DNA of 64,000 bases from assembly GCF_001435575.1 (NCBI RefSeq), contig NZ_AZEA01000001.1, positions 124,001 through 188,000 on the forward strand. Reading direction: 5' to 3'. Positions 1 through 64,000 of the stretch are shown in pieces (the first letter of the stretch is position 1; every line of letters starts with the position of its first letter). Position numbers and translations under genes: made by a program. The notes under the pieces were generated by a model that did not search any database, was not told the origin of the DNA, and was given only the letters and a program-made list of their open reading frames with translations. The DNA comes from Lentilactobacillus sunkii DSM 19904 (GTDB lineage Bacteria; Bacillota; Bacilli; Lactobacillales; Lactobacillaceae).

Positions 1-1
1 G

Positions 2-424
2 CAAATGGGTGCCATGATGCTGATGAGTCCCATCATGATTCTTGTGTTCACTTTGACAGCCCCAGCCGGCTTGGGTATCTACTTCTTCATTGGTGGTTTG
101 TTTGCATGTCTGCAGACCTTAATTATCAATATGTATCGTCCAAGAATCCGAAAGAGTATTGCCAAGGAAAATGAAGGTAAAAAAGTGGTCACCGTTGAAG
201 ATTTGATGCCAAAGCCAACACCGGCTACCACTGATTCAAAGTCGTCAGGACCTAGCGTTCATGAACGAAACCGACAACGAAACACCGGTAAACAACAAGT
301 CAACCGTAAACTGGCAAAAACGCCCGTTCAGGAATCAAAACCTACATCGGTGCCATCCAAGGATGATAAGCCACAACCAAGGAAGCCCCGAAACGCTGGT
401 AAACAACAGCGTCACCACAAATAG
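2..424 (+). CDS. yidC: YidC/Oxa1-family membrane protein insertase, C-terminal part (cut by window start)
   Basis: YidC inserts and folds membrane proteins alone or with the Sec translocon. Only the last ~140 residues are here; the frame is open to the first base, so the gene begins upstream. Visible are two hydrophobic stretches with the Pro/Gly-rich turn APAGLGIYFF typical of the last YidC transmembrane segments, then NMYRPRIRK and a long Lys/Arg/Gln-rich cytosolic tail ending QQRHHK. A basic tail of this kind is known in Gram-positive YidC2/OxaA2 proteins, where it helps ribosome contact; assigning this copy to that subtype is inference. A terminator hairpin follows directly. Confidence 0.85.
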   Translation, partial: QMGAMMLMSPIMILVFTLTAPAGLGIYFFIGGLFACLQTLIINMYRPRIRKSIAKENEGKKVVTVEDLMPKPTPATTDSKSSGPSVHERNRQRNTGKQQVNRKLAKTPVQESKPTSVPSKDDKPQPRKPRNAGKQQRHHK

Positions 425-435
425 CAGCAATGCAT

Positions 436-463
436 AAACACATCCCAACAGATGTGTTTTTTT
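436..463 (+). terminator. Rho-independent terminator of yidC
   Basis: A 9-bp stem (AAACACATC / GATGTGTTT) with a 6-nt loop is followed by a run of T, 12 bases after the yidC stop. Confidence 0.85.
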
Positions 464-562
464 ATACCCCAAAATTGCATTTACATAAAACTACACCAAA
501 AAGATTGCGATAAATGGTAGGATATTGATGTATATTTTTCAAGAAAAGAGCTGTGAACAATT

Positions 563-2419
563 ATGAATCAAATATCACTGCTGATTATCCTATTAGCGGC
601 ACTCGTCATCCCATTGGCAATGGCACGTTTTCGAATAACGTTTCTGCCAACCGCAGTGGTGGAAATTATTGTAGGTGTTTTCCTTGGCCCCTCACTTTTT
701 AATTGGATTACCACATCCGATACACTCAGTATTCTCCAAAACGTCGGTGTCATATTCCTGCTGTTCTTGAGCGGAATGGAAATTGACTTCAGCTTGTTCA
801 AAACGAAGCCGCAGGAACTCTCACCTCTTGAGCAAAAGGCCCGCCACAATCAGCCAAAACACTCAGTCCTCCAAATTGCGTTGATTGCTTACGCATCGAT
901 TGTAGCGATGTCGCTGGTGATGGCTGCTGTCTTGAAACTGTCACATCTCTTTTCAGATATCTGGCTGGCGGCAATTTTGTTCATGACGATTTCACTTGGC
1001 ATTGTCATCGCGGGATTAAAGGAAAAAGAACTCCTCAGCAAACCATTTGGGCAAACAATTCTGCTAATTGCAGCTTTAGGTGAAGTAGTACCCATGGTAG
1101 GCTTGACTTTCTATGCATCCGCTTACAGCCCGCATTCAAAGTCTTTATGGCTGATCTTACTCATTTTGGTTGTTGCTGCTTTATTATTTTGGCGTTTTAA
1201 AGCATTCTTCCATTTCTTTGATCAAATCAACAAGTCAACCACCCAGGTGGATATCCGGTTATCGTTTTTCATGATCGTTACCCTTGTTACTGTTGCTGAA
1301 TCGGTTGGTGCAGAAGGCATTTTGGGAGCATTTTTAGCAGGAATTGTCATCAAACTATTAGAACCCCATGAAGAAACCAAGGTTCGGTTGGATGCTATCG
1401 GTTATGGCTTCTTTATTCCCATTTTCTTCATCATGAGCGGTGTCAATTTAAACTTGCGACAGTTAATTGGTAACCCCCATACACTGCTGATGATTCCCGT
1501 CATTTTCATTGGTTATGTCATGGCAAAAAGTTTGCTGTTTTTTGCACTAAGGCTGCGTTTCAAAAATGCTAATGCAATCGCCGGGACAGCAATGTCTGTG
1601 ACAACAATTACCGTTGTGCTGGCCGTTTTACAGGTTGCCGGACATCTCCATCGAATCACCAATCAGCAGTCTGGAGCATTTCTTTTGTCGGCAGTCATTA
1701 CCTGTATCTTTGGCCCGATGATTTTTAACAAGTTATATTCTTCCGAAGCTGCGGATCTCAAAAAGGCGACGGTTCACTTCATTGGGACTAATTTAACAAC
1801 CGTTCCAGTTGCTCAACAGTTAGCAAAAAGTTGGTATGAAGTAACCATGTACACCAACAACCAGCATAATTACCGTGCGTTTAATAGTGAAACAAGGATC
1901 CACCTTCTAGACAGTCTGGATCCTCAATTTATGATTCAAAATGGCGTCTTTGATGCTGATGTCGTTGTACTGGGACAGGTCAATTCCGAAAAAAATTATG
2001 AACTTGCGAAAATAGCTAAAAATTATGGTGTACGACGAGTGATCGTCAGATTTGAGGATCGAAACATCCTCGATGAACGGCGCGACGAGCTTAATAAACT
2101 TGGTGTTGAGCTATATAACACTCCTGACGTCAATATCAGTATGCTCCGTGCGTTAATTGAAGCTCCGTCCACAATGAGACTGATGACCTCAACCGACTCC
2201 AGTGTTTATGAAGTTGCACTCAAGAACAGCCGCTATGCTGATATCCAGGTTCGAAACATTCCCTTTATTGACAAAATTACCATCACGCAAATCTATCGTG
2301 ATAAACGTTTCATCCGTCCATCCGGTGGCACATCTTTGAAACTGAACGATCGAATCATCTTCACCAGCAGTAAAAGTGAAGCCCCTGAGGTTCGGCGTGA
2401 ACTTGGAAAATTGAATTAA
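563..2419 (+). CDS. CPA2-family monovalent cation/proton antiporter with RCK domains (KefB/YbaL type)
   Basis: A likely membrane K+ or Na+/proton antiporter of 618 residues. Residues 1 to about 390 are a dozen hydrophobic segments of the Na_H_Exchanger fold, including LFLSGMEIDFSLFK and GAEGILGAFLAGIVIKLLEP, which match conserved CPA2 stretches. About 400-510 looks like a TrkA-N (RCK) nucleotide-binding domain (FIGTNLTTVPVAQQL), though the Gly-rich loop is degenerate. The last ~80 residues form a TrkA-C domain (FIDKITITQIYRDKRFIRPSG) of the sort that binds nucleotides such as c-di-AMP in Firmicutes. Substrate ion and ligand cannot be told from sequence. It stands alone between yidC and a convergent two-component operon. 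Confidence 0.85.
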   Translation: MNQISLLIILLAALVIPLAMARFRITFLPTAVVEIIVGVFLGPSLFNWITTSDTLSILQNVGVIFLLFLSGMEIDFSLFKTKPQELSPLEQKARHNQPKHSVLQIALIAYASIVAMSLVMAAVLKLSHLFSDIWLAAILFMTISLGIVIAGLKEKELLSKPFGQTILLIAALGEVVPMVGLTFYASAYSPHSKSLWLILLILVVAALLFWRFKAFFHFFDQINKSTTQVDIRLSFFMIVTLVTVAESVGAEGILGAFLAGIVIKLLEPHEETKVRLDAIGYGFFIPIFFIMSGVNLNLRQLIGNPHTLLMIPVIFIGYVMAKSLLFFALRLRFKNANAIAGTAMSVTTITVVLAVLQVAGHLHRITNQQSGAFLLSAVITCIFGPMIFNKLYSSEAADLKKATVHFIGTNLTTVPVAQQLAKSWYEVTMYTNNQHNYRAFNSETRIHLLDSLDPQFMIQNGVFDADVVVLGQVNSEKNYELAKIAKNYGVRRVIVRFEDRNILDERRDELNKLGVELYNTPDVNISMLRALIEAPSTMRLMTSTDSSVYEVALKNSRYADIQVRNIPFIDKITITQIYRDKRFIRPSGGTSLKLNDRIIFTSSKSEAPEVRRELGKLN

Positions 2420-2424
2420 AACAC

Positions 2425-2478
2425 AAAAAACGTTGAAACAAAATGAGTTGTTTGATCTCATAATCCTTCAGCGTTTTT
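2425..2478. terminator. Bidirectional terminator between antiporter and histidine kinase
   Basis: An inverted repeat (AAAAACGTTGAA / TTCAGCGTTTTT, one G-T pair) with an inner TGAG/CTCA stem. A-rich on the left and T-rich on the right, it can serve both convergent genes; the right arm overlaps the histidine kinase stop codon. Confidence 0.75.
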
Positions 2479-4102
2479 AATTTGTTTTAGAGTTATCATC
2501 TTGTGAATCGTGTGGCTGCTGGTTTGGCTTCTCCTTGGAAGTATCCAAGATACCTTCCGGCAGCTCTGAATTATCTTCAGAATCCGGCGTTTTAGACTCG
2601 TCATCGGGTTCTTCCTCCGGCATATTCTGCATGATAGGAAGATTGATTTGAAAGATAGAACCATATCCCAAAGAGCTCTCAATCCAAATATTACCGTGGT
2701 AAGCTTCAATCAGCCGGTGAGCAATTGAAAGGCCGAGCCCGTTACCACCTTTGTCCCGACTACGTGCTTTATCAACACGGTAAAATCTATTGAAGACCTT
2801 TTGCTTATCAGCTTCGGAAATTCCTTCACCAAAGTCTTGAATGGCGATGTTGACCATTGATAACGACGTAGAGAGAGACAAATGAACTTCCTTACGTTTG
2901 GTTGAATACTTGATGGCATTGTCCAAAAGAATGACCAGAACCTGTTCCAAATGATTACGATAAATTTTAACGTAAACATCGTTGTGAGTGTCATCATCAA
3001 AAGTAAACGTGAAATCAGGATGAATCATTTTGAAATCGTTGTACACCTGTTCGAACACTTGATTAACGTCGGTTATTTCTTCACCGTAATTGATTTCAAT
3101 TTGTTCGGCGCGGGATAAATCAAGCATCTCGGAAACCAAGCTCTTCATCCGATTTGTTTCCTGAAGGGATGCCTTCAAGGATTCCTCCAGAACTTCGGGA
3201 TCATCCTTCCCCCATCGCAGGAGCATATCAATGTGGCCTTGAATAACAGCCACTGGCGTTCTTAGTTCGTGAGAAACGTCTTCAACAAATTGCTGTTGTT
3301 GATCAATATACCGCTTAGTCTGGTCCAACATACCGTTTAATAGTTCCGCCAAATCGGTTAGTTCATCATTGGATCGAAAAGCCGGAACTCTGGCATCGGA
3401 ATCGGGATCACTTTTAACTTCATTAATCGTCTTTTGAATTGAATTAATTGGCCTAAGCAATTCCTGAGCCAGAATGTAGGCAAAAATCATTGTCAATAAG
3501 ACGGAGATCATGACCAAAATGACTAAAATCACCAGTAATTTGTTTGCAGTTGCTCGATAATTATCCAACTTATCCGTAACCTGAGCATAACCAATGAGCG
3601 ATCCGTTTTTCTTTGATATGAGGGGTTCAGCCCCAACCATTACCTGGCGACCATCTTGTCTGGATGTAAATATTTTTCGCTTATTTGAATTGTAGTACTT
3701 AACAGCACCTTTGCGTGATTCAAACAGCTCTTTTCCATTAACGTCGTATACGTTAACCAGAATATTATCTCTGGAAAAGTTAACAATGAGAGAATTGGAA
3801 TACAAATCATTGCCATCCGCCTGAGTCACCTGGTCATTGCTATTGGTTATCTTTGGCTTCAAGTAGTAAGCCACATCACCTTTTGACAACGGCGACGAGT
3901 AATTGGACAATCGCGACGACACAGTACTAAGTGTGTTATCAATGTGTGCCCGTTCTTGCTGCAGCAAGACATTTGTAAATCGATTAAAAATTAAAACCGA
4001 AAAAATGACAACGATCGCTAAAACGCCGATGGACGTAAAAAATGCCCACTTCCATTTTAGCGATGTCTTTCGTTTCTTTTGTTTCGTTTTGGGTTGGCTC
4101 AT
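2477..4102 (-). CDS. Sensor histidine kinase (HAMP, HisKA, HATPase_c)
   Basis: Membrane sensor of a two-component system, 541 residues. A transmembrane helix at about 18-40, an extracytoplasmic sensor domain to about 188, a second helix at about 189-212, a HAMP linker, then the dimerisation box VSHELRTPVAVIQGH with the phospho-acceptor His278. The ATP-binding domain shows the N box (LDNAIKYS) and the G2 box (GGNGLGLSIAHR). After the kinase domain comes an unusual ~45-residue acidic, Pro/Ser/Asp-rich tail ending KPNQQPHDSQDDNSKTN, absent from a minimal kinase. It overlaps its response regulator by 4 bp, so the two are translationally coupled. The architecture is ArlS/YkoH-like; the signal is unknown. 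Confidence 0.93.
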   Translation of the reverse strand: MSQPKTKQKKRKTSLKWKWAFFTSIGVLAIVVIFSVLIFNRFTNVLLQQERAHIDNTLSTVSSRLSNYSSPLSKGDVAYYLKPKITNSNDQVTQADGNDLYSNSLIVNFSRDNILVNVYDVNGKELFESRKGAVKYYNSNKRKIFTSRQDGRQVMVGAEPLISKKNGSLIGYAQVTDKLDNYRATANKLLVILVILVMISVLLTMIFAYILAQELLRPINSIQKTINEVKSDPDSDARVPAFRSNDELTDLAELLNGMLDQTKRYIDQQQQFVEDVSHELRTPVAVIQGHIDMLLRWGKDDPEVLEESLKASLQETNRMKSLVSEMLDLSRAEQIEINYGEEITDVNQVFEQVYNDFKMIHPDFTFTFDDDTHNDVYVKIYRNHLEQVLVILLDNAIKYSTKRKEVHLSLSTSLSMVNIAIQDFGEGISEADKQKVFNRFYRVDKARSRDKGGNGLGLSIAHRLIEAYHGNIWIESSLGYGSIFQINLPIMQNMPEEEPDDESKTPDSEDNSELPEGILDTSKEKPNQQPHDSQDDNSKTN

Positions 4103-4785
4103 GAGCGCATCACGTACCCCGTGCCTCTAACTGTTTGAATATAACTGTTCTCGCCTGGGCGATCAATCTTGTTTCGCAGGTATCGGATATACACATCCAC
4201 CACATTGGTTTCAACTTCCGAATCATATCCCCAAACCTTGGTAAGCAGCACATCCCGTGCCAAAACAACGTCGACATTCTCCATCAAAGTGAGTAATAGT
4301 TCATATTCACGTTTTGTGAGATTGATCACATCGTCTCCTCGGCGAACAATTCGACTTTCTTTTTCGATAGTCAGGTCTTTAAATGTCACTGATTTTTTAT
4401 TGCTCTTTTGTTGATCATTTTCAATTTGGATTCGACGAAGCAATGCCCGAATTCGTGCCAATAATTCTTCAATGGCAAATGGCTTAACGATATAGTCATC
4501 CGCACCGTGATCAAATCCAGAAACGCGGTCAATCACAGAATCACGCGCAGTCATCATAATAATTGGTGTGTTTTTCTTTTCACGTAATCGACGGGCAACT
4601 TCCATTCCATTAAGCTCTGGCAGCATTAAATCAAGTAAAATAACATCAAAGTTTTCATCCAATGCTGCCTGCAAACCAGTTCGGCCATTGAGTTCAACCT
4701 GGGTATCGTAACCTTCGTGCTTTAATTCCAATTCAACGAATCGGGCTAAATTCTTTTCGTCTTCAATAATCAAAATTCGACTCAT
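4099..4785 (-). CDS. OmpR/PhoB-family response regulator (ArlR-like)
   Basis: A 228-residue DNA-binding response regulator and partner of the overlapping kinase gene. The receiver domain (1 to ~115) has the acidic pocket E8/D9, phospho-acceptor D52 (VILLDLMLPELNG), the Thr in MMTARDS and the Lys in DYIVKPF. The winged-helix output domain (about 130-228) ends with the OmpR signature ETNVVDVYIRYLRNKI...VRGTGYVMRS. ArlR/CsrR-like regulators in Firmicutes control surface, adhesion or stress genes, but no target is visible here. A palindrome frames the likely promoter upstream. Confidence 0.93.
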   Translation of the reverse strand: MSRILIIEDEKNLARFVELELKHEGYDTQVELNGRTGLQAALDENFDVILLDLMLPELNGMEVARRLREKKNTPIIMMTARDSVIDRVSGFDHGADDYIVKPFAIEELLARIRALLRRIQIENDQQKSNKKSVTFKDLTIEKESRIVRRGDDVINLTKREYELLLTLMENVDVVLARDVLLTKVWGYDSEVETNVVDVYIRYLRNKIDRPGENSYIQTVRGTGYVMRS

Positions 4786-4850
4786 AAATGATCAGCTCTC
4801 CTATAAAATATCTTAATTTGTTTATTAGTAACGTAGAAACCTTTTAACAT

Positions 4851-4880
4851 AACTCTCATTTTACCATAATTATGAGAGTT
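4851..4880 (-). promoter_or_regulatory. Extended -10 promoter framed by a 9-bp inverted repeat, upstream of the response regulator
   Basis: On the minus strand an extended -10 element TGGTAAAAT (4858-4866) lies inside a perfect inverted repeat AACTCTCAT / ATGAGAGTT with a 12-base spacer. A symmetrical site over the -10 region is a good candidate operator. Autoregulation is an inference. Confidence 0.5.
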
Positions 4881-4966
4881 TAAGGGTTTTACTTTGCCAA
4901 AACTTATAAAAGTAGTAAACAATTGGAAATTATTTTCAAGTTTTGAACATTTGTGTAGATTTTCAC

Positions 4967-4995
4967 TTGCCAACGCCGCCTTTCCTGTTTATAAT
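4967..4995 (+). promoter_or_regulatory. Sigma-A type promoter of the alcohol dehydrogenase gene
   Basis: TTGCCA (4967-4972), a 17-base spacer and a perfect TATAAT (4990-4995), about 40 bases before the start codon. Confidence 0.85.
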
Positions 4996-5037
4996 AAGCT
5001 TGTTTGAAAATATATTACAAAAAGGATGATTAAACCT

Positions 5038-6054
5038 ATGAAAGCTGCTGTTGTTAGAGATCCAGTCGATGGATATGTCGATATTAAAGATGTTACTCTT
5101 CGCCCAATCCACCAAGGTGAAGCTTTAGTTAAAGTTGAATATTGTGGATTATGTCACACGGATCTTCACGTTGCCGAAGGAGACTTTGGTAAGGTTCCTG
5201 GCCGAATTATTGGTCATGAAGGTGTTGGTAAAGTTATCCAAGTTGCAGATGACGTCACTAATTTAAAGATTGGTGATCGAGTATCAATCGCCTGGTTCTT
5301 CAAAGGCTGTGGCCATTGTGAGTATTGCATCACTGGTCGTGAAACTCTTTGCCGCAACGTTCAAAATTCTGGATACACCGTCGACGGCGCAATGGCTGAA
5401 GAAGTTATTGTTCCTGCAGACTATGCCGTTAAAGTTCCTGAAGGCCTTGATCCAGTTGAAGCCACTTCATTAACTTGTGCCGGTGTAACGATGTACAAAG
5501 CCCTTAAAGTTGGTGAAACTCGTCCAGGTCAGTGGGTTGAAGTTGTCGGCTGTGGTGGTTTGGGTAACCTTGCCGTTCAGTATGCTCATAACGTTTTTGG
5601 TGCTCATGTTGTTGCCGTTGATGGTAATGAGCAAAAGCTGCAAGCTGCCCGAGATAACGGTGCAGAAATTACAATCAATCGTCATGACCCAGATGTTGCC
5701 GACCAAATCCAAAAGAAAGTTGGCGGTGTTCATAACGCACAAATCACTGCCGTTACAACAGATGCATTCACCACTTCAGTTAATGCTTTACGTCCAGATG
5801 GTAAATTGGTTGCCGTTGCCCTTCCAAAGGGTGATATGGCATTGAACATCGACAAGACTGTTCTAGATGGCATTCAAGTTGCCGGTTCCCTTGTTGGTAC
5901 CCGACAAGATCTTGCTGAAACCTTCCAATTTGGTGCTGAAGGTAAAGTTAAGCCTATCGTTCAAACTCGCCGTCTTGACGAAGTAAACGACATTATCGAT
6001 GAAATGAAAGCTAACAATATCGTTGGCCGGATGGTTGTTGATTTCACCAAGTAA
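5038..6054 (+). CDS. adhP: Zinc-dependent alcohol dehydrogenase (AdhP type)
   Basis: Medium-chain NAD-dependent alcohol/aldehyde oxidoreductase, 338 residues, the usual AdhP length. Catalytic zinc motifs CGLCHTDLH and GHEGVG, the structural-zinc cysteine cluster [15 protein letters not shown], and the Rossmann loop [14 protein letters not shown] are all present. In heterofermentative lactobacilli such an enzyme can reduce acetaldehyde to ethanol to regenerate NAD; the in vivo substrate here is inferred. I choose the ATG at 5038, since an earlier ATG at 5026 overlaps the ribosome binding site AAAGGA (5021-5026), which is well spaced only for the later one. Single-gene unit with a strong promoter and terminator. 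Confidence 0.92.
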
Positions 6055-6071
6055 TTCTTAATATAAAAACT

Positions 6072-6111
6072 AAGGGCTCATACGAAATAAATTTTCGTAT
6101 GAGCCCTTTTT
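6072..6111 (+). terminator. Strong terminator after adhP
   Basis: A long perfect hairpin (AAGGGCTCATACGAAA / TTTCGTATGAGCCCTT) followed by a T run. Confidence 0.93.
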
Positions 6112-6129
6112 GATACTAAAAAAGTGTAC

Positions 6130-6168
6130 AAAAAAACCAATTTAGAATCCATGGCGTTCTAAATTGGT
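6130..6168 (-). terminator. Terminator of the yceD-rpmF operon
   Basis: On the minus strand an 11-bp stem (CCAATTTAGAA / TTCTAAATTGG) with a 9-base loop is followed by a run of seven T, immediately after the rpmF stop. Confidence 0.9.
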
Positions 6169-6174
6169 TATTAA

Positions 6175-6351
6175 TTACTTGTTATCTTTGATAACTTTAC
6201 GGCCTTTGTAAAAGCCTGATGGTGAAACGTGATGTGGCATGGTGTATTCACCGGTCTTTGGGTCGAGGCTCAAATTAGGAGTCGTCAACTTGATGTGACC
6301 GCGACGCATGCGCTTTTTAGCTTTAGAAGTTCTACGTGCTGGTGTAGCCAT
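6175..6351 (-). CDS. rpmF: 50S ribosomal protein bL32, cysteine-free form
   Basis: A 58-residue protein of the large ribosomal subunit. The sequence starts [20 protein letters not shown] and ends [16 protein letters not shown]. Many Gram-positive L32 proteins carry two CxxC zinc pairs in the middle; this one has no cysteine at all, with [12 protein letters not shown] in their place, so it belongs to the zinc-independent (C-minus) type. The ribosome binding site is a strong AGGAGGG upstream of the ATG. It follows yceD, the classic arrangement, and is terminated directly downstream. Confidence 0.93.
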
Positions 6352-6405
6352 TCTTTTTCCCTCCTCGTAAAAATAAAATATCCACTAGTGAAATTTTAAG
6401 TCCAG

Positions 6406-6960
6406 CTATTTTGAATCGCGATTCTTAAAAAAGTTCTTCAATTCTGCCAGACGTGGATCAACAGTTTTTAATTCTGCCTTCTGCTTGCTGTAGTCATCGA
6501 CTGTCATAACATCCCAGTCGTTTCCACTTGGCATCTTTTGCCCAGCAATTTCATCAGGAGACAAGACGTGCATAGGAATGTGCAAAATAACATTATCAAC
6601 AACGGCACTCTGCATATCCACCATATCGTCTTCACCTAAAACAAAGACAACGTCATCTTTGCCATATCTTGATTCCGCAGCCTTGGAAGGAACATAGAAT
6701 TCCTCAACCTTGAAATCTAATGGCAAGTCGACAGGCGTCAACGAACGTGACGAAGGGACCACAAGCTTTCCAACGATGTGACTATCAATAATCACGTCAC
6801 CTTGATCAGCAAATGCAGTTCCTTCAATGTTAAAGTCGGATGCATCAATCACCTCATCGGCGTATCGATCCAGCAAATCGGCTTTAATGGAAAGCTTCTC
6901 ATTGAATGTGAAAGGATCAGTATCTGAGTACTTTTGCAAGTCTCTGAAGTACCATTTCAA
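6406..6960 (-). CDS. yceD: YceD family protein (DUF177)
   Basis: Conserved 184-residue protein encoded just upstream of rpmF in many bacteria, linked to 23S rRNA or large-subunit biogenesis (in plants the homologue acts in 23S processing). The start MKWYFRDLQKY and the C-terminal stretch VDPRLAELKNFF are typical of the Gram-positive family. The initiator is TTG at 6960, seven bases after a clean GGAGG; no better ATG is available. The molecular function in Firmicutes is not settled. Confidence 0.88.
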   Translation of the reverse strand: MKWYFRDLQKYSDTDPFTFNEKLSIKADLLDRYADEVIDASDFNIEGTAFADQGDVIIDSHIVGKLVVPSSRSLTPVDLPLDFKVEEFYVPSKAAESRYGKDDVVFVLGEDDMVDMQSAVVDNVILHIPMHVLSPDEIAGQKMPSGNDWDVMTVDDYSKQKAELKTVDPRLAELKNFFKNRDSK

Positions 6961-7044
6961 TATAATTCCTCCAATGCAACAAAACTTATTATACCGGCAA
7001 CAAATAGCCTTGTCAAGGTGTTTTCCTTGATAGGAGTTTACTGA

Positions 7045-8181
7045 TTATTCAATGATTATAGGATGGCGATAAAAATCTTGAGATGCGCCAGTAATCATCT
7101 GTGTCAGCATTCCCCCACGAAAGTCCATTTGAATAAAGTCGGCAACAACATCATCATTAATTTTTGTAATCAGCGGCCATTCGAGTTCACCTTTGATCTG
7201 GTTGAGGTATTTCTGACCTGTTGAATTAAACCCCAATAAGCGGATATACCCGCCTGTCAGAAGCATATCACGAGCTGCAGCATGCAGCAACACATAAACA
7301 CAAAGACGCTGAATCCGCGTATAGGTATATCGTTTGGTCTTGACCAAATGTAAAAATTCTTTAAAATTATTAGCCTTGATGGCAGCCCGCTTCAGCCGAT
7401 ACTCGATTCCTTCAGTCATTTGATATATTTCATGAAGCTTGTCAACTGGATTTTCCACCAATTCAAATCTGAGGAATGGCCAAAAGTCACTCCAGTCCAT
7501 CATCTGATTGTTGCGAATCATGTCCAACGTTGGCCTGGGAGCCACTTTTTGAATACTGGACTCTTGATGATCCTTGATGGCCTTTCGAATAGCCGTGGCA
7601 CTGGCAATGGACGCACTGAGCTCAATTTGAGTATCATCGTGCTCACTGCCCATCCGTTGCAACGGAACCAAGTCCAATGGCGACCCTGCGTCAAAGTTGG
7701 CATTAGCATAACCAAATCCTAAAACATCATTGGGTTGGTTTAAGCGAATACCGGTTTTAGAGAATAGATAGTCTTGAAAAATCGAAGCATAAGGCTTATC
7801 AAACCGTTTAAAACTGTTCTTATCTTCAGGCTGATTATCAATCAATCGTTGGTAATTCATATCAGGATGCTCGGCGCCAAATGCCAACCATTTACATCTC
7901 ATTTGAATTGCCAGGTCAACAGCACCTTTTGAGAACAAATGAGATGGCTGGACAGCACTAAAAAGTGGCAGCTCAACGACCAGATCAACGCCATTAAGCA
8001 ACGCTGATCTGGTTCGCTGCCACTTGTCAAATGCTGCAGGTTCCCCACGCTGGAGCCAATTGCCACTCATAATTGCAACACTGACATCAGCGCTGGTCTC
8101 CTTTTTGGCTTGATTCAACATATACAAATGCCCATTATGAAATGGGTTGTATTCTGAAACGATCCCGACTGCCTGGAGCAT
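7045..8181 (-). CDS. tmcAL: tRNA(Met) cytidine acetate ligase TmcAL (YlbM family)
   Basis: Predicted to form N4-acetylcytidine at the wobble base of elongator tRNA-Met using acetate and ATP. The N-terminal nucleotidyltransferase-like domain has the HxGH-type motif EYNPFHNGHLYML, and the length (378 residues) fits the family. The ATG at 8181 is preferred over the upstream in-frame TTG because AAGGAAG sits at proper distance only for the ATG. It is the last gene of a minus-strand run that begins with yqeG, a typical low-GC arrangement. Confidence 0.9.
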   Translation of the reverse strand: MLQAVGIVSEYNPFHNGHLYMLNQAKKETSADVSVAIMSGNWLQRGEPAAFDKWQRTRSALLNGVDLVVELPLFSAVQPSHLFSKGAVDLAIQMRCKWLAFGAEHPDMNYQRLIDNQPEDKNSFKRFDKPYASIFQDYLFSKTGIRLNQPNDVLGFGYANANFDAGSPLDLVPLQRMGSEHDDTQIELSASIASATAIRKAIKDHQESSIQKVAPRPTLDMIRNNQMMDWSDFWPFLRFELVENPVDKLHEIYQMTEGIEYRLKRAAIKANNFKEFLHLVKTKRYTYTRIQRLCVYVLLHAAARDMLLTGGYIRLLGFNSTGQKYLNQIKGELEWPLITKINDDVVADFIQMDFRGGMLTQMITGASQDFYRHPIIIE

Positions 8182-8195
8182 GTTTCTCAACTTCC

Positions 8196-8951
8196 TTAAT
8201 TCTTATGAGTACTGAAGAACCACCGTTTGGTTTCATCAGTAAATGGTTTTTCACCAAAATCGGTTCTTGGTGTCGTGCCGGAAAATCCGGCCTGGTCTAA
8301 CATCTTATCAATCTCTTCATGCTCATATGCCCGCTCACGATGAATTTCATTATATGCGTCATAGGCATCCTTATCTTCATTATATTGGAAGAAGTTTAAT
8401 TCATGTTCGACGGCCATTGGTGCGAAATCACCTTCATAACTCGTCCACATAAACGCTGCGTCTTCACTACGATAATTGTACATATAACCCGGATATACTT
8501 CGGTAACCTGATAAGGGGTAATCATATCAAGCATGAACTGCCCTCGTGAATTTAAGTGAGCATTAACAGCTTTAAATGTCGCCTGTAAATCAGTCTGATC
8601 AACGAGATAGTTCAGGGAGTCATCAAAACAGGTAATTATGTCATATTGATCCAACCCATCCATCGACCGCATGTCCGTTTGAATAAAAGGCACCTCAACG
8701 TTTGGTTCGCGAGATCTCTGCTCCGCAATCGTCAGCATGTCCTCAGACAAATCTGCTCCCGTAACCTGAAAGCCCATTTGAGCTAATTTAATCGCCAATC
8801 GGCCAGTTCCACAAGCAAGATCTAATATTTTCAACTCATTATTTTCTTTGCCGGTAATTCTTGCTTGACGGACAACATAAGCTGCCCAACGTTCATATAG
8901 AGTTGCATCAAATAAATCATCATAAAATTTGGCGAATTCAGTATATATCAT
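8196..8951 (-). CDS. Class I SAM-dependent methyltransferase (YqeM type)
   Basis: A 251-residue methyltransferase with motif I ILDLACGTGRLAIKLA, motif II VTGADLSEDML, and a conserved D near FDDSLNYL. It sits between rsfS and the tmcAL gene, as YqeM does in the Bacillus yqeG-yqeM cluster. Substrate unknown. The start codon at 8951 overlaps the rsfS stop (TAATG) with GGAGG upstream, so translation is coupled; the longer GTG start at 8966 would place the ribosome binding site inside the coding region. Confidence 0.88.
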   Translation of the reverse strand: MIYTEFAKFYDDLFDATLYERWAAYVVRQARITGKENNELKILDLACGTGRLAIKLAQMGFQVTGADLSEDMLTIAEQRSREPNVEVPFIQTDMRSMDGLDQYDIITCFDDSLNYLVDQTDLQATFKAVNAHLNSRGQFMLDMITPYQVTEVYPGYMYNYRSEDAAFMWTSYEGDFAPMAVEHELNFFQYNEDKDAYDAYNEIHRERAYEHEEIDKMLDQAGFSGTTPRTDFGEKPFTDETKRWFFSTHKN

Positions 8952-9307
8952 TAAGCCTCCACCCACGAATCGGTATTAACGATTGGTGCATCTGACCAAA
9001 GCTTTTCCAAATTGTAGAAGTCACGAACTTCTTTCTGGAAAATATGGACAACAACATCCCCAAGATCAATCAAAATCCAACGGGCGGTATCTTTACCTGA
9101 AACACTATACACATTGACGTCGCCTGCTTCAACCTGGTCGACAATTTCATCGGCGATTGCTTTAACCTGACGACTTGAATTTGCATCGGCAATGACAAAA
9201 TAATCTGCCATCAGACTAACCTTTTGCATATCAAGAACAACAATGTCGTTGGCACGCTTGCTGTCTGCAGCACGCACAACAATTTCTGAAATTTCTTTAC
9301 TATTCAT
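8951..9307 (-). CDS. rsfS: Ribosomal silencing factor RsfS
   Basis: A 118-residue factor that binds uL14 on the 50S subunit and blocks subunit joining in starved cells. The core motifs are visible: IVVLDMQKVSLMADYFVIAD, GKDTARWILIDLGDVVVHIF and the RDFYNLEKLW end. It lies directly after yqeK and nadD, its conserved context in Firmicutes. Confidence 0.93.
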   Translation of the reverse strand: MNSKEISEIVVRAADSKRANDIVVLDMQKVSLMADYFVIADANSSRQVKAIADEIVDQVEAGDVNVYSVSGKDTARWILIDLGDVVVHIFQKEVRDFYNLEKLWSDAPIVNTDSWVEA

Positions 9308-9316
9308 ATTTACTCC

Positions 9317-9928
9317 TTAATCTAATCCCGAACCTGGTACCCAACTATTATAAGTGACAATGGTTTGTGGAAAAACAGGTTTGTCATGACCTACCAGATA
9401 ACCCAAGGTTTGCTTGGTCTGGTATGCCACCCCATCTTTCAAATTATTCATCGTAATTTTCCTGGCATCATCAACTCCTGGAAAATCCCTGCCTGGTTCA
9501 ATATAATCAGCCATGTAAACAATTTGTTCCAACGGGGTCATATACTGATGGCCAACCGTATGGTATCTCACGGCGTTTAAGATATCAATATCAGTGATCT
9601 GCAGCTCATTTTTAACGAAAATCCAACCAACTACCCCATGCCAGATTGCGTTCCCATAATTGAGCAATTCGGGATCCATATGGTATTCCTTAATTGCTTC
9701 GATGAAATCTTCGTCCGGCCGCTGCTTGGCATAATCATGAACCAAGCCGCCAATTGCAGCTTTTTCGACGTTGACGCCGTTTCGCTCAGCTAAATTCATC
9801 GCAGTCTGCTCAACCCGCAAACAATGTTGAAAACGACTATCGGTCAAAGCATCACGCAGCTTAGCCACTAACTCGGGGCGAGAATACGGGACAAAATGAC
9901 CTTCATATGTTAATTGATCACTTTTCAT
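9317..9928 (-). CDS. yqeK: HD-domain hydrolase YqeK (diadenosine tetraphosphatase type)
   Basis: A 203-residue metal-dependent HD hydrolase; characterised YqeK proteins hydrolyse Ap4A symmetrically to ADP. Ligand residues are visible as H35 (FQHCLRVE), H64-D65 (GLVHDYAKQ), and further His/Asp in AIWHGVVGW and YMADYIEPGR. It overlaps the end of nadD by 11 bp, in keeping with the nadD-yqeK-rsfS operon seen across Firmicutes. Confidence 0.9.
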   Translation of the reverse strand: MKSDQLTYEGHFVPYSRPELVAKLRDALTDSRFQHCLRVEQTAMNLAERNGVNVEKAAIGGLVHDYAKQRPDEDFIEAIKEYHMDPELLNYGNAIWHGVVGWIFVKNELQITDIDILNAVRYHTVGHQYMTPLEQIVYMADYIEPGRDFPGVDDARKITMNNLKDGVAYQTKQTLGYLVGHDKPVFPQTIVTYNSWVPGSGLD

Positions 9929-10550
9929 AAAGATGGTTCTCCTTTATATAACGTTCTACAGACGATGGCACCAGATATTTAATCGATTGATGCTGCCGAA
10001 TCTTGGAACGAATCAGAGATGATGAAATATCGATATATGGCACATCAACCCAGATAACTGGATACTTTGATACTGGGGTGTAACCATCGCGCTTAACACC
10101 GACAAATGAAACCATTTCGACCAAGTCATCGATGCGATACCATTTATGCAGGTAATTGACCATATCACCACCAATTATAAAATAATAGTGGTTTTCAGGA
10201 TGTTGTTGAGTCAACTGTTTCATAGTGTCGTAGGAATAACTGACACCCCCACGAATGATTTCTGTCATCTCAATCGCAAATTTAGGATTGTCGCGAATGG
10301 ATCCACTGATCATCGCTACCCGGTCCTTGGCATCAATCGCAAATTTTTTATCGACATGGGGTGGGTTGGCATCCGGCATAAAGCAGACCTTATCCAGTCC
10401 CAATTGGTCCAACACCTGCTCTGCAATGATCAAATGACCATTGTGAATTGGGTTGAATGTTCCACCAAGAATGCCAATTCGTTTCCCCGGCTTATGCTGG
10501 ATCGTTTTCGTTTGCATTAATGTTTCAACATGATTCATGACATTCGACAT
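9918..10550 (-). CDS. nadD: Nicotinate-nucleotide adenylyltransferase
   Basis: Transfers AMP from ATP to nicotinate mononucleotide to give deamido-NAD in NAD synthesis. The signature GGTFNPIHNGHLIIAEQ contains the HxGH motif, and the C-terminal ISSSLIRSKI...YLVPSSVERYI is diagnostic. The first ~22 residues before the core are an extension; the chosen start has AGAGG nine bases upstream, but an internal ATG (residue 12) cannot be ruled out. Confidence 0.93.
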   Translation of the reverse strand: MSNVMNHVETLMQTKTIQHKPGKRIGILGGTFNPIHNGHLIIAEQVLDQLGLDKVCFMPDANPPHVDKKFAIDAKDRVAMISGSIRDNPKFAIEMTEIIRGGVSYSYDTMKQLTQQHPENHYYFIIGGDMVNYLHKWYRIDDLVEMVSFVGVKRDGYTPVSKYPVIWVDVPYIDISSSLIRSKIRQHQSIKYLVPSSVERYIKENHLYEK

Positions 10551-10562
10551 ACCAAATTACCT

Positions 10563-10874
10563 CTAGATTGCAAAAACTTCAGTGGATAATTTTTGATTAT
10601 TTGCATTTTTTGATGGTTTGAACAATACCAGCGTCTTACCAATTGTTTGAACAACAGTGACGTCACTCTTTGTCTCAATATATTCCATAATATCATCTAC
10701 CGTAGCAGTAGAATTCTGAAGGACATTGATCTTGATAAGTTCTCTGGTATCAAGTGCTTTTTGAATCTCATCCAGCCAAATTGAAGAAAGACCATTTTTT
10801 CCAACTTCAAATATTGGCCGCATCCGATTAGCATTAGCTCTTAAAAAACGCTTCTGTTTCCCTGTTAATTTCAT
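10563..10874 (-). CDS. yhbY: RNA-binding protein YhbY (CRM domain)
   Basis: A 103-residue CRM-domain protein that associates with pre-50S ribosomal particles. It begins MKLTGKQKRFLRANANRMRP and has the GxxG-like loop in EVGKNGLSS, both characteristic. It is placed between yqeH and nadD, as in Bacillus (yqeH-aroE-yhbY-nadD), without aroE. Confidence 0.92.
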   Translation of the reverse strand: MKLTGKQKRFLRANANRMRPIFEVGKNGLSSIWLDEIQKALDTRELIKINVLQNSTATVDDIMEYIETKSDVTVVQTIGKTLVLFKPSKNANNQKLSTEVFAI

Positions 10875-10889
10875 AAATACCTCTTTATT

Positions 10890-12026
10890 CTATATCATTG
10901 CGGGACGAATCAATACAGAAACGCCCTTGGGCGCCCAACCAGTCACCGAAACGTCAGCAGGAATTGTCACCCATCCAAGCCCTTCAATGACCAGATCACT
11001 TTTTTCAGTTGACCTGAATTCATGTGGCTCCAAAGGTGGAAAGGCATCTTTTTGATCTTCGGTTGGAGGTGTTAGAAATGAACCAACATGACTCGCATAA
11101 AATTCATCAGCATTTTCCAACTTGGTTCTGTGGATGAATAAATTATTTTCTGCATAAACCGTAAAGCCGTGACGTTTATCACCAGCGTTGTAGTCAAAAC
11201 GCCCAACTCCAGCAAAGAACAGCGTTTGGCCAGGGTTTAATTGATATCCCTTAGGCTTAATCGTTTTCTGTGGGGTGACAAGATTCAATTCTTTACCTGT
11301 TAGGTGGTGAGCCATTTGTTCAGGCTGAATGATTCCTGGTGTGTCGACTAAATTATGGCCATCTTTCAATGGAATATCGATTCTGTCCAAAGTCGTCCCA
11401 GGGAATCTTGAGGTTGTGATTAATTCTTTAATACCCGTTGACTGGCGGACAATTGAGTTAATCAGAGTGGACTTACCCACATTGGTAACCCCAACAACGT
11501 ACACGTCTTTGCCCTTCCGATACTTCTCAATCTGATCCAATAAATGATCAATATCGAAGTTTGTTTTTGCGGAAATCAGCTCTACGCCAATTGGTCGAAT
11601 TCCTGCAGCGTTGGCTTGCTGACGCAGCCAATCCTTCACCTTATTCTTCTTCAAAGCTTTTGGTAATACATCCAATTTATTTCCGACCAATAAAACCGGA
11701 TTATTGCCGACAAATCGGTGTAGTCCGGGGATCATGCTGCCGTTGACATCAAATATGTCGACAACATATACAATCAGTGAGTCGGTATCAGAAATGCTCG
11801 TTAACAGCTTTAAGAAGTCATCATCTGACAAACTGACGGGGGCAATTTCGTTATAGTGTCGAAGTCTGAAACAACGTTGGCAGTATACTTCACCATTTTC
11901 CAAGCCCTTTTTCAAAGCAGATTCTGGTGTGTATCCCAGTGCATCCTTGTCAGTCGTTTGAACTGCTGCACCACAACCCACACAATGAACGACTTCACCG
12001 TCAACAATAACTTCATTATTTGCCAT
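10890..12026 (-). CDS. yqeH: Ribosome biogenesis GTPase YqeH
   Basis: Circularly permuted GTPase needed for 30S subunit assembly. The N-terminal zinc ribbon (CVGCGAAVQ...CQRCFRLRHYN) precedes G motifs in permuted order: G4 VGNKLDVLP, G5 ISAKTN, G1 GVTNVGKSTL, then G3 DTPGI. 378 residues from the ATG at 12026, with AGGAGGAATT immediately before it; an earlier in-frame TTG would read through that site. Downstream of yqeG by overlap of the leader region only, so the two are co-transcribed. Confidence 0.93.
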   Translation of the reverse strand: MANNEVIVDGEVVHCVGCGAAVQTTDKDALGYTPESALKKGLENGEVYCQRCFRLRHYNEIAPVSLSDDDFLKLLTSISDTDSLIVYVVDIFDVNGSMIPGLHRFVGNNPVLLVGNKLDVLPKALKKNKVKDWLRQQANAAGIRPIGVELISAKTNFDIDHLLDQIEKYRKGKDVYVVGVTNVGKSTLINSIVRQSTGIKELITTSRFPGTTLDRIDIPLKDGHNLVDTPGIIQPEQMAHHLTGKELNLVTPQKTIKPKGYQLNPGQTLFFAGVGRFDYNAGDKRHGFTVYAENNLFIHRTKLENADEFYASHVGSFLTPPTEDQKDAFPPLEPHEFRSTEKSDLVIEGLGWVTIPADVSVTGWAPKGVSVLIRPAMI

Positions 12027-12034
12027 AATTCCTC

Positions 12035-12550
12035 CTATTTCCAATGTAAATCCGGATATTTTTTAGATAGTTTATTCCATACAATTTTTTCAAAGTAACG
12101 GTTGATTGTCGTATTCCAAGCATCATCACGTACAAGTGGCCTCACAAGGATGCTTCGCACACCACAGCTGTTGGCAGCGACAACATCAGTCATCAATTGA
12201 TCGCCGATCATAACGGTATTTCGCTTTTTCAAATTAAATTTCTTTAACGCAAGTCGAATACCAATCGTTAACGGCTTCATAGCACGAGGAATGAAAGGCA
12301 GTTCATAATTCTGCACAGCCTTCTGAATCCGCTTGTGGCTGTTATTAGAAACAACAATAACCTTAATGCCATATTTTTTATTTTCTGATAACCAGTTGCG
12401 CAATGCCTCGGAACCTTTTTTAGAATTCCAGGGCACCAACGTATTATCTAAATCGGTTAGAACACAGTTGATATTATGATCCAACAAGAATTGAGGGGAA
12501 ATCGTGTAAATATCTCCGATCATCCATGTCGGTTTAAATCGAGACAACAT
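12035..12550 (-). CDS. yqeG: HAD-family phosphatase YqeG (subfamily IIIA)
   Basis: A 171-residue HAD phosphatase of the YqeG family, always near yqeH. Motif I DLDNTLVPWN, motif II VVSNNSHKRI and motif IV MIGDQLMTDVVAANS are clear. The start at 12550 has AAGGAG upstream; the longer open frame would run back over the rplT terminator and is rejected. Physiological substrate unknown; related proteins act as phosphatidylglycerophosphate phosphatases in other organisms. Confidence 0.9.
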   Translation of the reverse strand: MLSRFKPTWMIGDIYTISPQFLLDHNINCVLTDLDNTLVPWNSKKGSEALRNWLSENKKYGIKVIVVSNNSHKRIQKAVQNYELPFIPRAMKPLTIGIRLALKKFNLKKRNTVMIGDQLMTDVVAANSCGVRSILVRPLVRDDAWNTTINRYFEKIVWNKLSKKYPDLHWK

Positions 12551-12581
12551 ATGTCGCTCCTTAAATATAGTAAATTTATTT

Positions 12582-12613
12582 AAAAAAACTTCCACCAAAC
12601 TATCGGTGAAAGT
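12582..12613 (-). terminator. Terminator of the infC-rpmI-rplT operon
   Basis: Minus-strand stem ACTTTCACC / GGTGGAAGT (one G-T pair), 8-base loop and seven T, just after the rplT stop. Confidence 0.88.
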
Positions 12614-12631
12614 CATTTTAGCACATCAAAA

Positions 12632-12988
12632 TTACTTAAGTACCTTTTTAGCTTCGTCTGTAAGTGCTTTGAAAGCATCTGCATCATTAACAGCTAAATC
12701 AGCAAGCATTTTACGGTTCATGTCAATATTGGCAAGCTTCAAACCGTGCATAAATTGGCTGTAGCTGAGGTCGTTAAGACGTGCAGCAGCGTTAATACGC
12801 GCGATCCAGATCTTACGGAAGTTACCCTTGTTGTTACGACGGTCACGGAATGCATAAACTTGTGACTTCATGACTTGGTCTTTGGCAGTCTTGAATAAAC
12901 GAGACTTTCCACCGCGGTAACCCTTAGCTAATTTTAAAACACGCTTACGACGTGCATGTGTGACTGTTCCACCTTTTACTCGTGGCAT
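12632..12988 (-). CDS. rplT: 50S ribosomal protein bL20
   Basis: A 118-residue protein of the large subunit, essential early in 50S assembly and the known translational or transcriptional autorepressor of its own operon in Firmicutes. Begins [20 protein letters not shown] with the [17 protein letters not shown] motif. Last gene of infC-rpmI-rplT. Confidence 0.98.
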
Positions 12989-13039
12989 TTTGAATTCCTC
13001 CTATATTTTAAAAAAGTAATAATGAATGTATAGTTGATT

Positions 13040-13237
13040 TTATAGATGTGGCAATAACTTTCTGTAAGTCTTGATGTTAGTTTTGTCCATCATACTAGTA
13101 CCACGAAGTTGGCGGCGTTGCTTCTTTGTCTTACCGTGGAAACGGTGACTTGTGTAAGCATTGGCACTCTTAAATCCACCGTTGGCAGTTCTCTTAAAAC
13201 GTTTTGCTGCAGCACGGTTAGTTTTTTGTTTAGGCAT
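13040..13237 (-). CDS. rpmI: 50S ribosomal protein bL35
   Basis: A 65-residue basic ribosomal protein, MPKQKTNRAAAKRFKRTANG at the start and RQLRGTSMM near the end, both typical. Middle gene of the infC operon. Confidence 0.97.
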   Translation of the reverse strand: MPKQKTNRAAAKRFKRTANGGFKSANAYTSHRFHGKTKKQRRQLRGTSMMDKTNIKTYRKLLPHL

Positions 13238-13270
13238 TGGTAAAAATCCTCCTCAAGTATTTAACAACTA

Positions 13271-13792
13271 TTATTTTTGATCTTGGTCTTTTGGAGAAAG
13301 CATTAAGAACATGCTTCTTCCGTCCATCTTTGGTCGTTGAGTAACGGCAGCAACATCAGCCGTTTCAGCAGCCATCCGGTCGAGAACTTTTCGGCCAATA
13401 TCCTTATGGGTAATGGCACGTCCTTTAAATCGAATTGATACACGAACTTTTTCGCCCTTTGCCAAAAACTTCTTGGCATTCTTCAACTTGGTGTTAAAAT
13501 CGTTCACATCAATTGTTGGGCTTAGTCGGACTTCCTTGACACTGATGACTTTTTGCTTCTTACGGGATTCACGTTCCTTTTTCTGTTCCTCGAAACGATA
13601 CTTCCCATAATCAAGAATCTTTGCAACTGGTGGTTTGGCTTTCGGTGCAACCAGGACAAGATCCAAATCAGCGTCTTCAGCTAACTGAAGCGCTTCTGAC
13701 TTAGTCTTAACACCAAGTTGATCACCATTAGCACCAATCAAACGAACCTCACGAGCACGGATTCCATCATTAACCATCATATCTTTTGCTAT
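13271..13792 (-). CDS. infC: Translation initiation factor IF-3, probably from an ATA start
   Basis: IF-3 binds the 30S subunit and checks start codon and initiator tRNA. Core motifs: [20 protein letters not shown], the linker helix, then [20 protein letters not shown]. The obvious ATG at 13780 lies 20 bases from the GGAGGT at 13801-13806, too far. An ATA at 13790-13792, in frame and eight bases from that site, fits: infC genes are known to use rare start codons (ATT, ATA, ATC) so that IF-3 can limit its own synthesis. That gives 173 residues beginning [17 protein letters not shown]. Confidence 0.93.
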
Positions 13793-13969
13793 GGTACTTC
13801 ACCTCCGAATAATTTGAAAAAGCAGAAAGAGAGCGGGCACAGAATTGCGCCCGCTCTCAATTAAAGACCTTGGATAACCAAGTTCTTACTCGATATCATG
13901 CCCAGCAAACTTAGAAATTTACTCAGGCGAGAAGCGGGTAGCTCCTGCTTTCATTTGAACAACTATTAA
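13793..13969 (-). promoter_or_regulatory. L20-type autoregulatory leader of infC-rpmI-rplT
   Basis: About 170 transcribed bases precede infC and end in a strong intrinsic terminator, as in the L20 leaders of low-GC Gram-positives, where L20 binds a 23S-like fold and favours early termination. The upstream part contains several short helices around 13880-13960. Assignment rests on position and architecture; a covariance-model match was not run. Confidence 0.75.
13822..13858 (-). terminator. Attenuator hairpin within the infC leader
   Basis: A perfect 10-bp GC-rich stem GAGAGCGGGC / GCCCGCTCTC on the minus strand followed by TTTCTGCTTTTT, located between the infC promoter and the infC ribosome binding site. 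Confidence 0.88.
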
Positions 13970-13998
13970 ATAATATCATCTAATCACTTATATGTCAA
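13970..13998 (-). promoter_or_regulatory. Promoter of the infC operon
   Basis: Minus-strand TTGACA (13993-13998), 17-base spacer, TATTAT (13970-13975), placing the transcript start at the head of the leader. Confidence 0.85.
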
Positions 13999-14044
13999 TG
14001 GTGAACAATTCACCCGGTTGATAAGTGATCTGCTGTAATCAATC

Positions 14045-15988
14045 CTAATCTTCGCGTGAATATGAAGCAATATCTTTGGATACTTCATCGATAAAGTCTG
14101 GAACAGACTCTGACTGTGTATCCTTTTCACCATATTTACGTACTGAAACACTGTTGCCACTGACTTCTTCATCACCAACAACCAACGTATATGGAATCTT
14201 GTGGGTCTGAGCATCACGAATCAGATAACCCATCTTTTCTGCACGGGTATCAACTGATGAACGGATCTTCAATGCACGAAGCTGTTCGTTGATCTTCTTA
14301 GCATAGTCAAGATGTTTATCTTGGCTGACAGGGATAATCTTAACTTGGTGTGGAGCCAGCCAAGTTGGGAATGCACCCTTATAAATTTCAGTCAGGTAGG
14401 CAACAAATCGCTCCATGGTTGAAACCAAGCCACGGTGAATCATAACTGGACGGTGTTGCTTACCATCTTCACCAATATAATGAAGATCAAATCTTTCAGG
14501 CAACATGAAGTCAAGTTGGATGGTTGACAATGTTTCTTCGTTACCAAGTGCGGTCTTAGTTTGAACATCAAGCTTTGGACCGTAGAATGCAGCTTCACCT
14601 TCTGCTTCGGTGTACTTCAATCCCATTTCGTCCATGGCACCCTTGAGCATGGTTTGAGCCTTTGTCCACATCTCGTCGTCATCAAAGTACTTTTCAGTGT
14701 TCTTTGGATCACGATAACTCAAACGGAACGTATAATCGTTGATGTCAAAATCGTGATAAACGTCAACCATGAGGTTCAAAATGTTCTTAAATTCTTCTTG
14801 GATTTGGTCAAGCGCAACAAATGTGTGACCATCGTTCAAAGTCATTTCACGAACTCGTTGAAGTCCTGATAAGGCACCTGATTTTTCGTAACGGTGCATC
14901 ATCCCAAGTTCAGCGATTCTAAGTGGAAGTTCACGATATGAACGGATATGGTGGTTATAAATTTGAATATGGCTTGGGCAGTTCATAGGACGCAGTTCAA
15001 GCATTTCGCCATCACCCATGTCCATTGGTGGGAACATATCTTCACGATAATGTGCCCAGTGACCAGATTGTTTATAAAGGTCAAGGTTGGCAAGCACTGG
15101 TGTGTAAACGTGTTGGTAACCGTTGTCGACTTCCTTGTCGACGATATAACGTTCGATAGTTCTTCTGATTGTGGCACCATTTGGCATCCAGTATGGGAGT
15201 CCGGCACCTACTTTAGGGTCAACGAAGAACAGATCAAGTTCGTTACCAATAACCCGGTGATCACGTTCATGGGCTTCTTTACGCTTTTCAAGATCGGCAT
15301 CCAATTCCTTTTGTTTGTTAAATGCTGTTGCGTAAATCCGTTGCAGCATTGGGTTGGATGACTTACCCTGCCAGTATGCACCGGCAACTGAGAGTAACTT
15401 GAAGATTTTAACTTTTCCGGTTGAAGGTAATACAGCACCTTCGGCAATTGACTTAAAGTCGCCAATTTCGAAGAATTTAACTTTACCGTCAACTTCGTTT
15501 TCTTTAACTAATTCGGTTTGGTATGGATCATCGCCGGCAGCCTTGGCAGCGTCAGCAGCACTCAGAAATACAACCTTGATAGGTAAATCCTGTTTAATAA
15601 TCTTGTGCATGGACTGGCTTAAGCTTTCCAACTGATCAACACTGATTTGGGTATCCGGTTTGTCGGTATCAACAAAGAATCCATCCTCATCGGCATCACT
15701 TTCGCCAAAATGAATATTGTCAAAACCGTTGGCAATTGCCATCTTTAAAATTTGAGCTGCAGTAGCTCGTAAAACACTCAAACCATCAGTACTGTCTGAA
15801 GTGATAATTTCAATCTTACCACCCTTGTGTAAAGGCTCATCGTTATTGACAAGCTTACCGTCCAATTTTGCTGCAACGGCTTTTTTACCTAAACTTACGG
15901 CAATTGACTTGGCAATATCTTCTGAAGTAACGCCATCATCAAACTGCTTAACACTACCATCTGGAAATTCAAATGAAAGTTGTGACAT
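14045..15988 (-). CDS. thrS: Threonine-tRNA ligase
   Basis: Class II aminoacyl-tRNA synthetase, 647 residues. Domain order: TGS (1-62), the editing domain (about 70-230, with the zinc-type HxxxH-like region degenerate in HFGES), the catalytic core with motif 2 (MTLNDGHTF), the zinc-site Cys in [10 protein letters not shown], motif 3 [13 protein letters not shown], and the C-terminal anticodon-binding domain ([15 protein letters not shown]). The RBS AGGGAG precedes the ATG. Expression is governed by the T-box leader upstream. Confidence 0.97.
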
Positions 15989-16020
15989 ATCTCTTACTCC
16001 CTTTATATTTTAATTGGAGC

Positions 16021-16265
16021 CACAAAAAAAGTCCCTGATATACTAATAAAGTATATCAGGGACGCAATTAGCGCGGTTCCACCCAAATTGGATTTTTGGA
16101 TACAAATATCCAAAAAGCTCTCAAGTGGCTGCTAACGGTACCGACCGGGAAAGCATTATCCGCAATCCATTCTCAAAGAGTGGTAACAATTAATTTCTAA
16201 ACAAACGGTCTTGCAGGCTAGAACCGTTCTCCCTGTGATGAGAAGTAATTGTCATGTCTCTTTGA
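16021..16265 (-). ncRNA. T-box leader of thrS, specifier ACC (Thr)
   Basis: Minus-strand leader with the T-box motif TGGGTGGAACCGCG (16072-16086) followed by a terminator stem GTCCCTGATATAC / GTATATCAGGGAC (16031-16063) and seven T. Stem I closes with TCAAAGAG / CTCTTTGA (16258-16265 with 16173-16180); the internal loop opposite holds ACC (16182-16184), a threonine codon followed by a purine, as expected. Uncharged tRNA-Thr would pair here and stabilise read-through. Confidence 0.93.
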
Positions 16266-16278
16266 TTCATTGACATTT

Positions 16279-16307
16279 AGTATAGAGTTGACTTTGAAAA
16301 AAGTCAA
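16279..16307 (-). promoter_or_regulatory. Promoter of the thrS transcript
   Basis: Minus-strand TTGACT (16302-16307), 17-base spacer, TATACT (16279-16284). The -35 lies in an inverted repeat (TTGACTTT / AAAGTCAA), which may double as a hairpin at the end of the dnaI transcript. Confidence 0.82.
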
Positions 16308-16320
16308 TCAATTTTGCAAA

Positions 16321-17280
16321 TTAAACGGGCCGCCGGTTCTTTCCAGTCATTTCAACCTCACGAGACAGGAATTTAATTCGCTGCATCAGCCGTTTTGCTT
16401 TCAACGGTTCATCGTCACCTTTCTGGTTAATCCGCAGATGTTCCTGTTCAAGTTGTTTCATCGAGAAATTGGATGTAAAGAACGTTGGTAATTGCTGTTG
16501 CATCCGATATTCCAAGATAACTCCCAAAACTTCATCACGAACCCATGATGACATTGAATCGGCTCCAATATCATCAATCATTAAAACCGGTGATTTTTTG
16601 ATCACATCGATTTTTTCAGTCACCGTGTTATCGGTAATTGCCGACTTCATCTCGACGGCAAAACTTGGAAAATGAACCATCGTTGTTTGAATATTATTAT
16701 CTGCGAGTTCATTGGCAATCGCACCGGTTAAATACGTTTTCCCGACCCCAAATGGGCCATATATGTACAATCCCGGATGGAATGTTTTAGGATCAGCCTT
16801 CATTTGATCAATAAAATTTAAAGCCATTGACAACGCTGTGAACCTGGCTGGATCCGGATTACTGGGATCTGCTCCTTCGAACTCGGCAATTCTGGCATTC
16901 TTAATATCCTTTGGCATCGAGACCGTTCTGATCCTCCGTGCCAAGGATTGGTTACGCTGCTTTTCAATGACTTCAGGAGAAGCAGTATACGAGATATCAA
17001 TCAGATGGTCATTAATGACTAATTGCGGAAGGTATCCGGGAGCAAATGAACGTTTTTTCTCTTTGATCTGATTCTTGACGTTCATATATTCGTAAAGCTT
17101 TGAAGCGGATCGGTCAACCGCATCATCTGCAAGTTCATCTCGATGATCACTGAGAAATTGAGCAATTTCAGGATCATTTTTGATTTGATTGATAATCTTT
17201 TTAAACCCTTCGCTGACATTACCGCCTTTAAACTGACGATCCTGCATCAATTTTTTGACAAAGTCACTTACTTTTTCCAT
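16321..17280 (-). CDS. dnaI: Primosomal protein DnaI (helicase loader)
   Basis: AAA+ ATPase of 319 residues that loads the replicative helicase DnaC. The N-terminal domain (1 to ~125) is the helicase-binding part. The ATPase domain has Walker A YGPFGVGKTYLTGAIA, Walker B LMIDDIGADSMSSW and a sensor 1 in FFTSNFSM. Directly follows dnaB with a 5-bp gap, the standard pairing in Firmicutes. Confidence 0.94.
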   Translation of the reverse strand: MEKVSDFVKKLMQDRQFKGGNVSEGFKKIINQIKNDPEIAQFLSDHRDELADDAVDRSASKLYEYMNVKNQIKEKKRSFAPGYLPQLVINDHLIDISYTASPEVIEKQRNQSLARRIRTVSMPKDIKNARIAEFEGADPSNPDPARFTALSMALNFIDQMKADPKTFHPGLYIYGPFGVGKTYLTGAIANELADNNIQTTMVHFPSFAVEMKSAITDNTVTEKIDVIKKSPVLMIDDIGADSMSSWVRDEVLGVILEYRMQQQLPTFFTSNFSMKQLEQEHLRINQKGDDEPLKAKRLMQRIKFLSREVEMTGKNRRPV

Positions 17281-17286
17281 TTAATC

Positions 17287-18681
17287 TCACCTACTTCCCG
17301 GTTTTTTTAATTTATCCAGTTGTTCTTTTAATTGCTTTTTCTGAGCTTCTGTCAGCTGAGTTGTTGGCTTTGGGCCTGATGTTGAAGCCTGATCGTCTTT
17401 TGCCCAGTCAGGCAAAGTCTCCTTAACATTGACTTTGCGTTGCTTGTATTTTGAAGCACGTTTTTCAGCCTGCTTTTTCAATTTAATTGGGCGTTCCTTA
17501 ATTTCGTTGATCGCTTTTTCAGCATCGATAATATCATGTTGTGACCAGTCATCGGCGATGGTTGACATAAGGTTTTTATTAAGGGTCGAGCGGTTCTCAT
17601 CAACCAACAGATAATAGATCAGAATATTGATCACTTCGTTGGGAAGCGCACGCAAATTAACAAGTTCGCTTAGCGTCCGCTGTTCGCCACTTGTCACGAT
17701 CCCATGCTTTTGTTTTTTAATCTGCTGTAGGAATACAATCGGCGCGGTCTTTTTACTGATTTCAATCAGTTGGTCAGTTGCGTTATCAGTACTTCCTGAA
17801 GTCGCTTTGCGAGGAGAAGATGTGGGCTTTGGCTGAAGCTCCACTGTCCCCACCTGTTGTTGGCTGAAATTATCAACAATAATTGCCTTTAACTGACTCT
17901 GGTTAAGTTGATTGGTACTGAGATTGGTCGCCTTTTGAATCAGTTTAGCCATCTGAATTTCGTCAATTCCGTAAAGCAGATGTTCAGACAGAACTAAATC
18001 ACGAGCAGCTTTGACACTGTTTTCATCAACGTATGAATTCTCAAGCATGCTTAAAAGAAGCCGAAAATCAAAGTGATTACTGTCGGGCTCAAAACTGCTT
18101 GGATCGATATTTCCGGCTGACTGGACAACTTTTTGTTTGGCGTCGTTCACAAAACCAGGAATTTGCTTAATCAGATTTTGGGGAACATTAAACAGATCCA
18201 GCAATGAAGCTGAAATGTTCGTTGTGTCACCTAAATCAGGCGGTGTTGCAACTAATCGATCAACAATTTGTTGATAAGTCACTTCGCCCACTTTGCCTAA
18301 CAGAATAATTGACAAAATATCCGTGCGTAAAAACTGTTCAGCAGTCAGTGGAAGATTCATGGAATAAATCAATACATCAGGTTTTTTGGCAGACACAAGT
18401 GTGTTAATCAGTTTAACGGCTTCAAGCTGTTTTCTGATATCCACAAGATCTTCAATTTTGCAATTGAGCATACTCTGAATTTCATAATGTTTGTGCAGCA
18501 CCAACTGATTATGGTCATCCAGGCTCATCGACCACAGCAGATCATACAATGCCAATGCCTTTTCACCAATAATTGGTTGGTACAAGTTGGTAAGGACACT
18601 GTGATCTATGCTTCGGTTAATGTGGGAATTGGTAATCAGATATTTTGTATCAGGAGTTAACTTATCGAAAGGATTTTCCAT
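17287..18681 (-). CDS. dnaB: Replication initiation and membrane attachment protein DnaB
   Basis: Gram-positive primosome protein (not the helicase), 464 residues, that with DnaD and DnaI brings the helicase to oriC and to stalled forks. The N-terminal region from LTPDTKYLITNSHI resembles the winged-helix oligomerisation domain, and ILIYYLLVDENRSTLNKNLMSTIADDW (about 370-400) the DnaB/DnaD DDBH2 domain. The C-terminus is Lys/Gln-rich. Abuts nrdR upstream and dnaI downstream. Confidence 0.92.
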   Translation of the reverse strand: MENPFDKLTPDTKYLITNSHINRSIDHSVLTNLYQPIIGEKALALYDLLWSMSLDDHNQLVLHKHYEIQSMLNCKIEDLVDIRKQLEAVKLINTLVSAKKPDVLIYSMNLPLTAEQFLRTDILSIILLGKVGEVTYQQIVDRLVATPPDLGDTTNISASLLDLFNVPQNLIKQIPGFVNDAKQKVVQSAGNIDPSSFEPDSNHFDFRLLLSMLENSYVDENSVKAARDLVLSEHLLYGIDEIQMAKLIQKATNLSTNQLNQSQLKAIIVDNFSQQQVGTVELQPKPTSSPRKATSGSTDNATDQLIEISKKTAPIVFLQQIKKQKHGIVTSGEQRTLSELVNLRALPNEVINILIYYLLVDENRSTLNKNLMSTIADDWSQHDIIDAEKAINEIKERPIKLKKQAEKRASKYKQRKVNVKETLPDWAKDDQASTSGPKPTTQLTEAQKKQLKEQLDKLKKPGSR

Positions 18682-19170
18682 TTACTTTTCCTCCGAGTTA
18701 TCCTGATTCTTTTTCTTATCCTTTTCCATAATTTCTTTGAGCTCTTTATAAAATACCGACATATCTTTAAATTGGCGATAGACACTTGCAAAGCGAATAT
18801 AGGCAATCTCGTCCAAATTCACCAAATCTTCCATCACAAATTCACCAATTTGCTGGCTGGAAACTTCATTTTCACCTAATGATCGCAGCTTGTTTTCGAC
18901 CCGGTCAACCAAATTCGTAATTGCATCCATAGAAACCGGGCGTTTTTCTGCCGATCTGACAATTCCTTTTAATAATTTTTCTCTGTTAAATTCTTCACGG
19001 TTCCCGTTTTTCTTCACAACCAACAACGGTGTTACTTCAACCCGCTCAAAGGTTGTAAACCGAAAACCACAGTGTTCACATTCTCTTCTTCGTCTAATAA
19101 CCCGGCCATCATCTGTTGGCCGGCTGTCGACAACTTTGGAGCCATTGTATCCGCAATGAGGGCATTGCAT
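18682..19170 (-). CDS. nrdR: Transcriptional regulator NrdR
   Basis: Repressor of ribonucleotide reductase genes that senses ATP/dATP. A zinc ribbon [16 protein letters not shown]...[12 protein letters not shown] is followed by an ATP-cone ([20 protein letters not shown]). 162 residues from the ATG at 19170, which has GAGGTG upstream; the frame runs further back but over coaE. No NrdR box search was possible here. Confidence 0.95.
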
Positions 19171-19184
19171 GGCATTCACCTCGT

Positions 19185-19775
19185 CTATTTCATTTCGTTT
19201 GCCAACCATTTATCAACTTGTGTCAGCGTTGTAGAAACTGTTCCTGAGTTATAAATAATTGTATCAGCCAAATCGCATTTTGTCTGCATTGGCCATTGGT
19301 TTTTAATTCTTGTATTTGCTTCAACGATACTAAGTTTATTGCGTTTCATCAATCGGTGCAACTGGGTGACCGGATCGCTATATACAACAATAACTTCATC
19401 AACCAAATGCGCATAACCATTTTCAAATAGCGTTGGCGCGTCCAACACAGTTAATTCATCGTCCTTGTAGGTTTCAAGCTGTTTAAAAATTTCATCTCGG
19501 ATAAATGGGTCAATCGTTCGGACCAATGCTTTCAAATCATTAGGACTATTGAAAACAATTTGACCCAGTCCACGTCGGTCCAATGAACCATCGGGTAGCA
19601 GAATTTGCCTACCGAAAACTCGAACCAAAGCTTTAAGTCCTTCAGTCCCCTTTTGTTCTACTTTATGCGTGACCAAGTCGGCATCGATAATTGGAATTCC
19701 CTGTTGCTGCAAATAGTCACTCACCAGTGATTTCCCGGTTGCAATTCCACCAGTCAAACCAATTAATTTTGTCAT
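19185..19775 (-). CDS. coaE: Dephospho-CoA kinase
   Basis: Final step of coenzyme A synthesis: phosphorylates the 3' hydroxyl of dephospho-CoA. P-loop [17 protein letters not shown] at the N-terminus, then IDADLVTH and [11 protein letters not shown]. 196 residues; overlaps mutM by 4 bp, a conserved polA-mutM-coaE-nrdR order in lactobacilli. Confidence 0.96.
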
Positions 19776-20611
19776 TTTTTAACACCACGCAATGGCTGAC
19801 ACTTTGGGCAATAATGAGTTCCCCGCTGAGCCAGTTTAATTTTTACAATCTTGGTTCCACACCTTGGACAGGGTTCGCCTTCTCTGCCATACACATTTAA
19901 CTGGTTTTGGAAGTTTCCCGCCTCGCCATAAGCTGTGGAGTAGGAATGGACTGTGGTTCCATGACCGGCAATGGCTTTATTCAGTTCGGCAATAATACTT
20001 TTCCGTAATAATTTAATTTTTGCCAAACTAATAGTATTCACCGGTTGCTGGGGATTAATTTTACTCAACCACAACACTTCATCAGCGTAAATATTCCCTA
20101 ATCCGGCAATATTACTCTGGTCCAACAAAAATGGTTTGACGACTTTGTGACTTTTAGCAAATATTTTCTTCATATAAGCAACTGTTAAGTCGTCTTCTGT
20201 AGGTTCGGGGCCAATCGTCTTCAACCCGGCAACCTGCATTTCGGTACCGGTATCCACCAGGTTCATTCGACCAAATTTACGGGTATCGTTATATCGTAAT
20301 TGGCGACCATCCGTTAAATGAAAAATAATGTGGGTATGCTTGTCAATTGGTGAGCCCTCAGGTTCAACGTCATACTTCCCTTCCATCCGCAAATGGGAGA
20401 CAATCGTTAAATTATCGCTCAGCCGGATAAAAAGATACTTTCCCCGCCGATCAATTTTCATAATTTGTTTCCCACGAAGAGCAGCTTGAAATTCTTCAGG
20501 TGAAACATTAATCATTTTGGGATATAAGACATCGACCGTTTGGATCGTGCTACCCTCGACTAACTGGGTGAGCCCACGTCTAACAGTTTCAACTTCAGGT
20601 AATTCAGGCAT
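19772..20611 (-). CDS. mutM: Formamidopyrimidine-DNA glycosylase
   Basis: Bifunctional base-excision repair glycosylase/AP lyase for 8-oxoguanine. The catalytic Pro2-Glu3 starts MPELPEVETVRRGL, the helix-two-turn-helix is in QSNIAGLGNIYADEVLW, and the C-terminal zinc finger is CPRCG...CPKCQ. 279 residues, full length. Co-transcribed after polA. Confidence 0.97.
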   Translation of the reverse strand: MPELPEVETVRRGLTQLVEGSTIQTVDVLYPKMINVSPEEFQAALRGKQIMKIDRRGKYLFIRLSDNLTIVSHLRMEGKYDVEPEGSPIDKHTHIIFHLTDGRQLRYNDTRKFGRMNLVDTGTEMQVAGLKTIGPEPTEDDLTVAYMKKIFAKSHKVVKPFLLDQSNIAGLGNIYADEVLWLSKINPQQPVNTISLAKIKLLRKSIIAELNKAIAGHGTTVHSYSTAYGEAGNFQNQLNVYGREGEPCPRCGTKIVKIKLAQRGTHYCPKCQPLRGVKK

Positions 20612-20636
20612 TGCAGATCCCCCAATTTAGCTTAAT

Positions 20637-23288
20637 TTATTTTGCATCATACCAGGTTTTGCCCCAGTGACTTTCAACTTTTAGCGGCACATGTAATTTG
20701 ATTGCCGAATCCATGACACTTGGAATCAACTTTTTGACGGTTTCCATTTCTTCATCCGGAACCTCAAAAATTAATTCATCATGCACCTGGAGCAACATCC
20801 GAGTTTTCATCTCTTTAATTGCATCCGCCATATTGATCATGGCAATCTTAATAATATCTGCCGCACTCCCTTGGATAGGCGTGTTCATTGCAGTACGTTC
20901 AGCAAATGAACGCAGGTTGAAACTCTTGGAATTAATATCAGGCAGGTAGCGGCGTCTGTGAGCAATGGTCTCAACATAACGATGGTTTCTGGCAAACTCT
21001 ACAATATCTTCCATATACTTTTTCACACCAGGATATTCTTCGAAGTACCGCTGAATGAACTGGTGGGCTTGCTTCCGAGTAATACCGGTATTTTGGGACA
21101 GCCCAAAGTCACTGATCCCATAAACAATCCCAAAGTTCACGGCTTTTGCCTGCCGTCTGAGGTCAGGCGTTACTTCTTCATTGGATGGTAGGCCAAAAAT
21201 TCTTCGTGCGGTGGTGGCATGAATATCCTCACCATTTTTGAAAGCATCCTGCATGTTTTTATCATTGGTGATCGATGCCAAGACTCTCAACTCAATTTGA
21301 GAATAATCTGACGAAAAAATCTGCCAACCGGAATGTGATGGAATGAAAGCTTGACGAATCAAACGGCCTTCCTCCGAACGGACCGGAATATTTTGCAGAT
21401 TTGGATCAACTGAAGACAGCCGACCAGTCTGGGTCAACGTCTGAAGGTATCTGGTATGAACCTTTGAGTCATCTTTGTGGATAACCTTCAACAACCCATC
21501 AATATACGTAGATTGCAATTTGGCAATTTGTCGATAATTCAGCACGTTCTGAACAATAGGTGCATCAGGTGCCAACTTTTCCAAAACGTCGACCGAGGTG
21601 GAATAACCGGTTTTGGTCTTCTTTAAGATTGGCAAACGCAGCTTTTCAAATAAAATTTTTCCAAGCTGTTTAGGTGAACCAATATTGAATTCTTCACCGG
21701 CTTCTTGGTAAATTGTCTGCTGGATTTCTGCAAGTCGTTCTTTGAACTTGCTCCCCATACTTTCCAAGGTTGCCGAATCGACTTTGATCCCATTGATTTC
21801 CATGTGAGCAAGAACAAAAGCAATCTTAATTTCAATCTCACGATAGAGCTTGGTTTGATTATGTTCATCAAGATCCTTAAACATTTCGTCGTGAAGCTGA
21901 TCAATTGCCTTAACCTTGTGAACCATATGAGTAAGAAATTCTGGTGATTCAGTATCGATTGTTCGCTTGGCTCCTTTGCCATAAACCTCTTCATCGGTTT
22001 TAACATTGTAGTACCCATGCAGATGGGCTACTGTTCCAACATCATTACTGTTATTAGTTGTATTAAGCAAATACGATACCAGCAGCATATCAAAGTCGAC
22101 ATAGGCTAATTTGATGCCTTGCCGATACAAGCCAACGTAAGTTCGTTTAGCATCAAAAACATTCTTTTTGATTTTGCTGCTTGTTAACAATTTTTTAACA
22201 TGGTCATTATTGAGTAATTCACAATTATTGGTGACATACCACTTGTCACCTTGACCAAGTGCAAAGCCAACCAAAGGTGAAATATGGTAATTTTCTTCAG
22301 ACATTTCCAGATGAAAGGAGATTTCATCTTTGAATTGGTCAAGTTCGGTGGCATTGTCAGCCGTCAAAACAGTATATTTAATGGCTTCTTGATCATCAGA
22401 GTGATCATCATCGACTGATAATTTGGCTAGAAAAGACTTGAACCCCATTCTCTCATAGAAATCGGTCAGCTTCTCAATATCGTCACCTTGATATTTAAGG
22501 TCATCCAAAGAAACCGTAATCGGTGCTTCCCGATTGATGGTTGCCAAAGTGTGGGCACGTTCGGCCTGCTTTTGATCATTAATCAGATGTTCTTTTAACT
22601 TTTTCCCGGAAACTTGATCAATATTTTGGTACAAATTGTCAATGGTACCAAACTGTTGAATGAGTTTGAGGGCAGTTTTGTCCCCAACCTTTTCAACACC
22701 GGGATAATTATCAGAATTATCGCCTTTGAGACCTTTAATTTCAATGATCTGGCTTGGCTTTACCCCTAATTTTTCTTCAACATGTTTTGGTGTGTAGGTT
22801 TCAAGTTCGGTTACCCCCTTCACAGAGACCTGAACAGTTGTCTTGTCTGATGTTAATTGAGTAAGATCTCGATCTCCTGTCACAATGACAACCTGGTAGT
22901 CACCAGCTTCTTCAGCTTTTTTCGCCAAAGTCCCAATGATGTCATCAGCTTCATAATTTTTTAATTCGTAAGTTTGAATACCACGGCTGTTAAGCAGCTC
23001 TTTGATGAACGGAAATTGCTCCGAAAGTTCGGTTGGCGTCTTTGCGCGGCCACCCTTATAATCAGCGTACATTTCAGTTCGAAAGGTCGTTTTGCCTGCA
23101 TCAAAAGCCACTAAGACATCGGTTGGCTTCTCATCGGTCAAAACTTTATCAAGCATTCGATTAAAGCCATAAATAGCACTGGTATGCAAACCAGATGAAT
23201 TCGTAAATTTGTCCATCGCGGTATATAAGGCATAAAAGGCTTTGAAAGCCACACTGTTACCATCGATTAATAATAATTTCTTAGTCAT
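20637..23288 (-). CDS. polA: DNA polymerase I
   Basis: 883-residue repair and Okazaki-fragment polymerase. The 5'-3' exonuclease domain occupies about 1-290 (LLIDGNSVAFKAFYAL, GDRDLTQL, KGLKGDNSDNYPGV). The middle domain has lost proofreading residues: the usual DxE motif reads FHLEMSE and the third motif Asp is absent, as in Bacillus-type Pol I. The polymerase domain has motif A SDYSQIELRVLA, motif B KAVNFGIVYG and motif C VHDELIFEV. First gene of the polA-mutM-coaE-nrdR-dnaB-dnaI run. Confidence 0.97.
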   Translation of the reverse strand: MTKKLLLIDGNSVAFKAFYALYTAMDKFTNSSGLHTSAIYGFNRMLDKVLTDEKPTDVLVAFDAGKTTFRTEMYADYKGGRAKTPTELSEQFPFIKELLNSRGIQTYELKNYEADDIIGTLAKKAEEAGDYQVVIVTGDRDLTQLTSDKTTVQVSVKGVTELETYTPKHVEEKLGVKPSQIIEIKGLKGDNSDNYPGVEKVGDKTALKLIQQFGTIDNLYQNIDQVSGKKLKEHLINDQKQAERAHTLATINREAPITVSLDDLKYQGDDIEKLTDFYERMGFKSFLAKLSVDDDHSDDQEAIKYTVLTADNATELDQFKDEISFHLEMSEENYHISPLVGFALGQGDKWYVTNNCELLNNDHVKKLLTSSKIKKNVFDAKRTYVGLYRQGIKLAYVDFDMLLVSYLLNTTNNSNDVGTVAHLHGYYNVKTDEEVYGKGAKRTIDTESPEFLTHMVHKVKAIDQLHDEMFKDLDEHNQTKLYREIEIKIAFVLAHMEINGIKVDSATLESMGSKFKERLAEIQQTIYQEAGEEFNIGSPKQLGKILFEKLRLPILKKTKTGYSTSVDVLEKLAPDAPIVQNVLNYRQIAKLQSTYIDGLLKVIHKDDSKVHTRYLQTLTQTGRLSSVDPNLQNIPVRSEEGRLIRQAFIPSHSGWQIFSSDYSQIELRVLASITNDKNMQDAFKNGEDIHATTARRIFGLPSNEEVTPDLRRQAKAVNFGIVYGISDFGLSQNTGITRKQAHQFIQRYFEEYPGVKKYMEDIVEFARNHRYVETIAHRRRYLPDINSKSFNLRSFAERTAMNTPIQGSAADIIKIAMINMADAIKEMKTRMLLQVHDELIFEVPDEEMETVKKLIPSVMDSAIKLHVPLKVESHWGKTWYDAK

Positions 23289-23338
23289 TAACTTCTCCTC
23301 TGATGAAAACTATTACTTTAATTTTACCACGACACATA

Positions 23339-23374
23339 ACAAAAAACGATCAACCAAGTCAATGGTTAATCGTT
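23339..23374 (-). terminator. Terminator after the Bax inhibitor-like gene
   Basis: Minus-strand stem AACGATTAACCA / TGGTTGATCGTT with a 6-base loop and T run; separates this gene from polA. Confidence 0.88.
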
Positions 23375-23388
23375 TATCAAAATTTGAA

Positions 23389-24111
23389 TTAACGGTCGTT
23401 ATTACCGAAAATTGAAAGTAGTTGGATAAATAGGTTCACAAAGTCCAAGTAAAGCTGCAAAGCTCCGAACACAGCCAAACCAGTCATTGATACTTCGCCA
23501 TTACCAGAATATTGATTATACATCTGTTTCATCTTTTGAGTGTCATAAGCAGTCAAAACTGTGAAAATCAAGACAGCAATGATTGAAAAGACAAATGCGA
23601 TCAACGTACTACGCAGGAAAAAGTTGATTACCATCGCGATGATTAAAGCAATCAACGCTGCAGTGGCCTGTGCGCCCCAACGATCGAGATTTTTATGTGT
23701 TACCAACCCAACAGTTGTCATTGTGATAAAGATTGCAGATGCAGATACAAAGGCAGCGGCAATTGAAGCACCAGTGTACGCCCATGCGATTGTTGCGAAA
23801 ACGAAGCCACTCAAGATTGAGTATAGCATCAGAACTGTAAAAGCAAGTGTTGGTCGCTTCAAAGCCTGCATTGAGATAATAAATGGTAAAGCAAACCATA
23901 AGACGAGCGATCCCAACATCACGCCTCGATGAGCTGCAATGTAAACACCCATACCACCATCAACCGATCCGCTAACCAGAAATGCTGTTGCAGCAGAAAC
24001 CAAAACGGCTAAACTCATCCAGCCGTACATTTTTGTTAGAAAAGCATTTAATCCGGCCGCGTTATTGACGACTTTCCGAGCTTCCTGTTGTTCATTTGGA
24101 TAATTGTTCAT
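23389..24111 (-). CDS. Bax inhibitor-1/YccA family membrane protein
   Basis: 240-residue integral membrane protein with about seven hydrophobic helices between residues 25 and 235. The order of segments, the TAYDTQKMKQMY motif and the C-terminal ALQLYLDFVNLFIQLLSIFG are diagnostic of the BI-1 family; a homologue (YetJ) is a pH-sensitive calcium leak channel in Bacillus. The physiological role in lactobacilli is not established. Monocistronic with own terminator. Confidence 0.9.
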   Translation of the reverse strand: MNNYPNEQQEARKVVNNAAGLNAFLTKMYGWMSLAVLVSAATAFLVSGSVDGGMGVYIAAHRGVMLGSLVLWFALPFIISMQALKRPTLAFTVLMLYSILSGFVFATIAWAYTGASIAAAFVSASAIFITMTTVGLVTHKNLDRWGAQATAALIALIIAMVINFFLRSTLIAFVFSIIAVLIFTVLTAYDTQKMKQMYNQYSGNGEVSMTGLAVFGALQLYLDFVNLFIQLLSIFGNNDR

Positions 24112-24195
24112 TAAATCCGCTCCCTTTTGTTTATAAGTTCAAACATTGCATCGATTCAGACACGACATTCATACCTATACTGTTAAGTAATTTTA

Positions 24196-24243
24196 ACAAA
24201 TAAAAGCCATTAATCAAGCAATTACCACTCAATTAACAGCTTT
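24196..24243 (-). terminator. Terminator after murC
   Basis: Minus-strand stem AAAGCTGTTAAT / ATTAATGGCTTT (with G-T pairs) followed by TTTATTTGTT, starting about 12 bases after the murC stop. Confidence 0.72.
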
Positions 24244-24254
24244 TATAAGATATC

Positions 24255-25586
24255 TTAATTAATTTTCTTGCTTAAGTGACTTAATAGATCTTCATACGAT
24301 TTTTCATATTTCTGAATATCACCAGCACCCATGAAAATGATCACATCGTTATCGTAGTCCAATAGTGGTGACATATTGTCAACGGATAAAATTCGACCGC
24401 CCTTGCTGATCTTCTTGGACAAATCCTCACTTGAAACTTTACCGTGACTTTCACGAGGTGAACTGTAGATTTGTGTCAAGAAGACTTCGTCAGCCAAATT
24501 CAAACTCTTGGCAAAATCATCCATCAAGGCAATCGTCCGGCTGAAGGTATGTGGCTGGAAGACCACGGCAATCTTCTTGCTAGGATATTCCTGGCGGGCA
24601 GCATCAATGGTTGCTTTGATTTCAGTTGGATGATGGGCATAATCGTCAATAATGGTCATGCCGGCAATCTTTCGTTCAGCAAATCGGCGTTTAACTCCTT
24701 GGAATGTCTTTAATTCTTTACGAATTTCGTCCAAGTCAACGTCTTCAAAATAAGCAACCGCAATGACCGCTAAAGAATTGAAAATGTTGTGTTCACCAAA
24801 CAATGGCACAGAGAAGTTACCCAGATCTTTACCCTTGTACGTAACATTGAAGCTTGAGCCGCTGGTTGTTCGTTTGACATCAACAGCTTGGAAGTCATCG
24901 GTATCATGCAAACCATAGTAATAAATTGGAACCTTGGCTTTTAATTGGCGAAGACGTTTGTCATCACCCCATGCAAAGATTCCCTTCTTTGTTTGGTTGG
25001 CAAACGTTTGAAAGGCGTCTTGAACATCATCAATGCTCTTGTAATAGTCAGGATGATCAAAATCAATATTGGTCATAATGGCATAATCCGGTTCAGTGGC
25101 GAGGAAGTGCCGACGGTATTCATCTGCTTCATATACGAAGAATCGTGCGTTTGGAACACCTTTACCAGATCCATCACCAATCAGATAATCGGTTGGTGCA
25201 ATTCCGGAAAGTACATGGGACAGCAAGCCAGTTGTACTGGTCTTACCATGGGCGCCGGAAACACCAATGCTGGTTTTACCTTTGATGATCTTACCAAGAA
25301 ATTGGTGATAACGGTAAACTGTCAGACCCATTTCCCGGGACTTCTTGATTTCTGGATGGTCATCAGTAAATGAATTACCAGCAATGACTGTTAAGCCCTC
25401 GTGAATATTGTTCTCATCGAAGGGCAATATTTTGATACCCGCTTTTTCAAGACCACGTTGGGTAAATGTGTATTGATCAATATCAGATCCCTGCACTTTT
25501 TCACCACGATCATGTAAGATCAAAGCCATTGCGGCCATTCCTGTACCTTTAATTCCGACAAAATGATATACCGTATCTGAATTCAT
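24255..25586 (-). CDS. murC: UDP-N-acetylmuramate-L-alanine ligase
   Basis: Adds L-Ala to UDP-MurNAc in the cytoplasmic phase of peptidoglycan synthesis. 443 residues with the N-terminal Rossmann motif [15 protein letters not shown], the ATP loop [15 protein letters not shown], and [13 protein letters not shown] in the C-terminal domain. It follows the translocase gene sftA and ytpR, the order found in Bacillus. Confidence 0.97.
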
Positions 25587-25611
25587 TAGACATCCTACCT
25601 ATCCCATTATG

Positions 25612-27780
25612 TTATTTTTGATTATCTTGCGGTGATTCCGGAGCTGGTCCTTTTGTCGTCGGCTTATAGTACACAGTCCGCGGCTTGGAACCCTGTTGCT
25701 CTGAAACCAGATCTTTTTCCTGCAAATGATCAATAATGTTTGCAGCTCTATTATACCCGATTGAAAATACCCGTTGAAGCTTTGAAGTAGAAATTGTGTC
25801 TTCATTTGCAATATATTTCAAAACTTGTGGCATTAATCGGTCTTGAGAACTTGCTTCGGAACTTGATTTTTTCAAGCTTTCCGGCGTAAACAGATATTTC
25901 GGTTCTCCCTGCTCGCGCACAAAATCAATGATTCGATCAAGTTCTTGATTATTAACAAATGCCCCTTGGAGTCTGACCGGCTGGTTAGCCCCACTACCTA
26001 GATATAGCATATCTCCACGACCAAGTAAACGTTCCGCACCGGCTGAATCAAGAATTGTTCTCGAATCAACCTGGCTGGAGACCATGAAAGCAATTCGGCT
26101 TGGAATATTATTTTTGATCGTTCCGGTTACGATATCCACGCTTGGGCGTTGGGTTGCCACAATGAGATGAATTCCGGCAGCCCGGGCTTTTTGCGTAATT
26201 CTAACAATGTAATCCTCTACCTCACTGGAAGCCACCATCATTAAGTCAGCCAATTCGTCAATAATCACAAGAATATAAGGCATTTTGAGCCCATAATCGC
26301 CGGAATCATCCGCCTGCTTGTTAAATTGTTCAATATTTTTAGCACCGGCAGCAGCCAATTTTTCGTATCGCTGATCCATTTCCTCAGTCACCCATTTAAG
26401 CGAAGCGGCAGCCGTTTTGGGATCAGAAATAACTGGCGAAAGCAAATGGGGGATACCATCATATGGCGCGAGCTCAACAGCTTTTGGATCAATCAACAGT
26501 AAGCGTAGATCTGACGGAGTGGCTTTGTACAGCAAGGAAACCAACAGGCTATTAATGAAAACACTCTTACCAGATCCGGTTGCTCCCGCAATTAATCCAT
26601 GGGGCATTTTTCGAATGTCGGCTGTACGCGGAGTCCCTGATAAATCAACGCCAATTGCAGTCGTCAGAGGGCTCTGACTCTTTTTAAAATGTTCAGTTGA
26701 AATGATCTCAGAAAGAACAACTGGTCTCGGCTCGGGATTAGGAATTTCAATGCCGACTGTCGTTTTGCCTGGAATTGGTGCTTCGATTCTAATATCCTTA
26801 GCGGCAAGTGCCAATTTTAAATCATCGGTCAGATTGGTGATTCGGCTGACTTTAACTCCCAGTGCCAACTTAACTTGAAACTGGGTAACTGTCGGCCCAT
26901 TTGTCCAATCCATAACCTGTGCATTGACCTTAAAAGCAGAAAATGTTTGGTTTAAAATATCTGACTGATGTAAAATCCAATCATCAATTGAGTCTGATTC
27001 AGTCTCCTGCGGCTTGGAAAGTAATGAAAGCGGAGGGAAATGATACCCACGCTGATTGTTTGAATCAGATTGTGTGTTTATCTGCGAACCTGTGGCATGA
27101 GTTACACTCTCATCAAGATTTGGTACATGACTGACCGTTTTTTGTTCTGAAGACTGATCTGTTTTTTTAGTGTGAAACAAAGAAAGGTCAGTTTTGCTGG
27201 CCTGCTCTTTGTTGATTATTGAATTGAGGGATTGTCCCAGTCCGTGATGTGCCAAGGATTTTCTGGGTTCCCTGGGTAGTCGTCGAGTCGCAATTTCGTG
27301 GTGACTAGAGGAATCATCCACTCGTGGATTCATTGATTGTGGTTGATTTTCAAAATGACTTACCCGATGATTGGATTCTGAAGTGGTGGTGTTATTAACC
27401 ACTTCGTTTTTTTGCTGATCCTCAATGCTCTGTTCATCAGCCAGGACAATGAGGTCATCATATGTAATTCTCAGCCGACGAGTCAGCTCATCATATAAAT
27501 GATGTCGTCGACGCTCCTGACTGAGAAAGTAATTTGTTTTGATCTGTTGTTTTCGTTTTTCAGACTTTGACCGTTTTTGCGGCTTAAAGTTCTTAATCTC
27601 TTTCAAGAATGCCGGAGTTTCATCCCCATTATCCGAATCTCGTTTAAGAATACTTTTAGCCCGCTTGTCTTGGGTGTCGCCAAAATCCTGTGTTTTTACT
27701 TGTTTAATTTCACTTTTTTTGCGCGGGGTTCTTGTAATCCCCTTTTTTCGAAAAAAAGCCGGTCCATCATAATGCTTCAT
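25612..27780 (-). CDS. sftA: Soluble FtsK/SpoIIIE-type DNA translocase (SftA-like)
   Basis: DNA pump of 722 residues that moves chromosomal DNA away from the division septum. The first ~240 residues are a charged, low-complexity region rich in Lys, Ser and Gln, without membrane helices, which distinguishes SftA from SpoIIIE/FtsK. The motor has Walker A GATGSGKSVFINSLLVSL, Walker B LVIIDELADLMM and QRPSVDIVTG. A C-terminal winged-helix gamma domain (DTISTSKLQRVFSIGYNRA) recognises orienting sequences. The ytpR-sftA-murC neighbourhood matches B. subtilis. Confidence 0.9.
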   Translation of the reverse strand: MKHYDGPAFFRKKGITRTPRKKSEIKQVKTQDFGDTQDKRAKSILKRDSDNGDETPAFLKEIKNFKPQKRSKSEKRKQQIKTNYFLSQERRRHHLYDELTRRLRITYDDLIVLADEQSIEDQQKNEVVNNTTTSESNHRVSHFENQPQSMNPRVDDSSSHHEIATRRLPREPRKSLAHHGLGQSLNSIINKEQASKTDLSLFHTKKTDQSSEQKTVSHVPNLDESVTHATGSQINTQSDSNNQRGYHFPPLSLLSKPQETESDSIDDWILHQSDILNQTFSAFKVNAQVMDWTNGPTVTQFQVKLALGVKVSRITNLTDDLKLALAAKDIRIEAPIPGKTTVGIEIPNPEPRPVVLSEIISTEHFKKSQSPLTTAIGVDLSGTPRTADIRKMPHGLIAGATGSGKSVFINSLLVSLLYKATPSDLRLLLIDPKAVELAPYDGIPHLLSPVISDPKTAAASLKWVTEEMDQRYEKLAAAGAKNIEQFNKQADDSGDYGLKMPYILVIIDELADLMMVASSEVEDYIVRITQKARAAGIHLIVATQRPSVDIVTGTIKNNIPSRIAFMVSSQVDSRTILDSAGAERLLGRGDMLYLGSGANQPVRLQGAFVNNQELDRIIDFVREQGEPKYLFTPESLKKSSSEASSQDRLMPQVLKYIANEDTISTSKLQRVFSIGYNRAANIIDHLQEKDLVSEQQGSKPRTVYYKPTTKGPAPESPQDNQK

Positions 27781-27801
27781 AACTCATCCACCCAAAATTA
27801 T

Positions 27802-28440
27802 TTAGTCAAACAAATGCTGTGCTTTTTTGAAATCAAAGGCAGTTCCCACCTGATAGTCATCAGGCAAAATTAACGCACCGGGAACCTGTGGTGCATTCGG
27901 CAGTTCCAGTTCACGACCGGAACAAATCATCCCATCACTCTCAACACCACGAAGTTCGCCCGGCCAAATAATTTGACCGTCAGGCATCATGGCACCGCTT
28001 AAAGCTACAACGACTTTAATATCTTCGCGCATGTTCGGAGAGCCACTGACAATTTGAAGATCCTTACCTGTTCCAATATCAGTTTTGGTAATTTGCAAAT
28101 GGTTGGCTTTTGGATGATCCTCTACAGATTTAACGTAGCCGACAACAAACTTAGGCGCATTGTCATATTTAATATCTGCTGGGAAGCCATGCGTGCTTAA
28201 ATATTGGTTCAGCTTGGCAACCTGGTCTTCAGTTAAATTGACCCGACCATTTTCGTTGACAATTTCGGGAAGAATTTTACTTGCATTTAAAAAGTTGTAC
28301 CCCAACGTCTGATCGTTATCAGAAGCGAAAATTCGGGCAACATCATCATGAATTGCGACACTTTGTTTGGCTGCATCGGGTTCCATAATTAAAACCATTG
28401 TGTCACCGGTACTCTTGGGGTTATAACTTGCAATTAACAT
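27802..28440 (-). CDS. ytpR: YtpR family tRNA-binding protein
   Basis: 212-residue protein with an N-terminal DUF4479-type domain and a C-terminal OB-fold tRNA-binding domain (FVVGYVKSVEDHPKANHLQI, VALSGAMMPDGQII, GMICSGRELEL) related to the N-terminal part of PheT. The precise role is unknown. Start at 28440 is set by AAGGAATTTTGAA before the ATG; the longer frame would read through it. Lies 22 bp upstream of sftA. Confidence 0.88.
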   Translation of the reverse strand: MLIASYNPKSTGDTMVLIMEPDAAKQSVAIHDDVARIFASDNDQTLGYNFLNASKILPEIVNENGRVNLTEDQVAKLNQYLSTHGFPADIKYDNAPKFVVGYVKSVEDHPKANHLQITKTDIGTGKDLQIVSGSPNMREDIKVVVALSGAMMPDGQIIWPGELRGVESDGMICSGRELELPNAPQVPGALILPDDYQVGTAFDFKKAQHLFD

Positions 28441-28464
28441 TTCAAAATTCCTTCCAACAATCAA

Positions 28465-28800
28465 TTATTTTGCTACAGTACTTGCTAATGAGTTAATAAA
28501 GCTCTCAACTTCAGCTTTTGTTTTACGGTCTCCATTATTGAAACGACCAATTTCTTTGCCATCTGAATAAGCAACAAAACTTGGAATACCCATAATGCCC
28601 ATTTCGCCGGCGAGATCAATGTTCTCGTCACGATCAACCATTAAGAAGGTATATTCTGGATACTCAGCTTCAATGGCGGGCATAGCAGGTTTGATAAAAC
28701 GGCAGTCAGGGCACCAATCAGCAGTAAAGAACAGCATATACTTGCCCTCTTTAAGCTGGTTTGTAAGATCACTCAAGTTAGTTTTTGGTAAATTTTTCAA
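28465..28800 (-). CDS. Thioredoxin family protein
   Basis: About 112 residues of thioredoxin fold with the active site WCPDC (in FFTADWCPDCRFIKPAM) and the cis-Pro GIPSFVAY. The unusual CPDC dipeptide rather than CGPC is common in the YtpP-like subfamily, and the gene position next to ytpR also matches ytpP. The start is uncertain: AAAGGA directly abuts an ATG at 28809, so a TTG nine bases on (28800) is better spaced. Function probably thiol reduction in the cytoplasm. Confidence 0.85.
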   Translation of the reverse strand: MKNLPKTNLSDLTNQLKEGKYMLFFTADWCPDCRFIKPAMPAIEAEYPEYTFLMVDRDENIDLAGEMGIMGIPSFVAYSDGKEIGRFNNGDRKTKAEVESFINSLASTVAK

Positions 28801-28929
28801 AATTATCATCCTTTCACTTACTAATGTATAGTACATTATAGCGCAAGTCGATGCGATTTGGGTTGAGTTTGCTCATCCACCGTCAATATACTAAAGTATA
28901 CATATCATACTACGAAAACAGGTGAAATT

Positions 28930-29241
28930 ATGAAAAAGCAAACAATCTTATATTCTTTAACACTTGCAGCCCTTGCTGCCGGCACTTATGCTGCTTATAA
29001 ATCCAGTGCAAAACACGAGAAATATTTAACAGCTATCGTCAAGGATACCAAACATTCAATAGCAATGAAAGGCTATAAATACATGGGCAGCTGGAGTATT
29101 TTCCCATCTTCTGATTCCAACACGGCAATTTTTCAATTTGGATTTAATTACCTGGATCAAAATGGCAATCACAAAACTGAAGAATTTTGGATCAACAGTG
29201 CAACAAAAGGGCTTGTCAAACATCAGGTTGTTAGTTTGTAA
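28930..29241 (+). CDS. Small membrane-anchored or secreted protein of unknown function
   Basis: 103 residues; not recognised. An N-terminal hydrophobic helix (about 5-25, MKKQTILYSLTLAALAAG) without a lipobox looks like a signal anchor; the rest is soluble with a beta-rich pattern (FGFNYLDQNGNHKTEEFWINS). Good ribosome binding site AGGTG before the ATG. It is a lone plus-strand gene between minus-strand genes, its end overlapping convergent trmB by 11 bp. Confidence 0.7.
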   Translation: MKKQTILYSLTLAALAAGTYAAYKSSAKHEKYLTAIVKDTKHSIAMKGYKYMGSWSIFPSSDSNTAIFQFGFNYLDQNGNHKTEEFWINSATKGLVKHQVVSL

Positions 29242-29872
29242 AATGCGCAATCAGCTTATAAATTGGCCCTTTTGGACTGAACTTTTGCTCATATTCAGTT
29301 TCAATATTGGTCTCATTTTCTGGTGATTTATGCAGGTCTAACGAAACATAATCGAATTTCATTGGAAAATTGTTCATCGTAACCAATGTGTACTCAAACA
29401 ACCCGCGATTATCTGTCTTAAATTCAATGTCGCCGTCTTCGACCAAAACATGTTTGTATGTTTTAAGGAAGAGCGGTGATGTCAATCGTCGCTTGGCGTG
29501 GCGTTTCTTCGGCCATGGATCGGAAAAATTCAAAAAGATTTTTTTGATTTCATCTTCGTAAAACAATTCGTCCAAATTGGCACCGTCTGTCAATACGAAT
29601 TGAACGTTTGGTAGTGGATCTTCCATAAAAGTCCGTAAAGCTGTCGCAATGACAGAAGTCTGCAATTCGACACCAATATAGTTAATATCCGGATTGGCCC
29701 GGGCGGTTTCAATGATAAATCTCCCTTTGCCAATTCCAACCTCAACATTCAAGGGCTGTTTTTTGGCAAATCGCTGTTGCCATTTGCCCAGCCAGTTTTT
29801 GGGATCAGTCACAATAAAGTCGCTGTGGTCTTCGATATATTTATCGGCCCACGGCTTTTTTCTTACACGCAT
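29231..29872 (-). CDS. trmB: tRNA (guanine46-N7)-methyltransferase
   Basis: SAM-dependent methyltransferase forming m7G46 in tRNA variable loops. 213 residues with NVEVGIGKGRFIIETA (motif I), IGVELQTSVIATALR and the conserved SDPWPKKRHAKRRL catalytic stretch. The end overlaps the convergent small gene. Confidence 0.95.
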   Translation of the reverse strand: MRVRKKPWADKYIEDHSDFIVTDPKNWLGKWQQRFAKKQPLNVEVGIGKGRFIIETARANPDINYIGVELQTSVIATALRTFMEDPLPNVQFVLTDGANLDELFYEDEIKKIFLNFSDPWPKKRHAKRRLTSPLFLKTYKHVLVEDGDIEFKTDNRGLFEYTLVTMNNFPMKFDYVSLDLHKSPENETNIETEYEQKFSPKGPIYKLIAHFTN

Positions 29873-29898
29873 ATCATTCTCCTATAAATTATTAATTT

Positions 29899-31122
29899 TT
29901 ATCTGATCCGTTCGCTTCTGGCAAGTCGCCTTGGCAGATATACATAGATAAATGCCCAAATTTCAAGTGCTTCTCCAATAATGACACCAAAAACGGTCAC
30001 TAAACTTGTATAGTTAACCGCGACCACGGCAATGGCAAAGACAACTCCAACGGTCGTCAACAGGTATAACAGGACCCGCTGGAAACTCATCAGTTGATAT
30101 TTGTCGGTTATCGGATACACATGAACAAACGCATTGTCTGAAAAATGAAAATAAAACGGAATCATTTGGAACCCAATGAGATAAATGAAAAGAAGGCTCA
30201 AGAAAATGGGCAGCATCTCGCCTTTGACAAAAACTAAAAGCAAAGTTCCAATGACGAGTAAACGAACGTATAACCCACTCATTTCATTGTCTCTTACAAT
30301 CCCATGGCCATACAAATACAGATACGTGTTCTTGGGAATAAGCTTGATTCGATTTAAAATACCGTCCACATAGCGTCGACGCTTGACCGACCCTTGCAGC
30401 ATCGGAACATCGGTAAATAAATTGAAGAATTGATAAACCGTATGCATCCGACTGTTTTCATCCGAAATCATTTTCGTCCAATCAAGCGATCGGGTTACCC
30501 AACTTCTGCGGCTAACCCAACTGACGATCAATGCAATTAAAGCTACGGCCAATCCAATCCAGTAATTAATATAGATTGAAAACCCAAAGGAAACAACGGG
30601 AACCAACAGTCTAAATAAGAAACGGCTGGAAAGCCACCGTCTCTTCAAATGGTACTTTCTGGCAAAATCCGTATTCAACCAAGTTGTCTTCAAAAGAACA
30701 GCGGTGGCCAGCAGCAAATATAGATCGATTGCCGTAACGTGCATTGTGACTTGAATAAATGGCATTAAGAGAATCCAAAACAATACCTGAATACTCAAAG
30801 CAATTGATAAGCTGTAATTAAAACCGCTTTTCAAATAATGATAAAGGTCTGCTTCTCTAGGAAGCAGAAAAACGTAATCCGGGGCTTCAATCAAAGTTGC
30901 AAAGCGCCCCAGCTGGACGCTGACCAGGAGAATCCCGATAATCACAATCGGGGCCCACCACAAACCTGTATGCAGCTGTTTGAGCGTATTGGAATAGTAA
31001 TAGCCTAATCCGCCAATTACAAAAAGCAGTGCCAATACAAAATAGTCATTGAAAACTAATCTGAGGTACCGCATCATTTCTTTTAAATGAGTTGTTAAAC
31101 GCTGCTTGAATAACTGCTTCAT
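29899..31122 (-). CDS. ecsB: ABC transporter permease EcsB
   Basis: 407-residue membrane subunit of the Ecs ABC transporter with about nine hydrophobic segments and the family's N-terminal FKQRLTTHLKEMMRYLRLV. Ecs is linked in Bacillus and staphylococci to secretion, intramembrane proteolysis (RasP activity) and pheromone processing; the substrate is unresolved. Overlaps ecsA by 4 bp. Confidence 0.9.
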   Translation of the reverse strand: MKQLFKQRLTTHLKEMMRYLRLVFNDYFVLALLFVIGGLGYYYSNTLKQLHTGLWWAPIVIIGILLVSVQLGRFATLIEAPDYVFLLPREADLYHYLKSGFNYSLSIALSIQVLFWILLMPFIQVTMHVTAIDLYLLLATAVLLKTTWLNTDFARKYHLKRRWLSSRFLFRLLVPVVSFGFSIYINYWIGLAVALIALIVSWVSRRSWVTRSLDWTKMISDENSRMHTVYQFFNLFTDVPMLQGSVKRRRYVDGILNRIKLIPKNTYLYLYGHGIVRDNEMSGLYVRLLVIGTLLLVFVKGEMLPIFLSLLFIYLIGFQMIPFYFHFSDNAFVHVYPITDKYQLMSFQRVLLYLLTTVGVVFAIAVVAVNYTSLVTVFGVIIGEALEIWAFIYVYLPRRLARSERIR

Positions 31123-31856
31123 GAGGCATCGCCTTCTCTAGCCAACGTCAGGTAAATGTCGTTGAGTGAATCACCGGCTTCAGGGAACAATTTTCGAAGT
31201 TCTTCAATGGTTCCTTCGGTTCTAACTTTGCCGTCGTGAAGCAAAACAAAGCGATCACAGTATCGTTGAGCAGTATCAAGCACATGAGTTGACATTAAAA
31301 TGCTGGCACCCTGCTTTTTTCTTTCAGAAATTAAGTTAAGCAAGTCGTTGACAGCCAATGGATCCAATCCGAGAAACGGCTCGTCGATAATAAAAAGCTT
31401 GGCATTCGTCAAGAAGGCACAGACAATCATTACTTTTTGGCGCATCCCTTTGGAGAAGTTATCAGGGAACCAATCAAGTTTGTTGTCCAACCGAAAAAGC
31501 TTAAGAAGCTGATGGGCCCGCTCCCAAGCTTGATCCTGGTCAAGGTTGTAAGCCAACATAGTCATTTCCAAATGTTCTTTTAGAGTTAACTCTTTATAAA
31601 CAATGGGTTGTTCTGGAATATAAGCAATCTGTTCCTTATATTTTTTTACGTCATCATTTAATCCGGTGCCGTTAATTGTAATTGATCCCTTAAAAGGGGT
31701 TAATAAACCAATAATATGATTGATGGTTGTTGACTTGCCGGCTCCATTAAGGCCAATCAGACCGACCAACTCACCATCTTTGACGTCAAAGTTGACGTCT
31801 TTTAACACTGGCACTTGGGAATAGCCCCCTACCAGATCTGAAACTTTTAAGGACAT
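31119..31856 (-). CDS. ecsA: ABC transporter ATP-binding protein EcsA
   Basis: 245-residue ATPase with Walker A GLNGAGKST, signature FSKGMRQKVMIV, Walker B LFIIDEPFLGLDP and switch His (STHVLD). Paired with ecsB. Divergent from hit, as in Bacillus and many lactobacilli. Confidence 0.93.
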   Translation of the reverse strand: MSLKVSDLVGGYSQVPVLKDVNFDVKDGELVGLIGLNGAGKSTTINHIIGLLTPFKGSITINGTGLNDDVKKYKEQIAYIPEQPIVYKELTLKEHLEMTMLAYNLDQDQAWERAHQLLKLFRLDNKLDWFPDNFSKGMRQKVMIVCAFLTNAKLFIIDEPFLGLDPLAVNDLLNLISERKKQGASILMSTHVLDTAQRYCDRFVLLHDGKVRTEGTIEELRKLFPEAGDSLNDIYLTLAREGDAS

Positions 31857-31940
31857 AGTTTACCTCCATTGCATGAAAAATCTACAAACAAAATTATAAC
31901 ATAGAACATTCGCCATTGAATGAGGCCAAAGGGACATTAA

Positions 31941-31949
31941 TGGTATAAT
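31941..31949 (+). promoter_or_regulatory. Extended -10 promoter of hit
   Basis: TGGTATAAT, an extended -10 with a perfect TATAAT, 33 bases before the start codon; no clear -35. Confidence 0.65.
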
Positions 31950-31982
31950 ATCATTAGTATTCACAGAAAGAAGGTAGAGATT

Positions 31983-32411
31983 TTGAAAGATTGCATTTTT
32001 TGTAAAATCGTAAGAAATGAAATCCCCAGCTACACTGTTTATGAGGATGATATTGTTAAAGCGTTCCTGGATATTTCTCAAGGAACCCCCGGTCACACTT
32101 TGGTGATTCCAAAGAAACATATTGCCAACATTTTTGAGTATGATGAAGAATTGGCAAGCGAAGTCTTTGCACGAATCCCCAAAATTGCCAGAGCCGTTAA
32201 AGCTTCCAACCCGGATATTAAAGGCATGAATATTCTGAATAATAACGGTCAAGTTGCCTATCAGTCCGTTTTCCATTCCCACTTCCACTTGGTTCCCCGC
32301 TATACCAGCAACGATGACTTTAAGATGATCTTTAAGGATAACTCCAACAAATATTCACCGGATCAGCTGAAATCTATTCAAGAATCAATTGAAGCACATA
32401 TGGGTGATTAA
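31983..32411 (+). CDS. hit: HIT-family nucleotide hydrolase/transferase
   Basis: 142-residue histidine triad protein, a probable purine nucleoside phosphoramidase. Starts with the zinc-type CIFCKIVRNEIP and has the triad in VFHSHFHLVPR. Uses TTG as start (31983) preceded by GAAGGTAGAG. Divergent from ecsAB, co-directional with the YtxH-like gene and prsA. Confidence 0.93.
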   Translation: MKDCIFCKIVRNEIPSYTVYEDDIVKAFLDISQGTPGHTLVIPKKHIANIFEYDEELASEVFARIPKIARAVKASNPDIKGMNILNNNGQVAYQSVFHSHFHLVPRYTSNDDFKMIFKDNSNKYSPDQLKSIQESIEAHMGD

Positions 32412-32413
32412 TC

Positions 32414-32719
32414 ATGAAAACTGCTTTTAAAATTTTAGGGGCAACCGCAGTTGTGGCAGGTGCCTATCTTTATTCACGCAAAGAAACGCCAAGTGAGTTT
32501 GTTGAACGGGCAAAAACCACGTTTAATGATAAGAAAGAAAAAGCGACTGATTGGAAAACGGCTTACCAAGACTTTAAAACGTCGATGGATCAGTTTAAAT
32601 CTGAAATGCCACTCCTTGAAAAAACACTTTCCGATATTCAGCGGAATGTGGACGACGCCATGTTTCAGATTCAACCCCGTCTGGATGAAATCAAGAAATA
32701 CTCCGACAAATTGAAATAA
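32414..32719 (+). CDS. YtxH/YhaH-like single-pass protein
   Basis: 101 residues: a short hydrophobic N-terminus (AFKILGATAVVAGAYLYSR) followed by a charged coiled-coil-like helix rich in Lys, Asp and Glu. The gene starts 3 bp after the hit stop. Such YtxH-like proteins are common near hit/prsA in Bacilli (yhaH in B. subtilis); the function is not known. Confidence 0.7.
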   Translation: MKTAFKILGATAVVAGAYLYSRKETPSEFVERAKTTFNDKKEKATDWKTAYQDFKTSMDQFKSEMPLLEKTLSDIQRNVDDAMFQIQPRLDEIKKYSDKLK

Positions 32720-32836
32720 AATCTGAATATTTGTTTAAATTCTTGAGGTCATTATATAAACCAGTCATATTATGTTATTATTATCGAGAACGTTTGCTTT
32801 GCAGACGAATACTTTAAGGAATGGATGTGTTTTTGT

Positions 32837-33721
32837 ATGAAAAAATGGCTAATTGTTTTAGCCGGCATTATGATGAGTTTTACCCTTGCAGCTTGTGGCA
32901 GCAAAACTGTTGCAACAACCAACGGCGGTAAAATTACTGAAAGTGCTTATTACAGCAGCTTGAAGAGTACTTCAAGCGGTAAGCAAGTATTGCAGCAAAT
33001 GATCTTAAACAAGGTTTTGGACAAGCAATACGGTAAAGATGTTAAGGACTCACAAGTTAATAGTGAATTTAACAAATACAAGAAACAATATGGTTCATCA
33101 TTTAACTCAGTTCTTCAACAAAACGGAATGACTGCTTCACAATTGAAGGATTCAATTCGTTCAAATCTCTTATTAAAGCAAGCCGTTAAAGACAACATCA
33201 ACATTTCTGATGCTCAACTTCAAACTCAGTTCAAGTCATATCAACCAAAAGTCACTGTTAACGAAATCCTGGTTTCAAAGAAAGCCACAGCAAACAAAGT
33301 TATCAGCGAACTTAAAAAAGGTAAGAGCTTCTCAAGCTTAGCCAAGAAGTATTCAACTGATACTGCAACTAAGAACAAGGGTGGCCGAATTTCACCATTC
33401 GACAACACCAACACTTCACTTGACAGCAACTTCAAAAAAGCTGCGTTCAAGCTGAAGAACGGTGAATACACTAAGACCCCTGTTAAGACTCAATATGGTT
33501 ACCAAGTTATCCAAATGGTTAACCATCCTTCAAAGGGAACTTGGAAACAACACGAATCTGAATTAAAGGATCAAATCGTTACTGCCAAGATGTCTGACAG
33601 CAACACCCTTCATTCAGTTGTATCTAAAGTTCTTAAGAAAGGTAAAGTTACTATCCAAGATAAAGACCTTCAAAACGTCTTGTCAGATTACCTTTCAACA
33701 AGTTCATCAAGCAAAAAGTAA
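32837..33721 (+). CDS. prsA: Foldase lipoprotein PrsA (peptidyl-prolyl isomerase)
   Basis: Membrane lipoprotein that assists folding of secreted proteins outside the cell. Signal peptide [20 protein letters not shown] with the lipobox LAAC; the parvulin-type PPIase domain covers about 130-230 ([41 protein letters not shown]). 294 residues from the ATG at 32837, with AAGGA upstream; an in-frame earlier start adds four residues. The S/T-rich C-terminus fits an exported protein. Confidence 0.94.
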
Positions 33722-33770
33722 TTCTGATTTAACTTAAAACTAAATAACAGAACCATTACTTTTGTTGGTT

Positions 33771-33819
33771 AAAAGCTGAGCTGTCCTCCCCTTCTCTGGG
33801 AAAGACGGCTCAGCTTTTT
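33771..33819 (+). terminator. Terminator after prsA
   Basis: Stem AAAAGCTGAGC / GCTCAGCTTTTT interrupted by an inner loop region, with T run. Confidence 0.85.
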
Positions 33820-33995
33820 GCTGTATATGAATCTTCCTCAGGTGTGTTTTAACGAATCAATTCTGTTCCAATTGTAGTTATTAAAAAGCCATATATTGAT
33901 ATTTTTCGAAACATCTTCCTGTTATACTGAAAAATATAGCACTGTGTTCTATATTTGACGTTTGTTACATTGAGGTGTGGAAGGAAGAATATTGT

Positions 33996-34514
33996 ATGCT
34001 GATTAATAATAGTTATCAATCTCCACTGGGAGAAATTATTTTATTGAGTAACGACAAGTATTTGCTGGGTCTTTGGTTCTCAGATCAACAGTACTTTGGC
34101 GCAAAATATAATTTGGCAGAATCACAAATGGGCAACAGCCACCCCATTAGTGAAGCAAAAAAGTGGCTGACCAACTACTTTGCCGGCCAAAAACCATCCA
34201 TCAGCAACATTCCATTATCCCCAGAGGTCACTGACTTTCGTCAATCAGTTTTAAAAGTATTGGTAAAAGTCCCCTATGGCAGCACAATCACATACCAAGA
34301 AATTGCTGATAAAATTCCAGCGGAGCACAGCACTGGGCATACAGCAGCCCGAGCGGTGGGAGGCGCGGTTGGCCATAATCCAATCTCACTAATTATCCCC
34401 TGTCACCGAGTAGTTGGATCAGACGGCAGTTTGACGGGATATGCCGGTGGGATCGATCGGAAAATTCAATTGCTGAAACTTGAAGGGATCAATTTAACTC
34501 AACTGCATGAATAA
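33996..34514 (+). CDS. ogt: Methylated-DNA-protein cysteine methyltransferase
   Basis: Suicide repair enzyme removing O6-alkyl groups from guanine. The C-terminal domain has GAVGHNPISLIIPCHRVVGSDG with acceptor Cys in PCHR, and the helix motif TAARAVGGAVG. 172 residues from the ATG at 33996 with GGAAGGA before it. Followed 33 bp later by adaA, forming an alkylation-repair pair. Confidence 0.95.
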   Translation: MLINNSYQSPLGEIILLSNDKYLLGLWFSDQQYFGAKYNLAESQMGNSHPISEAKKWLTNYFAGQKPSISNIPLSPEVTDFRQSVLKVLVKVPYGSTITYQEIADKIPAEHSTGHTAARAVGGAVGHNPISLIIPCHRVVGSDGSLTGYAGGIDRKIQLLKLEGINLTQLHE

Positions 34515-34547
34515 ACGTTATTTGCTGCTGAAAGGAGCTGGATAATC

Positions 34548-35093
34548 ATGGAAAACTTTGAATGGACAGCAATCCAAAACAATGATGCAAGTTATGACAA
34601 TCAGTTTTGGCATGCAGTTAAGAGCACTCATATTTTTTGCCGGCCATCCTGCCCTTCCCGACTTCCTAAACGAGAAAACATCACAATCTATTATGACCCA
34701 AATGATGCCATTGAAGCCGGGTACCGGCCATGCAAGCGATGTCGGCCACTAAACCAGCCTGTTGATAATATAACTTGGGTAAGTGAAATTAACACCATCT
34801 TGGAAAATAATTTTCAGCAGAACCTTTCGTTAAAAGAGTTGGCGTACCAAGCACATGGCTCACAATCATATTTACGACATGTCTACAAACAAGAAACAGG
34901 CATGACACCACAGCAAAAACTACTGGAAATTCGAATGAGCCGAGCTGAAGGAATGCTTATCAATAGTGATCAAGCTGTCGCTGTAATTGGTAGAAAGGTG
35001 GGCTTTGACAATCCACCTTACTTCATTCAAAAGTTTCGCCAAACATTTGGAAAAAGTCCGTTGCAGTATCGACTTCAAAGGATAAAAGCATGA
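34548..35093 (+). CDS. adaA: AdaA-like methylphosphotriester repair protein and transcription activator
   Basis: 181 residues: an Ada zinc domain with the four cysteine ligands (IFCRPSCPSRLP and YRPCKRCRP), which takes methyl groups from DNA phosphotriesters, then an AraC-type HTH (LSLKELAYQAHGSQSYL, VGFDNPPYFIQKFRQTFG). Bacillus AdaA, once methylated, activates the ada operon. Linked with ogt, so methylation damage probably induces both. The O6-methyltransferase function is in the separate ogt gene, unlike E. coli Ada. Confidence 0.93.
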   Translation: MENFEWTAIQNNDASYDNQFWHAVKSTHIFCRPSCPSRLPKRENITIYYDPNDAIEAGYRPCKRCRPLNQPVDNITWVSEINTILENNFQQNLSLKELAYQAHGSQSYLRHVYKQETGMTPQQKLLEIRMSRAEGMLINSDQAVAVIGRKVGFDNPPYFIQKFRQTFGKSPLQYRLQRIKA

Positions 35094-35111
35094 TCAATTC
35101 AAAAACCAACA

Positions 35112-35155
35112 AAACAGGCAGGAAAACAAAGAAATGATTGTTTTCCTGCCTGTTT
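35112..35155. terminator. Bidirectional terminator between adaA and yhaM
   Basis: A perfect 18-bp stem (AAACAGGCAGGAAAACAA and its complement) with an 8-base loop between two convergent genes; the minus-strand side has the better T run. Confidence 0.9.
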
Positions 35156-35166
35156 CATATCTCATA

Positions 35167-36153
35167 TTACAACAGTTTACCCTGAGTTGGTTTTTGCTTT
35201 GAATCGCCGGACTTTTCCGGTTTGTAGAATCTCCGGTTATCCAGTCCAAAGACACGATCACTGAATTGGCCGGGTTCGATATTTTTCGTAGCTCCCTGAA
35301 TCATCATAATAGTCGCATCCAGCTCATCAAGATGGTGAAGAATTTCTGCTTCAAGAATCTTGGGCCGTTCAGGAGAACCATACTCCAAAAGGCCATGATG
35401 AGATAGGACCATGTGCCTCAAAAGAAGAACGTCTTGTGACTCCTCATCGATTCCAAGTTTGTCAGCCGCTTCGGCAATTTCAGCGTCCATGATGCTCAAA
35501 TGTCCCAGCAAATTGCCCGCCAAGGTGTATTCTGTCGCAATTGGGCCTGACAGCTCAATAGTTTTACCTAAATCATGCAGAATGGCTCCTGCGTACAATA
35601 AAGGGGCATTGATCCCATCGTACTGGTTCACGATTGCGTGAGCCTGTCGGAGAATTGAAATAGTATGAAAAGCCAACCCGCCTGCAAAATCATGGTGATT
35701 GGATTTGGCAGCGGGAAAAGTATAAAAGGCATCGGCGTGCTTTGAAATCAGCATGCGAACAATCCGATTATATGTCGCATTAGTGATTTCAAAAATTGTT
35801 TGGTCGATATATTCAGTCATTTGATCACGGGACATTCCAGCCCGCTTAACAAAGTTTACCGGGTCATGAGGTTCGCTTTGATTAGCGAGCCTCATCCCCA
35901 GAATCTTAATCTGTGGGGAATTCATATAATTTTCCCGTTTACCTTTTAATAAAACAACTTTGCCGGTGACAAACTGGGCCACATCTGCTTCAGATGCATC
36001 CCAATATTTGCCGGAAATTTGGCCGGACTGATCTTGGAATACAAGCGACAAAAAGGTTTTGCCGTTCTTGGCGACCCGTTTTGTGGAATCCTTCAAGAGA
36101 ACATACATCTCGAACTCTTCATCCAGCTTGATGTCCATTAATTGTTTTGCCAT
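35167..36153 (-). CDS. yhaM: 3'-5' exoribonuclease YhaM
   Basis: 328 residues with an N-terminal OB fold (VLLKDSTKRVAKNGKTFLSLVF) and an HD domain (GGLAFHTISILRQAHAIV, AILHDLGKTIELSG, DELDATIMM). YhaM trims RNA 3' ends by a few bases in streptococci and bacilli. Downstream of yhaN with an 11-bp gap; C-terminal tail is Lys/Ser-rich. Confidence 0.93.
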   Translation of the reverse strand: MAKQLMDIKLDEEFEMYVLLKDSTKRVAKNGKTFLSLVFQDQSGQISGKYWDASEADVAQFVTGKVVLLKGKRENYMNSPQIKILGMRLANQSEPHDPVNFVKRAGMSRDQMTEYIDQTIFEITNATYNRIVRMLISKHADAFYTFPAAKSNHHDFAGGLAFHTISILRQAHAIVNQYDGINAPLLYAGAILHDLGKTIELSGPIATEYTLAGNLLGHLSIMDAEIAEAADKLGIDEESQDVLLLRHMVLSHHGLLEYGSPERPKILEAEILHHLDELDATIMMIQGATKNIEPGQFSDRVFGLDNRRFYKPEKSGDSKQKPTQGKLL

Positions 36154-36164
36154 AAAACCGCCTC

Positions 36165-38759
36165 CTAAAGCTTGTTAAGATTCAAGACGAGCTGCCCATC
36201 ATCATTTTCATCCAAATTGGCCGTGAAATATATGACTTGTGTTTTTTCGCTGATTTGTTGAAGCATTTTACCCGCAGCTGCTTTTCGATTTTTATCGAAA
36301 TTGACAAACCCGTCATCAATCATGATTGGCATTGGGTATTGATCGCTAAATCCGACCGACATCGAAAATATTAATGCCAAATACAGCTGCTCCAACGTTC
36401 CGGTTGACAATTCGTTAATTGGAAAGTGAACGTCGTCATTTCGCACAACTGAGATTTCATTTTTAAAAATAATTTCTTTGTAAGCACCATCAGTTAACGT
36501 TGAAAAATACTTTTTGGCAAGTTCCAAAGTTTTTGGCAGCCTGCCTTTACTGGCAATATCCAGAACTGATTGGATCCATTCGGAACTCAGCTTCAAGGCA
36601 AAGTATTTCTGTACATTTTCAACGATTTCAGTTTGCTTATTAGCAAGACTTTGGCGAAGATCATAGTACTTGCCGTTTTTAACCAAGCCCTCAATTTCTG
36701 TGCTGATTTGGGTTGCTTCCCGATTTAAATCATCAACTTGTTCGCGAATCTGATGGGTTTTTACTGACCTGTCTTTGATGTCTTCATCCAACTGACCTTG
36801 ATCAATATCTTTGGGAATCTGAATATTGGCTGCTTCAATCTGTTTTTCCAAATCAGCTTTACGTCGAAGCCTGTTGGAAAGTTCAGTTTGCACTTCAACA
36901 GAAGCCTTGAAAGCTTCATCGGATTGAATGCTGCGATCCTCAAAAAATTTAGACTTTGCTTCTGTTAACTTTGTAAATTTGGATTGGACAGTCTGAATTG
37001 ATTTTTGCGCTTCATCCAACGCCAACTTTTTCCGATGATAAACAGCTGACAATTCCTGCCAATGCTGTACCGTGGTATTGATGGTTTCGATTGTTTCAGA
37101 ATACCGGGTTTGATCGAATTTCAACCAATCTCCAGCAAATTGCCATTTCTCAATATAATGATTGTATTGAGCTTGGGTAACAGCCAACGCAGTCTTTTGC
37201 TTTTGATAATTGGTCTTCAGGTCCATGATTTGCTGTAACGGGCCCTGAATGGAGATCCAATTCGATTCATCAATCCCCTGGAGTTCAAACTGATCGCGAA
37301 TTTTAGATATATTATCTTCAATCTGTGCCAGTTGATTTTTCAATCTGCCTGGATCATCCGTGTTTTGAACAGGTGCTTCAACCGTAGATTCATTGGCACT
37401 ATACCATCCCCACACAGCGGAAATAATCGCCAGTACATAGCCAATCCAACCAAACGAAGTCGAACTCAAAAGAATGGCTGCCACAATCAAAGCAATGGCT
37501 GCCCCATACCAAATCATCGATCCACTCTGCTTATTTGATTGATTTGCCTGCTGGGCGCGGCGGTGCTCACTATCCTTCAGATCAGCCAACTTGTCACTGA
37601 GGTTTTGACGGTCTCTCAATAATTCATTAACTTGGGTGAACGTTGCCATATCAAAGACTTTCGGCAAATGTCCCTGATCATTTTTCTCAATCAAACTGGC
37701 CTTTTCATCAATCTGTTGTTGGCTTTCAACCATCTGATTAACGGTCATTTCAATCTGAAGTGCCCGTTTACGTTCCTCTGGAAGCTGGTCGCCGAGTTGA
37801 TTAATAACATCCCGGTGATCTTTGTAGAACTGCTGTGCAGGACTGACTGACAATTGCGCAGCCAATTCATCAATCCCTTGTTGCTTTTCTGCCAGCTGTT
37901 GCTTTAAATTATCTACCTGAAGGTTCAGCTGATTAAAAGTATTTAGATCGTCATTTGAAAAACCTTTTTTACGTTGTGATGCTTTAAGATTGTTATACTG
38001 ACTTAGCTGATTAACAAGCGGCAGGACAGTTTGGATATGTCGTTTTTCATCCAACTCATGATCATTTTCTTTTGATGTTGTCTGGAGTTTTGCCAAACTT
38101 TCCCGCTTGCCCTTTAGAGTGGCCTGTAATTGTTGATACTTTGGGAAATCTTCTTTGGCATCTGTCACCTGTTTCTCCAGAGCCTTATATTCTGCAATTT
38201 GAACATTGATAGTTTTCGTTCGGCCACGCGGAGCGTACATCTTAGCTGATTGTTTGTCCAAATCAGCCTGTAAGGCCATCCATTCACCGGCACCGGCAAC
38301 CCCGATGGATTGAATTCGCATTCGAAGTTCATCACGGCCCATTTTATACAATTCACCCTGGTCAACACTGCCAAAGTAAAACAATTGGTCGTATGCCGTT
38401 CGATCGATAGGTGAGATTAATTTTTTATAATCTTCATCCGTGAGTTCCGTATCGGCATCCAAGTCATAAAATTTAACCGTTCCACCATATTTTAATCCCG
38501 TTCTGACAAGCTTATAGTCATGGTCATCGACAGAAAAGATTATCTCACCACCATACGGGGCATTTCCTTTGGGCTGATATTGCCCATGAATGGAATGCTT
38601 CTTATCGGTGAATCCAAACAAGATTCCTTTGATAAATGCAATGATCGTACTCTTACCAGCTTCATTTGCGCCATAAACGACCTGAAGCGGGGTTTGGATA
38701 TCAATCTTTTGATCAATCCAACGGCCGAAACCATATATGTTTAATTGTTTAATTATCAC
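36165..38759 (-). CDS. yhaN: SbcC-like ATPase YhaN
   Basis: 864 residues, an Rad50/SbcC-type AAA ATPase: Walker A GANEAGKSTIIAFIKGILFG at the N-terminus, long coiled coils at about 180-420 and 480-700 that flank two transmembrane-like stretches (about 418-455: MIWYGAAIALIVAAILL), and a C-terminal signature/Walker B (ELSTGTLEQLYLAL, PIMIDDGFVNFDKNR). The membrane segment inside the coil is a feature of YhaN and not of SbcC. Overlaps yhaO by 4 bp, so they form an SbcCD-like pair. Confidence 0.9.
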   Translation of the reverse strand: MIIKQLNIYGFGRWIDQKIDIQTPLQVVYGANEAGKSTIIAFIKGILFGFTDKKHSIHGQYQPKGNAPYGGEIIFSVDDHDYKLVRTGLKYGGTVKFYDLDADTELTDEDYKKLISPIDRTAYDQLFYFGSVDQGELYKMGRDELRMRIQSIGVAGAGEWMALQADLDKQSAKMYAPRGRTKTINVQIAEYKALEKQVTDAKEDFPKYQQLQATLKGKRESLAKLQTTSKENDHELDEKRHIQTVLPLVNQLSQYNNLKASQRKKGFSNDDLNTFNQLNLQVDNLKQQLAEKQQGIDELAAQLSVSPAQQFYKDHRDVINQLGDQLPEERKRALQIEMTVNQMVESQQQIDEKASLIEKNDQGHLPKVFDMATFTQVNELLRDRQNLSDKLADLKDSEHRRAQQANQSNKQSGSMIWYGAAIALIVAAILLSSTSFGWIGYVLAIISAVWGWYSANESTVEAPVQNTDDPGRLKNQLAQIEDNISKIRDQFELQGIDESNWISIQGPLQQIMDLKTNYQKQKTALAVTQAQYNHYIEKWQFAGDWLKFDQTRYSETIETINTTVQHWQELSAVYHRKKLALDEAQKSIQTVQSKFTKLTEAKSKFFEDRSIQSDEAFKASVEVQTELSNRLRRKADLEKQIEAANIQIPKDIDQGQLDEDIKDRSVKTHQIREQVDDLNREATQISTEIEGLVKNGKYYDLRQSLANKQTEIVENVQKYFALKLSSEWIQSVLDIASKGRLPKTLELAKKYFSTLTDGAYKEIIFKNEISVVRNDDVHFPINELSTGTLEQLYLALIFSMSVGFSDQYPMPIMIDDGFVNFDKNRKAAAGKMLQQISEKTQVIYFTANLDENDDGQLVLNLNKL

Positions 38760-39997
38760 TTGGAATCGTCCTCCACATCATCAGGATTAACGACATTCTC
38801 TCGGAGAATCTGACCGGCCTGATCAAAGATCGCATGTTTAGATTCATCAGTGCTGACCTCATCTTTAATAAAAGCCGGCTGTTTGTTAAAGCCTTTTACA
38901 ATTTGATCAAATACATCGTCTGTCAGTGTTTCTGCCTTGGCTTGATTAAAATACTTCTGATCAATACTGCTATAAACTAGATTTGAAGTCTTCGGTGCTT
39001 CAATCGAAGTAATCCAGCAGTTCAACTGCTGCCACTTGTCGGCATTAATCTGCTGAAGGTCATCAAGTAAACTTCCATTGTTAATTGCGGCAAGTACATC
39101 TGAATCAATACTTGAATCACTCGTTAACTGAACTCGGATAAAATGAAGTTTAGCATAATGAAGATCAGCAATTGTTTCTAAAATGGATTCCGCTAATTGA
39201 TCACTGGCCAAGTCAGCCAATGATATTGGTACCCGGTCCCATATGATTGGGGCAGTCGGCTTAAACTCGGATTTCAACTGATGACCATCAGATTGAACAA
39301 GTATATAACCCTTTTCACCTGATTCGTTGATGTGGCGGCCCTGAGTATTTCCAGAATAATTAATGGTCCCCTGATCGTTTAAAGCCTGACGTTTGTGTAT
39401 ATGGCCCAATGCCCAGTAATCATAGCCTTTGTCTTCAAGCTCGGTCAAAGTAAACGGTGCATAATTAGCCTCTGGCGCATTCAATGTGCTCAGACTGCCA
39501 TGAAGCATCCCAATGTTCCAAGTCGCATCAGATACGGCTTGGGGATAATTTTGAATCATTGGTTGGGTAATCCACTGTTTATCAAAACTAAAACCACTGA
39601 CGGCCACTACTTCACCATTCGACAATGTATATTTTTTAGTCTCCACCTGATTGCCAAAAACCATTGTGTTATCAGGATACCCAAAGGAATCTGGGGAAGA
39701 TGTTGAATAATCATGGTTACCAAAACTGACAAAAGCTTCAATTCCATTGTTATCAAGCCGCTGAAGCTGATCAGTCAAAAATGCGTCAGCCGCAACACTT
39801 CGCTCTTCGCGGTCAAATAAATCACCAACAAGCAGCACAAAATCAACTTTTTGTTCAATAGCAGCATCAATAATCTTCTCAAATGAATCAAAAGTCGATT
39901 GATGAACCCTTTCCCAGAGCTCATCTGGTAAAACATTATTTTTGAGTCCCAAAAATGGACTGTCGAGATGTAAATCCGCTGTATGAATGAATTTCAT
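38756..39997 (-). CDS. yhaO: SbcD-like metallophosphoesterase YhaO
   Basis: 413-residue calcineurin-like nuclease subunit with motifs HTADLHLDSPF, LVGDLFDREE, SFGNHDY and GHIHKRQAL. Pairs with YhaN as SbcD does with SbcC; roles in DNA end or RNA handling are inferred from family. Starts the yhaO-yhaN-yhaM operon. Confidence 0.92.
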   Translation of the reverse strand: MKFIHTADLHLDSPFLGLKNNVLPDELWERVHQSTFDSFEKIIDAAIEQKVDFVLLVGDLFDREERSVAADAFLTDQLQRLDNNGIEAFVSFGNHDYSTSSPDSFGYPDNTMVFGNQVETKKYTLSNGEVVAVSGFSFDKQWITQPMIQNYPQAVSDATWNIGMLHGSLSTLNAPEANYAPFTLTELEDKGYDYWALGHIHKRQALNDQGTINYSGNTQGRHINESGEKGYILVQSDGHQLKSEFKPTAPIIWDRVPISLADLASDQLAESILETIADLHYAKLHFIRVQLTSDSSIDSDVLAAINNGSLLDDLQQINADKWQQLNCWITSIEAPKTSNLVYSSIDQKYFNQAKAETLTDDVFDQIVKGFNKQPAFIKDEVSTDESKHAIFDQAGQILRENVVNPDDVEDDSK

Positions 39998-40027
39998 TAT
40001 GATTACCTTCCTACCAAATATGTACGG

Positions 40028-40066
40028 AAAAGCGCAGAATTAGATTTAAACTAATTCCGCGCTTTT
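40028..40066. terminator. Hairpin between the YlbF-family gene and yhaO
   Basis: A 15-bp near-perfect stem (AAAGCGCAGAATTAG / CTAATTCCGCGCTTT) with short T runs on both strands. It probably ends the ylbF-family transcript on the minus strand. Confidence 0.6.
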
Positions 40067-40071
40067 TTTGA

Positions 40072-40416
40072 TTATGAACGATACAACTCACTGATTGGCT
40101 TTGTAACGGTGTTGTTAATGTCAGACAATAATTGACTGAGCGCTTTTTCCTTAGTCATTAACTCGGAAATTAACTTGCTTTCACGCATTTTTCCAGCAAT
40201 TGCTTGAATGTTTTGAATTTCATCCTGGGTTGGTTGAGCACCCTGCATTTGCTTTTGTTGAAGATTCTGCTGAGCATCCTGAAAGTCATTGAATAATTTG
40301 TAATCATCCAAACTCTTTTTAAGTGCATCATAGGCGGCTTGAATTTCAGTGAACTCATCAGAAGCGATCAATTCGGATTGAAGCTGGTTAACAGTTGCGG
40401 TCATTTTTTCATTCAT
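40072..40416 (-). CDS. YlbF/YmcA family protein (YheA-like)
   Basis: 114-residue all-helical protein with the DUF964 pattern (SDEFTEIQAAYDALKKS, NDFQDAQQNLQQKQMQG). YlbF, YmcA and YaaT form an RNase Y specificity complex in Bacillus; the YheA paralogue near yhaMNO has no firm role. Start ATG at 40416 with AGGGG upstream; a TTG just before it is possible. Confidence 0.85.
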   Translation of the reverse strand: MNEKMTATVNQLQSELIASDEFTEIQAAYDALKKSLDDYKLFNDFQDAQQNLQQKQMQGAQPTQDEIQNIQAIAGKMRESKLISELMTKEKALSQLLSDINNTVTKPISELYRS

Positions 40417-40488
40417 CAAATATATTCCCCTAACTAGTTTATTTCTTTAATTTTAACACAATCCAGAAATCGCTTCCTGAATATCTTG

Positions 40489-42576
40489 TTAATGTTTGAA
40501 CCAACCTTTGGCATCATTAATAAAATCTCGGGCTTTCTGTTCAATCTGATTACCATATTGGTTGGTCTTCTTTTGAATTGTATCCCAAAGATTGTCATTA
40601 CTGCTTTCACTCTGAACAATTGATTGAGCGTCCTTGGTACCAAAGCTGGAGTTCTTGGTATAAGGCAGCATTGTCTGCATCTCATTCTTAAACAACGGCC
40701 CGACACCAGTCCCACTCAAGTTCTCCAAATGGTGAGCCTTGCTGGTGCTGTCAAAACCTTCCCAGGTTGCTACGACCAGATCCGGTGTGTATCCAATAAT
40801 CCACTTGTCTTTGGTTGCATCTGCCGAACCGGTATTATCAGCTTCAGTACTACCTGTCTTACCGGCAACTGAATAACCATAAGGCTTAGCATCGGTTCCA
40901 GTCCCATTATTGAAGACTCCAAGCATCATGCTGGTCATCTGCTTGGCAACAGAAGACGACATGATTTGGCGGCCTTCCTGCTTTGAAGTATTATCAACAA
41001 CCACTTTGCCGGTCGAGTCAACAATCTTCCGAATATAAAACGGCTTGACAATCTTTCCACCATTGGCAAAGGCCGTGTATGCACCGGCCATTTGCTGTGG
41101 TGAAACCCCACCGGACAAGCCGCCCAGTGCAAGCGCCAGGTTCTTATCTTTTTTGGTAACCGGAACATTGAAATCTTTGACGGATTCGTATCCACGATTA
41201 ACCCCAATTTGGTTAAGCAACCAAACAGCCGGAGCGTTCATGCTTTGGGCAAGTGCCTCATACATTGGCACTTTGCCTTGATAGACGTTGTTATAGTTTT
41301 TTGGCGTGTAATGGTTGGTCCCATAGGATTTCTTTTTGTCGACCAATTCAGAGTCAAATTTGTACCCCGCTTCAAGTGCGGGCGTGTACACTGCCAATGG
41401 TTTCATCGTTGAACCGGGCTGCCTAGTAATTTGCGTTGCCCGGTTATACCCTCGAAAGACGTGCTTTCCTCGACCCCCAACAACCGCGGTTACACCACCA
41501 GTTGTGGGTGAAACACCGATCGAAGCTGCCTGCACCTCAGTGCCGTCAGCAGCATTTGCTGGGAACAATGCATCGTTATCGAAGTTGGTTTGCATCGCCT
41601 GCTGCTGCGATTGATTGAGGTTTGTATAAATTCGGTAACCCCGGTTCATAATCTCAGATTCTGTCATCCCGTATTTACTGATGGCTTCATCAATAACGGC
41701 ATCAAAATAATAAGGATATTTGTACCCATCTTTACGGACATAAGTGTCCCTGACAACAATGGGTGTTTGTTTGTAATAATTAGCCTGCGATTGGGTGAGC
41801 TTGTGATTCTCAACCATCAACTGCAGGACAACATTTCGTCGCCACTTGGCCGCCTTTGGATGATCGATTGGATTAAATGCACTTGGTGACGTCAACATTC
41901 CGGCCAAAACAGCGGAATCCGGAACAGAGAGGTCAACGGCATCTTCACCAAAATACTTTCTGGCAGCGTCTTGGACCCCCCAAACACCGTTACCGAAGTA
42001 AGCATTGTTTAAGTACATCGTCAAAATTTCGTTTTTGGAATATACATTTTCAACCTGAATCGAAAGAAACAGCTCCTTGAGCTTTCGAGTCATGGTTTGT
42101 TCCTGCGAGAGATAAGCGTTCTTAACCAACTGCTGAGTAAGCGTACTTCCACCGCCACTGATGTAATCGCGATGAAGAAGCTTATTTTTCACCAACAGAA
42201 ACATTGCCCTGGCAATCCCTTTGAATGAGAAACCATATTCATGATAAAAGTTTCGATCCTCAGTAGACAGAACTGCCTTGGGGATGTTTGCGGAGACCTG
42301 GTTCAAATGAACGTATGTCCCTTTCTGTGCGTATAGCTCCCCAGCTTTTTTATTATTAACATCAAAAATTTCTGTTGTCTTTGAGAGCGAAGATTCCAAG
42401 TTTTGCACATGGGCCGTCTTGGCTAAGAAAACCAGGTACGTGCTGGTCACTAACGAGACACTCAAAAAGATAACCACCAGCCATTTAACCAGGTGAAACC
42501 TTCGACAAAATCGATTGAAGCGTTTAAAAAGATGCCCCGCCGATTTTTTAAATGTTTTGGTTGAATTGTTGTTCAT
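40489..42576 (-). CDS. Class A penicillin-binding protein (PBP1A/2A type)
   Basis: 695-residue bifunctional peptidoglycan synthase. A cytoplasmic basic N-terminus and one membrane helix (about 31-50) precede the glycosyltransferase domain (STEDRNFYHEYGFSFKGIARA with catalytic Glu, GGSTLTQQLVKN, VYSKNEILTMYLNNAYFG). The transpeptidase domain has the SxxK box QPGSTMKPLAVY, SMNAPAVWLLN and KTGSTEADN. The C-terminus is a soluble tail rich in Ser, Asn and Lys. Transcribed after its own upstream region. Confidence 0.94.
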   Translation of the reverse strand: MNNNSTKTFKKSAGHLFKRFNRFCRRFHLVKWLVVIFLSVSLVTSTYLVFLAKTAHVQNLESSLSKTTEIFDVNNKKAGELYAQKGTYVHLNQVSANIPKAVLSTEDRNFYHEYGFSFKGIARAMFLLVKNKLLHRDYISGGGSTLTQQLVKNAYLSQEQTMTRKLKELFLSIQVENVYSKNEILTMYLNNAYFGNGVWGVQDAARKYFGEDAVDLSVPDSAVLAGMLTSPSAFNPIDHPKAAKWRRNVVLQLMVENHKLTQSQANYYKQTPIVVRDTYVRKDGYKYPYYFDAVIDEAISKYGMTESEIMNRGYRIYTNLNQSQQQAMQTNFDNDALFPANAADGTEVQAASIGVSPTTGGVTAVVGGRGKHVFRGYNRATQITRQPGSTMKPLAVYTPALEAGYKFDSELVDKKKSYGTNHYTPKNYNNVYQGKVPMYEALAQSMNAPAVWLLNQIGVNRGYESVKDFNVPVTKKDKNLALALGGLSGGVSPQQMAGAYTAFANGGKIVKPFYIRKIVDSTGKVVVDNTSKQEGRQIMSSSVAKQMTSMMLGVFNNGTGTDAKPYGYSVAGKTGSTEADNTGSADATKDKWIIGYTPDLVVATWEGFDSTSKAHHLENLSGTGVGPLFKNEMQTMLPYTKNSSFGTKDAQSIVQSESSNDNLWDTIQKKTNQYGNQIEQKARDFINDAKGWFKH

Positions 42577-42674
42577 GCGGATACTCCTTTTGTGAATACT
42601 TCAATATTGTATCATATCTGAAAAGGTGACGATTTAAGGGGTGGAAAATTTAATGAGGATTTAAAAAAGCAGAA

Positions 42675-42714
42675 ACAAAAAAGTCTCGGAAAGCGAGAAG
42701 GCTTTTCGAGACTT
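42675..42714 (-). terminator. Terminator of argS
   Basis: Minus-strand stem AAGTCTCGAAAAG / CTTTCCGAGACTT with an 8-base loop and T run. Confidence 0.88.
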
Positions 42715-42732
42715 AATCGATCATTTAGGATT

Positions 42733-44424
42733 TTACATTGCGTCTGGTGCTTTAACACCAAGCAGATTGAGAGATTCTTTCAACACGATTGAAACTGCTT
42801 TAACAAGTGATAAACGAGCAGCCAATTGGTCATCCTCAACCAAGATCTTTGAGTGGGCATAATACTTATTGAAGGCTTTGGCCAATCTCAATGAGTATTT
42901 GGCAACTTCTGAAGGTTCAAAGTCTTTGCATGCACTCTTAATAACATCGGGGAAGTCTTTTAATGCAGTAATGGTTTCCCAAGCTGCGGGATCATCGAGG
43001 CTCTTGTCGGCACCGTGGAAATCAATGTCGCCGGCTTTTCTCAAAATGCTTTCGGCACGGGCGTGTGAATATTGAACGTATGGACCGGTTTCACCTTCGA
43101 AACGAAGTTGATCTTCCAAAACGAAGTCGATGTTGTTCGTTCGTTCATTCTTTAAATCACCGAAGATAATGGCACCAACACCAACTTCTTTGGCAACCTC
43201 ATCCTTATTAGGAAGATCGGGGTTTTTGGCTTCGATTTGTTTCTTAGCCAGATTAATGGCATCATCCAACACTTCATCCAATAAAATGATTCGGCCGGAA
43301 CGGGTTGATAACTTTTTACCGTTAACAGTGATCAAGCCAAATGGAATGTGGTGCAGGTTTTCAGCAGATGGCAGACCCATTTCAAGCAGAACAGCTTTCA
43401 ACTGTTGGAAATAATAAGTCTGCTCAGCACCAACAACGTATAAGTTCATTGCTGGCTTATAAGTCCGATCACGGTAAATGGCAGTGGCAATATCACGGGT
43501 AATATACAAAGTGGCGCCGTCACTCTTCAAAATCAAAGCTGGGTTCAAATTGTATTTATCAAGTTTAACAACTTGGGCACCCTGTGATTCTACCAGTAAG
43601 CCCTTGTCCTTAAGGATTTGGATGCCTTCGTCCATCTTGTCGTTATAGAATGCTTCACCATTATATGTGTCGAAGGTTACACCCAATTTTTCGTAAATCT
43701 TATTGAATGATTCCAGTGAAACCTTACGGAACCACTTCCAAAGAAAGACTTCTTCCTCGTTGCCGTCTTCAAGCTTTTTGAAAGTTTCACGAGCTTCATC
43801 ATCCAGTTCGGGATGTTCTTTATCTTCTTTATGGAACTTAACGTAATACTTAACCAGGTTGTTGATTGGGTCTTTTTTAACATCGTCTTCGTTGCCCCAC
43901 TTCTTATAAGCAACGATCAACTTACCGAATTGAGTACCCCAGTCACCCAAATGGTTATCCTTGATTGGATGGTAACCATTTTTGACCAATAATTTGGCAA
44001 TCGAATTACCAATAACGGTTGAACGCAGATGGCCCATTGAAATTGGCTTGGCAATGTTAGGTGAAGACATATCAATAGGTACGTTGCCACCTTTACCATT
44101 GTCATTTTGACCGTACGCTGCGCCTTCTTCAAGAACTTCATTTAAAATTTCGTTACTGAAGTTGCCTTTGTCCAAGAAGAAGTTCAAATAAGCGCCCTTG
44201 GCTTCAACTTTTTCATATGAAGATTGATCAATCTTGCTGACTAACTCTTCAGCAATGGCGTTTGGAGCCTTGTGAAATACTTTGGCCAATGAAAATGCGG
44301 GAAATGCCAAATCGCCCATTGCAAGGGTCTTTGGCTTTTCAAGTTTTTCATAAACCTCAGCTGATGATAATTCGTCGTTCAAGACGTTCAAAATTGAATT
44401 CGTAACCTGTGCTTTGTAATCCAT
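42733..44424 (-). CDS. argS: Arginine-tRNA ligase
   Basis: Class I synthetase of 563 residues. N-terminal ArgS domain, the HIGH-type SPNIAKPISMGHLRSTVIGN, and the KMSKS-equivalent KKLSTRSGRI; C-terminal DALR anticodon domain (RLAKAFNKYYAHSKIL). Start ATG at 44424 follows GGAGGGAAC. Controlled by the T-box leader upstream. Confidence 0.96.
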   Translation of the reverse strand: MDYKAQVTNSILNVLNDELSSAEVYEKLEKPKTLAMGDLAFPAFSLAKVFHKAPNAIAEELVSKIDQSSYEKVEAKGAYLNFFLDKGNFSNEILNEVLEEGAAYGQNDNGKGGNVPIDMSSPNIAKPISMGHLRSTVIGNSIAKLLVKNGYHPIKDNHLGDWGTQFGKLIVAYKKWGNEDDVKKDPINNLVKYYVKFHKEDKEHPELDDEARETFKKLEDGNEEEVFLWKWFRKVSLESFNKIYEKLGVTFDTYNGEAFYNDKMDEGIQILKDKGLLVESQGAQVVKLDKYNLNPALILKSDGATLYITRDIATAIYRDRTYKPAMNLYVVGAEQTYYFQQLKAVLLEMGLPSAENLHHIPFGLITVNGKKLSTRSGRIILLDEVLDDAINLAKKQIEAKNPDLPNKDEVAKEVGVGAIIFGDLKNERTNNIDFVLEDQLRFEGETGPYVQYSHARAESILRKAGDIDFHGADKSLDDPAAWETITALKDFPDVIKSACKDFEPSEVAKYSLRLAKAFNKYYAHSKILVEDDQLAARLSLVKAVSIVLKESLNLLGVKAPDAM

Positions 44425-44451
44425 TAATGTTCCCTCCATCTATAAATATAC

Positions 44452-44655
44452 AAAAAAGCTCTTACAAAACAATTGTAAGAGACGAGTAAACCCGCGGTAC
44501 CACTCTATTTGATAAAAATATCCGCTCAAAGTATTAAATTAATATTCTAAAAAGCGCGCTTCGCTGACTAAATTTTTCGGCTTTCACCATTCCGAAATCG
44601 CTGAGTATTCAGTAACCAGCTACTGTTCTTTTATTGTTGAATATTTATAATGTCC
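44452..44655 (-). ncRNA. T-box leader of argS
   Basis: Minus-strand leader carrying the T-box core AGTGGTACCGCGG (44492-44504), then a terminator stem CTCTTACAA / TTGTAAGAG (44458-44481) and T run, directly before argS. A Stem I distal loop resembling GGTGAAAGCCG lies near 44595. The specifier codon is not secure: AGA and CGC both occur in plausible positions. Confidence 0.88.
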
Positions 44656-44662
44656 AATGTGT

Positions 44663-44692
44663 ATAATAACTTGTTAACCTAGTTCATGTCAA
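44663..44692 (-). promoter_or_regulatory. Promoter of the argS transcript
   Basis: Minus-strand TTGACA (44687-44692), 18-base spacer, TATTAT (44663-44668), just upstream of the T-box leader. Confidence 0.75.
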
Positions 44693-44730
44693 CATTTATT
44701 AATCACAGCCTAGTGCAACAATCAGCACTA

Positions 44731-44801
44731 AGCGGGTAACGGGAATCGGACCCGCGACGCAAGCTTGGGAAGCTTGTGTTTTACCACTAAACTATACCCG
44801 C
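44731..44801 (-). tRNA. tRNA-Gly (anticodon CCC)
   Basis: 71 nt without encoded CCA. Acceptor GCGGGTA / TACCCGC, D arm with TTTAGTGGTAAAAC, anticodon stem CAAGC / GCTTG with loop TTCCCAA (anticodon CCC, reading GGG), T arm GGGTCCGATTCCCGT. A short hairpin follows the 3' end. Confidence 0.95.
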
Positions 44802-44926
44802 ATAACAAAAACAATTATATCATTTTAAATTATCTTTGTCATAAAGATTTGAAATGTCTAAAGAAATCTGGAAAAGATTGATTTTTTGATCAAAAATACT
44901 GATACTTAACTTAAGAGGTGATTTGA

Positions 44927-45265
44927 ATGTGGATTATCGTGAACTACAGCTGTTGGGCAATCTTATTTGTTAATTTCATTTGGGGATTAACCAGATCCAT
45001 CAAGAAGCGGGTAATCGACTCAATGATGATTGCCAGATTATTCTATTGGATCATTGTCATCAGCCAGGTGGTCATTTCCTTACGTTCGTTTCACCGTCAT
45101 CCATTGCTGGTCATCATTGCCACTATTGCGACGCTGGCAGTGATTGCACTGACCGAAACCGCATATGGCAGAAAACAGGATGTTAATTACAGCCCAAAGC
45201 TTCTTTGGCTCCTGTTAGCAGCCACGCCAATTGCAGTCTGCATCCAAACTTTAGTCAACTATTGA
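44927..45265 (+). CDS. UPF0344/DUF1516 membrane protein (YisL-like)
   Basis: 112-residue protein with four hydrophobic helices. The segment spacing and the MIARLFYWIIVISQVV motif fit the YisL family of Firmicutes, whose function is unknown. RBS AGAGGTG ahead of the ATG. Isolated plus-strand gene. Confidence 0.8.
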   Translation: MWIIVNYSCWAILFVNFIWGLTRSIKKRVIDSMMIARLFYWIIVISQVVISLRSFHRHPLLVIIATIATLAVIALTETAYGRKQDVNYSPKLLWLLLAATPIAVCIQTLVNY

Positions 45266-45274
45266 TTTAGTTGG

Positions 45275-45991
45275 CTATTTATTTTGGCTTCGGTTTGCTT
45301 CCGCCAAATCAATACACTTGTCTGCTAAGACAGTTTGAGCATCAATCACTGGATAATCGTGATTGCAGGCGCGCTGCTGAGCAACTGAGAGTTCCGTACA
45401 CCCAAGAATCACGATATCACATTTAAGGCCTTCAACCATTTGCGAAAGAATTAAGTGGTATAAGCTCTCGTCGACATAGTTTTTAGCTTTGATATCATCA
45501 TAAATCAAGGTCATTGTCTGATCGGCAATTTTATCGGTCGGCTTGACCAACTCATATCCGGCATCAATGATCTCTTTATCATAAATCTTATCGTGCAAAG
45601 TTCCTTTTGTGGCAATTAACCCTACTTTTTTTGCATTGGGTGCGTAGTCCTTAATTGCTTTGACAGTTTCTTTTGGCATATGCAAGATGGGAATATCAGT
45701 CAGTTCTTGGAGATCATTATAAAAATAATGAGCCGTATTGCATGGAATTGCAAAGAAATCGGGATGCAATGCGCTCTGCTGCTTGATGTCCTCAGCTAAT
45801 GGAATAAGTGGGTTTGGCTTGGAGTGATCCAAAATATAATCAGTTCGATCAGGAATCGTTGAATGATTAACCAGAATATAGTTCAAATATTCCTGGTCAC
45901 TTTCAGCATGGGTCCGCTCATTTAGGATATGAATAAAGGTCTCGGTTGCCTCGGTTCCCATTCCACCAATAATTGTAAAGAAATTTTTCAC
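45275..45991 (-). CDS. Aspartate/glutamate racemase family protein (likely aspartate racemase)
   Basis: 238 residues with the two catalytic cysteines in AIPCNTAHYFY and VILGCTELSVAQ. Its gene partners give the substrate: a D-aspartate ligase and MurE directly upstream in the same transcript, as in Enterococcus faecium, where the racemase supplies D-Asp for the peptidoglycan cross-bridge. Aspartate as substrate is inferred from context. Confidence 0.85.
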   Translation of the reverse strand: MKNFFTIIGGMGTEATETFIHILNERTHAESDQEYLNYILVNHSTIPDRTDYILDHSKPNPLIPLAEDIKQQSALHPDFFAIPCNTAHYFYNDLQELTDIPILHMPKETVKAIKDYAPNAKKVGLIATKGTLHDKIYDKEIIDAGYELVKPTDKIADQTMTLIYDDIKAKNYVDESLYHLILSQMVEGLKCDIVILGCTELSVAQQRACNHDYPVIDAQTVLADKCIDLAEANRSQNK

Positions 45992-46003
45992 TTAAATCAG
46001 TCC

Positions 46004-47254
46004 TTATTTTTCGACAAAATACCTATTAAAGCTCTTGGCATAATTGTGCATCATCCACTTATATAATGCAAAGCGTTTGATGTTTTTGTCTTTGGCATAC
46101 CAGAAAGTGTCACCATAGCGACCCTCACTGATCATTTCCATTGCCTGCTTTTTGGCGTCATTGTCTTTGGCGTACTTCTCAAAGATCTTCGGCGTCACAC
46201 CTAACCAAAGGAAATACTGACTTTGATCTTTGTTGGCATAAACGGTTGGTTTATCCTTCAGAGAATCAAATGCATAGTCTTGGACAACCCAGTCGGCCAA
46301 CTTGTGGCCGTTTAAGGTGACAAAGAAGCTGCTGCGGCCAGTCCGAAGATTAATTTCAAATAGTTTATATGAATTGTCCCGATGGTCAAATTTGATATCA
46401 AAATTAGCGTATCCATGAAAATTAATCTCTTCCAAAAACGTTTGAACCTTGTTGTAAATGTCCTGGTTAAAATCCGGAATAATGGCAACATAATTTCCAA
46501 TAGCAGCTGGTGCCGGGTCCTCCAATAGTGGATGGCCGAGACACATCAGCTTAACTTTGTGATTTTTGTCAACATACACGTTAAGTGTCCGCATATTGCT
46601 GTCGTCGCCTGGTATAAAGTCCTGAAGAATAAAATCAGAGGTGTAGCCATTGTCATAGCTTTTAGCAACGACATCCCGAAATTCCGCTTCACTTTTGATG
46701 ATGAATGCTTTCTTGCGTCCTTCAAAATGGATATCAAGCCACTCAACACTGTTTGCAGGCTTGAGGGCGACTGGGTAGCCGAATGGCTGTTCAATGGGCT
46801 CACCAGAGGTGTACATGGCTTTTGAAATAATCTTCGTCTTAGGGTATGGCAGATTATATTTGTCACACATCTTGTAAAAGTTTTCTTTATCATTTAATTT
46901 TTTGATTAAATCATAATCAATGTATGGACAGACAAAGACATCTTCCAACTCAGCCTTATGCTTGGAAATCAGTTCAGCGTAACCATCACCACAGCCAATT
47001 AGAATAACCGGCTCTTTATGATCAGCATATCTCTGCTTAATTTTTTTCATGGTATTAATCCAAACCGGATCTTCGCTAAATCCGGGAATTAATTCCAAAT
47101 CAACAATCTTGGTAAATCTGGTTGGTGCCAATTGGGTTTGGGCAAACGCTTTGACCGGCTTGCCGTAGACTTCATATAAACTTCGAGCCATCCCATAGGC
47201 GTTAAAATCACTTCCCAATAAAACGGGCGTAAAATCAAGCTTCTTATTTTCCAT
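46004..47254 (-). CDS. ATP-grasp D-aspartate ligase (AslFm-like)
   Basis: 416-residue ATP-grasp ligase predicted to attach D-Asp to the epsilon-amino group of L-Lys in the peptidoglycan stem. The start TPVLLGSDFNAYGMARSLYE and the ATP-grasp metal loop FEINLRTGRSSFF resemble the Enterococcus faecium D-Asp ligase. Located between racemase and MurE (3-bp gap to murE). Other carboxylate-amine ligations are possible, but the setting makes the wall role the best reading. Confidence 0.82.
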   Translation of the reverse strand: MENKKLDFTPVLLGSDFNAYGMARSLYEVYGKPVKAFAQTQLAPTRFTKIVDLELIPGFSEDPVWINTMKKIKQRYADHKEPVILIGCGDGYAELISKHKAELEDVFVCPYIDYDLIKKLNDKENFYKMCDKYNLPYPKTKIISKAMYTSGEPIEQPFGYPVALKPANSVEWLDIHFEGRKKAFIIKSEAEFRDVVAKSYDNGYTSDFILQDFIPGDDSNMRTLNVYVDKNHKVKLMCLGHPLLEDPAPAAIGNYVAIIPDFNQDIYNKVQTFLEEINFHGYANFDIKFDHRDNSYKLFEINLRTGRSSFFVTLNGHKLADWVVQDYAFDSLKDKPTVYANKDQSQYFLWLGVTPKIFEKYAKDNDAKKQAMEMISEGRYGDTFWYAKDKNIKRFALYKWMMHNYAKSFNRYFVEK

Positions 47255-47256
47255 TG

Positions 47257-48801
47257 TTAAAGTCCTTTCACGAGATTTTGAACGATTGCAGAATCGCCTT
47301 CATAAGGAACATTGTGGCCATTCATCTTTTGAAATTCATCGTGACCTTTTCCGGCCACCACAATCAAATCACCTTTTTTGCTTTCAGAAACGGCTTTTGT
47401 AATCGCTTGTTTTCGATCAGCAATATAGGTCGTATCGACTTTTGATGTGTCAATATGATCGGCAATCTCTTTGGCAATCTGCTTTGGATCTTCAGTAGCA
47501 GGATCATCGGTTGTCAGATACGCCTGATCGGCTGATTCATCAATTGCTTTGCCAAGTCCCTCACGGCGGTCAATCCCCTTATCACCGGTACTGCCGGTAA
47601 TAACGGTGACCTTGCCGGTTGGTGCCTGTTTCTTGAGAAACTCCAGAACAGAGTGAAGACTGCCATAATTATGCGCATAGTCCACATAAACGGTACCGTG
47701 TTCTTTGGTTTGGTAGATTTCCATCCGGCCTGGAACGGTTGTGTTAGCCAGGCCATATTCAATTTCGTTTGGCTTGGCCCCCATCAATGCGCTGGTAACC
47801 GCTGCTGCTACAGCGTTTCCCTCGTTATAATCGCCAGGAATTCCGATATGGTATACCCCGTCGATATGAAGTTTTTTAGCCTTTTCGGTTTTAGAGGTGA
47901 TCTGAATTTCATTTTCAGTCAGAGAATCTTCTAAAGATTTATACATAAAATCAATTGGAAATTCAGTTTCCTGATCGTTTCGATCACGGCCATAGATATA
48001 AATGTTTTCGGGTTGAGTGGTTGCTTTGGCTGTGTAATAAAGATCTGTCAAATGTGTTCCATCGGCATTTAGCAGACAGGCGTTTGAATTAACCAACAGT
48101 TGTTCTTTGCAATGCAAGTAATCCGCAAAAGTCGGGTGTTCATTTCGACCTATATGATCGGGGGAAATGTTCAAAAAGACACCCACATCATAGTGGAGCC
48201 CATAAACCCGATTCTTCTTGTAGGCCTGGGATGAAACTTCCATCACCAAATGATTCATGCCATTTTGAACTGCCTTATGCATATTCGTAAATAAATCCAG
48301 AGATTCGGGTGTTGTCAAACTTGATTTAACAACATCTTTACTGGTTGGTCCAACAACCGTGTTAATTGTTGAAGACAATGCAACCTTTCGTTGATAGGTT
48401 TGATCGAGAATTGCTTTGGTAAAGTAGGCAGATGTGGTTTTACCTTTGGTCCCTGTGTATGCAATGGTTGGCAGTTTATCTTGTGGAAACCCAAAAAATG
48501 CCGCACTTACGAGCGACATTGCTTTTTGGATATTTGTAACGATAATGCCAGGAATTTCAACATTGCGGTACACTTTTTCAGACATATAGGCAGTTGCCCC
48601 ATGCTTTTGGGCATCCATCAGATAAGCTGGTTTGAAATTCCCTTTACAGAAAAACAAACAGTTATCCGTTACCAATTTAGAATTATATGCAATCTGGTCA
48701 AAGCGATGACTTGAGCTGCTAAACTGACTTTCGAGCAATAAATTATGTTCATTGAGTAACACTAAAATCTCAGCAACAGTAATTTGTGCCAATTTGTGCA
48801 C
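47257..48801 (-). CDS. murE: UDP-N-acetylmuramoyl-tripeptide synthetase, probably L-lysine adding (MurE)
   Basis: 514-residue Mur ligase with the ATP loop YTGTKGKTTSAYF and the HNYGSLHSVL region. The residues that select the third amino acid read DDPATEDP where diaminopimelate-adding enzymes have DNPR; the DDP(N/A) form goes with L-Lys. Together with the D-Asp ligase this implies an L-Lys-D-Asp peptidoglycan, known for many lactobacilli. Confidence 0.88.
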   Translation of the reverse strand: MHKLAQITVAEILVLLNEHNLLLESQFSSSSHRFDQIAYNSKLVTDNCLFFCKGNFKPAYLMDAQKHGATAYMSEKVYRNVEIPGIIVTNIQKAMSLVSAAFFGFPQDKLPTIAYTGTKGKTTSAYFTKAILDQTYQRKVALSSTINTVVGPTSKDVVKSSLTTPESLDLFTNMHKAVQNGMNHLVMEVSSQAYKKNRVYGLHYDVGVFLNISPDHIGRNEHPTFADYLHCKEQLLVNSNACLLNADGTHLTDLYYTAKATTQPENIYIYGRDRNDQETEFPIDFMYKSLEDSLTENEIQITSKTEKAKKLHIDGVYHIGIPGDYNEGNAVAAAVTSALMGAKPNEIEYGLANTTVPGRMEIYQTKEHGTVYVDYAHNYGSLHSVLEFLKKQAPTGKVTVITGSTGDKGIDRREGLGKAIDESADQAYLTTDDPATEDPKQIAKEIADHIDTSKVDTTYIADRKQAITKAVSESKKGDLIVVAGKGHDEFQKMNGHNVPYEGDSAIVQNLVKGL

Positions 48802-48821
48802 CTTCCATTTCCTGCATATTT

Positions 48822-50702
48822 CTAAATCTTTGTACGATGAACCAAGCTGACAGTATCTTCAGTTGTGTCTTCTGGGAAGTAAACCTGATACCACAGGATA
48901 AATGTGTAAATCGTAAAGATCTTCTGCATGTTGGATTTGCCTTCAGCATGTTCTTTCAGCAATCGGTCCAGTTCGTTGACGTTAAAGAATTTGTGACCGG
49001 TATCTGAATGGAATGCGTTGACAATTCTTTCGTGATACTTTGGATCATTAATCCAGCTGGCAATTGGTGATGGGAAGCCAAGCTTTTCTTTCAAAGCAGT
49101 CTTCTTAGGCATCTCGCGTTCTGCAGCTGTCCGAAGTGAGATTTTGGTTTCATCAGGCGTAATTCGAGTCTTAACCGGCATTGTTTCAGCAAACTTTGCC
49201 ACTTCTTTGTCGACAAACGGTACTCGGACTTCAAGCGAGTTACACATACTCATTCGATCAGCCTTGTGCAGGATGTCAAATGGCAGCCAGGTGTTGATAT
49301 CAAAGTATTCCATCTGAGTCATTTCGTCCTTACCCTTCACATCATCAAAAATGTGTTTGGTGTAAGCACCGGAATCAGTATTAATTGAAGGATCCTTCAA
49401 AACCTTATTCCGATCGTCATAGTTAAACACGTAGTTAACCCGGTAATAGCGTTCGCTCAATGGCTGAGCCCCACGGACCAGGAACCGCTTGCCATGGAAT
49501 CGTGGCAGCCGTTTTGCAACAGCAGCCAAACCTTTACGTACCGGCTTTGGTACGTACTTCTGATATCGATCAAATGGAATGGCTTCAAGATACGTATTGT
49601 ATCCGCCAAAGAACTCATCGGCACCTTCGCCAGATAGAGCAACTTTAACATGTTTTGAAGTGTCTTTTGAAAGATAGTATAACTGGATCGCTGCCGGGTT
49701 TGAAAGTGGCTCGTCCATGTAATACATCATGGTTGGCAGGAAGTTAAAGTAGTCATCCCCATTCATATAAATCGGGGTGTTCTTCTGGTTGATTGTTTTA
49801 GCAAATTCAGTTGACCAAGCCAACTCACTGTATTTTGAATGATGGAAACCAATTGAAAACGACTGAATCGGCTTCAACTTTGCGGCCTCATTCAAGACAT
49901 AACTGGAATCAATTCCACTAGACAAGAAGCTGCCGACTTCAACATCGGCAATCATATGGGCTTTAACTGAATCGTCAACTAACTTACCAATCTTGTCAGC
50001 ATCGCCTTCGATAGTCTGGCTTTCATCGATATGATCGTAATTAAACTTGTAGTAGCGATGGGTTTCAGTCTTACCATTCTTGTGCAGGAAGTATTGTCCT
50101 GGTAATAGTTTGTATACATGTTTAAACATGGTTTCTCGGGATGGAATGAACTCAAAGCTCAAATGAATGGGTAACAGGCGAAGATTCAATTCCTTATTGA
50201 AATTTGGATGTTCCAAAAATGCTTTGATTTCAGATCCCCAAAGGAAGGTATCACCGTCATCGTAGTAGTACAGCGGCTTAATTCCAAAGTGGTCACGAGC
50301 ACCAAAGACTTCGTTATTTTTCTTATCATAAATCACAAACGCAAACATGCCACGGAGCTTGTCCAGCAATGCCGGGCCCCATTCTTCATAACCATAAACC
50401 AAAACTTCTGAATCAACGTCAGTTTTGAATTCATAGCCCAAGTCGCGAAGTTCTTCACGAATTTCTTTGTAGTTATAGATTTCACCATTAAAAGTCAGTA
50501 CCTTAGTCTGGTCAGCGTTGAACATCGGCTGACGGCCATGTGCCAAGTCAATGATTGAAAGTCGTCGAAAGCCCATCGAAACATTGTCGTCGGAGAAATA
50601 AGCTTCGTCGTCGGGGCCACGATGCTTGATCCGATCAGCCATGCTGTTAATAGTACCTTCTGAAACATCTTTTTGGTTAACGTAACCAACAAATCCGCAC
50701 AT
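48822..50702 (-). CDS. asnB: Glutamine-dependent asparagine synthase family amidotransferase (AsnB)
   Basis: 626 residues: N-terminal class II glutaminase (catalytic Cys2 in MCGFVGYVNQ, then RLSIIDLAHGRQPM) and a C-terminal synthetase domain with the ATP loop SFLSSGIDSSYV. In lactic bacteria AsnB-type enzymes amidate peptidoglycan side chains (meso-Dap or D-Asp) as well as making Asn. Leading an operon of MurE, D-Asp ligase and racemase, amidation of D-Asp to D-isoasparagine is a reasonable proposal, though free Asn synthesis cannot be ruled out. Confidence 0.9.
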   Translation of the reverse strand: MCGFVGYVNQKDVSEGTINSMADRIKHRGPDDEAYFSDDNVSMGFRRLSIIDLAHGRQPMFNADQTKVLTFNGEIYNYKEIREELRDLGYEFKTDVDSEVLVYGYEEWGPALLDKLRGMFAFVIYDKKNNEVFGARDHFGIKPLYYYDDGDTFLWGSEIKAFLEHPNFNKELNLRLLPIHLSFEFIPSRETMFKHVYKLLPGQYFLHKNGKTETHRYYKFNYDHIDESQTIEGDADKIGKLVDDSVKAHMIADVEVGSFLSSGIDSSYVLNEAAKLKPIQSFSIGFHHSKYSELAWSTEFAKTINQKNTPIYMNGDDYFNFLPTMMYYMDEPLSNPAAIQLYYLSKDTSKHVKVALSGEGADEFFGGYNTYLEAIPFDRYQKYVPKPVRKGLAAVAKRLPRFHGKRFLVRGAQPLSERYYRVNYVFNYDDRNKVLKDPSINTDSGAYTKHIFDDVKGKDEMTQMEYFDINTWLPFDILHKADRMSMCNSLEVRVPFVDKEVAKFAETMPVKTRITPDETKISLRTAAEREMPKKTALKEKLGFPSPIASWINDPKYHERIVNAFHSDTGHKFFNVNELDRLLKEHAEGKSNMQKIFTIYTFILWYQVYFPEDTTEDTVSLVHRTKI

Positions 50703-50915
50703 ATCCTATACCCCTTTTATCAAATCTTCTTGGTCGGTCTTAAAATTAATAACGTTTTATATTTTATCAGATTAACAACCGTGCTACCAGTAGTATAAAC
50801 CTTTCTTAAAAAACAGCGACCCAAAGGAAATTAAAACACTTTGGAATTTTATTTTACCATTATTTTAAGTTATACTTGTGTTAGAGCAACAAAAGCTTTG
50901 AAGGGAGAGATACAA

Positions 50916-51149
50916 ATGGATGAGATCGTATTTTTCAACCCAGGAGATTCAATCGGCAACTTTCATGATCATAATGAGGCAGTAAAAACTGCCCAGATTT
51001 ACAAAGAAAAAGAGCACAGCAAGAATGTCCTTGTTGTCCATGGTGTCGATAATAAAAATTTTGATATCTTTATGGCTGACGATATTATTAGTCATGACAA
51101 CGAAAAGAATGCCATTCAGAAGCCTTATAAAATTTCTGATCGTATTTAA
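50916..51149 (+). CDS. Small protein of unknown function
   Basis: 77 residues, beginning MDEIVFFNPGDSIGNFHDHN; not recognised. Acidic/His-rich near the start with a central beta-like stretch (SKNVLVVHGVDNKNFDIFM); no membrane segment or Cys. AAGGGAGAG before the ATG is a good ribosome binding site; earlier in-frame starts would pass through it. Own terminator; monocistronic, divergent from asnB. Confidence 0.7.
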   Translation: MDEIVFFNPGDSIGNFHDHNEAVKTAQIYKEKEHSKNVLVVHGVDNKNFDIFMADDIISHDNEKNAIQKPYKISDRI

Positions 51150-51160
51150 ATTGTGAATAA

Positions 51161-51204
51161 AAAAATGGTTCCCGTTATCTATTAGGATAACGGGAACCAT
51201 TTTT
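51161..51204. terminator. Bidirectional terminator between the 77-residue gene and uspA
   Basis: Perfect 19-bp stem (AAAAATGGTTCCCGTTATC) with a short loop and T runs in both directions. Confidence 0.93.
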
Positions 51205-51212
51205 CTATTGCT

Positions 51213-51653
51213 TTAGTCTTTGGTATTAACAACCAAAACTTTAGTTGTTGCATTACGAACAACAAATGCAGTTGTCGAACCAATCAATAACCGGTTGATT
51301 GCATCTACACCGGATTTACCAATGACAATTAAGTCTACATCATGCTCATCCGGATATACATGTGCAATGATGTTCTTTGGATTACCGATATCAATCGAAG
51401 TTTCATATTTGATGCCTTGAGAGTCAGCATACTTCTTTGCTTCGTTAATAATATTTTCAGCAATCTTGTGCTGGTCATCATACATGCTCGGCGGCATTCC
51501 TGCAGCACCGGCACCATAATAGAAATTGGTATTATTGATAACCGTAACCAAGTTGAGTGTGGAGTCAAATTGTTTTGCTAATTTGCAAGCTTCTTCCAAA
51601 GCTTGTTGTGAATTCTTACTTCCATCCAACGGAACTAAAATGTGTTCATACAT
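51213..51653 (-). CDS. Universal stress protein UspA family
   Basis: 146-residue cytosolic protein with the ATP-binding type motif GKSGVDAINRLLIGSTTAFV (G-x2-G-x9-G-S/T) and the N-terminal ILVPLDGSKNSQQAL. Stress-linked; specific role unknown. Confidence 0.92.
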   Translation of the reverse strand: MYEHILVPLDGSKNSQQALEEACKLAKQFDSTLNLVTVINNTNFYYGAGAAGMPPSMYDDQHKIAENIINEAKKYADSQGIKYETSIDIGNPKNIIAHVYPDEHDVDLIVIGKSGVDAINRLLIGSTTAFVVRNATTKVLVVNTKD

Positions 51654-52004
51654 TATTAATCACCCTTTCATGTAAGCGGAATCATTTACCTCTACAACAC
51701 TATAATGCAACGTTTATCGACAAAATGCAATCAATAAGTTTAAAGATATAATTTAAATCATTCTGATTATAAATTTGATTGACTATCATAACGCCATTCG
51801 CTTCTAGGCAATTAAATTGCAGTGTTTGTGACAATCATATCAAATTAAAAAATGGTGCAAACATCATCAACATCCGCATACTATATGACTATACGACATA
51901 GTATGAAGATCTTCACCGAAATCAGGTAACTGGTTTTGAGACAATTAATTTCGACAAGTTGCAAAATCGCTTTGAAGCGGAATGTGCAAACTAACGATAT
52001 AACC
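51654..52004. other. Intergenic region without convincing ORF, with inverted repeats
   Basis: About 350 bp between uspA and a terminator. No frame with a sensible start and RBS was seen. It contains a perfect inverted repeat CATACTAT / ATAGTATG (51877-51905), the palindrome GAAGATCTTC (51905-51914) and a nested partial repeat TTGCA..CGCTT / AAGCG..TGCAA (51959-51989). The part near 51654-51750 probably carries the uspA promoter. A small RNA or remnant of a lost gene are both possible; see findings. Confidence 0.4.
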
Positions 52005-52051
52005 AAAAAGCTCCCCAATCCATTGTTCCTAATGGATTGGGGAGCTTTTTT
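52005..52051 (-). terminator. Terminator after tRNA-Leu
   Basis: A 20-bp stem (AAAAAGCTCCCCAATCCATT and complement) with a short loop; T runs on both strands, so it can also stop plus-strand transcription from the non-coding stretch. Confidence 0.85.
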
Positions 52052-52059
52052 GTAATTAG

Positions 52060-52143
52060 TGCCCTCGGCAGGATTCGAACCTGTACTTGATTGCTCAAAC
52101 AGCGACCTGAACGCTGCGCGTCTGCCAGTTCCGCCACGAGGGC
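52060..52143 (-). tRNA. tRNA-Leu (anticodon CAG)
   Basis: 84 nt without encoded CCA. Acceptor GCCCTCG / CGAGGGC, D arm GGCGGAACTGGCAGACGC, anticodon stem CAGCG / CGCTG with loop TTCAGGT (anticodon CAG), long variable arm, T arm CAGGTTCGAATCCTG. Confidence 0.96.
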
Positions 52144-52168
52144 AACAAACAACATGTTTTATTTTACA

Positions 52169-52867
52169 CTAAAAGTAGTAACTTGAAAAGAAGTTTTGTC
52201 GTTTTGATTTAAATACAAGGTATCTGCTCGAGCTGGGATCGTTTTTCATCATCAGATATCCGATTAGTGCCATCAAGAATGCCCCGGCTAAGTCAGCGAT
52301 CAGATCAGTCATTGTATCGATCAAGGCAGCCCGACCTACCAGGAGTTTACCAGCTTCGGCATATCTCTGAAGATCCAGCCCACCCAGGCCATCAGCAGTA
52401 AATTCATACATTTCCCAGAAGACACCGCAAGTAGTTCCGAAGGTAAAAGCAAACAAACTCATCAAAAACGGCTTATTAGATGCATTATCTCTGGAGCTAA
52501 GCAAACCTTGGAAAATGGAAAATCCCAATCCCGCAAGCATCATGGCTGAAAGAACGTGCTCATACTTATCCCAGAAAGGCACGCCGTAAAACTGTAAACC
52601 AGATCCCAAGAAAATGGACAGGTACAGAAAAATATAAAAGAAGATTAATTCAATTTGTGGGAAATAGAAATTACCGAGCTTTTCAATCAAAAACGGCAGA
52701 CTGGCAATGATGATTCCTAATAAAACTTCAACTAGCAGAAGCATCTGACCATGAAACTTTGGCTGACCCTTCATAAACCAGTAACCATAGTAACCGATAT
52801 ACCCAGCCATTGAGACAATCGTAATCCAAAACAACCAGGTACTGACCCGTAATTTACCAATTTTCAT
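52169..52867 (-). CDS. YjdF/DUF2238-like integral membrane protein
   Basis: 232 residues with six or seven hydrophobic helices. Conserved polar motifs DKYEHVLSAMMLAGLGF, FWEMYEFTADGLGG and DTMTDLIADLAGAF are typical of the YjdF (DUF2238) family, whose acidic/His residues sit inside the membrane. Function unknown. Upstream and divergent from the ohrR-like gene. Confidence 0.8.
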   Translation of the reverse strand: MKIGKLRVSTWLFWITIVSMAGYIGYYGYWFMKGQPKFHGQMLLLVEVLLGIIIASLPFLIEKLGNFYFPQIELIFFYIFLYLSIFLGSGLQFYGVPFWDKYEHVLSAMMLAGLGFSIFQGLLSSRDNASNKPFLMSLFAFTFGTTCGVFWEMYEFTADGLGGLDLQRYAEAGKLLVGRAALIDTMTDLIADLAGAFLMALIGYLMMKNDPSSSRYLVFKSKRQNFFSSYYF

Positions 52868-52932
52868 ATGTAATGATCCCCTTTTATATCAAATTAATTG
52901 TCCGCAATTAAATTGACCTCGAATGTTAAGTC

Positions 52933-52960
52933 TTGCTTTTAAATGTGAATACATTACAAT
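52933..52960 (+). promoter_or_regulatory. Putative promoter of the OhrR-like gene
   Basis: TTGCTT (52933-52938), 16-base spacer, TACAAT (52955-52960). Confidence 0.5.
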
Positions 52961-53047
52961 AATAACATAAACCATTACAAATTAATCGACTAGCACTGTT
53001 CCACGAAGACTGGTACAAGTGCACACAAACTTACAGGAGTTGAAATT

Positions 53048-53500
53048 ATGCCTAAAACCAAACAAATTCACTTGGATGAACAGTTGTGTTTTCAAGTATA
53101 TACAGTCAATAAAAAATTCAATCATTTTTATCAGCAGGCACTCAAGCCCTTTGATTTAACTTATCCCCAGTACATTGCCATGCTGACTCTTTGGCAATAT
53201 GCCCCACTTTCCGTCAAACAATTGGGTGAATATCTGCATTTGGACAGCGGAACTTTAACCCCTTTACTCAAACGTCTTGAGAGCCATGGCTGGATCACTC
53301 GCAGCCGAAGCGAATCTGACGAACGAACAGTTATCATTGAATTGACGGAAGATGCTCAAAATAAACGTGACGATGTTTTTGATCGTGTGAACAATTGTTT
53401 TGACATTCTCGGCCTCACACCTGAAGAAAAAGCCGCCTGCTCTCAAACAATGTCGACGATTGAAACTAAATTGGACGACTATAACGAGTCACATATTTAA
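53048..53500 (+). CDS. MarR/OhrR-family regulator with sensing cysteine
   Basis: 150-residue winged-helix repressor. The N-terminal LDEQLCFQVYTVNKKF places a single reactive Cys at residue 14, equivalent to the peroxide-sensing cysteine of Bacillus OhrR; the recognition region HLDSGTLTPLLKRLESHGWI and wing SESDERTVII match well. A second Cys and a third occur later (NCF, ACSQ). No ohr gene is adjacent; the sulfur operon follows after a terminator. It may regulate thiol or peroxide stress genes elsewhere, or itself. Confidence 0.9.
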   Translation: MPKTKQIHLDEQLCFQVYTVNKKFNHFYQQALKPFDLTYPQYIAMLTLWQYAPLSVKQLGEYLHLDSGTLTPLLKRLESHGWITRSRSESDERTVIIELTEDAQNKRDDVFDRVNNCFDILGLTPEEKAACSQTMSTIETKLDDYNESHI

Positions 53501-53536
53501 CGGTGGATTCCTCACACCAATAACAATCATCTTGGA

Positions 53537-53563
53537 AGCATCGCTAAAAGGCGATGCTTTTTT
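53537..53563 (+). terminator. Terminator of the OhrR-like gene
   Basis: Stem AAGCATCGC / GCGATGCTT, loop of five, T run. Confidence 0.9.
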
Positions 53564-53573
53564 GTATTCCTCA

Positions 53574-53602
53574 TTTACAAATTTAAATATTTAAGTTATT
53601 CT
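53574..53602 (+). promoter_or_regulatory. Promoter of the rhodanese-CoA reductase-cstR operon
   Basis: TTTACA (53574-53579), 17-base spacer, TATTCT (53597-53602). The operator palindrome begins about 13 bases after the -10, at the expected transcript start. Confidence 0.65.
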
Positions 53603-53614
53603 ACTTAGCAGAAG

Positions 53615-53630
53615 ATACCCCTAGGGGTAT
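53615..53630 (+). promoter_or_regulatory. CsoR/CstR-type operator palindrome
   Basis: ATACCCCTAGGGGTAT, a perfect 16-bp palindrome with the TACCCC...GGGGTA arms of known CsoR/CstR operators, between the promoter and the ribosome binding site of the rhodanese gene. The cstR-like repressor is the last gene of the same operon. Confidence 0.88.
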
Positions 53631-53646
53631 ATAAAGGAGAATTTTA

Positions 53647-53955
53647 ATGTTATTTACAAAAGTTAAATCTATTTCTACAAAAGAGCTTCAAGAACAATTA
53701 AACAATCAACCAACCATCGTGGACGTCAGAGAAGATTTCGAATACCAAGGTGGGCATATTCCGTCTGCCGTCAACCTGCCATTGTCAACGTTGGATCAAC
53801 AGACAGGAAATCAGAAACTTCATGAACCTTGGTACTTAATTTGCCGGTCTGGTGCGCGGAGCATGCGAGCTGCGAAGTACCTTACCAAAGCCGGCTATGA
53901 CGTCATTAACGTTAAAGGTGGGATGAACGCTTGGAACGGTCCCGTTCAAAATTAG
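53647..53955 (+). CDS. Single-domain rhodanese
   Basis: 102-residue sulfurtransferase with the active-site loop CRSGARS (Cys66) and the entry motif VDVREDFEYQGGHI. It accepts sulfane sulfur as a persulfide on Cys66. First gene of an operon controlled by a CstR-type repressor, so a role in moving persulfide sulfur to the next protein is likely. Confidence 0.93.
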   Translation: MLFTKVKSISTKELQEQLNNQPTIVDVREDFEYQGGHIPSAVNLPLSTLDQQTGNQKLHEPWYLICRSGARSMRAAKYLTKAGYDVINVKGGMNAWNGPVQN

Positions 53956-53967
53956 GAGGATGCCTTA

Positions 53968-55611
53968 ATGAAAGTTGTGATAATTGGTGGCGTCGCTGGT
54001 GGAATGTCAGCGGCTACCCGTTTAAGAAGATTATCTGAAGATACTGAAATTATTGTGCTGGACAAGGGTCCCTATGTCTCATTTGCAAATTGCGGGCTTC
54101 CCTATTACCTTTCAGGCGAAATCAGTCAGCGAAATGATCTGATTGTCCAAAGCCCAGAACAATTAAACAAGCGATTTAGAATCGATGTCAGACCCAATAC
54201 CGAAGTGACGCAGATCAACCCTGATGATCATCAAATCACGGCTACGCATAACGGAACTTCTGCAATTATAGATTACGACAAGTTGATTCTTTCACCCGGT
54301 TCAAAGGCAGTTATCCCAGATATTGCCGGTCTGTCTGACGCAGACAATGTCTTTACGTTAAGAAATATTCCGGATGTCGACAAAATTATGAACAATCTCA
54401 AACACGACCCCAAAAAGGCGGTCGTTATCGGTGCGGGATCAATTGGTGTAGAGGCAGCTGAAAATCTGACAAATCGTGGTCTTCACACGACCTTGATTGA
54501 AGCCGGAGACCATGTGTTACCATTTTTGGATTTTGAAATGGCCGGCATCGTGAATCATGAATTAGCCAAGAACGGTGTCGATATCAAGCTAAACACCCGA
54601 GTTGAAAAGTTTTCAGGACATCAGCTAAAGCTCAGTAACGGGACTATTATTGACGCCGACATTGTCATCCTGGCAACTGGCGTTCATCCTGATACCACAT
54701 TGATTCAAGAAGCCGGGATTGAGACAGGTGATCACGGTGGAATCATCGTTGATAGTCACTATCAAACATCCAAGCAGGATATATACGCCGTGGGTGACGC
54801 TATCCTGGTTAAACAATTGATTACAAATCATTTGACTTCAATCCCTCTGGCATCTCCTGCTAATCGGCAGGGACGCCAAGTTGCCGATGTCATTATGGGG
54901 ATGCACCGACTTAACAAGGGCGGGATTGGGACCTCAATTGTGCGGGTGTTTGGCCTCGCTGCTGCATCAACCGGCTTGAACACCAAACAGCTTCAAGCTG
55001 CCGGAATTGACTTTATGACCGTTCATACAACCAATTCAAGTCATGCCGGATATTTCCCGGGGGGGAAGCCACTTTCACTAAAAGTGATGTTTGACGCCAA
55101 AACTGGTCGATTATACGGTGCTCAAGCCGTTGGAGCTGAGAGCGTAGATAAACGGATAGATGTCTTATCAGTCGCAATCAAATTTAAGATGGGCATTACA
55201 GATCTGCCGGAATTTGAACTCAGTTATGCCCCACCTTTTGGTTCCGCAAAAGATCCCGTCAATATGATTGGATATGCCGGTGAAAATTTGCTGGATGGCT
55301 TATCTGAGAACATTCAATTCGATCAAGTGGACGAAGCAGTCAAAAGCGGTGACTACCTTGTTGACGTTAGAACTCCTGAAGAATTAATCCGTGACGGTCA
55401 GCTGCCAAATGCGGTGAACATTCCCCTAGATTCTCTGCGAGATCGTTTAAATGAATTACCAAAGGATCGACAAATTATTGTCAGTTGTCGAAGTGGCCAA
55501 CGCAGTTATCTTGCTGAACGGATTTTAAAAAATGATGGTTATCATGTTAAAAACTTAGATGGCGCGTTTTTAACATATCGTGCAGCTTACCCGGAAAGAA
55601 TCGTTCATTAA
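53968..55611 (+). CDS. CoA-disulfide/CoA-persulfide reductase with C-terminal rhodanese domain
   Basis: 547-residue FAD-dependent reductase. FAD-binding VIIGGVAGGMSAATRLRR at the N-terminus, the redox Cys42 in SFANCGLPYYL, a NAD(P)H loop VVIGAGSIGVEAAENL, and the ATGVHPDTTL/AVGDA motifs. From about residue 455 a rhodanese domain with CRSGQRS. Homologues such as the Enterococcus CoAPR reduce CoA-persulfides and polysulfides to sulfide. 12 bp after the rhodanese gene; the stop overlaps the region just upstream of cstR. Confidence 0.92.
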   Translation: MKVVIIGGVAGGMSAATRLRRLSEDTEIIVLDKGPYVSFANCGLPYYLSGEISQRNDLIVQSPEQLNKRFRIDVRPNTEVTQINPDDHQITATHNGTSAIIDYDKLILSPGSKAVIPDIAGLSDADNVFTLRNIPDVDKIMNNLKHDPKKAVVIGAGSIGVEAAENLTNRGLHTTLIEAGDHVLPFLDFEMAGIVNHELAKNGVDIKLNTRVEKFSGHQLKLSNGTIIDADIVILATGVHPDTTLIQEAGIETGDHGGIIVDSHYQTSKQDIYAVGDAILVKQLITNHLTSIPLASPANRQGRQVADVIMGMHRLNKGGIGTSIVRVFGLAAASTGLNTKQLQAAGIDFMTVHTTNSSHAGYFPGGKPLSLKVMFDAKTGRLYGAQAVGAESVDKRIDVLSVAIKFKMGITDLPEFELSYAPPFGSAKDPVNMIGYAGENLLDGLSENIQFDQVDEAVKSGDYLVDVRTPEELIRDGQLPNAVNIPLDSLRDRLNELPKDRQIIVSCRSGQRSYLAERILKNDGYHVKNLDGAFLTYRAAYPERIVH

Positions 55612-55624
55612 GGAGGATAGATCC

Positions 55625-55873
55625 ATGGCGTGTGATCCTAAAATTACCAACCGCTTGAAACGAGCAGAAGGACAAATTCGTGGCATTTTAAAAATGATGG
55701 ATGATGACAAGTCATGTCAAGAGACTATGGTTCAACTCATGGCCGTTCGATCCAGCCTTGATAAAGTGATGGGTCTGGTTGTAGCGGAGAATATTCGGCA
55801 TTGTTTGGATGAGAATGGCAATGTCTCAAACGACAAAATTGAAGAAGCCCTCAAGATGATTGCCAAATTATGA
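55625..55873 (+). CDS. cstR: CsoR-family persulfide-sensing repressor (CstR-like)
   Basis: 82-residue four-helix repressor: NRLKRAEGQIRGILKMM is the family signature. Cys31 (KSCQETMVQL) and Cys60 (IRHCL) are at exactly the positions of the persulfide-sensing pair in Staphylococcus CstR, while the copper-binding His of CsoR (four residues before Cys60) is Asn56. That argues for sulfur rather than copper sensing. AAGGAGG is placed before the ATG at 55625, 14 bp after the reductase stop. Likely releases the palindrome upstream of its operon when the cysteines form a polysulfide link. Confidence 0.9.
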   Translation: MACDPKITNRLKRAEGQIRGILKMMDDDKSCQETMVQLMAVRSSLDKVMGLVVAENIRHCLDENGNVSNDKIEEALKMIAKL

Positions 55874-55905
55874 TAAACGTTGAAATTTAAATCTGCAGTA
55901 AAACG

Positions 55906-55935
55906 AACCAGTGGCAATGACCGCTGGTTTTTTTT
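55906..55935 (+). terminator. Terminator of the cstR operon
   Basis: Stem AACCAGTGG / CCGCTGGTT (one G-T pair) and eight T. Confidence 0.85.
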
Positions 55936-55941
55936 AAACCC

Positions 55942-55973
55942 AAAAAAGTCCTAATCACCTAGTGATCAGGACT
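55942..55973 (-). terminator. Terminator of the murein-peptide operon
   Basis: Minus-strand stem AGTCCTGATCAC / GTGATTAGGACT and T run, downstream of the beta-lactamase-fold hydrolase gene. Confidence 0.88.
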
Positions 55974-56012
55974 GAATATTTTGTTCATCTTAAATATTAA
56001 TCGTTCTAATGT

Positions 56013-56768
56013 TTATAGTGTCTTGAGCCAATCAAGAAGGACTTGACCAACATGATTGAATTGATTCAGTGTATCCATTCGACTCAAGGATCCTGAAGTC
56101 AGCATTGCAACGTCAACTTGTTTGTTGTTATATACAAGTCTCGCAACATCATGATCAATAAGATAACCTTCACCAGTCTTATTGTATATAGCAACAGGTT
56201 CGTTTGACTCATCAAAATTTCCGGGCAGCTTATATCTAAATTGTTGATCGGCAAACCATGATGTGACAGCTTTACCATGAGTGAGAATTGATTGTAAGAG
56301 TTGTAAACTCTCAGCTGCACTGGTGAAATTATCAATGCCAAGGGCAAGGGAACGGCCATCCATCAAATACCGGTTGAGTTTAGTTTGTTGAAAACCATTA
56401 TCGGTAAGATAGGTCTGAACATGCTTCATACCAATCAAAGAAATCACAACGTTTGTAGCTGAATTATCAGAATCACTGATCATCAACGCAAGCAGATCCC
56501 TTAACAACCATTTACGTGGTTCTAACAGCTGCAAAACCCCCGCTCCTCCGACAAGCTGATCGGCACTGACAGGAACCATTTGATTCAAATCAATTCCGCT
56601 GTCTAAAATATCGGCAAGAATTGCCAATTTAATCAATGACGCCGAAGGAAATGACATTTGACTCTCGTGTTCAACCAATGTTTGTCCATCCATCCGAATC
56701 AATAGACCATAGTCATATTGCGATCCTGACAAAATCTGATCGATTTTGTCAGACAATTCATTGCTCAT
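56013..56768 (-). CDS. Beta-lactamase-fold serine hydrolase (beta-lactamase2 family)
   Basis: 251 residues with the SxxK motif FPSASLIKLAI (Ser44, Lys47), SDSDNSATN and the KTG-box NKTGEG. The omega-loop Glu used for deacylation in class A lactamases is not evident (DGRSLALGIDNFTSA instead), and no signal peptide is seen, so resistance is unlikely; a cytosolic peptidase or amidase acting on murein peptides fits better. The start codon overlaps the nlpC/p60 stop (ATGA), so the two are coupled. Confidence 0.85.
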   Translation of the reverse strand: MSNELSDKIDQILSGSQYDYGLLIRMDGQTLVEHESQMSFPSASLIKLAILADILDSGIDLNQMVPVSADQLVGGAGVLQLLEPRKWLLRDLLALMISDSDNSATNVVISLIGMKHVQTYLTDNGFQQTKLNRYLMDGRSLALGIDNFTSAAESLQLLQSILTHGKAVTSWFADQQFRYKLPGNFDESNEPVAIYNKTGEGYLIDHDVARLVYNNKQVDVAMLTSGSLSRMDTLNQFNHVGQVLLDWLKTL

Positions 56769-57655
56769 CGCCAATATCTCCTGAAACCGGCAAACTCTGA
56801 AGCAAATTTAGGCTCAGTCAATTCAGCAATATCAACTTTGGCGCCTGGAGTTCGGGCCTCAATCATTTTACCATGACCAATATACATGCCCACGTGGTGA
56901 ACATAACCTGTACCGTGATCATACGCAAAGAACACGAGGTCTCCTGGTTGAATTTCTTCAGGAGCTAATGGCAGACCACTCTCCTGTTGGTCATCGGCAT
57001 CTCGTGGAATATCGAATCCGAGAACCCTGTGAAGGGTATACGCAAAACCGGAGCAGTCAAAACCATATGAACTGGTACCGGCCCAAAGATATCTTTCTCC
57101 AAGAAACTGGCGGGCCATCTCGACCATCGTTTCGCCAGCATTGTCGCCAACAAATGGCAATGTAGCCGCTGACTTATCAATATAACCTTTTCCAAGAGGT
57201 GTCACAACTTCGATGAAATCGCCATCGACACCTGTCTGCGGCAAAACCGTGCCAAGGCTGATTTCAAGTACCGGTTTTTTATTTTCATCATACAAGTTGG
57301 CTGTGCGAACAGCTATTCTCACGATTGAGGTTACCGGTGGATAACTGATTTGACTCTCACTCAGCAATTTTGTAGGTACCCAGCCGGGATAACCCCTCGA
57401 ATCAGAATCATCCTTTTGACTTGGCACATATACTTTTGCCCAGTCACCATCAAAGTGATCAACAATCACTTCGTCGTTAAACAAAGCCTGGGTTTGAAGT
57501 AAGTCGTCATCTGACAATGCAACTGATTCTTCATCACTCATTTGTTGAACCCATTTTTTTACATCACCATTCAAAGCTGGTTCATCAACTTTTCTTGGCG
57601 ATTCTTTAGATTTCCAGATAGTTGCAGCTGGAACCTTTACACGTCTTGTTTCCAT
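56765..57655 (-). CDS. NlpC/P60 gamma-D-glutamyl endopeptidase (YkfC type)
   Basis: 296 residues, the same length as Bacillus YkfC: two SH3b-like domains (about 1-170) followed by an NlpC/P60 domain with the catalytic Cys in GFDCSGFAYTLH and His in GYVHHVGMYIGHG. It cleaves L-Ala-gamma-D-Glu from diamino acid in murein tripeptides. No export signal is seen, as expected for a recycling enzyme. Start at 57655 has GGAGGTG upstream; downstream are the coupled serine hydrolase and upstream the epimerase. Confidence 0.88.
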   Translation of the reverse strand: METRRVKVPAATIWKSKESPRKVDEPALNGDVKKWVQQMSDEESVALSDDDLLQTQALFNDEVIVDHFDGDWAKVYVPSQKDDSDSRGYPGWVPTKLLSESQISYPPVTSIVRIAVRTANLYDENKKPVLEISLGTVLPQTGVDGDFIEVVTPLGKGYIDKSAATLPFVGDNAGETMVEMARQFLGERYLWAGTSSYGFDCSGFAYTLHRVLGFDIPRDADDQQESGLPLAPEEIQPGDLVFFAYDHGTGYVHHVGMYIGHGKMIEARTPGAKVDIAELTEPKFASEFAGFRRYWR

Positions 57656-57748
57656 CTGAGCACCTCCATTCGTATTGATCAATATCACTAATTTTTAGTA
57701 TACATATATTATAGTCCTTTCGCCAGTAAGACGGCGTTTAAGTATACA

Positions 57749-57798
57749 AAATGGATCGCATGGGTGCTGTCATTGAAACTACCCAATACGATCCATTT
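57749..57798 (-). terminator. Terminator after the epimerase gene
   Basis: A long imperfect stem with AAATGGATCG / CGATCCATTT outer arms and TATTGGGT / ACCCATG inner arms; T run on the minus strand is modest (TTTTGTATACTT). Confidence 0.6.
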
Positions 57799-57799
57799 C

Positions 57800-58873
57800 T
57801 TATTCAAATCCTAATCCCGGTAATTTGGGAAAAGTAATTTCATTTCGGTTGTTAATAATTCCACCGGCTACGGGATTGCTGGTAAACATCATTGAGGCAT
57901 CAAGATCAACATACTTGATATTTCGCTTAGCCGCGGCCAAATGAGCGGCAGCAGTCACTGATACCGACGATTCAATCATACTACCAACCATACATGGAAT
58001 CCCGGCAGTTTCAGCAAGTGTATTAATCTTCAATGCATTGTCAATTCCACCAGCCTTCATTAATTTAAGGTTGATGATGTCACAACCATTCATCTCAATC
58101 ATTCTGGCAGCATCAGCAACTGAAAAGATGCTTTCATCCGCCATAATCATGGTCGTCGTATTGGCAGTCACGTATGCCATCCCATCAAAATCCACTGCTT
58201 TAACTGGTTGCTCAACCAGCTGAATACCCAAATTCAGGTCACGCATGCGGTTAATCGCCGCAACAGCCTGTTTGGGATGCCAGCCTTGATTGGCATCCAG
58301 GCGGATATTGACTTCAGGACCAACTGCTTTTCGGATCGCAACAACCTTATCAAGGTCATCCTGTTCCGAATCGCTGCCCACTTTAACTTTTAAGGTCGTG
58401 AAACCCTGTGCCATTAAATCTTCCGCCTGGTGAATCATCTCATCTGTTGAGCCAACACTAACAGTGTAATCTGTTGTAATCTTATCGGAATGCCCACCTA
58501 ATAGCTGATATAAAGGAACCCCATACATTTGGGCAAGCAAATCGTTCACTGCGATGTTCAAAACAGCCTTGGGACTTGAGTTATGCACCATGGATTGGTC
58601 AATGACTGCTTTAATATCCTCCGCATTGGTTAATGACATACCGATAATTTTCGGACCGATAACGTTATTAACCGCTTCTTCGATACTGGGTAATGTATCT
58701 CCAGTAATGACAGGAGTTGGGGCAGCCTCACCATATCCGACTTTACCGTCACTGGCGGTAATCTTGACAATCAAAGTCTGGGCGGTCGTTACTGTCCTCA
58801 AAGCGGTCTTAAACGGTCGCTTTAAAGGAACCGCAGCCTCTTTTACCTCAATACTTTTAATAACGGGTTCCAA
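57800..58873 (-). CDS. L-Ala-D/L-Glu epimerase (enolase superfamily, YkfB type)
   Basis: 357 residues. N-terminal cap with RPFKTALRTVTTAQTLIV, then the barrel with the catalytic KxK (TTLKVKVG), metal ligands in RLDANQGW, LVEQPV and MADESIF, and the second Lys in INLKLMKAGG. Dipeptide epimerases of this type turn L-Ala-D-Glu into L-Ala-L-Glu. Followed downstream by the NlpC/P60 gene; preceded by the broken oppA. Confidence 0.88.
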   Translation of the reverse strand: MEPVIKSIEVKEAAVPLKRPFKTALRTVTTAQTLIVKITASDGKVGYGEAAPTPVITGDTLPSIEEAVNNVIGPKIIGMSLTNAEDIKAVIDQSMVHNSSPKAVLNIAVNDLLAQMYGVPLYQLLGGHSDKITTDYTVSVGSTDEMIHQAEDLMAQGFTTLKVKVGSDSEQDDLDKVVAIRKAVGPEVNIRLDANQGWHPKQAVAAINRMRDLNLGIQLVEQPVKAVDFDGMAYVTANTTTMIMADESIFSVADAARMIEMNGCDIINLKLMKAGGIDNALKINTLAETAGIPCMVGSMIESSVSVTAAAHLAAAKRNIKYVDLDASMMFTSNPVAGGIINNRNEITFPKLPGLGFE

Positions 58874-58893
58874 TAAATGTCACTCCTAATTGT

Positions 58894-60469
58894 TTACTTA
58901 ACGTAAGCTTCCTTGAAATTGTAGTTGGCACCGGCAGTGTTATAGACAATACCCTTGACCTTTGAGTTAACCATCCATTTTTCACCTGATTGATAAAGTG
59001 GAATAATAGCCTGGTCTTTTAATGCCAAGTTCTGTGCCTTGACCATATCATCCCAACGGGCATTTGCATTGCTTCCGTCGTCAGCATTACTTGATTTAAT
59101 TAATGAATCGTATTGTGAATTCTTCCATCCGGAGATGTTGCTTGGATTGTTTGAAGTCAAAATATTCAGGAATGTGATTGGGTCGGAGAAGTCAGCAAAC
59201 CAGTTGGCAACCGTTACCGTAAATTGACCTTCAGCTTGACGGGAAAGAATTGCCCGACCAGGAATGTTATTCAATGTAACCTTTAATCCAGGTAATTTTT
59301 GTAAGGCGCTTTGGAGGTACTCACTTAACTGCTTCTGATCACTTCCATCAGAGTTCAACAATGTGAAGTGAAGGGATGTGCGGCCAACTTCTTGCAAGCC
59401 TTCTTTGAACAGCTGCTTTGCTTTGGTTGGATTGTAACTCATGGATGCAGGTGCAGTAGTATCCTTGGTAAAGTCGGTTCCGTTCTTAGGCGAAACAGCG
59501 AGTCCATCGGAAACAAAGCTCTTATTATCAATGGCGCCGCCACCCATCACTTTGTTAGCCAAAACTTTTCGATTGATGATCATTGACATTGCTTGTCTGA
59601 TCTTTAAGTTCTTGAAAACTTTGTTCTTTTGGTTAACTGCAATGTAGTAGTTGGAAGACTGTTTACGTGAAATCATATCCTTCTTGTTACCCATTTGTTT
59701 AGCCTGGGTAGCAGACAGTTGATGTATCAGGTTGAACTTCAAACTTAATGTTGTCCAGCTTGACTGACTTCTTGTCCCAATAATCTTTGTTCTTCTTTAA
59801 AGTCCAAGTATTATTGGTACCCGTCCATTTGGTTAATGTAAATGGACCATTATAGACCTGGGTCTTTGACGAAGTTCCGTAATCATTACCATATTTGTTA
59901 ACGGCTTTAGAATCTTGTGGGAAAAATACAGGGAAGCCCATCAGTAAGTTAAAGTATGGAATTCTTTGTTCAAGTTTCACTGTCAGTTTATATTTACCAT
60001 CTGCTTTAATCCCCAATTTGGAAACTTTTGCTTTTTTATTTTGAATTTTGTCAGCGTTTTTGATACCGGAGAAAAGATAACCATATTGTGATGCGGTCTT
60101 TGGATTCAAAGTCCGCTGCCAAGAATAAACAAAGTCTTGGGCAGTCACTGGATCACCATTACTCCACTTGGCACCTTTTCTGAGATTATAGGTATAGGTC
60201 TTACCATCCTTGGAAACGGTCCAATTCTTGGCAATTCCTGGTTCAACTTTACTATCCTTACCTAACCGAACTAGCCCTTCATCGACGTTATTCAGGACGT
60301 TGAACGTTCCAACGGCGGTTGTCTTTGACGGATCAACCGTTGTAAGTTCGGAATCAGTTGATGTGGTAATTGTCTTTTTTTCTTGACCAGAATTTTGGCC
60401 ACAACCAGCCAGAATCAATGCAATGCTTGCTACACCGGCAAGTGCAGCTACTCCACGAGATAAATGCAT
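58894..60469 (-). pseudogene. Frame-shifted oligopeptide-binding protein (OppA-like)
   Basis: N-terminal piece at 59699-60469: lipoprotein signal with LAGCG, then the SBP_bac_5 pattern (VEPGIAKNWTVSKDGKTYTY, FVYSWQRTLNP). The C-terminal piece (to 58894) has LKIRQAMSMIINRKVLANKV and ends in KEAYVK. The frames change near 59720, at DTST / LSATQAKQMG. Intact relatives have about 15 more residues there, so a deletion of some 40-50 bp with length two mod three best explains it. The total length is 1576 bp against a typical ~1620. A sequencing error alone would not remove the residues. Confidence 0.85.
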
Positions 60470-60538
60470 GATGTATCCTCCTCCAAATATGTAAAATTCC
60501 TAACAAATGAATCTTAATTCTAATTTAGCATAAAAACA

Positions 60539-60582
60539 TAAAAAAAACAGGCTTTTTCTAATATTAAGTTCAGAAAGCCTGT
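60539..60582 (-). terminator. Terminator of the peptidase cluster
   Basis: Minus-strand stem ACAGGCTTT / AAAGCCTGT and eight T, after the C39-like gene. Confidence 0.88.
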
Positions 60583-60608
60583 GTAAATATGCGATTTTGA
60601 TGTGAATT

Positions 60609-61160
60609 TTACTTATTAATTGTAATTGCCATTCGGCGGGCATTATAAATTTGTTCAAACTTGGCTTTTGTGAGCCAGTATTGCCCATCAATTGGGTCGC
60701 TCACATGAACACGATCAACATCAACTCCGTCTAAAAGCACTGCATGATTGTTCGATGGTACCATTCCAAAAGGATATTGATCCCATTCTGGGGCCTCAAA
60801 ATGAACAGTCACAAAGGTTAGAACGGGATTGTGATCATATACAGAAGTATACAGCCATTTAGGATCGGCGCCTGAAAGTTCTTGTAATCGGCCATATTGG
60901 CTACCCCACCACATCAACGGTCTGGTAAAAATGGCTTCAAATTTGCCTGGCTGATTTTTAAATGGTGAACCACCAAACCCATGATAAGGATTGGCATCTT
61001 CACTGATAGGCATCTGGAGTAAAAATTGGCCATAACTCAACTTAAGAGCCCGTTGCTGGTAATGGAGCCCTTCAAGCAAACTGGCTGCCTCACATCCGTT
61101 AATAGCTCCCCAGGCAAGTTGATTAATGTTCCCAGCATTTAATAAAACTTTAGAGCTCAT
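60609..61160 (-). CDS. C39-like peptidase family protein
   Basis: 183 residues of the Peptidase_C39_2 papain-like type: WGAINGCEAASLLEGL with the presumed nucleophile Cys, then NNHAVLLDGVDVDRVHVSDPIDG with the His and Asp. No signal peptide, so a cytosolic or non-classical location is likely. The start at 61160 overlaps the upstream stop codon (ATGA) after GGGGTGG, so it is coupled. Substrate unknown; relatives are annotated as putative cysteine peptidases. Confidence 0.82.
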   Translation of the reverse strand: MSSKVLLNAGNINQLAWGAINGCEAASLLEGLHYQQRALKLSYGQFLLQMPISEDANPYHGFGGSPFKNQPGKFEAIFTRPLMWWGSQYGRLQELSGADPKWLYTSVYDHNPVLTFVTVHFEAPEWDQYPFGMVPSNNHAVLLDGVDVDRVHVSDPIDGQYWLTKAKFEQIYNARRMAITINK

Positions 61161-62266
61161 AAAACCACCCCAAGCTGTGCCAATGCCCGTGTTACCATTG
61201 GAATATGCTCCGGATGTTGCTCGGTCAACTTTCGACATGCATCAACCAAATTCAATCGCAAGCGGCCTTTTCTATCCACCACAGATTCGGCATGAACCAT
61301 TGAGCTTAATACCGCTTCATCGACAACAGCTGCAGTCGCACGGAAGAATAAATCAATTTGATTATCGTTAAATCTGGTAACTGTATCAAATTCAGTTGTT
61401 TCGAAGTGATCAACTTGATTGGCTGTTGAAAAAGCCAATACGATTTCACCACTTCCGTTACCAATATACCCACCAGTTCGATTAATTCCGACCGTTGCCC
61501 GCTTTGCCATTCGTTTCAGCTGACGGGAATTCAGCGGTGCGTCGGTTGCCAAAATTGTAATAATCGACCCTTTTTCTTCTTTCTTTTTGTCTTCTGCGAG
61601 CATTTTGGCCAATGGCGCACCAACCGGGGCACCATTGACAATGAAATCAGTCAGATACCCATAATTGGTCATTACCAGTGAACCAACTGTATATTGATGC
61701 TTCGAATCGACGGTCACCACTCTGGACGATGAACCGATTCCACCCTTTAAGTCGTAGCACATCATCCCCCGGCCGGCACCGACAGCACCTTCTTCAAAAG
61801 TAAGGCCTCTATCAGCCAGAGCATCGGTAATATTTCGCTCAGTAATTGCCATCTTACGAATATTTGAAACATCACCGTCATTACATTCCATCACAATCGG
61901 ATTAACTGTACTGGTTGAATCACCAATTTCAGGGTTTTGAGCCAGCATCTGCTTAGTAAGTGCATTGAGAGCTGTGCCCACGCCAAATGTATTCGTCAAT
62001 AAAATCGGCGTTTCAATCGTTCCCAACTCATCAATTTGAACTAATCCAACACTTTTACCAAAACCATTAATCACACAAGAGGCAGCGGGAACTTTATGCC
62101 TAAAAAGATTCCCTGGGTGCGGCAAAATTGCTGTAACCCCACTGTGAACGTCTCCTTGATCAACCGTCACCTGGCCAACCTGCACGCCGGCAACATCGGT
62201 AATGAGGTTTCGCTTTCCTTTTACTCCGTCCGAAACATCGTTTAAAAGCTTAACTGATAGTCCCAT
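61157..62266 (-). CDS. P1 (DmpA/S58) family aminopeptidase
   Basis: 369 residues of the self-cleaving Ntn-hydrolase family. NGFGKSVGLVQIDELG and TNTFGVGTAL lie in the N-terminal part, and the processing site GGIGSSSRVV carries the predicted catalytic Ser; ATDAPLNSRQLKRMAKRATVGI is a family landmark. Substrates in characterised members are N-terminal D- or beta-amino acids; unknown here. Start ATG at 62266 follows GGAGGTG; the longer frame overlaps the upstream gene. Confidence 0.9.
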   Translation of the reverse strand: MGLSVKLLNDVSDGVKGKRNLITDVAGVQVGQVTVDQGDVHSGVTAILPHPGNLFRHKVPAASCVINGFGKSVGLVQIDELGTIETPILLTNTFGVGTALNALTKQMLAQNPEIGDSTSTVNPIVMECNDGDVSNIRKMAITERNITDALADRGLTFEEGAVGAGRGMMCYDLKGGIGSSSRVVTVDSKHQYTVGSLVMTNYGYLTDFIVNGAPVGAPLAKMLAEDKKKEEKGSIITILATDAPLNSRQLKRMAKRATVGINRTGGYIGNGSGEIVLAFSTANQVDHFETTEFDTVTRFNDNQIDLFFRATAAVVDEAVLSSMVHAESVVDRKGRLRLNLVDACRKLTEQHPEHIPMVTRALAQLGVVL

Positions 62267-62288
62267 CACAGACACCTCCAAATTTACT

Positions 62289-63002
62289 TTACATATATAG
62301 AATCGACACAATCATCGCACCGACAGCGATTAAATTATTCAAGAAATGTAAACCAATTGAGACCTTTAAATTTTTAGTTGTTATATACAAATACGCTAAA
62401 ACCCCACCCAAAATTGCGTACGTCAGGAAACTAATGACATTAAAATGAGCAAAATTAGGATCCATATGGGGAAATGCAAATGCCACGGCGCTGACAACTA
62501 TTGGCAGCCATTTGCTGCTTGATTTGAAGAAAGCGGTAATTAAATAGCCACGAAAAATTGTTTCTTCTAAAATCGGTGAACAAAAAATTGCAGTGAACCC
62601 CATGAGAATCAAAGTTAAGTGATTACTCGTCAAGAGTGTTTGAATCTCCTGGTTGTTGTCAGTTTGGGTCACATGGTACACGACTCTATTCAGATTGCCT
62701 AATACAATTTCAAGTAAGATAAAGCCTGCCCACGCAAGAACAATCATTTTGACATTTTGCCAGGTCACCCGCTTAACTTCATACCGGCCATATTTTCGAT
62801 AAGCAAATCGTGCCAGCCAGATGAAAATGAAAAATCCCAATAAATAAACAGCTGCCACAACATAATTACCGATTGAAGATAGTCTCCCTTGAGCAATAAA
62901 CATCAGTGGGAGCTGAACACTTCCTACTAAAACGATTAGGCCAATAAAAATCATGATTCTTTCGAAGTAATCGCCAAATGTTAACTTTCTGGTATCTTCC
63001 AT
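62289..63002 (-). CDS. CPBP family intramembrane glutamic endopeptidase
   Basis: 237 residues with about seven hydrophobic helices and the family motifs EETIFRGYLI (EExxxR), FAFPHMDPNF and HFLNNLI. Members process prenylated proteins or bacteriocin/self-immunity factors; here its role within a peptidase run is not clear. 11 bp downstream of the sedolisin gene. Confidence 0.9.
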   Translation of the reverse strand: MEDTRKLTFGDYFERIMIFIGLIVLVGSVQLPLMFIAQGRLSSIGNYVVAAVYLLGFFIFIWLARFAYRKYGRYEVKRVTWQNVKMIVLAWAGFILLEIVLGNLNRVVYHVTQTDNNQEIQTLLTSNHLTLILMGFTAIFCSPILEETIFRGYLITAFFKSSSKWLPIVVSAVAFAFPHMDPNFAHFNVISFLTYAILGGVLAYLYITTKNLKVSIGLHFLNNLIAVGAMIVSILYM

Positions 63003-63013
63003 ACGCTAACTCC

Positions 63014-64000
63014 TTAACTATTAAAAGCCTTATTTAAAGCTGTAAAATCAATTGTCCCTAATCCGGTCGCTTGGTTGTAAAGCTTGCCAGGCTGCCCGGT
63101 ATAATACAAGTTCGTATTATTGGTCCGACTGTCCAGCGGATTAAACGGTGAATTTGACCGTTTGGCGAATCGATAGATCTGCGGGTTCCAAAAACCTAAT
63201 CGCCCATTGGTATTGAAGTCAGACATCAATACACTGGCTGCAGCCATTTGAGGAGCAACCACACTGGTCCCACCGGTAATCAGCCACTGCCCTTTTGAGT
63301 TGCGATTATTTTTCGGTGTTATAAACATACTGTAACCGGTATTTGGATCGGCATTCGCTGAAACATCCGGTAAATTTCTGCCGCTTGACTTGCCGCTCTT
63401 ATTGACGGCTTTTTTAAGCAATACCGGGCGACCATATTTGAACTTCCATAAATCGGTGGCGTTATAAGTCCCGACACCACTGACACCTTTTTGGTAGCTT
63501 GGAGTGGCATTATACTTACTGAATCCACCGCCACCACCGGCAAAAAAGCTTTGGAGCATATCCAGATTACCGAAGAATCGTTGATGCTTATAGTTTGGGT
63601 ATAGGAAATCAGCACCCCATGCCCGTTCTTTTGTGATCGTAACCTTCTTTTTGTTGACAGTGTACGTCTTTGGTAGAGTTGTTCCACCAACCGCGGTCAC
63701 ATACGGAGAATTCGAAGGTGTATCAACGGACAAGCCGGAAGTCAGTCCGGTGGTGATGCCGTCATACGCACCGTTGTCACCAGTTGCGGTAAAGACACTC
63801 ATCCCTTGTGCAGCCGCCTGTTCAAAAAGCAGATTCATAATTTGATTATACTTTTTCGGAGTAATTCCCTGCTTCATTTCATAGGCAACTTGGGCTTCGC
63901 TTTGCCCCCAACTCAGCGATAAAGTATCCGCAACGTTTTGACCAACTGCCGCAGCAATTGAGTTAACCATACCCGTAATGTTTGGTCTGGCAATATATGT
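63014..64000 (-). CDS. Sedolisin (S53) serine peptidase, C-terminal part (cut by window end)
   Basis: The frame is open to the last base, so the N-terminus lies beyond the window. The region holds the oxyanion Asp in FTATGDNGAYD and the GGTSVVAPQMAA motif with the catalytic Ser, plus calcium-binding GLGTIDFTALN near the end. Catalytic Glu and Asp from the N-terminal part cannot be checked. Such enzymes are usually secreted acid proteases with a propeptide. First known gene of the cluster that continues with CPBP, DmpA-type and C39-like genes. Confidence 0.9.
   Translation of the reverse strand, partial: TYIARPNITGMVNSIAAAVGQNVADTLSLSWGQSEAQVAYEMKQGITPKKYNQIMNLLFEQAAAQGMSVFTATGDNGAYDGITTGLTSGLSVDTPSNSPYVTAVGGTTLPKTYTVNKKKVTITKERAWGADFLYPNYKHQRFFGNLDMLQSFFAGGGGGFSKYNATPSYQKGVSGVGTYNATDLWKFKYGRPVLLKKAVNKSGKSSGRNLPDVSANADPNTGYSMFITPKNNRNSKGQWLITGGTSVVAPQMAAASVLMSDFNTNGRLGFWNPQIYRFAKRSNSPFNPLDSRTNNTNLYYTGQPGKLYNQATGLGTIDFTALNKAFNS

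Follow-up and report, generated by a model that had tools for sequence, protein, structure and literature searches.

A putative CstR-controlled persulfide-clearing operon in Lentilactobacillus sunkii DSM 19904, resembling the cst-like operon of Enterococcus faecalis

The window analysed here, a stretch of 64,000 nucleotides from Lentilactobacillus sunkii DSM 19904, carries three genes that the list of open reading frames and the Pfam matches identify as one plus-strand unit, running from a rhodanese through a reductase-rhodanese fusion to a CsoR-family repressor (Table 1). The observation made in a preliminary description of this DNA is confirmed, with one correction of detail: the three genes were said to run without a gap and do lie at the place given, but they are spaced by 12 and 13 nt, each gap containing a GGAGG. 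The promoter is followed in order by 12 nt, ATACCCCTAGGGGTAT, AAAGGAG and the start codon of the rhodanese, so that the palindrome sits downstream of TTTACA-17-TATTCT as had been described. For the repressor, a longer frame of 97 aa from GTG 55580, which overlaps the reductase, was not preferred. Rhodanese matches in the genome number three, with open frames 106, 137 and 551 aa long, and two of these belong to the operon.

Table 1. Coordinates of the operon and its flanking signals (positions within the window).
Feature	Position	Strand	Basis and remarks
Terminator-like hairpin between upstream MarR/OhrR-like gene and operon promoter	53534..53561	+	
Sigma-70-type promoter, TTTACA-17-TATTCT	53574..53602	+	9 of 12 matches; layout shared with relatives
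Putative CstR operator, ATACCCCTAGGGGTAT, perfect palindromic 16-mer	53615..53630		12 nt past the -10 hexamer
Single-domain rhodanese, 102 aa	53647..53955	+	ORF; PF00581; one cysteine, Cys66, in CRSGARS
CoA-persulfide-reductase-like flavoprotein with C-terminal rhodanese, 547 aa	53968..55611	+	ORF; PF07992, PF02852 and PF00581
cstR-like repressor, CsoR family, 82 aa	55625..55873	+	ORF; PF02583; Cys3, Cys31, Asn56, Cys60
Terminator-like hairpin with T-tract, after cstR	55905..55930	+	

Among solved structures, the reductase is closest to the CoA-persulfide reductase (CoAPR) of E. faecalis (8a56; E 1.2e-199 over residues 2-545), followed by the CoA-disulfide reductase 3icr/3ics; 3ICS is the B. 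anthracis CoADR-RHD (PMC9405070). In E. faecalis, sulfide strongly raises CoAPR, and the enzyme requires both C42 and C508 (PMC9405070). Both are conserved here as Cys42 and Cys507, the sole cysteines of the protein, which combines a FAD/NAD(P)H disulfide-reductase fold bearing the C42-type cysteine with a C-terminal rhodanese bearing the C508-type cysteine. Since the flavoprotein superfamily is common to CoA-disulfide reductase, NADH oxidase and the operon's reductase, the enzyme could instead act mainly as a CoA-disulfide or peroxide/oxygen reductase in general thiol redox, with the rhodaneses transferring sulfur for the thiolation of tRNA or of cofactors. However, a rhodanese fusion that retains the two catalytic cysteines characterizes CoAPR/Npsr (PMC9405070, PMC7969121), and the reductase scores under the NCBIfam cut-offs for CoA-disulfide reductases (468.8 of 578.8 bits for TIGR03385, 369.2 of 394 for NF010037 and 361.6 of 458 for NF007123). 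Given scores below these cut-offs, the substrate assignment rests on homology to CoAPR.

The copper-binding CsoR proteins share an x-C-H-C ligand set, in which the His is a copper ligand. In the repressor of the window this set is broken, since the His is replaced by Asn56, four residues before Cys60. Cys31, Cys60 and the Asn are thus all present, as the preliminary description had it, together with a Cys3 that went unmentioned. The repressor matches PF02583 with 88.0 bits (cut-off 22.8), and is the only CsoR-family gene in the genome. Its best solved relative is 7mq1/7mq2 (E 6.4e-15), to which both cysteines and Asn56 align; the Asn is found at this position in 7mq1 and is replaced by Ala in the variant chain 7mq3. 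These structures, which we take to be of a protein from S. pneumoniae, were deposited under the name 'copper-sensing repressor csoR'; 7MQ2 is nevertheless called CstR elsewhere, and the repressor is like this CstR in having both cysteines and an Asn where copper CsoR has His. (For the naming of 7MQ2 as CstR, see PMC9774590.)

A copper sensor (CsoR proper), regulating an operon that is part of copper handling, would accord with membership in the CsoR family (PF02583), with the name carried by the best PDB chains and with a best NCBIfam match to the copper sensor RicR, albeit at 54.6 of 175 bits and so far under its cut-off; the likeness between CsoR and CstR operators also speaks for it. It is contradicted by Asn56 at the place of the expected copper ligand, as in 7mq1, and by operon neighbours that are rhodaneses and a reductase, with a copper gene absent. 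In addition, contig C33 elsewhere in the genome has a CopY/BlaI-family gene whose frame closes with a cluster of cysteines; the Met/His-rich frame that follows resembles, on visual inspection, a copper P-type ATPase. This is circumstantial support for copper being handled elsewhere. On the strength of Asn56 and the gene context we rejected a copper CsoR, and consider this identity most improbable. The Asn by itself is less informative: it occupies position 56 in 137 of 140 fetched CsoR-family proteins and, with named loci added, in 72 of 93 representatives, and being general in the family it rules out a copper site of the classic type, yet cannot alone prove persulfide sensing or single out CstR. 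It is the two cysteines, the Asn for His, the linkage to sulfurtransferases and the palindrome at the promoter that together argue for a repressor of CstR rather than copper type, as initially proposed.

The palindrome ATACCCCTAGGGGTAT is the sole exact site in the genome (2.69 Mb in 79 contigs, a draft that is 99.78% complete). With up to three mismatches allowed, it is matched once in the window against 0.07 expected, and the one further such site in the genome, with three mismatches, sits within a predicted ORF. To cover a wider regulon, we scanned the genome with a relaxed pattern, ATACC-N6/7-GGTAT, using the reversed pattern as a control, and obtained 7 places against 2 for the control. 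Five of the sites other than the operon's own were inspected; four fall within predicted ORFs, one of which (L322) lies just behind a predicted GTG start and could be upstream of the real start, and one (L324) is intergenic but without the CCCC/GGGG arms. A wider CstR regulon was rejected on these grounds, and a regulon of one operon is the simplest reading. In S. aureus, CstR probably has direct control of a single operon (PMC5480029, PMC9774590). As for the other signals, terminator-like sites number 5 in the region against 2.6 expected, whereas promoter-like hexamer sites number 6 against 5.9, which is chance level. The hexamers were therefore discarded as stand-alone evidence for a promoter, and their support comes only from the layout shared across loci.

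It had been suggested that relatives be searched for the same gene order and palindrome, and both recur. Each locus was scored by its highest-scoring match to the motif ATACCCC-(2 or 3)-GGGGTAT within a 280-bp interval around the predicted start of the first gene, with same-size intervals from other parts of the same loci as controls. At least 11 of the 14 positions matched upstream in 34 of 47 cstR-linked loci of the family, a count that takes in the window itself, from which the motif was defined, against 11 of 940 controls; at a threshold of at least 12 of 14, the figures were 31 of 47 and 3 of 940. Among the named loci L232-L280, which are mostly from Bacilli (L241 is from Proteiniclasticum) and of which 37 were linked and 36 scored, one having been dropped for a short upstream region, at least 11 of 14 positions matched in 32 (11 of 720 controls), and among L281-L311 in 9 of 15 (4 of 300 controls). 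Because the loci are related, these counts are not independent. Scores below 11 of 14 in the tested interval were obtained for 13 of the 47 family loci, 4 of the 36 named loci and 6 of the 15 loci of L281-L311. At L068, L118 and L260 the miss stems from the start chosen, the operator becoming visible once the start is placed better, and six family misses all come from a single, near-identical type of operon that lacks the motif (five in genus g16 and one in g38).

The layout of promoter and operator is repeated in the five closest operons (L067-L071) and in E. moraviensis (L232). TTTACA-17-TATTCT or TTTACA-17-TATGAT is found in L067-L070 and TTCACA-17-TATGAT in L071, each 8-12 nt ahead of the operator, and E. 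moraviensis has TTTACA-17-TATGAT 10 nt ahead of it; the promoter of L072 is weaker (TTTATA-17-TATCCT). Of seven named loci compared, E. moraviensis alone shares this arrangement: the best promoter matches touch the operator, or almost do so, in L245, L272 and L253, lie 6 nt ahead of it in L242 and are weak in L234, while at L260 we found no comparable promoter at that place. From its position in the window, the operator would act by blocking the operon promoter.

CstR searches gave matches in 135 of 397 genomes of the family and in 12 of 24 of the genus (the window's own genome included; one match, in G355, is partial). A reductase relative at E 1e-120 or better is present in 98 of the 397, and in the genus a reductase at least 69% identical in 7 of 24 genomes, again counting its own. 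The loci examined comprise most of the CstR-search matches and part of the reductase-search matches. Among the family loci retrieved, the order rhodanese-CoAPR-(rhodanese)-cstR is met repeatedly across several genera, and the set of rhodanese, CoAPR and cstR is also found in loci of Enterococcus, Trichococcus, Pediococcus and Listeria. A reductase relative was present in 53 of 61 family loci, the other eight having cstR-type genes without it; of the 53, 31 had cstR in the fetched stretch and 22 had none, so the linkage of cstR and reductase is not constant. The 22 loci speak for a general thiol-redox enzyme, but linkage of a CstR-type repressor in the other 31 and in named loci, with the fused rhodanese, makes that role very unlikely. 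Two same-genus relatives show operon decay, or possibly assembly error: in L072 (5685-5864, G355) a truncated cstR follows rhodanese and CoAPR genes whose frames read through, and in L071 (5560-5860, G291) the N-terminus of the reductase is interrupted. Elsewhere, L149 has an NADH-oxidase-like gene, thioredoxin and csoR with rhodanese neighbours absent, and L214 has a CsoR-family gene without rhodanese neighbours and a thioredoxin gene close by on the other strand.

The operon is a lactobacillus member of the already known enterococcal cst-like class, and in this respect largely ordinary. A two-cysteine repressor, a CoAPR with fused rhodanese and a separate rhodanese are what it shares with the E. 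faecalis cst-like operon (CoAPR/CoaP, PDB 8A56), which consists of CstR, RhdA, RhdB and CoAPR, is reported to be regulated by CstR and induced by sulfide, and in which CstR also regulates CoAPR (PMC9405070). The gene set had been said to differ from enterococcal CstR systems, a claim that this composition shows to be wrong; judged by genes alone, CstR, CoAPR and a separate rhodanese are all found here. Unlike E. faecalis, however, the window has one separate rhodanese rather than two, and the second cysteine of its CstR is at position 60 rather than 62. In E. faecalis cells, C31 and C62 of CstR and C508 of CoAPR are persulfidated (PMC9405070). In E. moraviensis L232, for which genes were called here only, rhodanese-CoAPR-rhodanese-cstR lie on one strand with the operator ATACCCCTATGGGTAT; its reductase and CstR are 60% and 62% identical to those of the window and its CstR also has Cys3, but a second separate rhodanese stands between reductase and cstR. 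In Streptococcus sp. SK643 (L254), cstR is on the other strand, after rhodanese-CoAPR-rhodanese, and its product is by eye near-identical to the CstR of 7MQ1/7MQ2.

TauE belongs to the cst operon of S. aureus, and was described as missing here. This holds for the operon, which also lacks SQR in contrast to its S. aureus counterpart, but six TauE-family matches occur elsewhere in the genome. The reported absence of CstB is borne out, none of the three rhodanese matches of the genome being CstB-like. In S. aureus, CstR is accompanied by CstA, CstB and SQR (PMC8148161), and its Cys31/Cys60 pair, shared by the repressor of the window, acts as a persulfide switch in which C31-C60' links form and the cross-linked form has lower operator affinity (PMC5480029, PMC9774590). 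The operator probably belongs to the same class as those of staphylococcal and enterococcal CstR, as the comparison of loci suggests. Unlike in S. aureus, the output would be reduction to H2S rather than oxidation, and the gene content is consistent with the earlier suggestion of persulfide reduction instead of sulfide oxidation.

We consider it highly probable that the operon clears persulfides under the control of CstR, like the one described in E. faecalis. The genes, the cysteines, the operator and their conservation are directly observed; DNA binding, persulfide chemistry and CoASSH as substrate are expected by analogy with published homologues, and the mechanism is well supported by homology. 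Without reactive sulfur, a CstR tetramer would sit on ATACCCCTAGGGGTAT just past the promoter and block transcription. Low-molecular-weight persulfides or polysulfides would react with Cys31, which would then form a disulfide, trisulfide or tetrasulfide bridge to Cys60 of an adjacent protomer, and the resulting drop in DNA affinity would switch on the operon including cstR itself, giving negative feedback. The sulfane sulfur would be taken up by the small rhodanese and by the fused rhodanese at Cys507, carried by reductase-bound CoA to Cys42 beside the FAD, and reduced there by NAD(P)H to yield H2S and CoA. As Cys60 is missing in several operon-linked relatives, the dithiol mechanism is not universal.

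Instead of detoxification, the operon could support the use of polysulfide or elemental sulfur as a sink for electrons from NADH: a role in sulfur respiration has been proposed for Npsr-type enzymes (PMC7969121), and a lactic acid bacterium might gain NAD+. A persulfide-sensing repressor, and the protection of the CoA pool proposed in E. faecalis (PMC9405070), suit detoxification better, and we hold an electron sink in its place to be unlikely, although the two roles are not mutually exclusive. The characterization of the organism as fermentative was overstated and is to be read with care, since the genome encodes cytochrome bd subunit I. The listings of our literature search, confined to open-licence papers, showed none on CstR in lactobacilli: PMC8148161 and PMC4776306, as consulted, do not treat it, and PMC4521753 was set aside because CSTR there denotes a tank reactor. 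The persulfide-clearing reading places a minimal CstR/CoAPR system with a visible operator and promoter in the Lactobacillaceae, in a layout that recurs across Bacilli, and thereby renders the handling of persulfides by lactic acid bacteria readily testable.

Relatives with natural variants, through loss of Cys60 or a truncated cstR, offer ready-made comparisons for the number of cysteines that CstR needs. We clustered 195 CsoR-family sequences, from the family and the named loci, at 85% into 93 representatives, of which 66 have C31 and C60, 24 have C31 but not C60 (including a single truncated frame) and 3 lack both. An N-terminal cysteine like Cys3 of the window (MACDPK) is present in 9 of the 24 without C60 against 10 of the 66 with both, a weak association (Fisher p = 0.038, with relatedness ignored). 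It is conceivable, if rather doubtful, that Cys3 is part of the sensor and that in some relatives the switch has moved from Cys31-Cys60 to Cys3-Cys31, in which case the repressor of the window would be a three-cysteine intermediate. Against a simple replacement of Cys60 by Cys3 stand six CstRs at CoAPR loci of Streptococcus (five) and Lactococcus (one) that lack both (L233, L242, L255, L261, L264 and L273). Divergent cstR genes keeping Cys3 and Cys31 without Cys60 lie by CoAPR relatives in L107, L108, L110, L111, L112, L138 and L142; the upstream operator scores 12 or 13 of 14 in L107, L108, L111 and L112, and none was seen upstream of the CoAPR gene in L110. The reductase frames exceed 800 aa in L107, L108, L110 and L112, and in L112 a thioredoxin gene lies between cstR and the CoAPR relative. 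The CsoR-family proteins of L221, L222, L226, L227 and L229 have no cysteine at 31 or 60, and hence no such thiol switch; in L226 an NADH-oxidase-like gene is next downstream.

Directly upstream of the operon in the window lies a MarR-family gene (53048-53500, +) with a Cys14, OhrR-like at 123 of 200 bits against the NCBIfam OhrR model; OhrR is among the MarR proteins reported as sulfane sulfur sensors (PMC11211675). It was rejected as an operon member, as a terminator-like hairpin intervenes and, among L067-L072, a MarR match occurs only in L067. Weak MarR matches are also found near the rhodanese-cstR genes in L121-L123. Further along the window, on the minus strand, a gene at 58894-60469 is split into the overlapping frames 58894-59742 and 59699-60469 by a frameshift or an assembly error; its product is presumably peptide-binding-protein-like.
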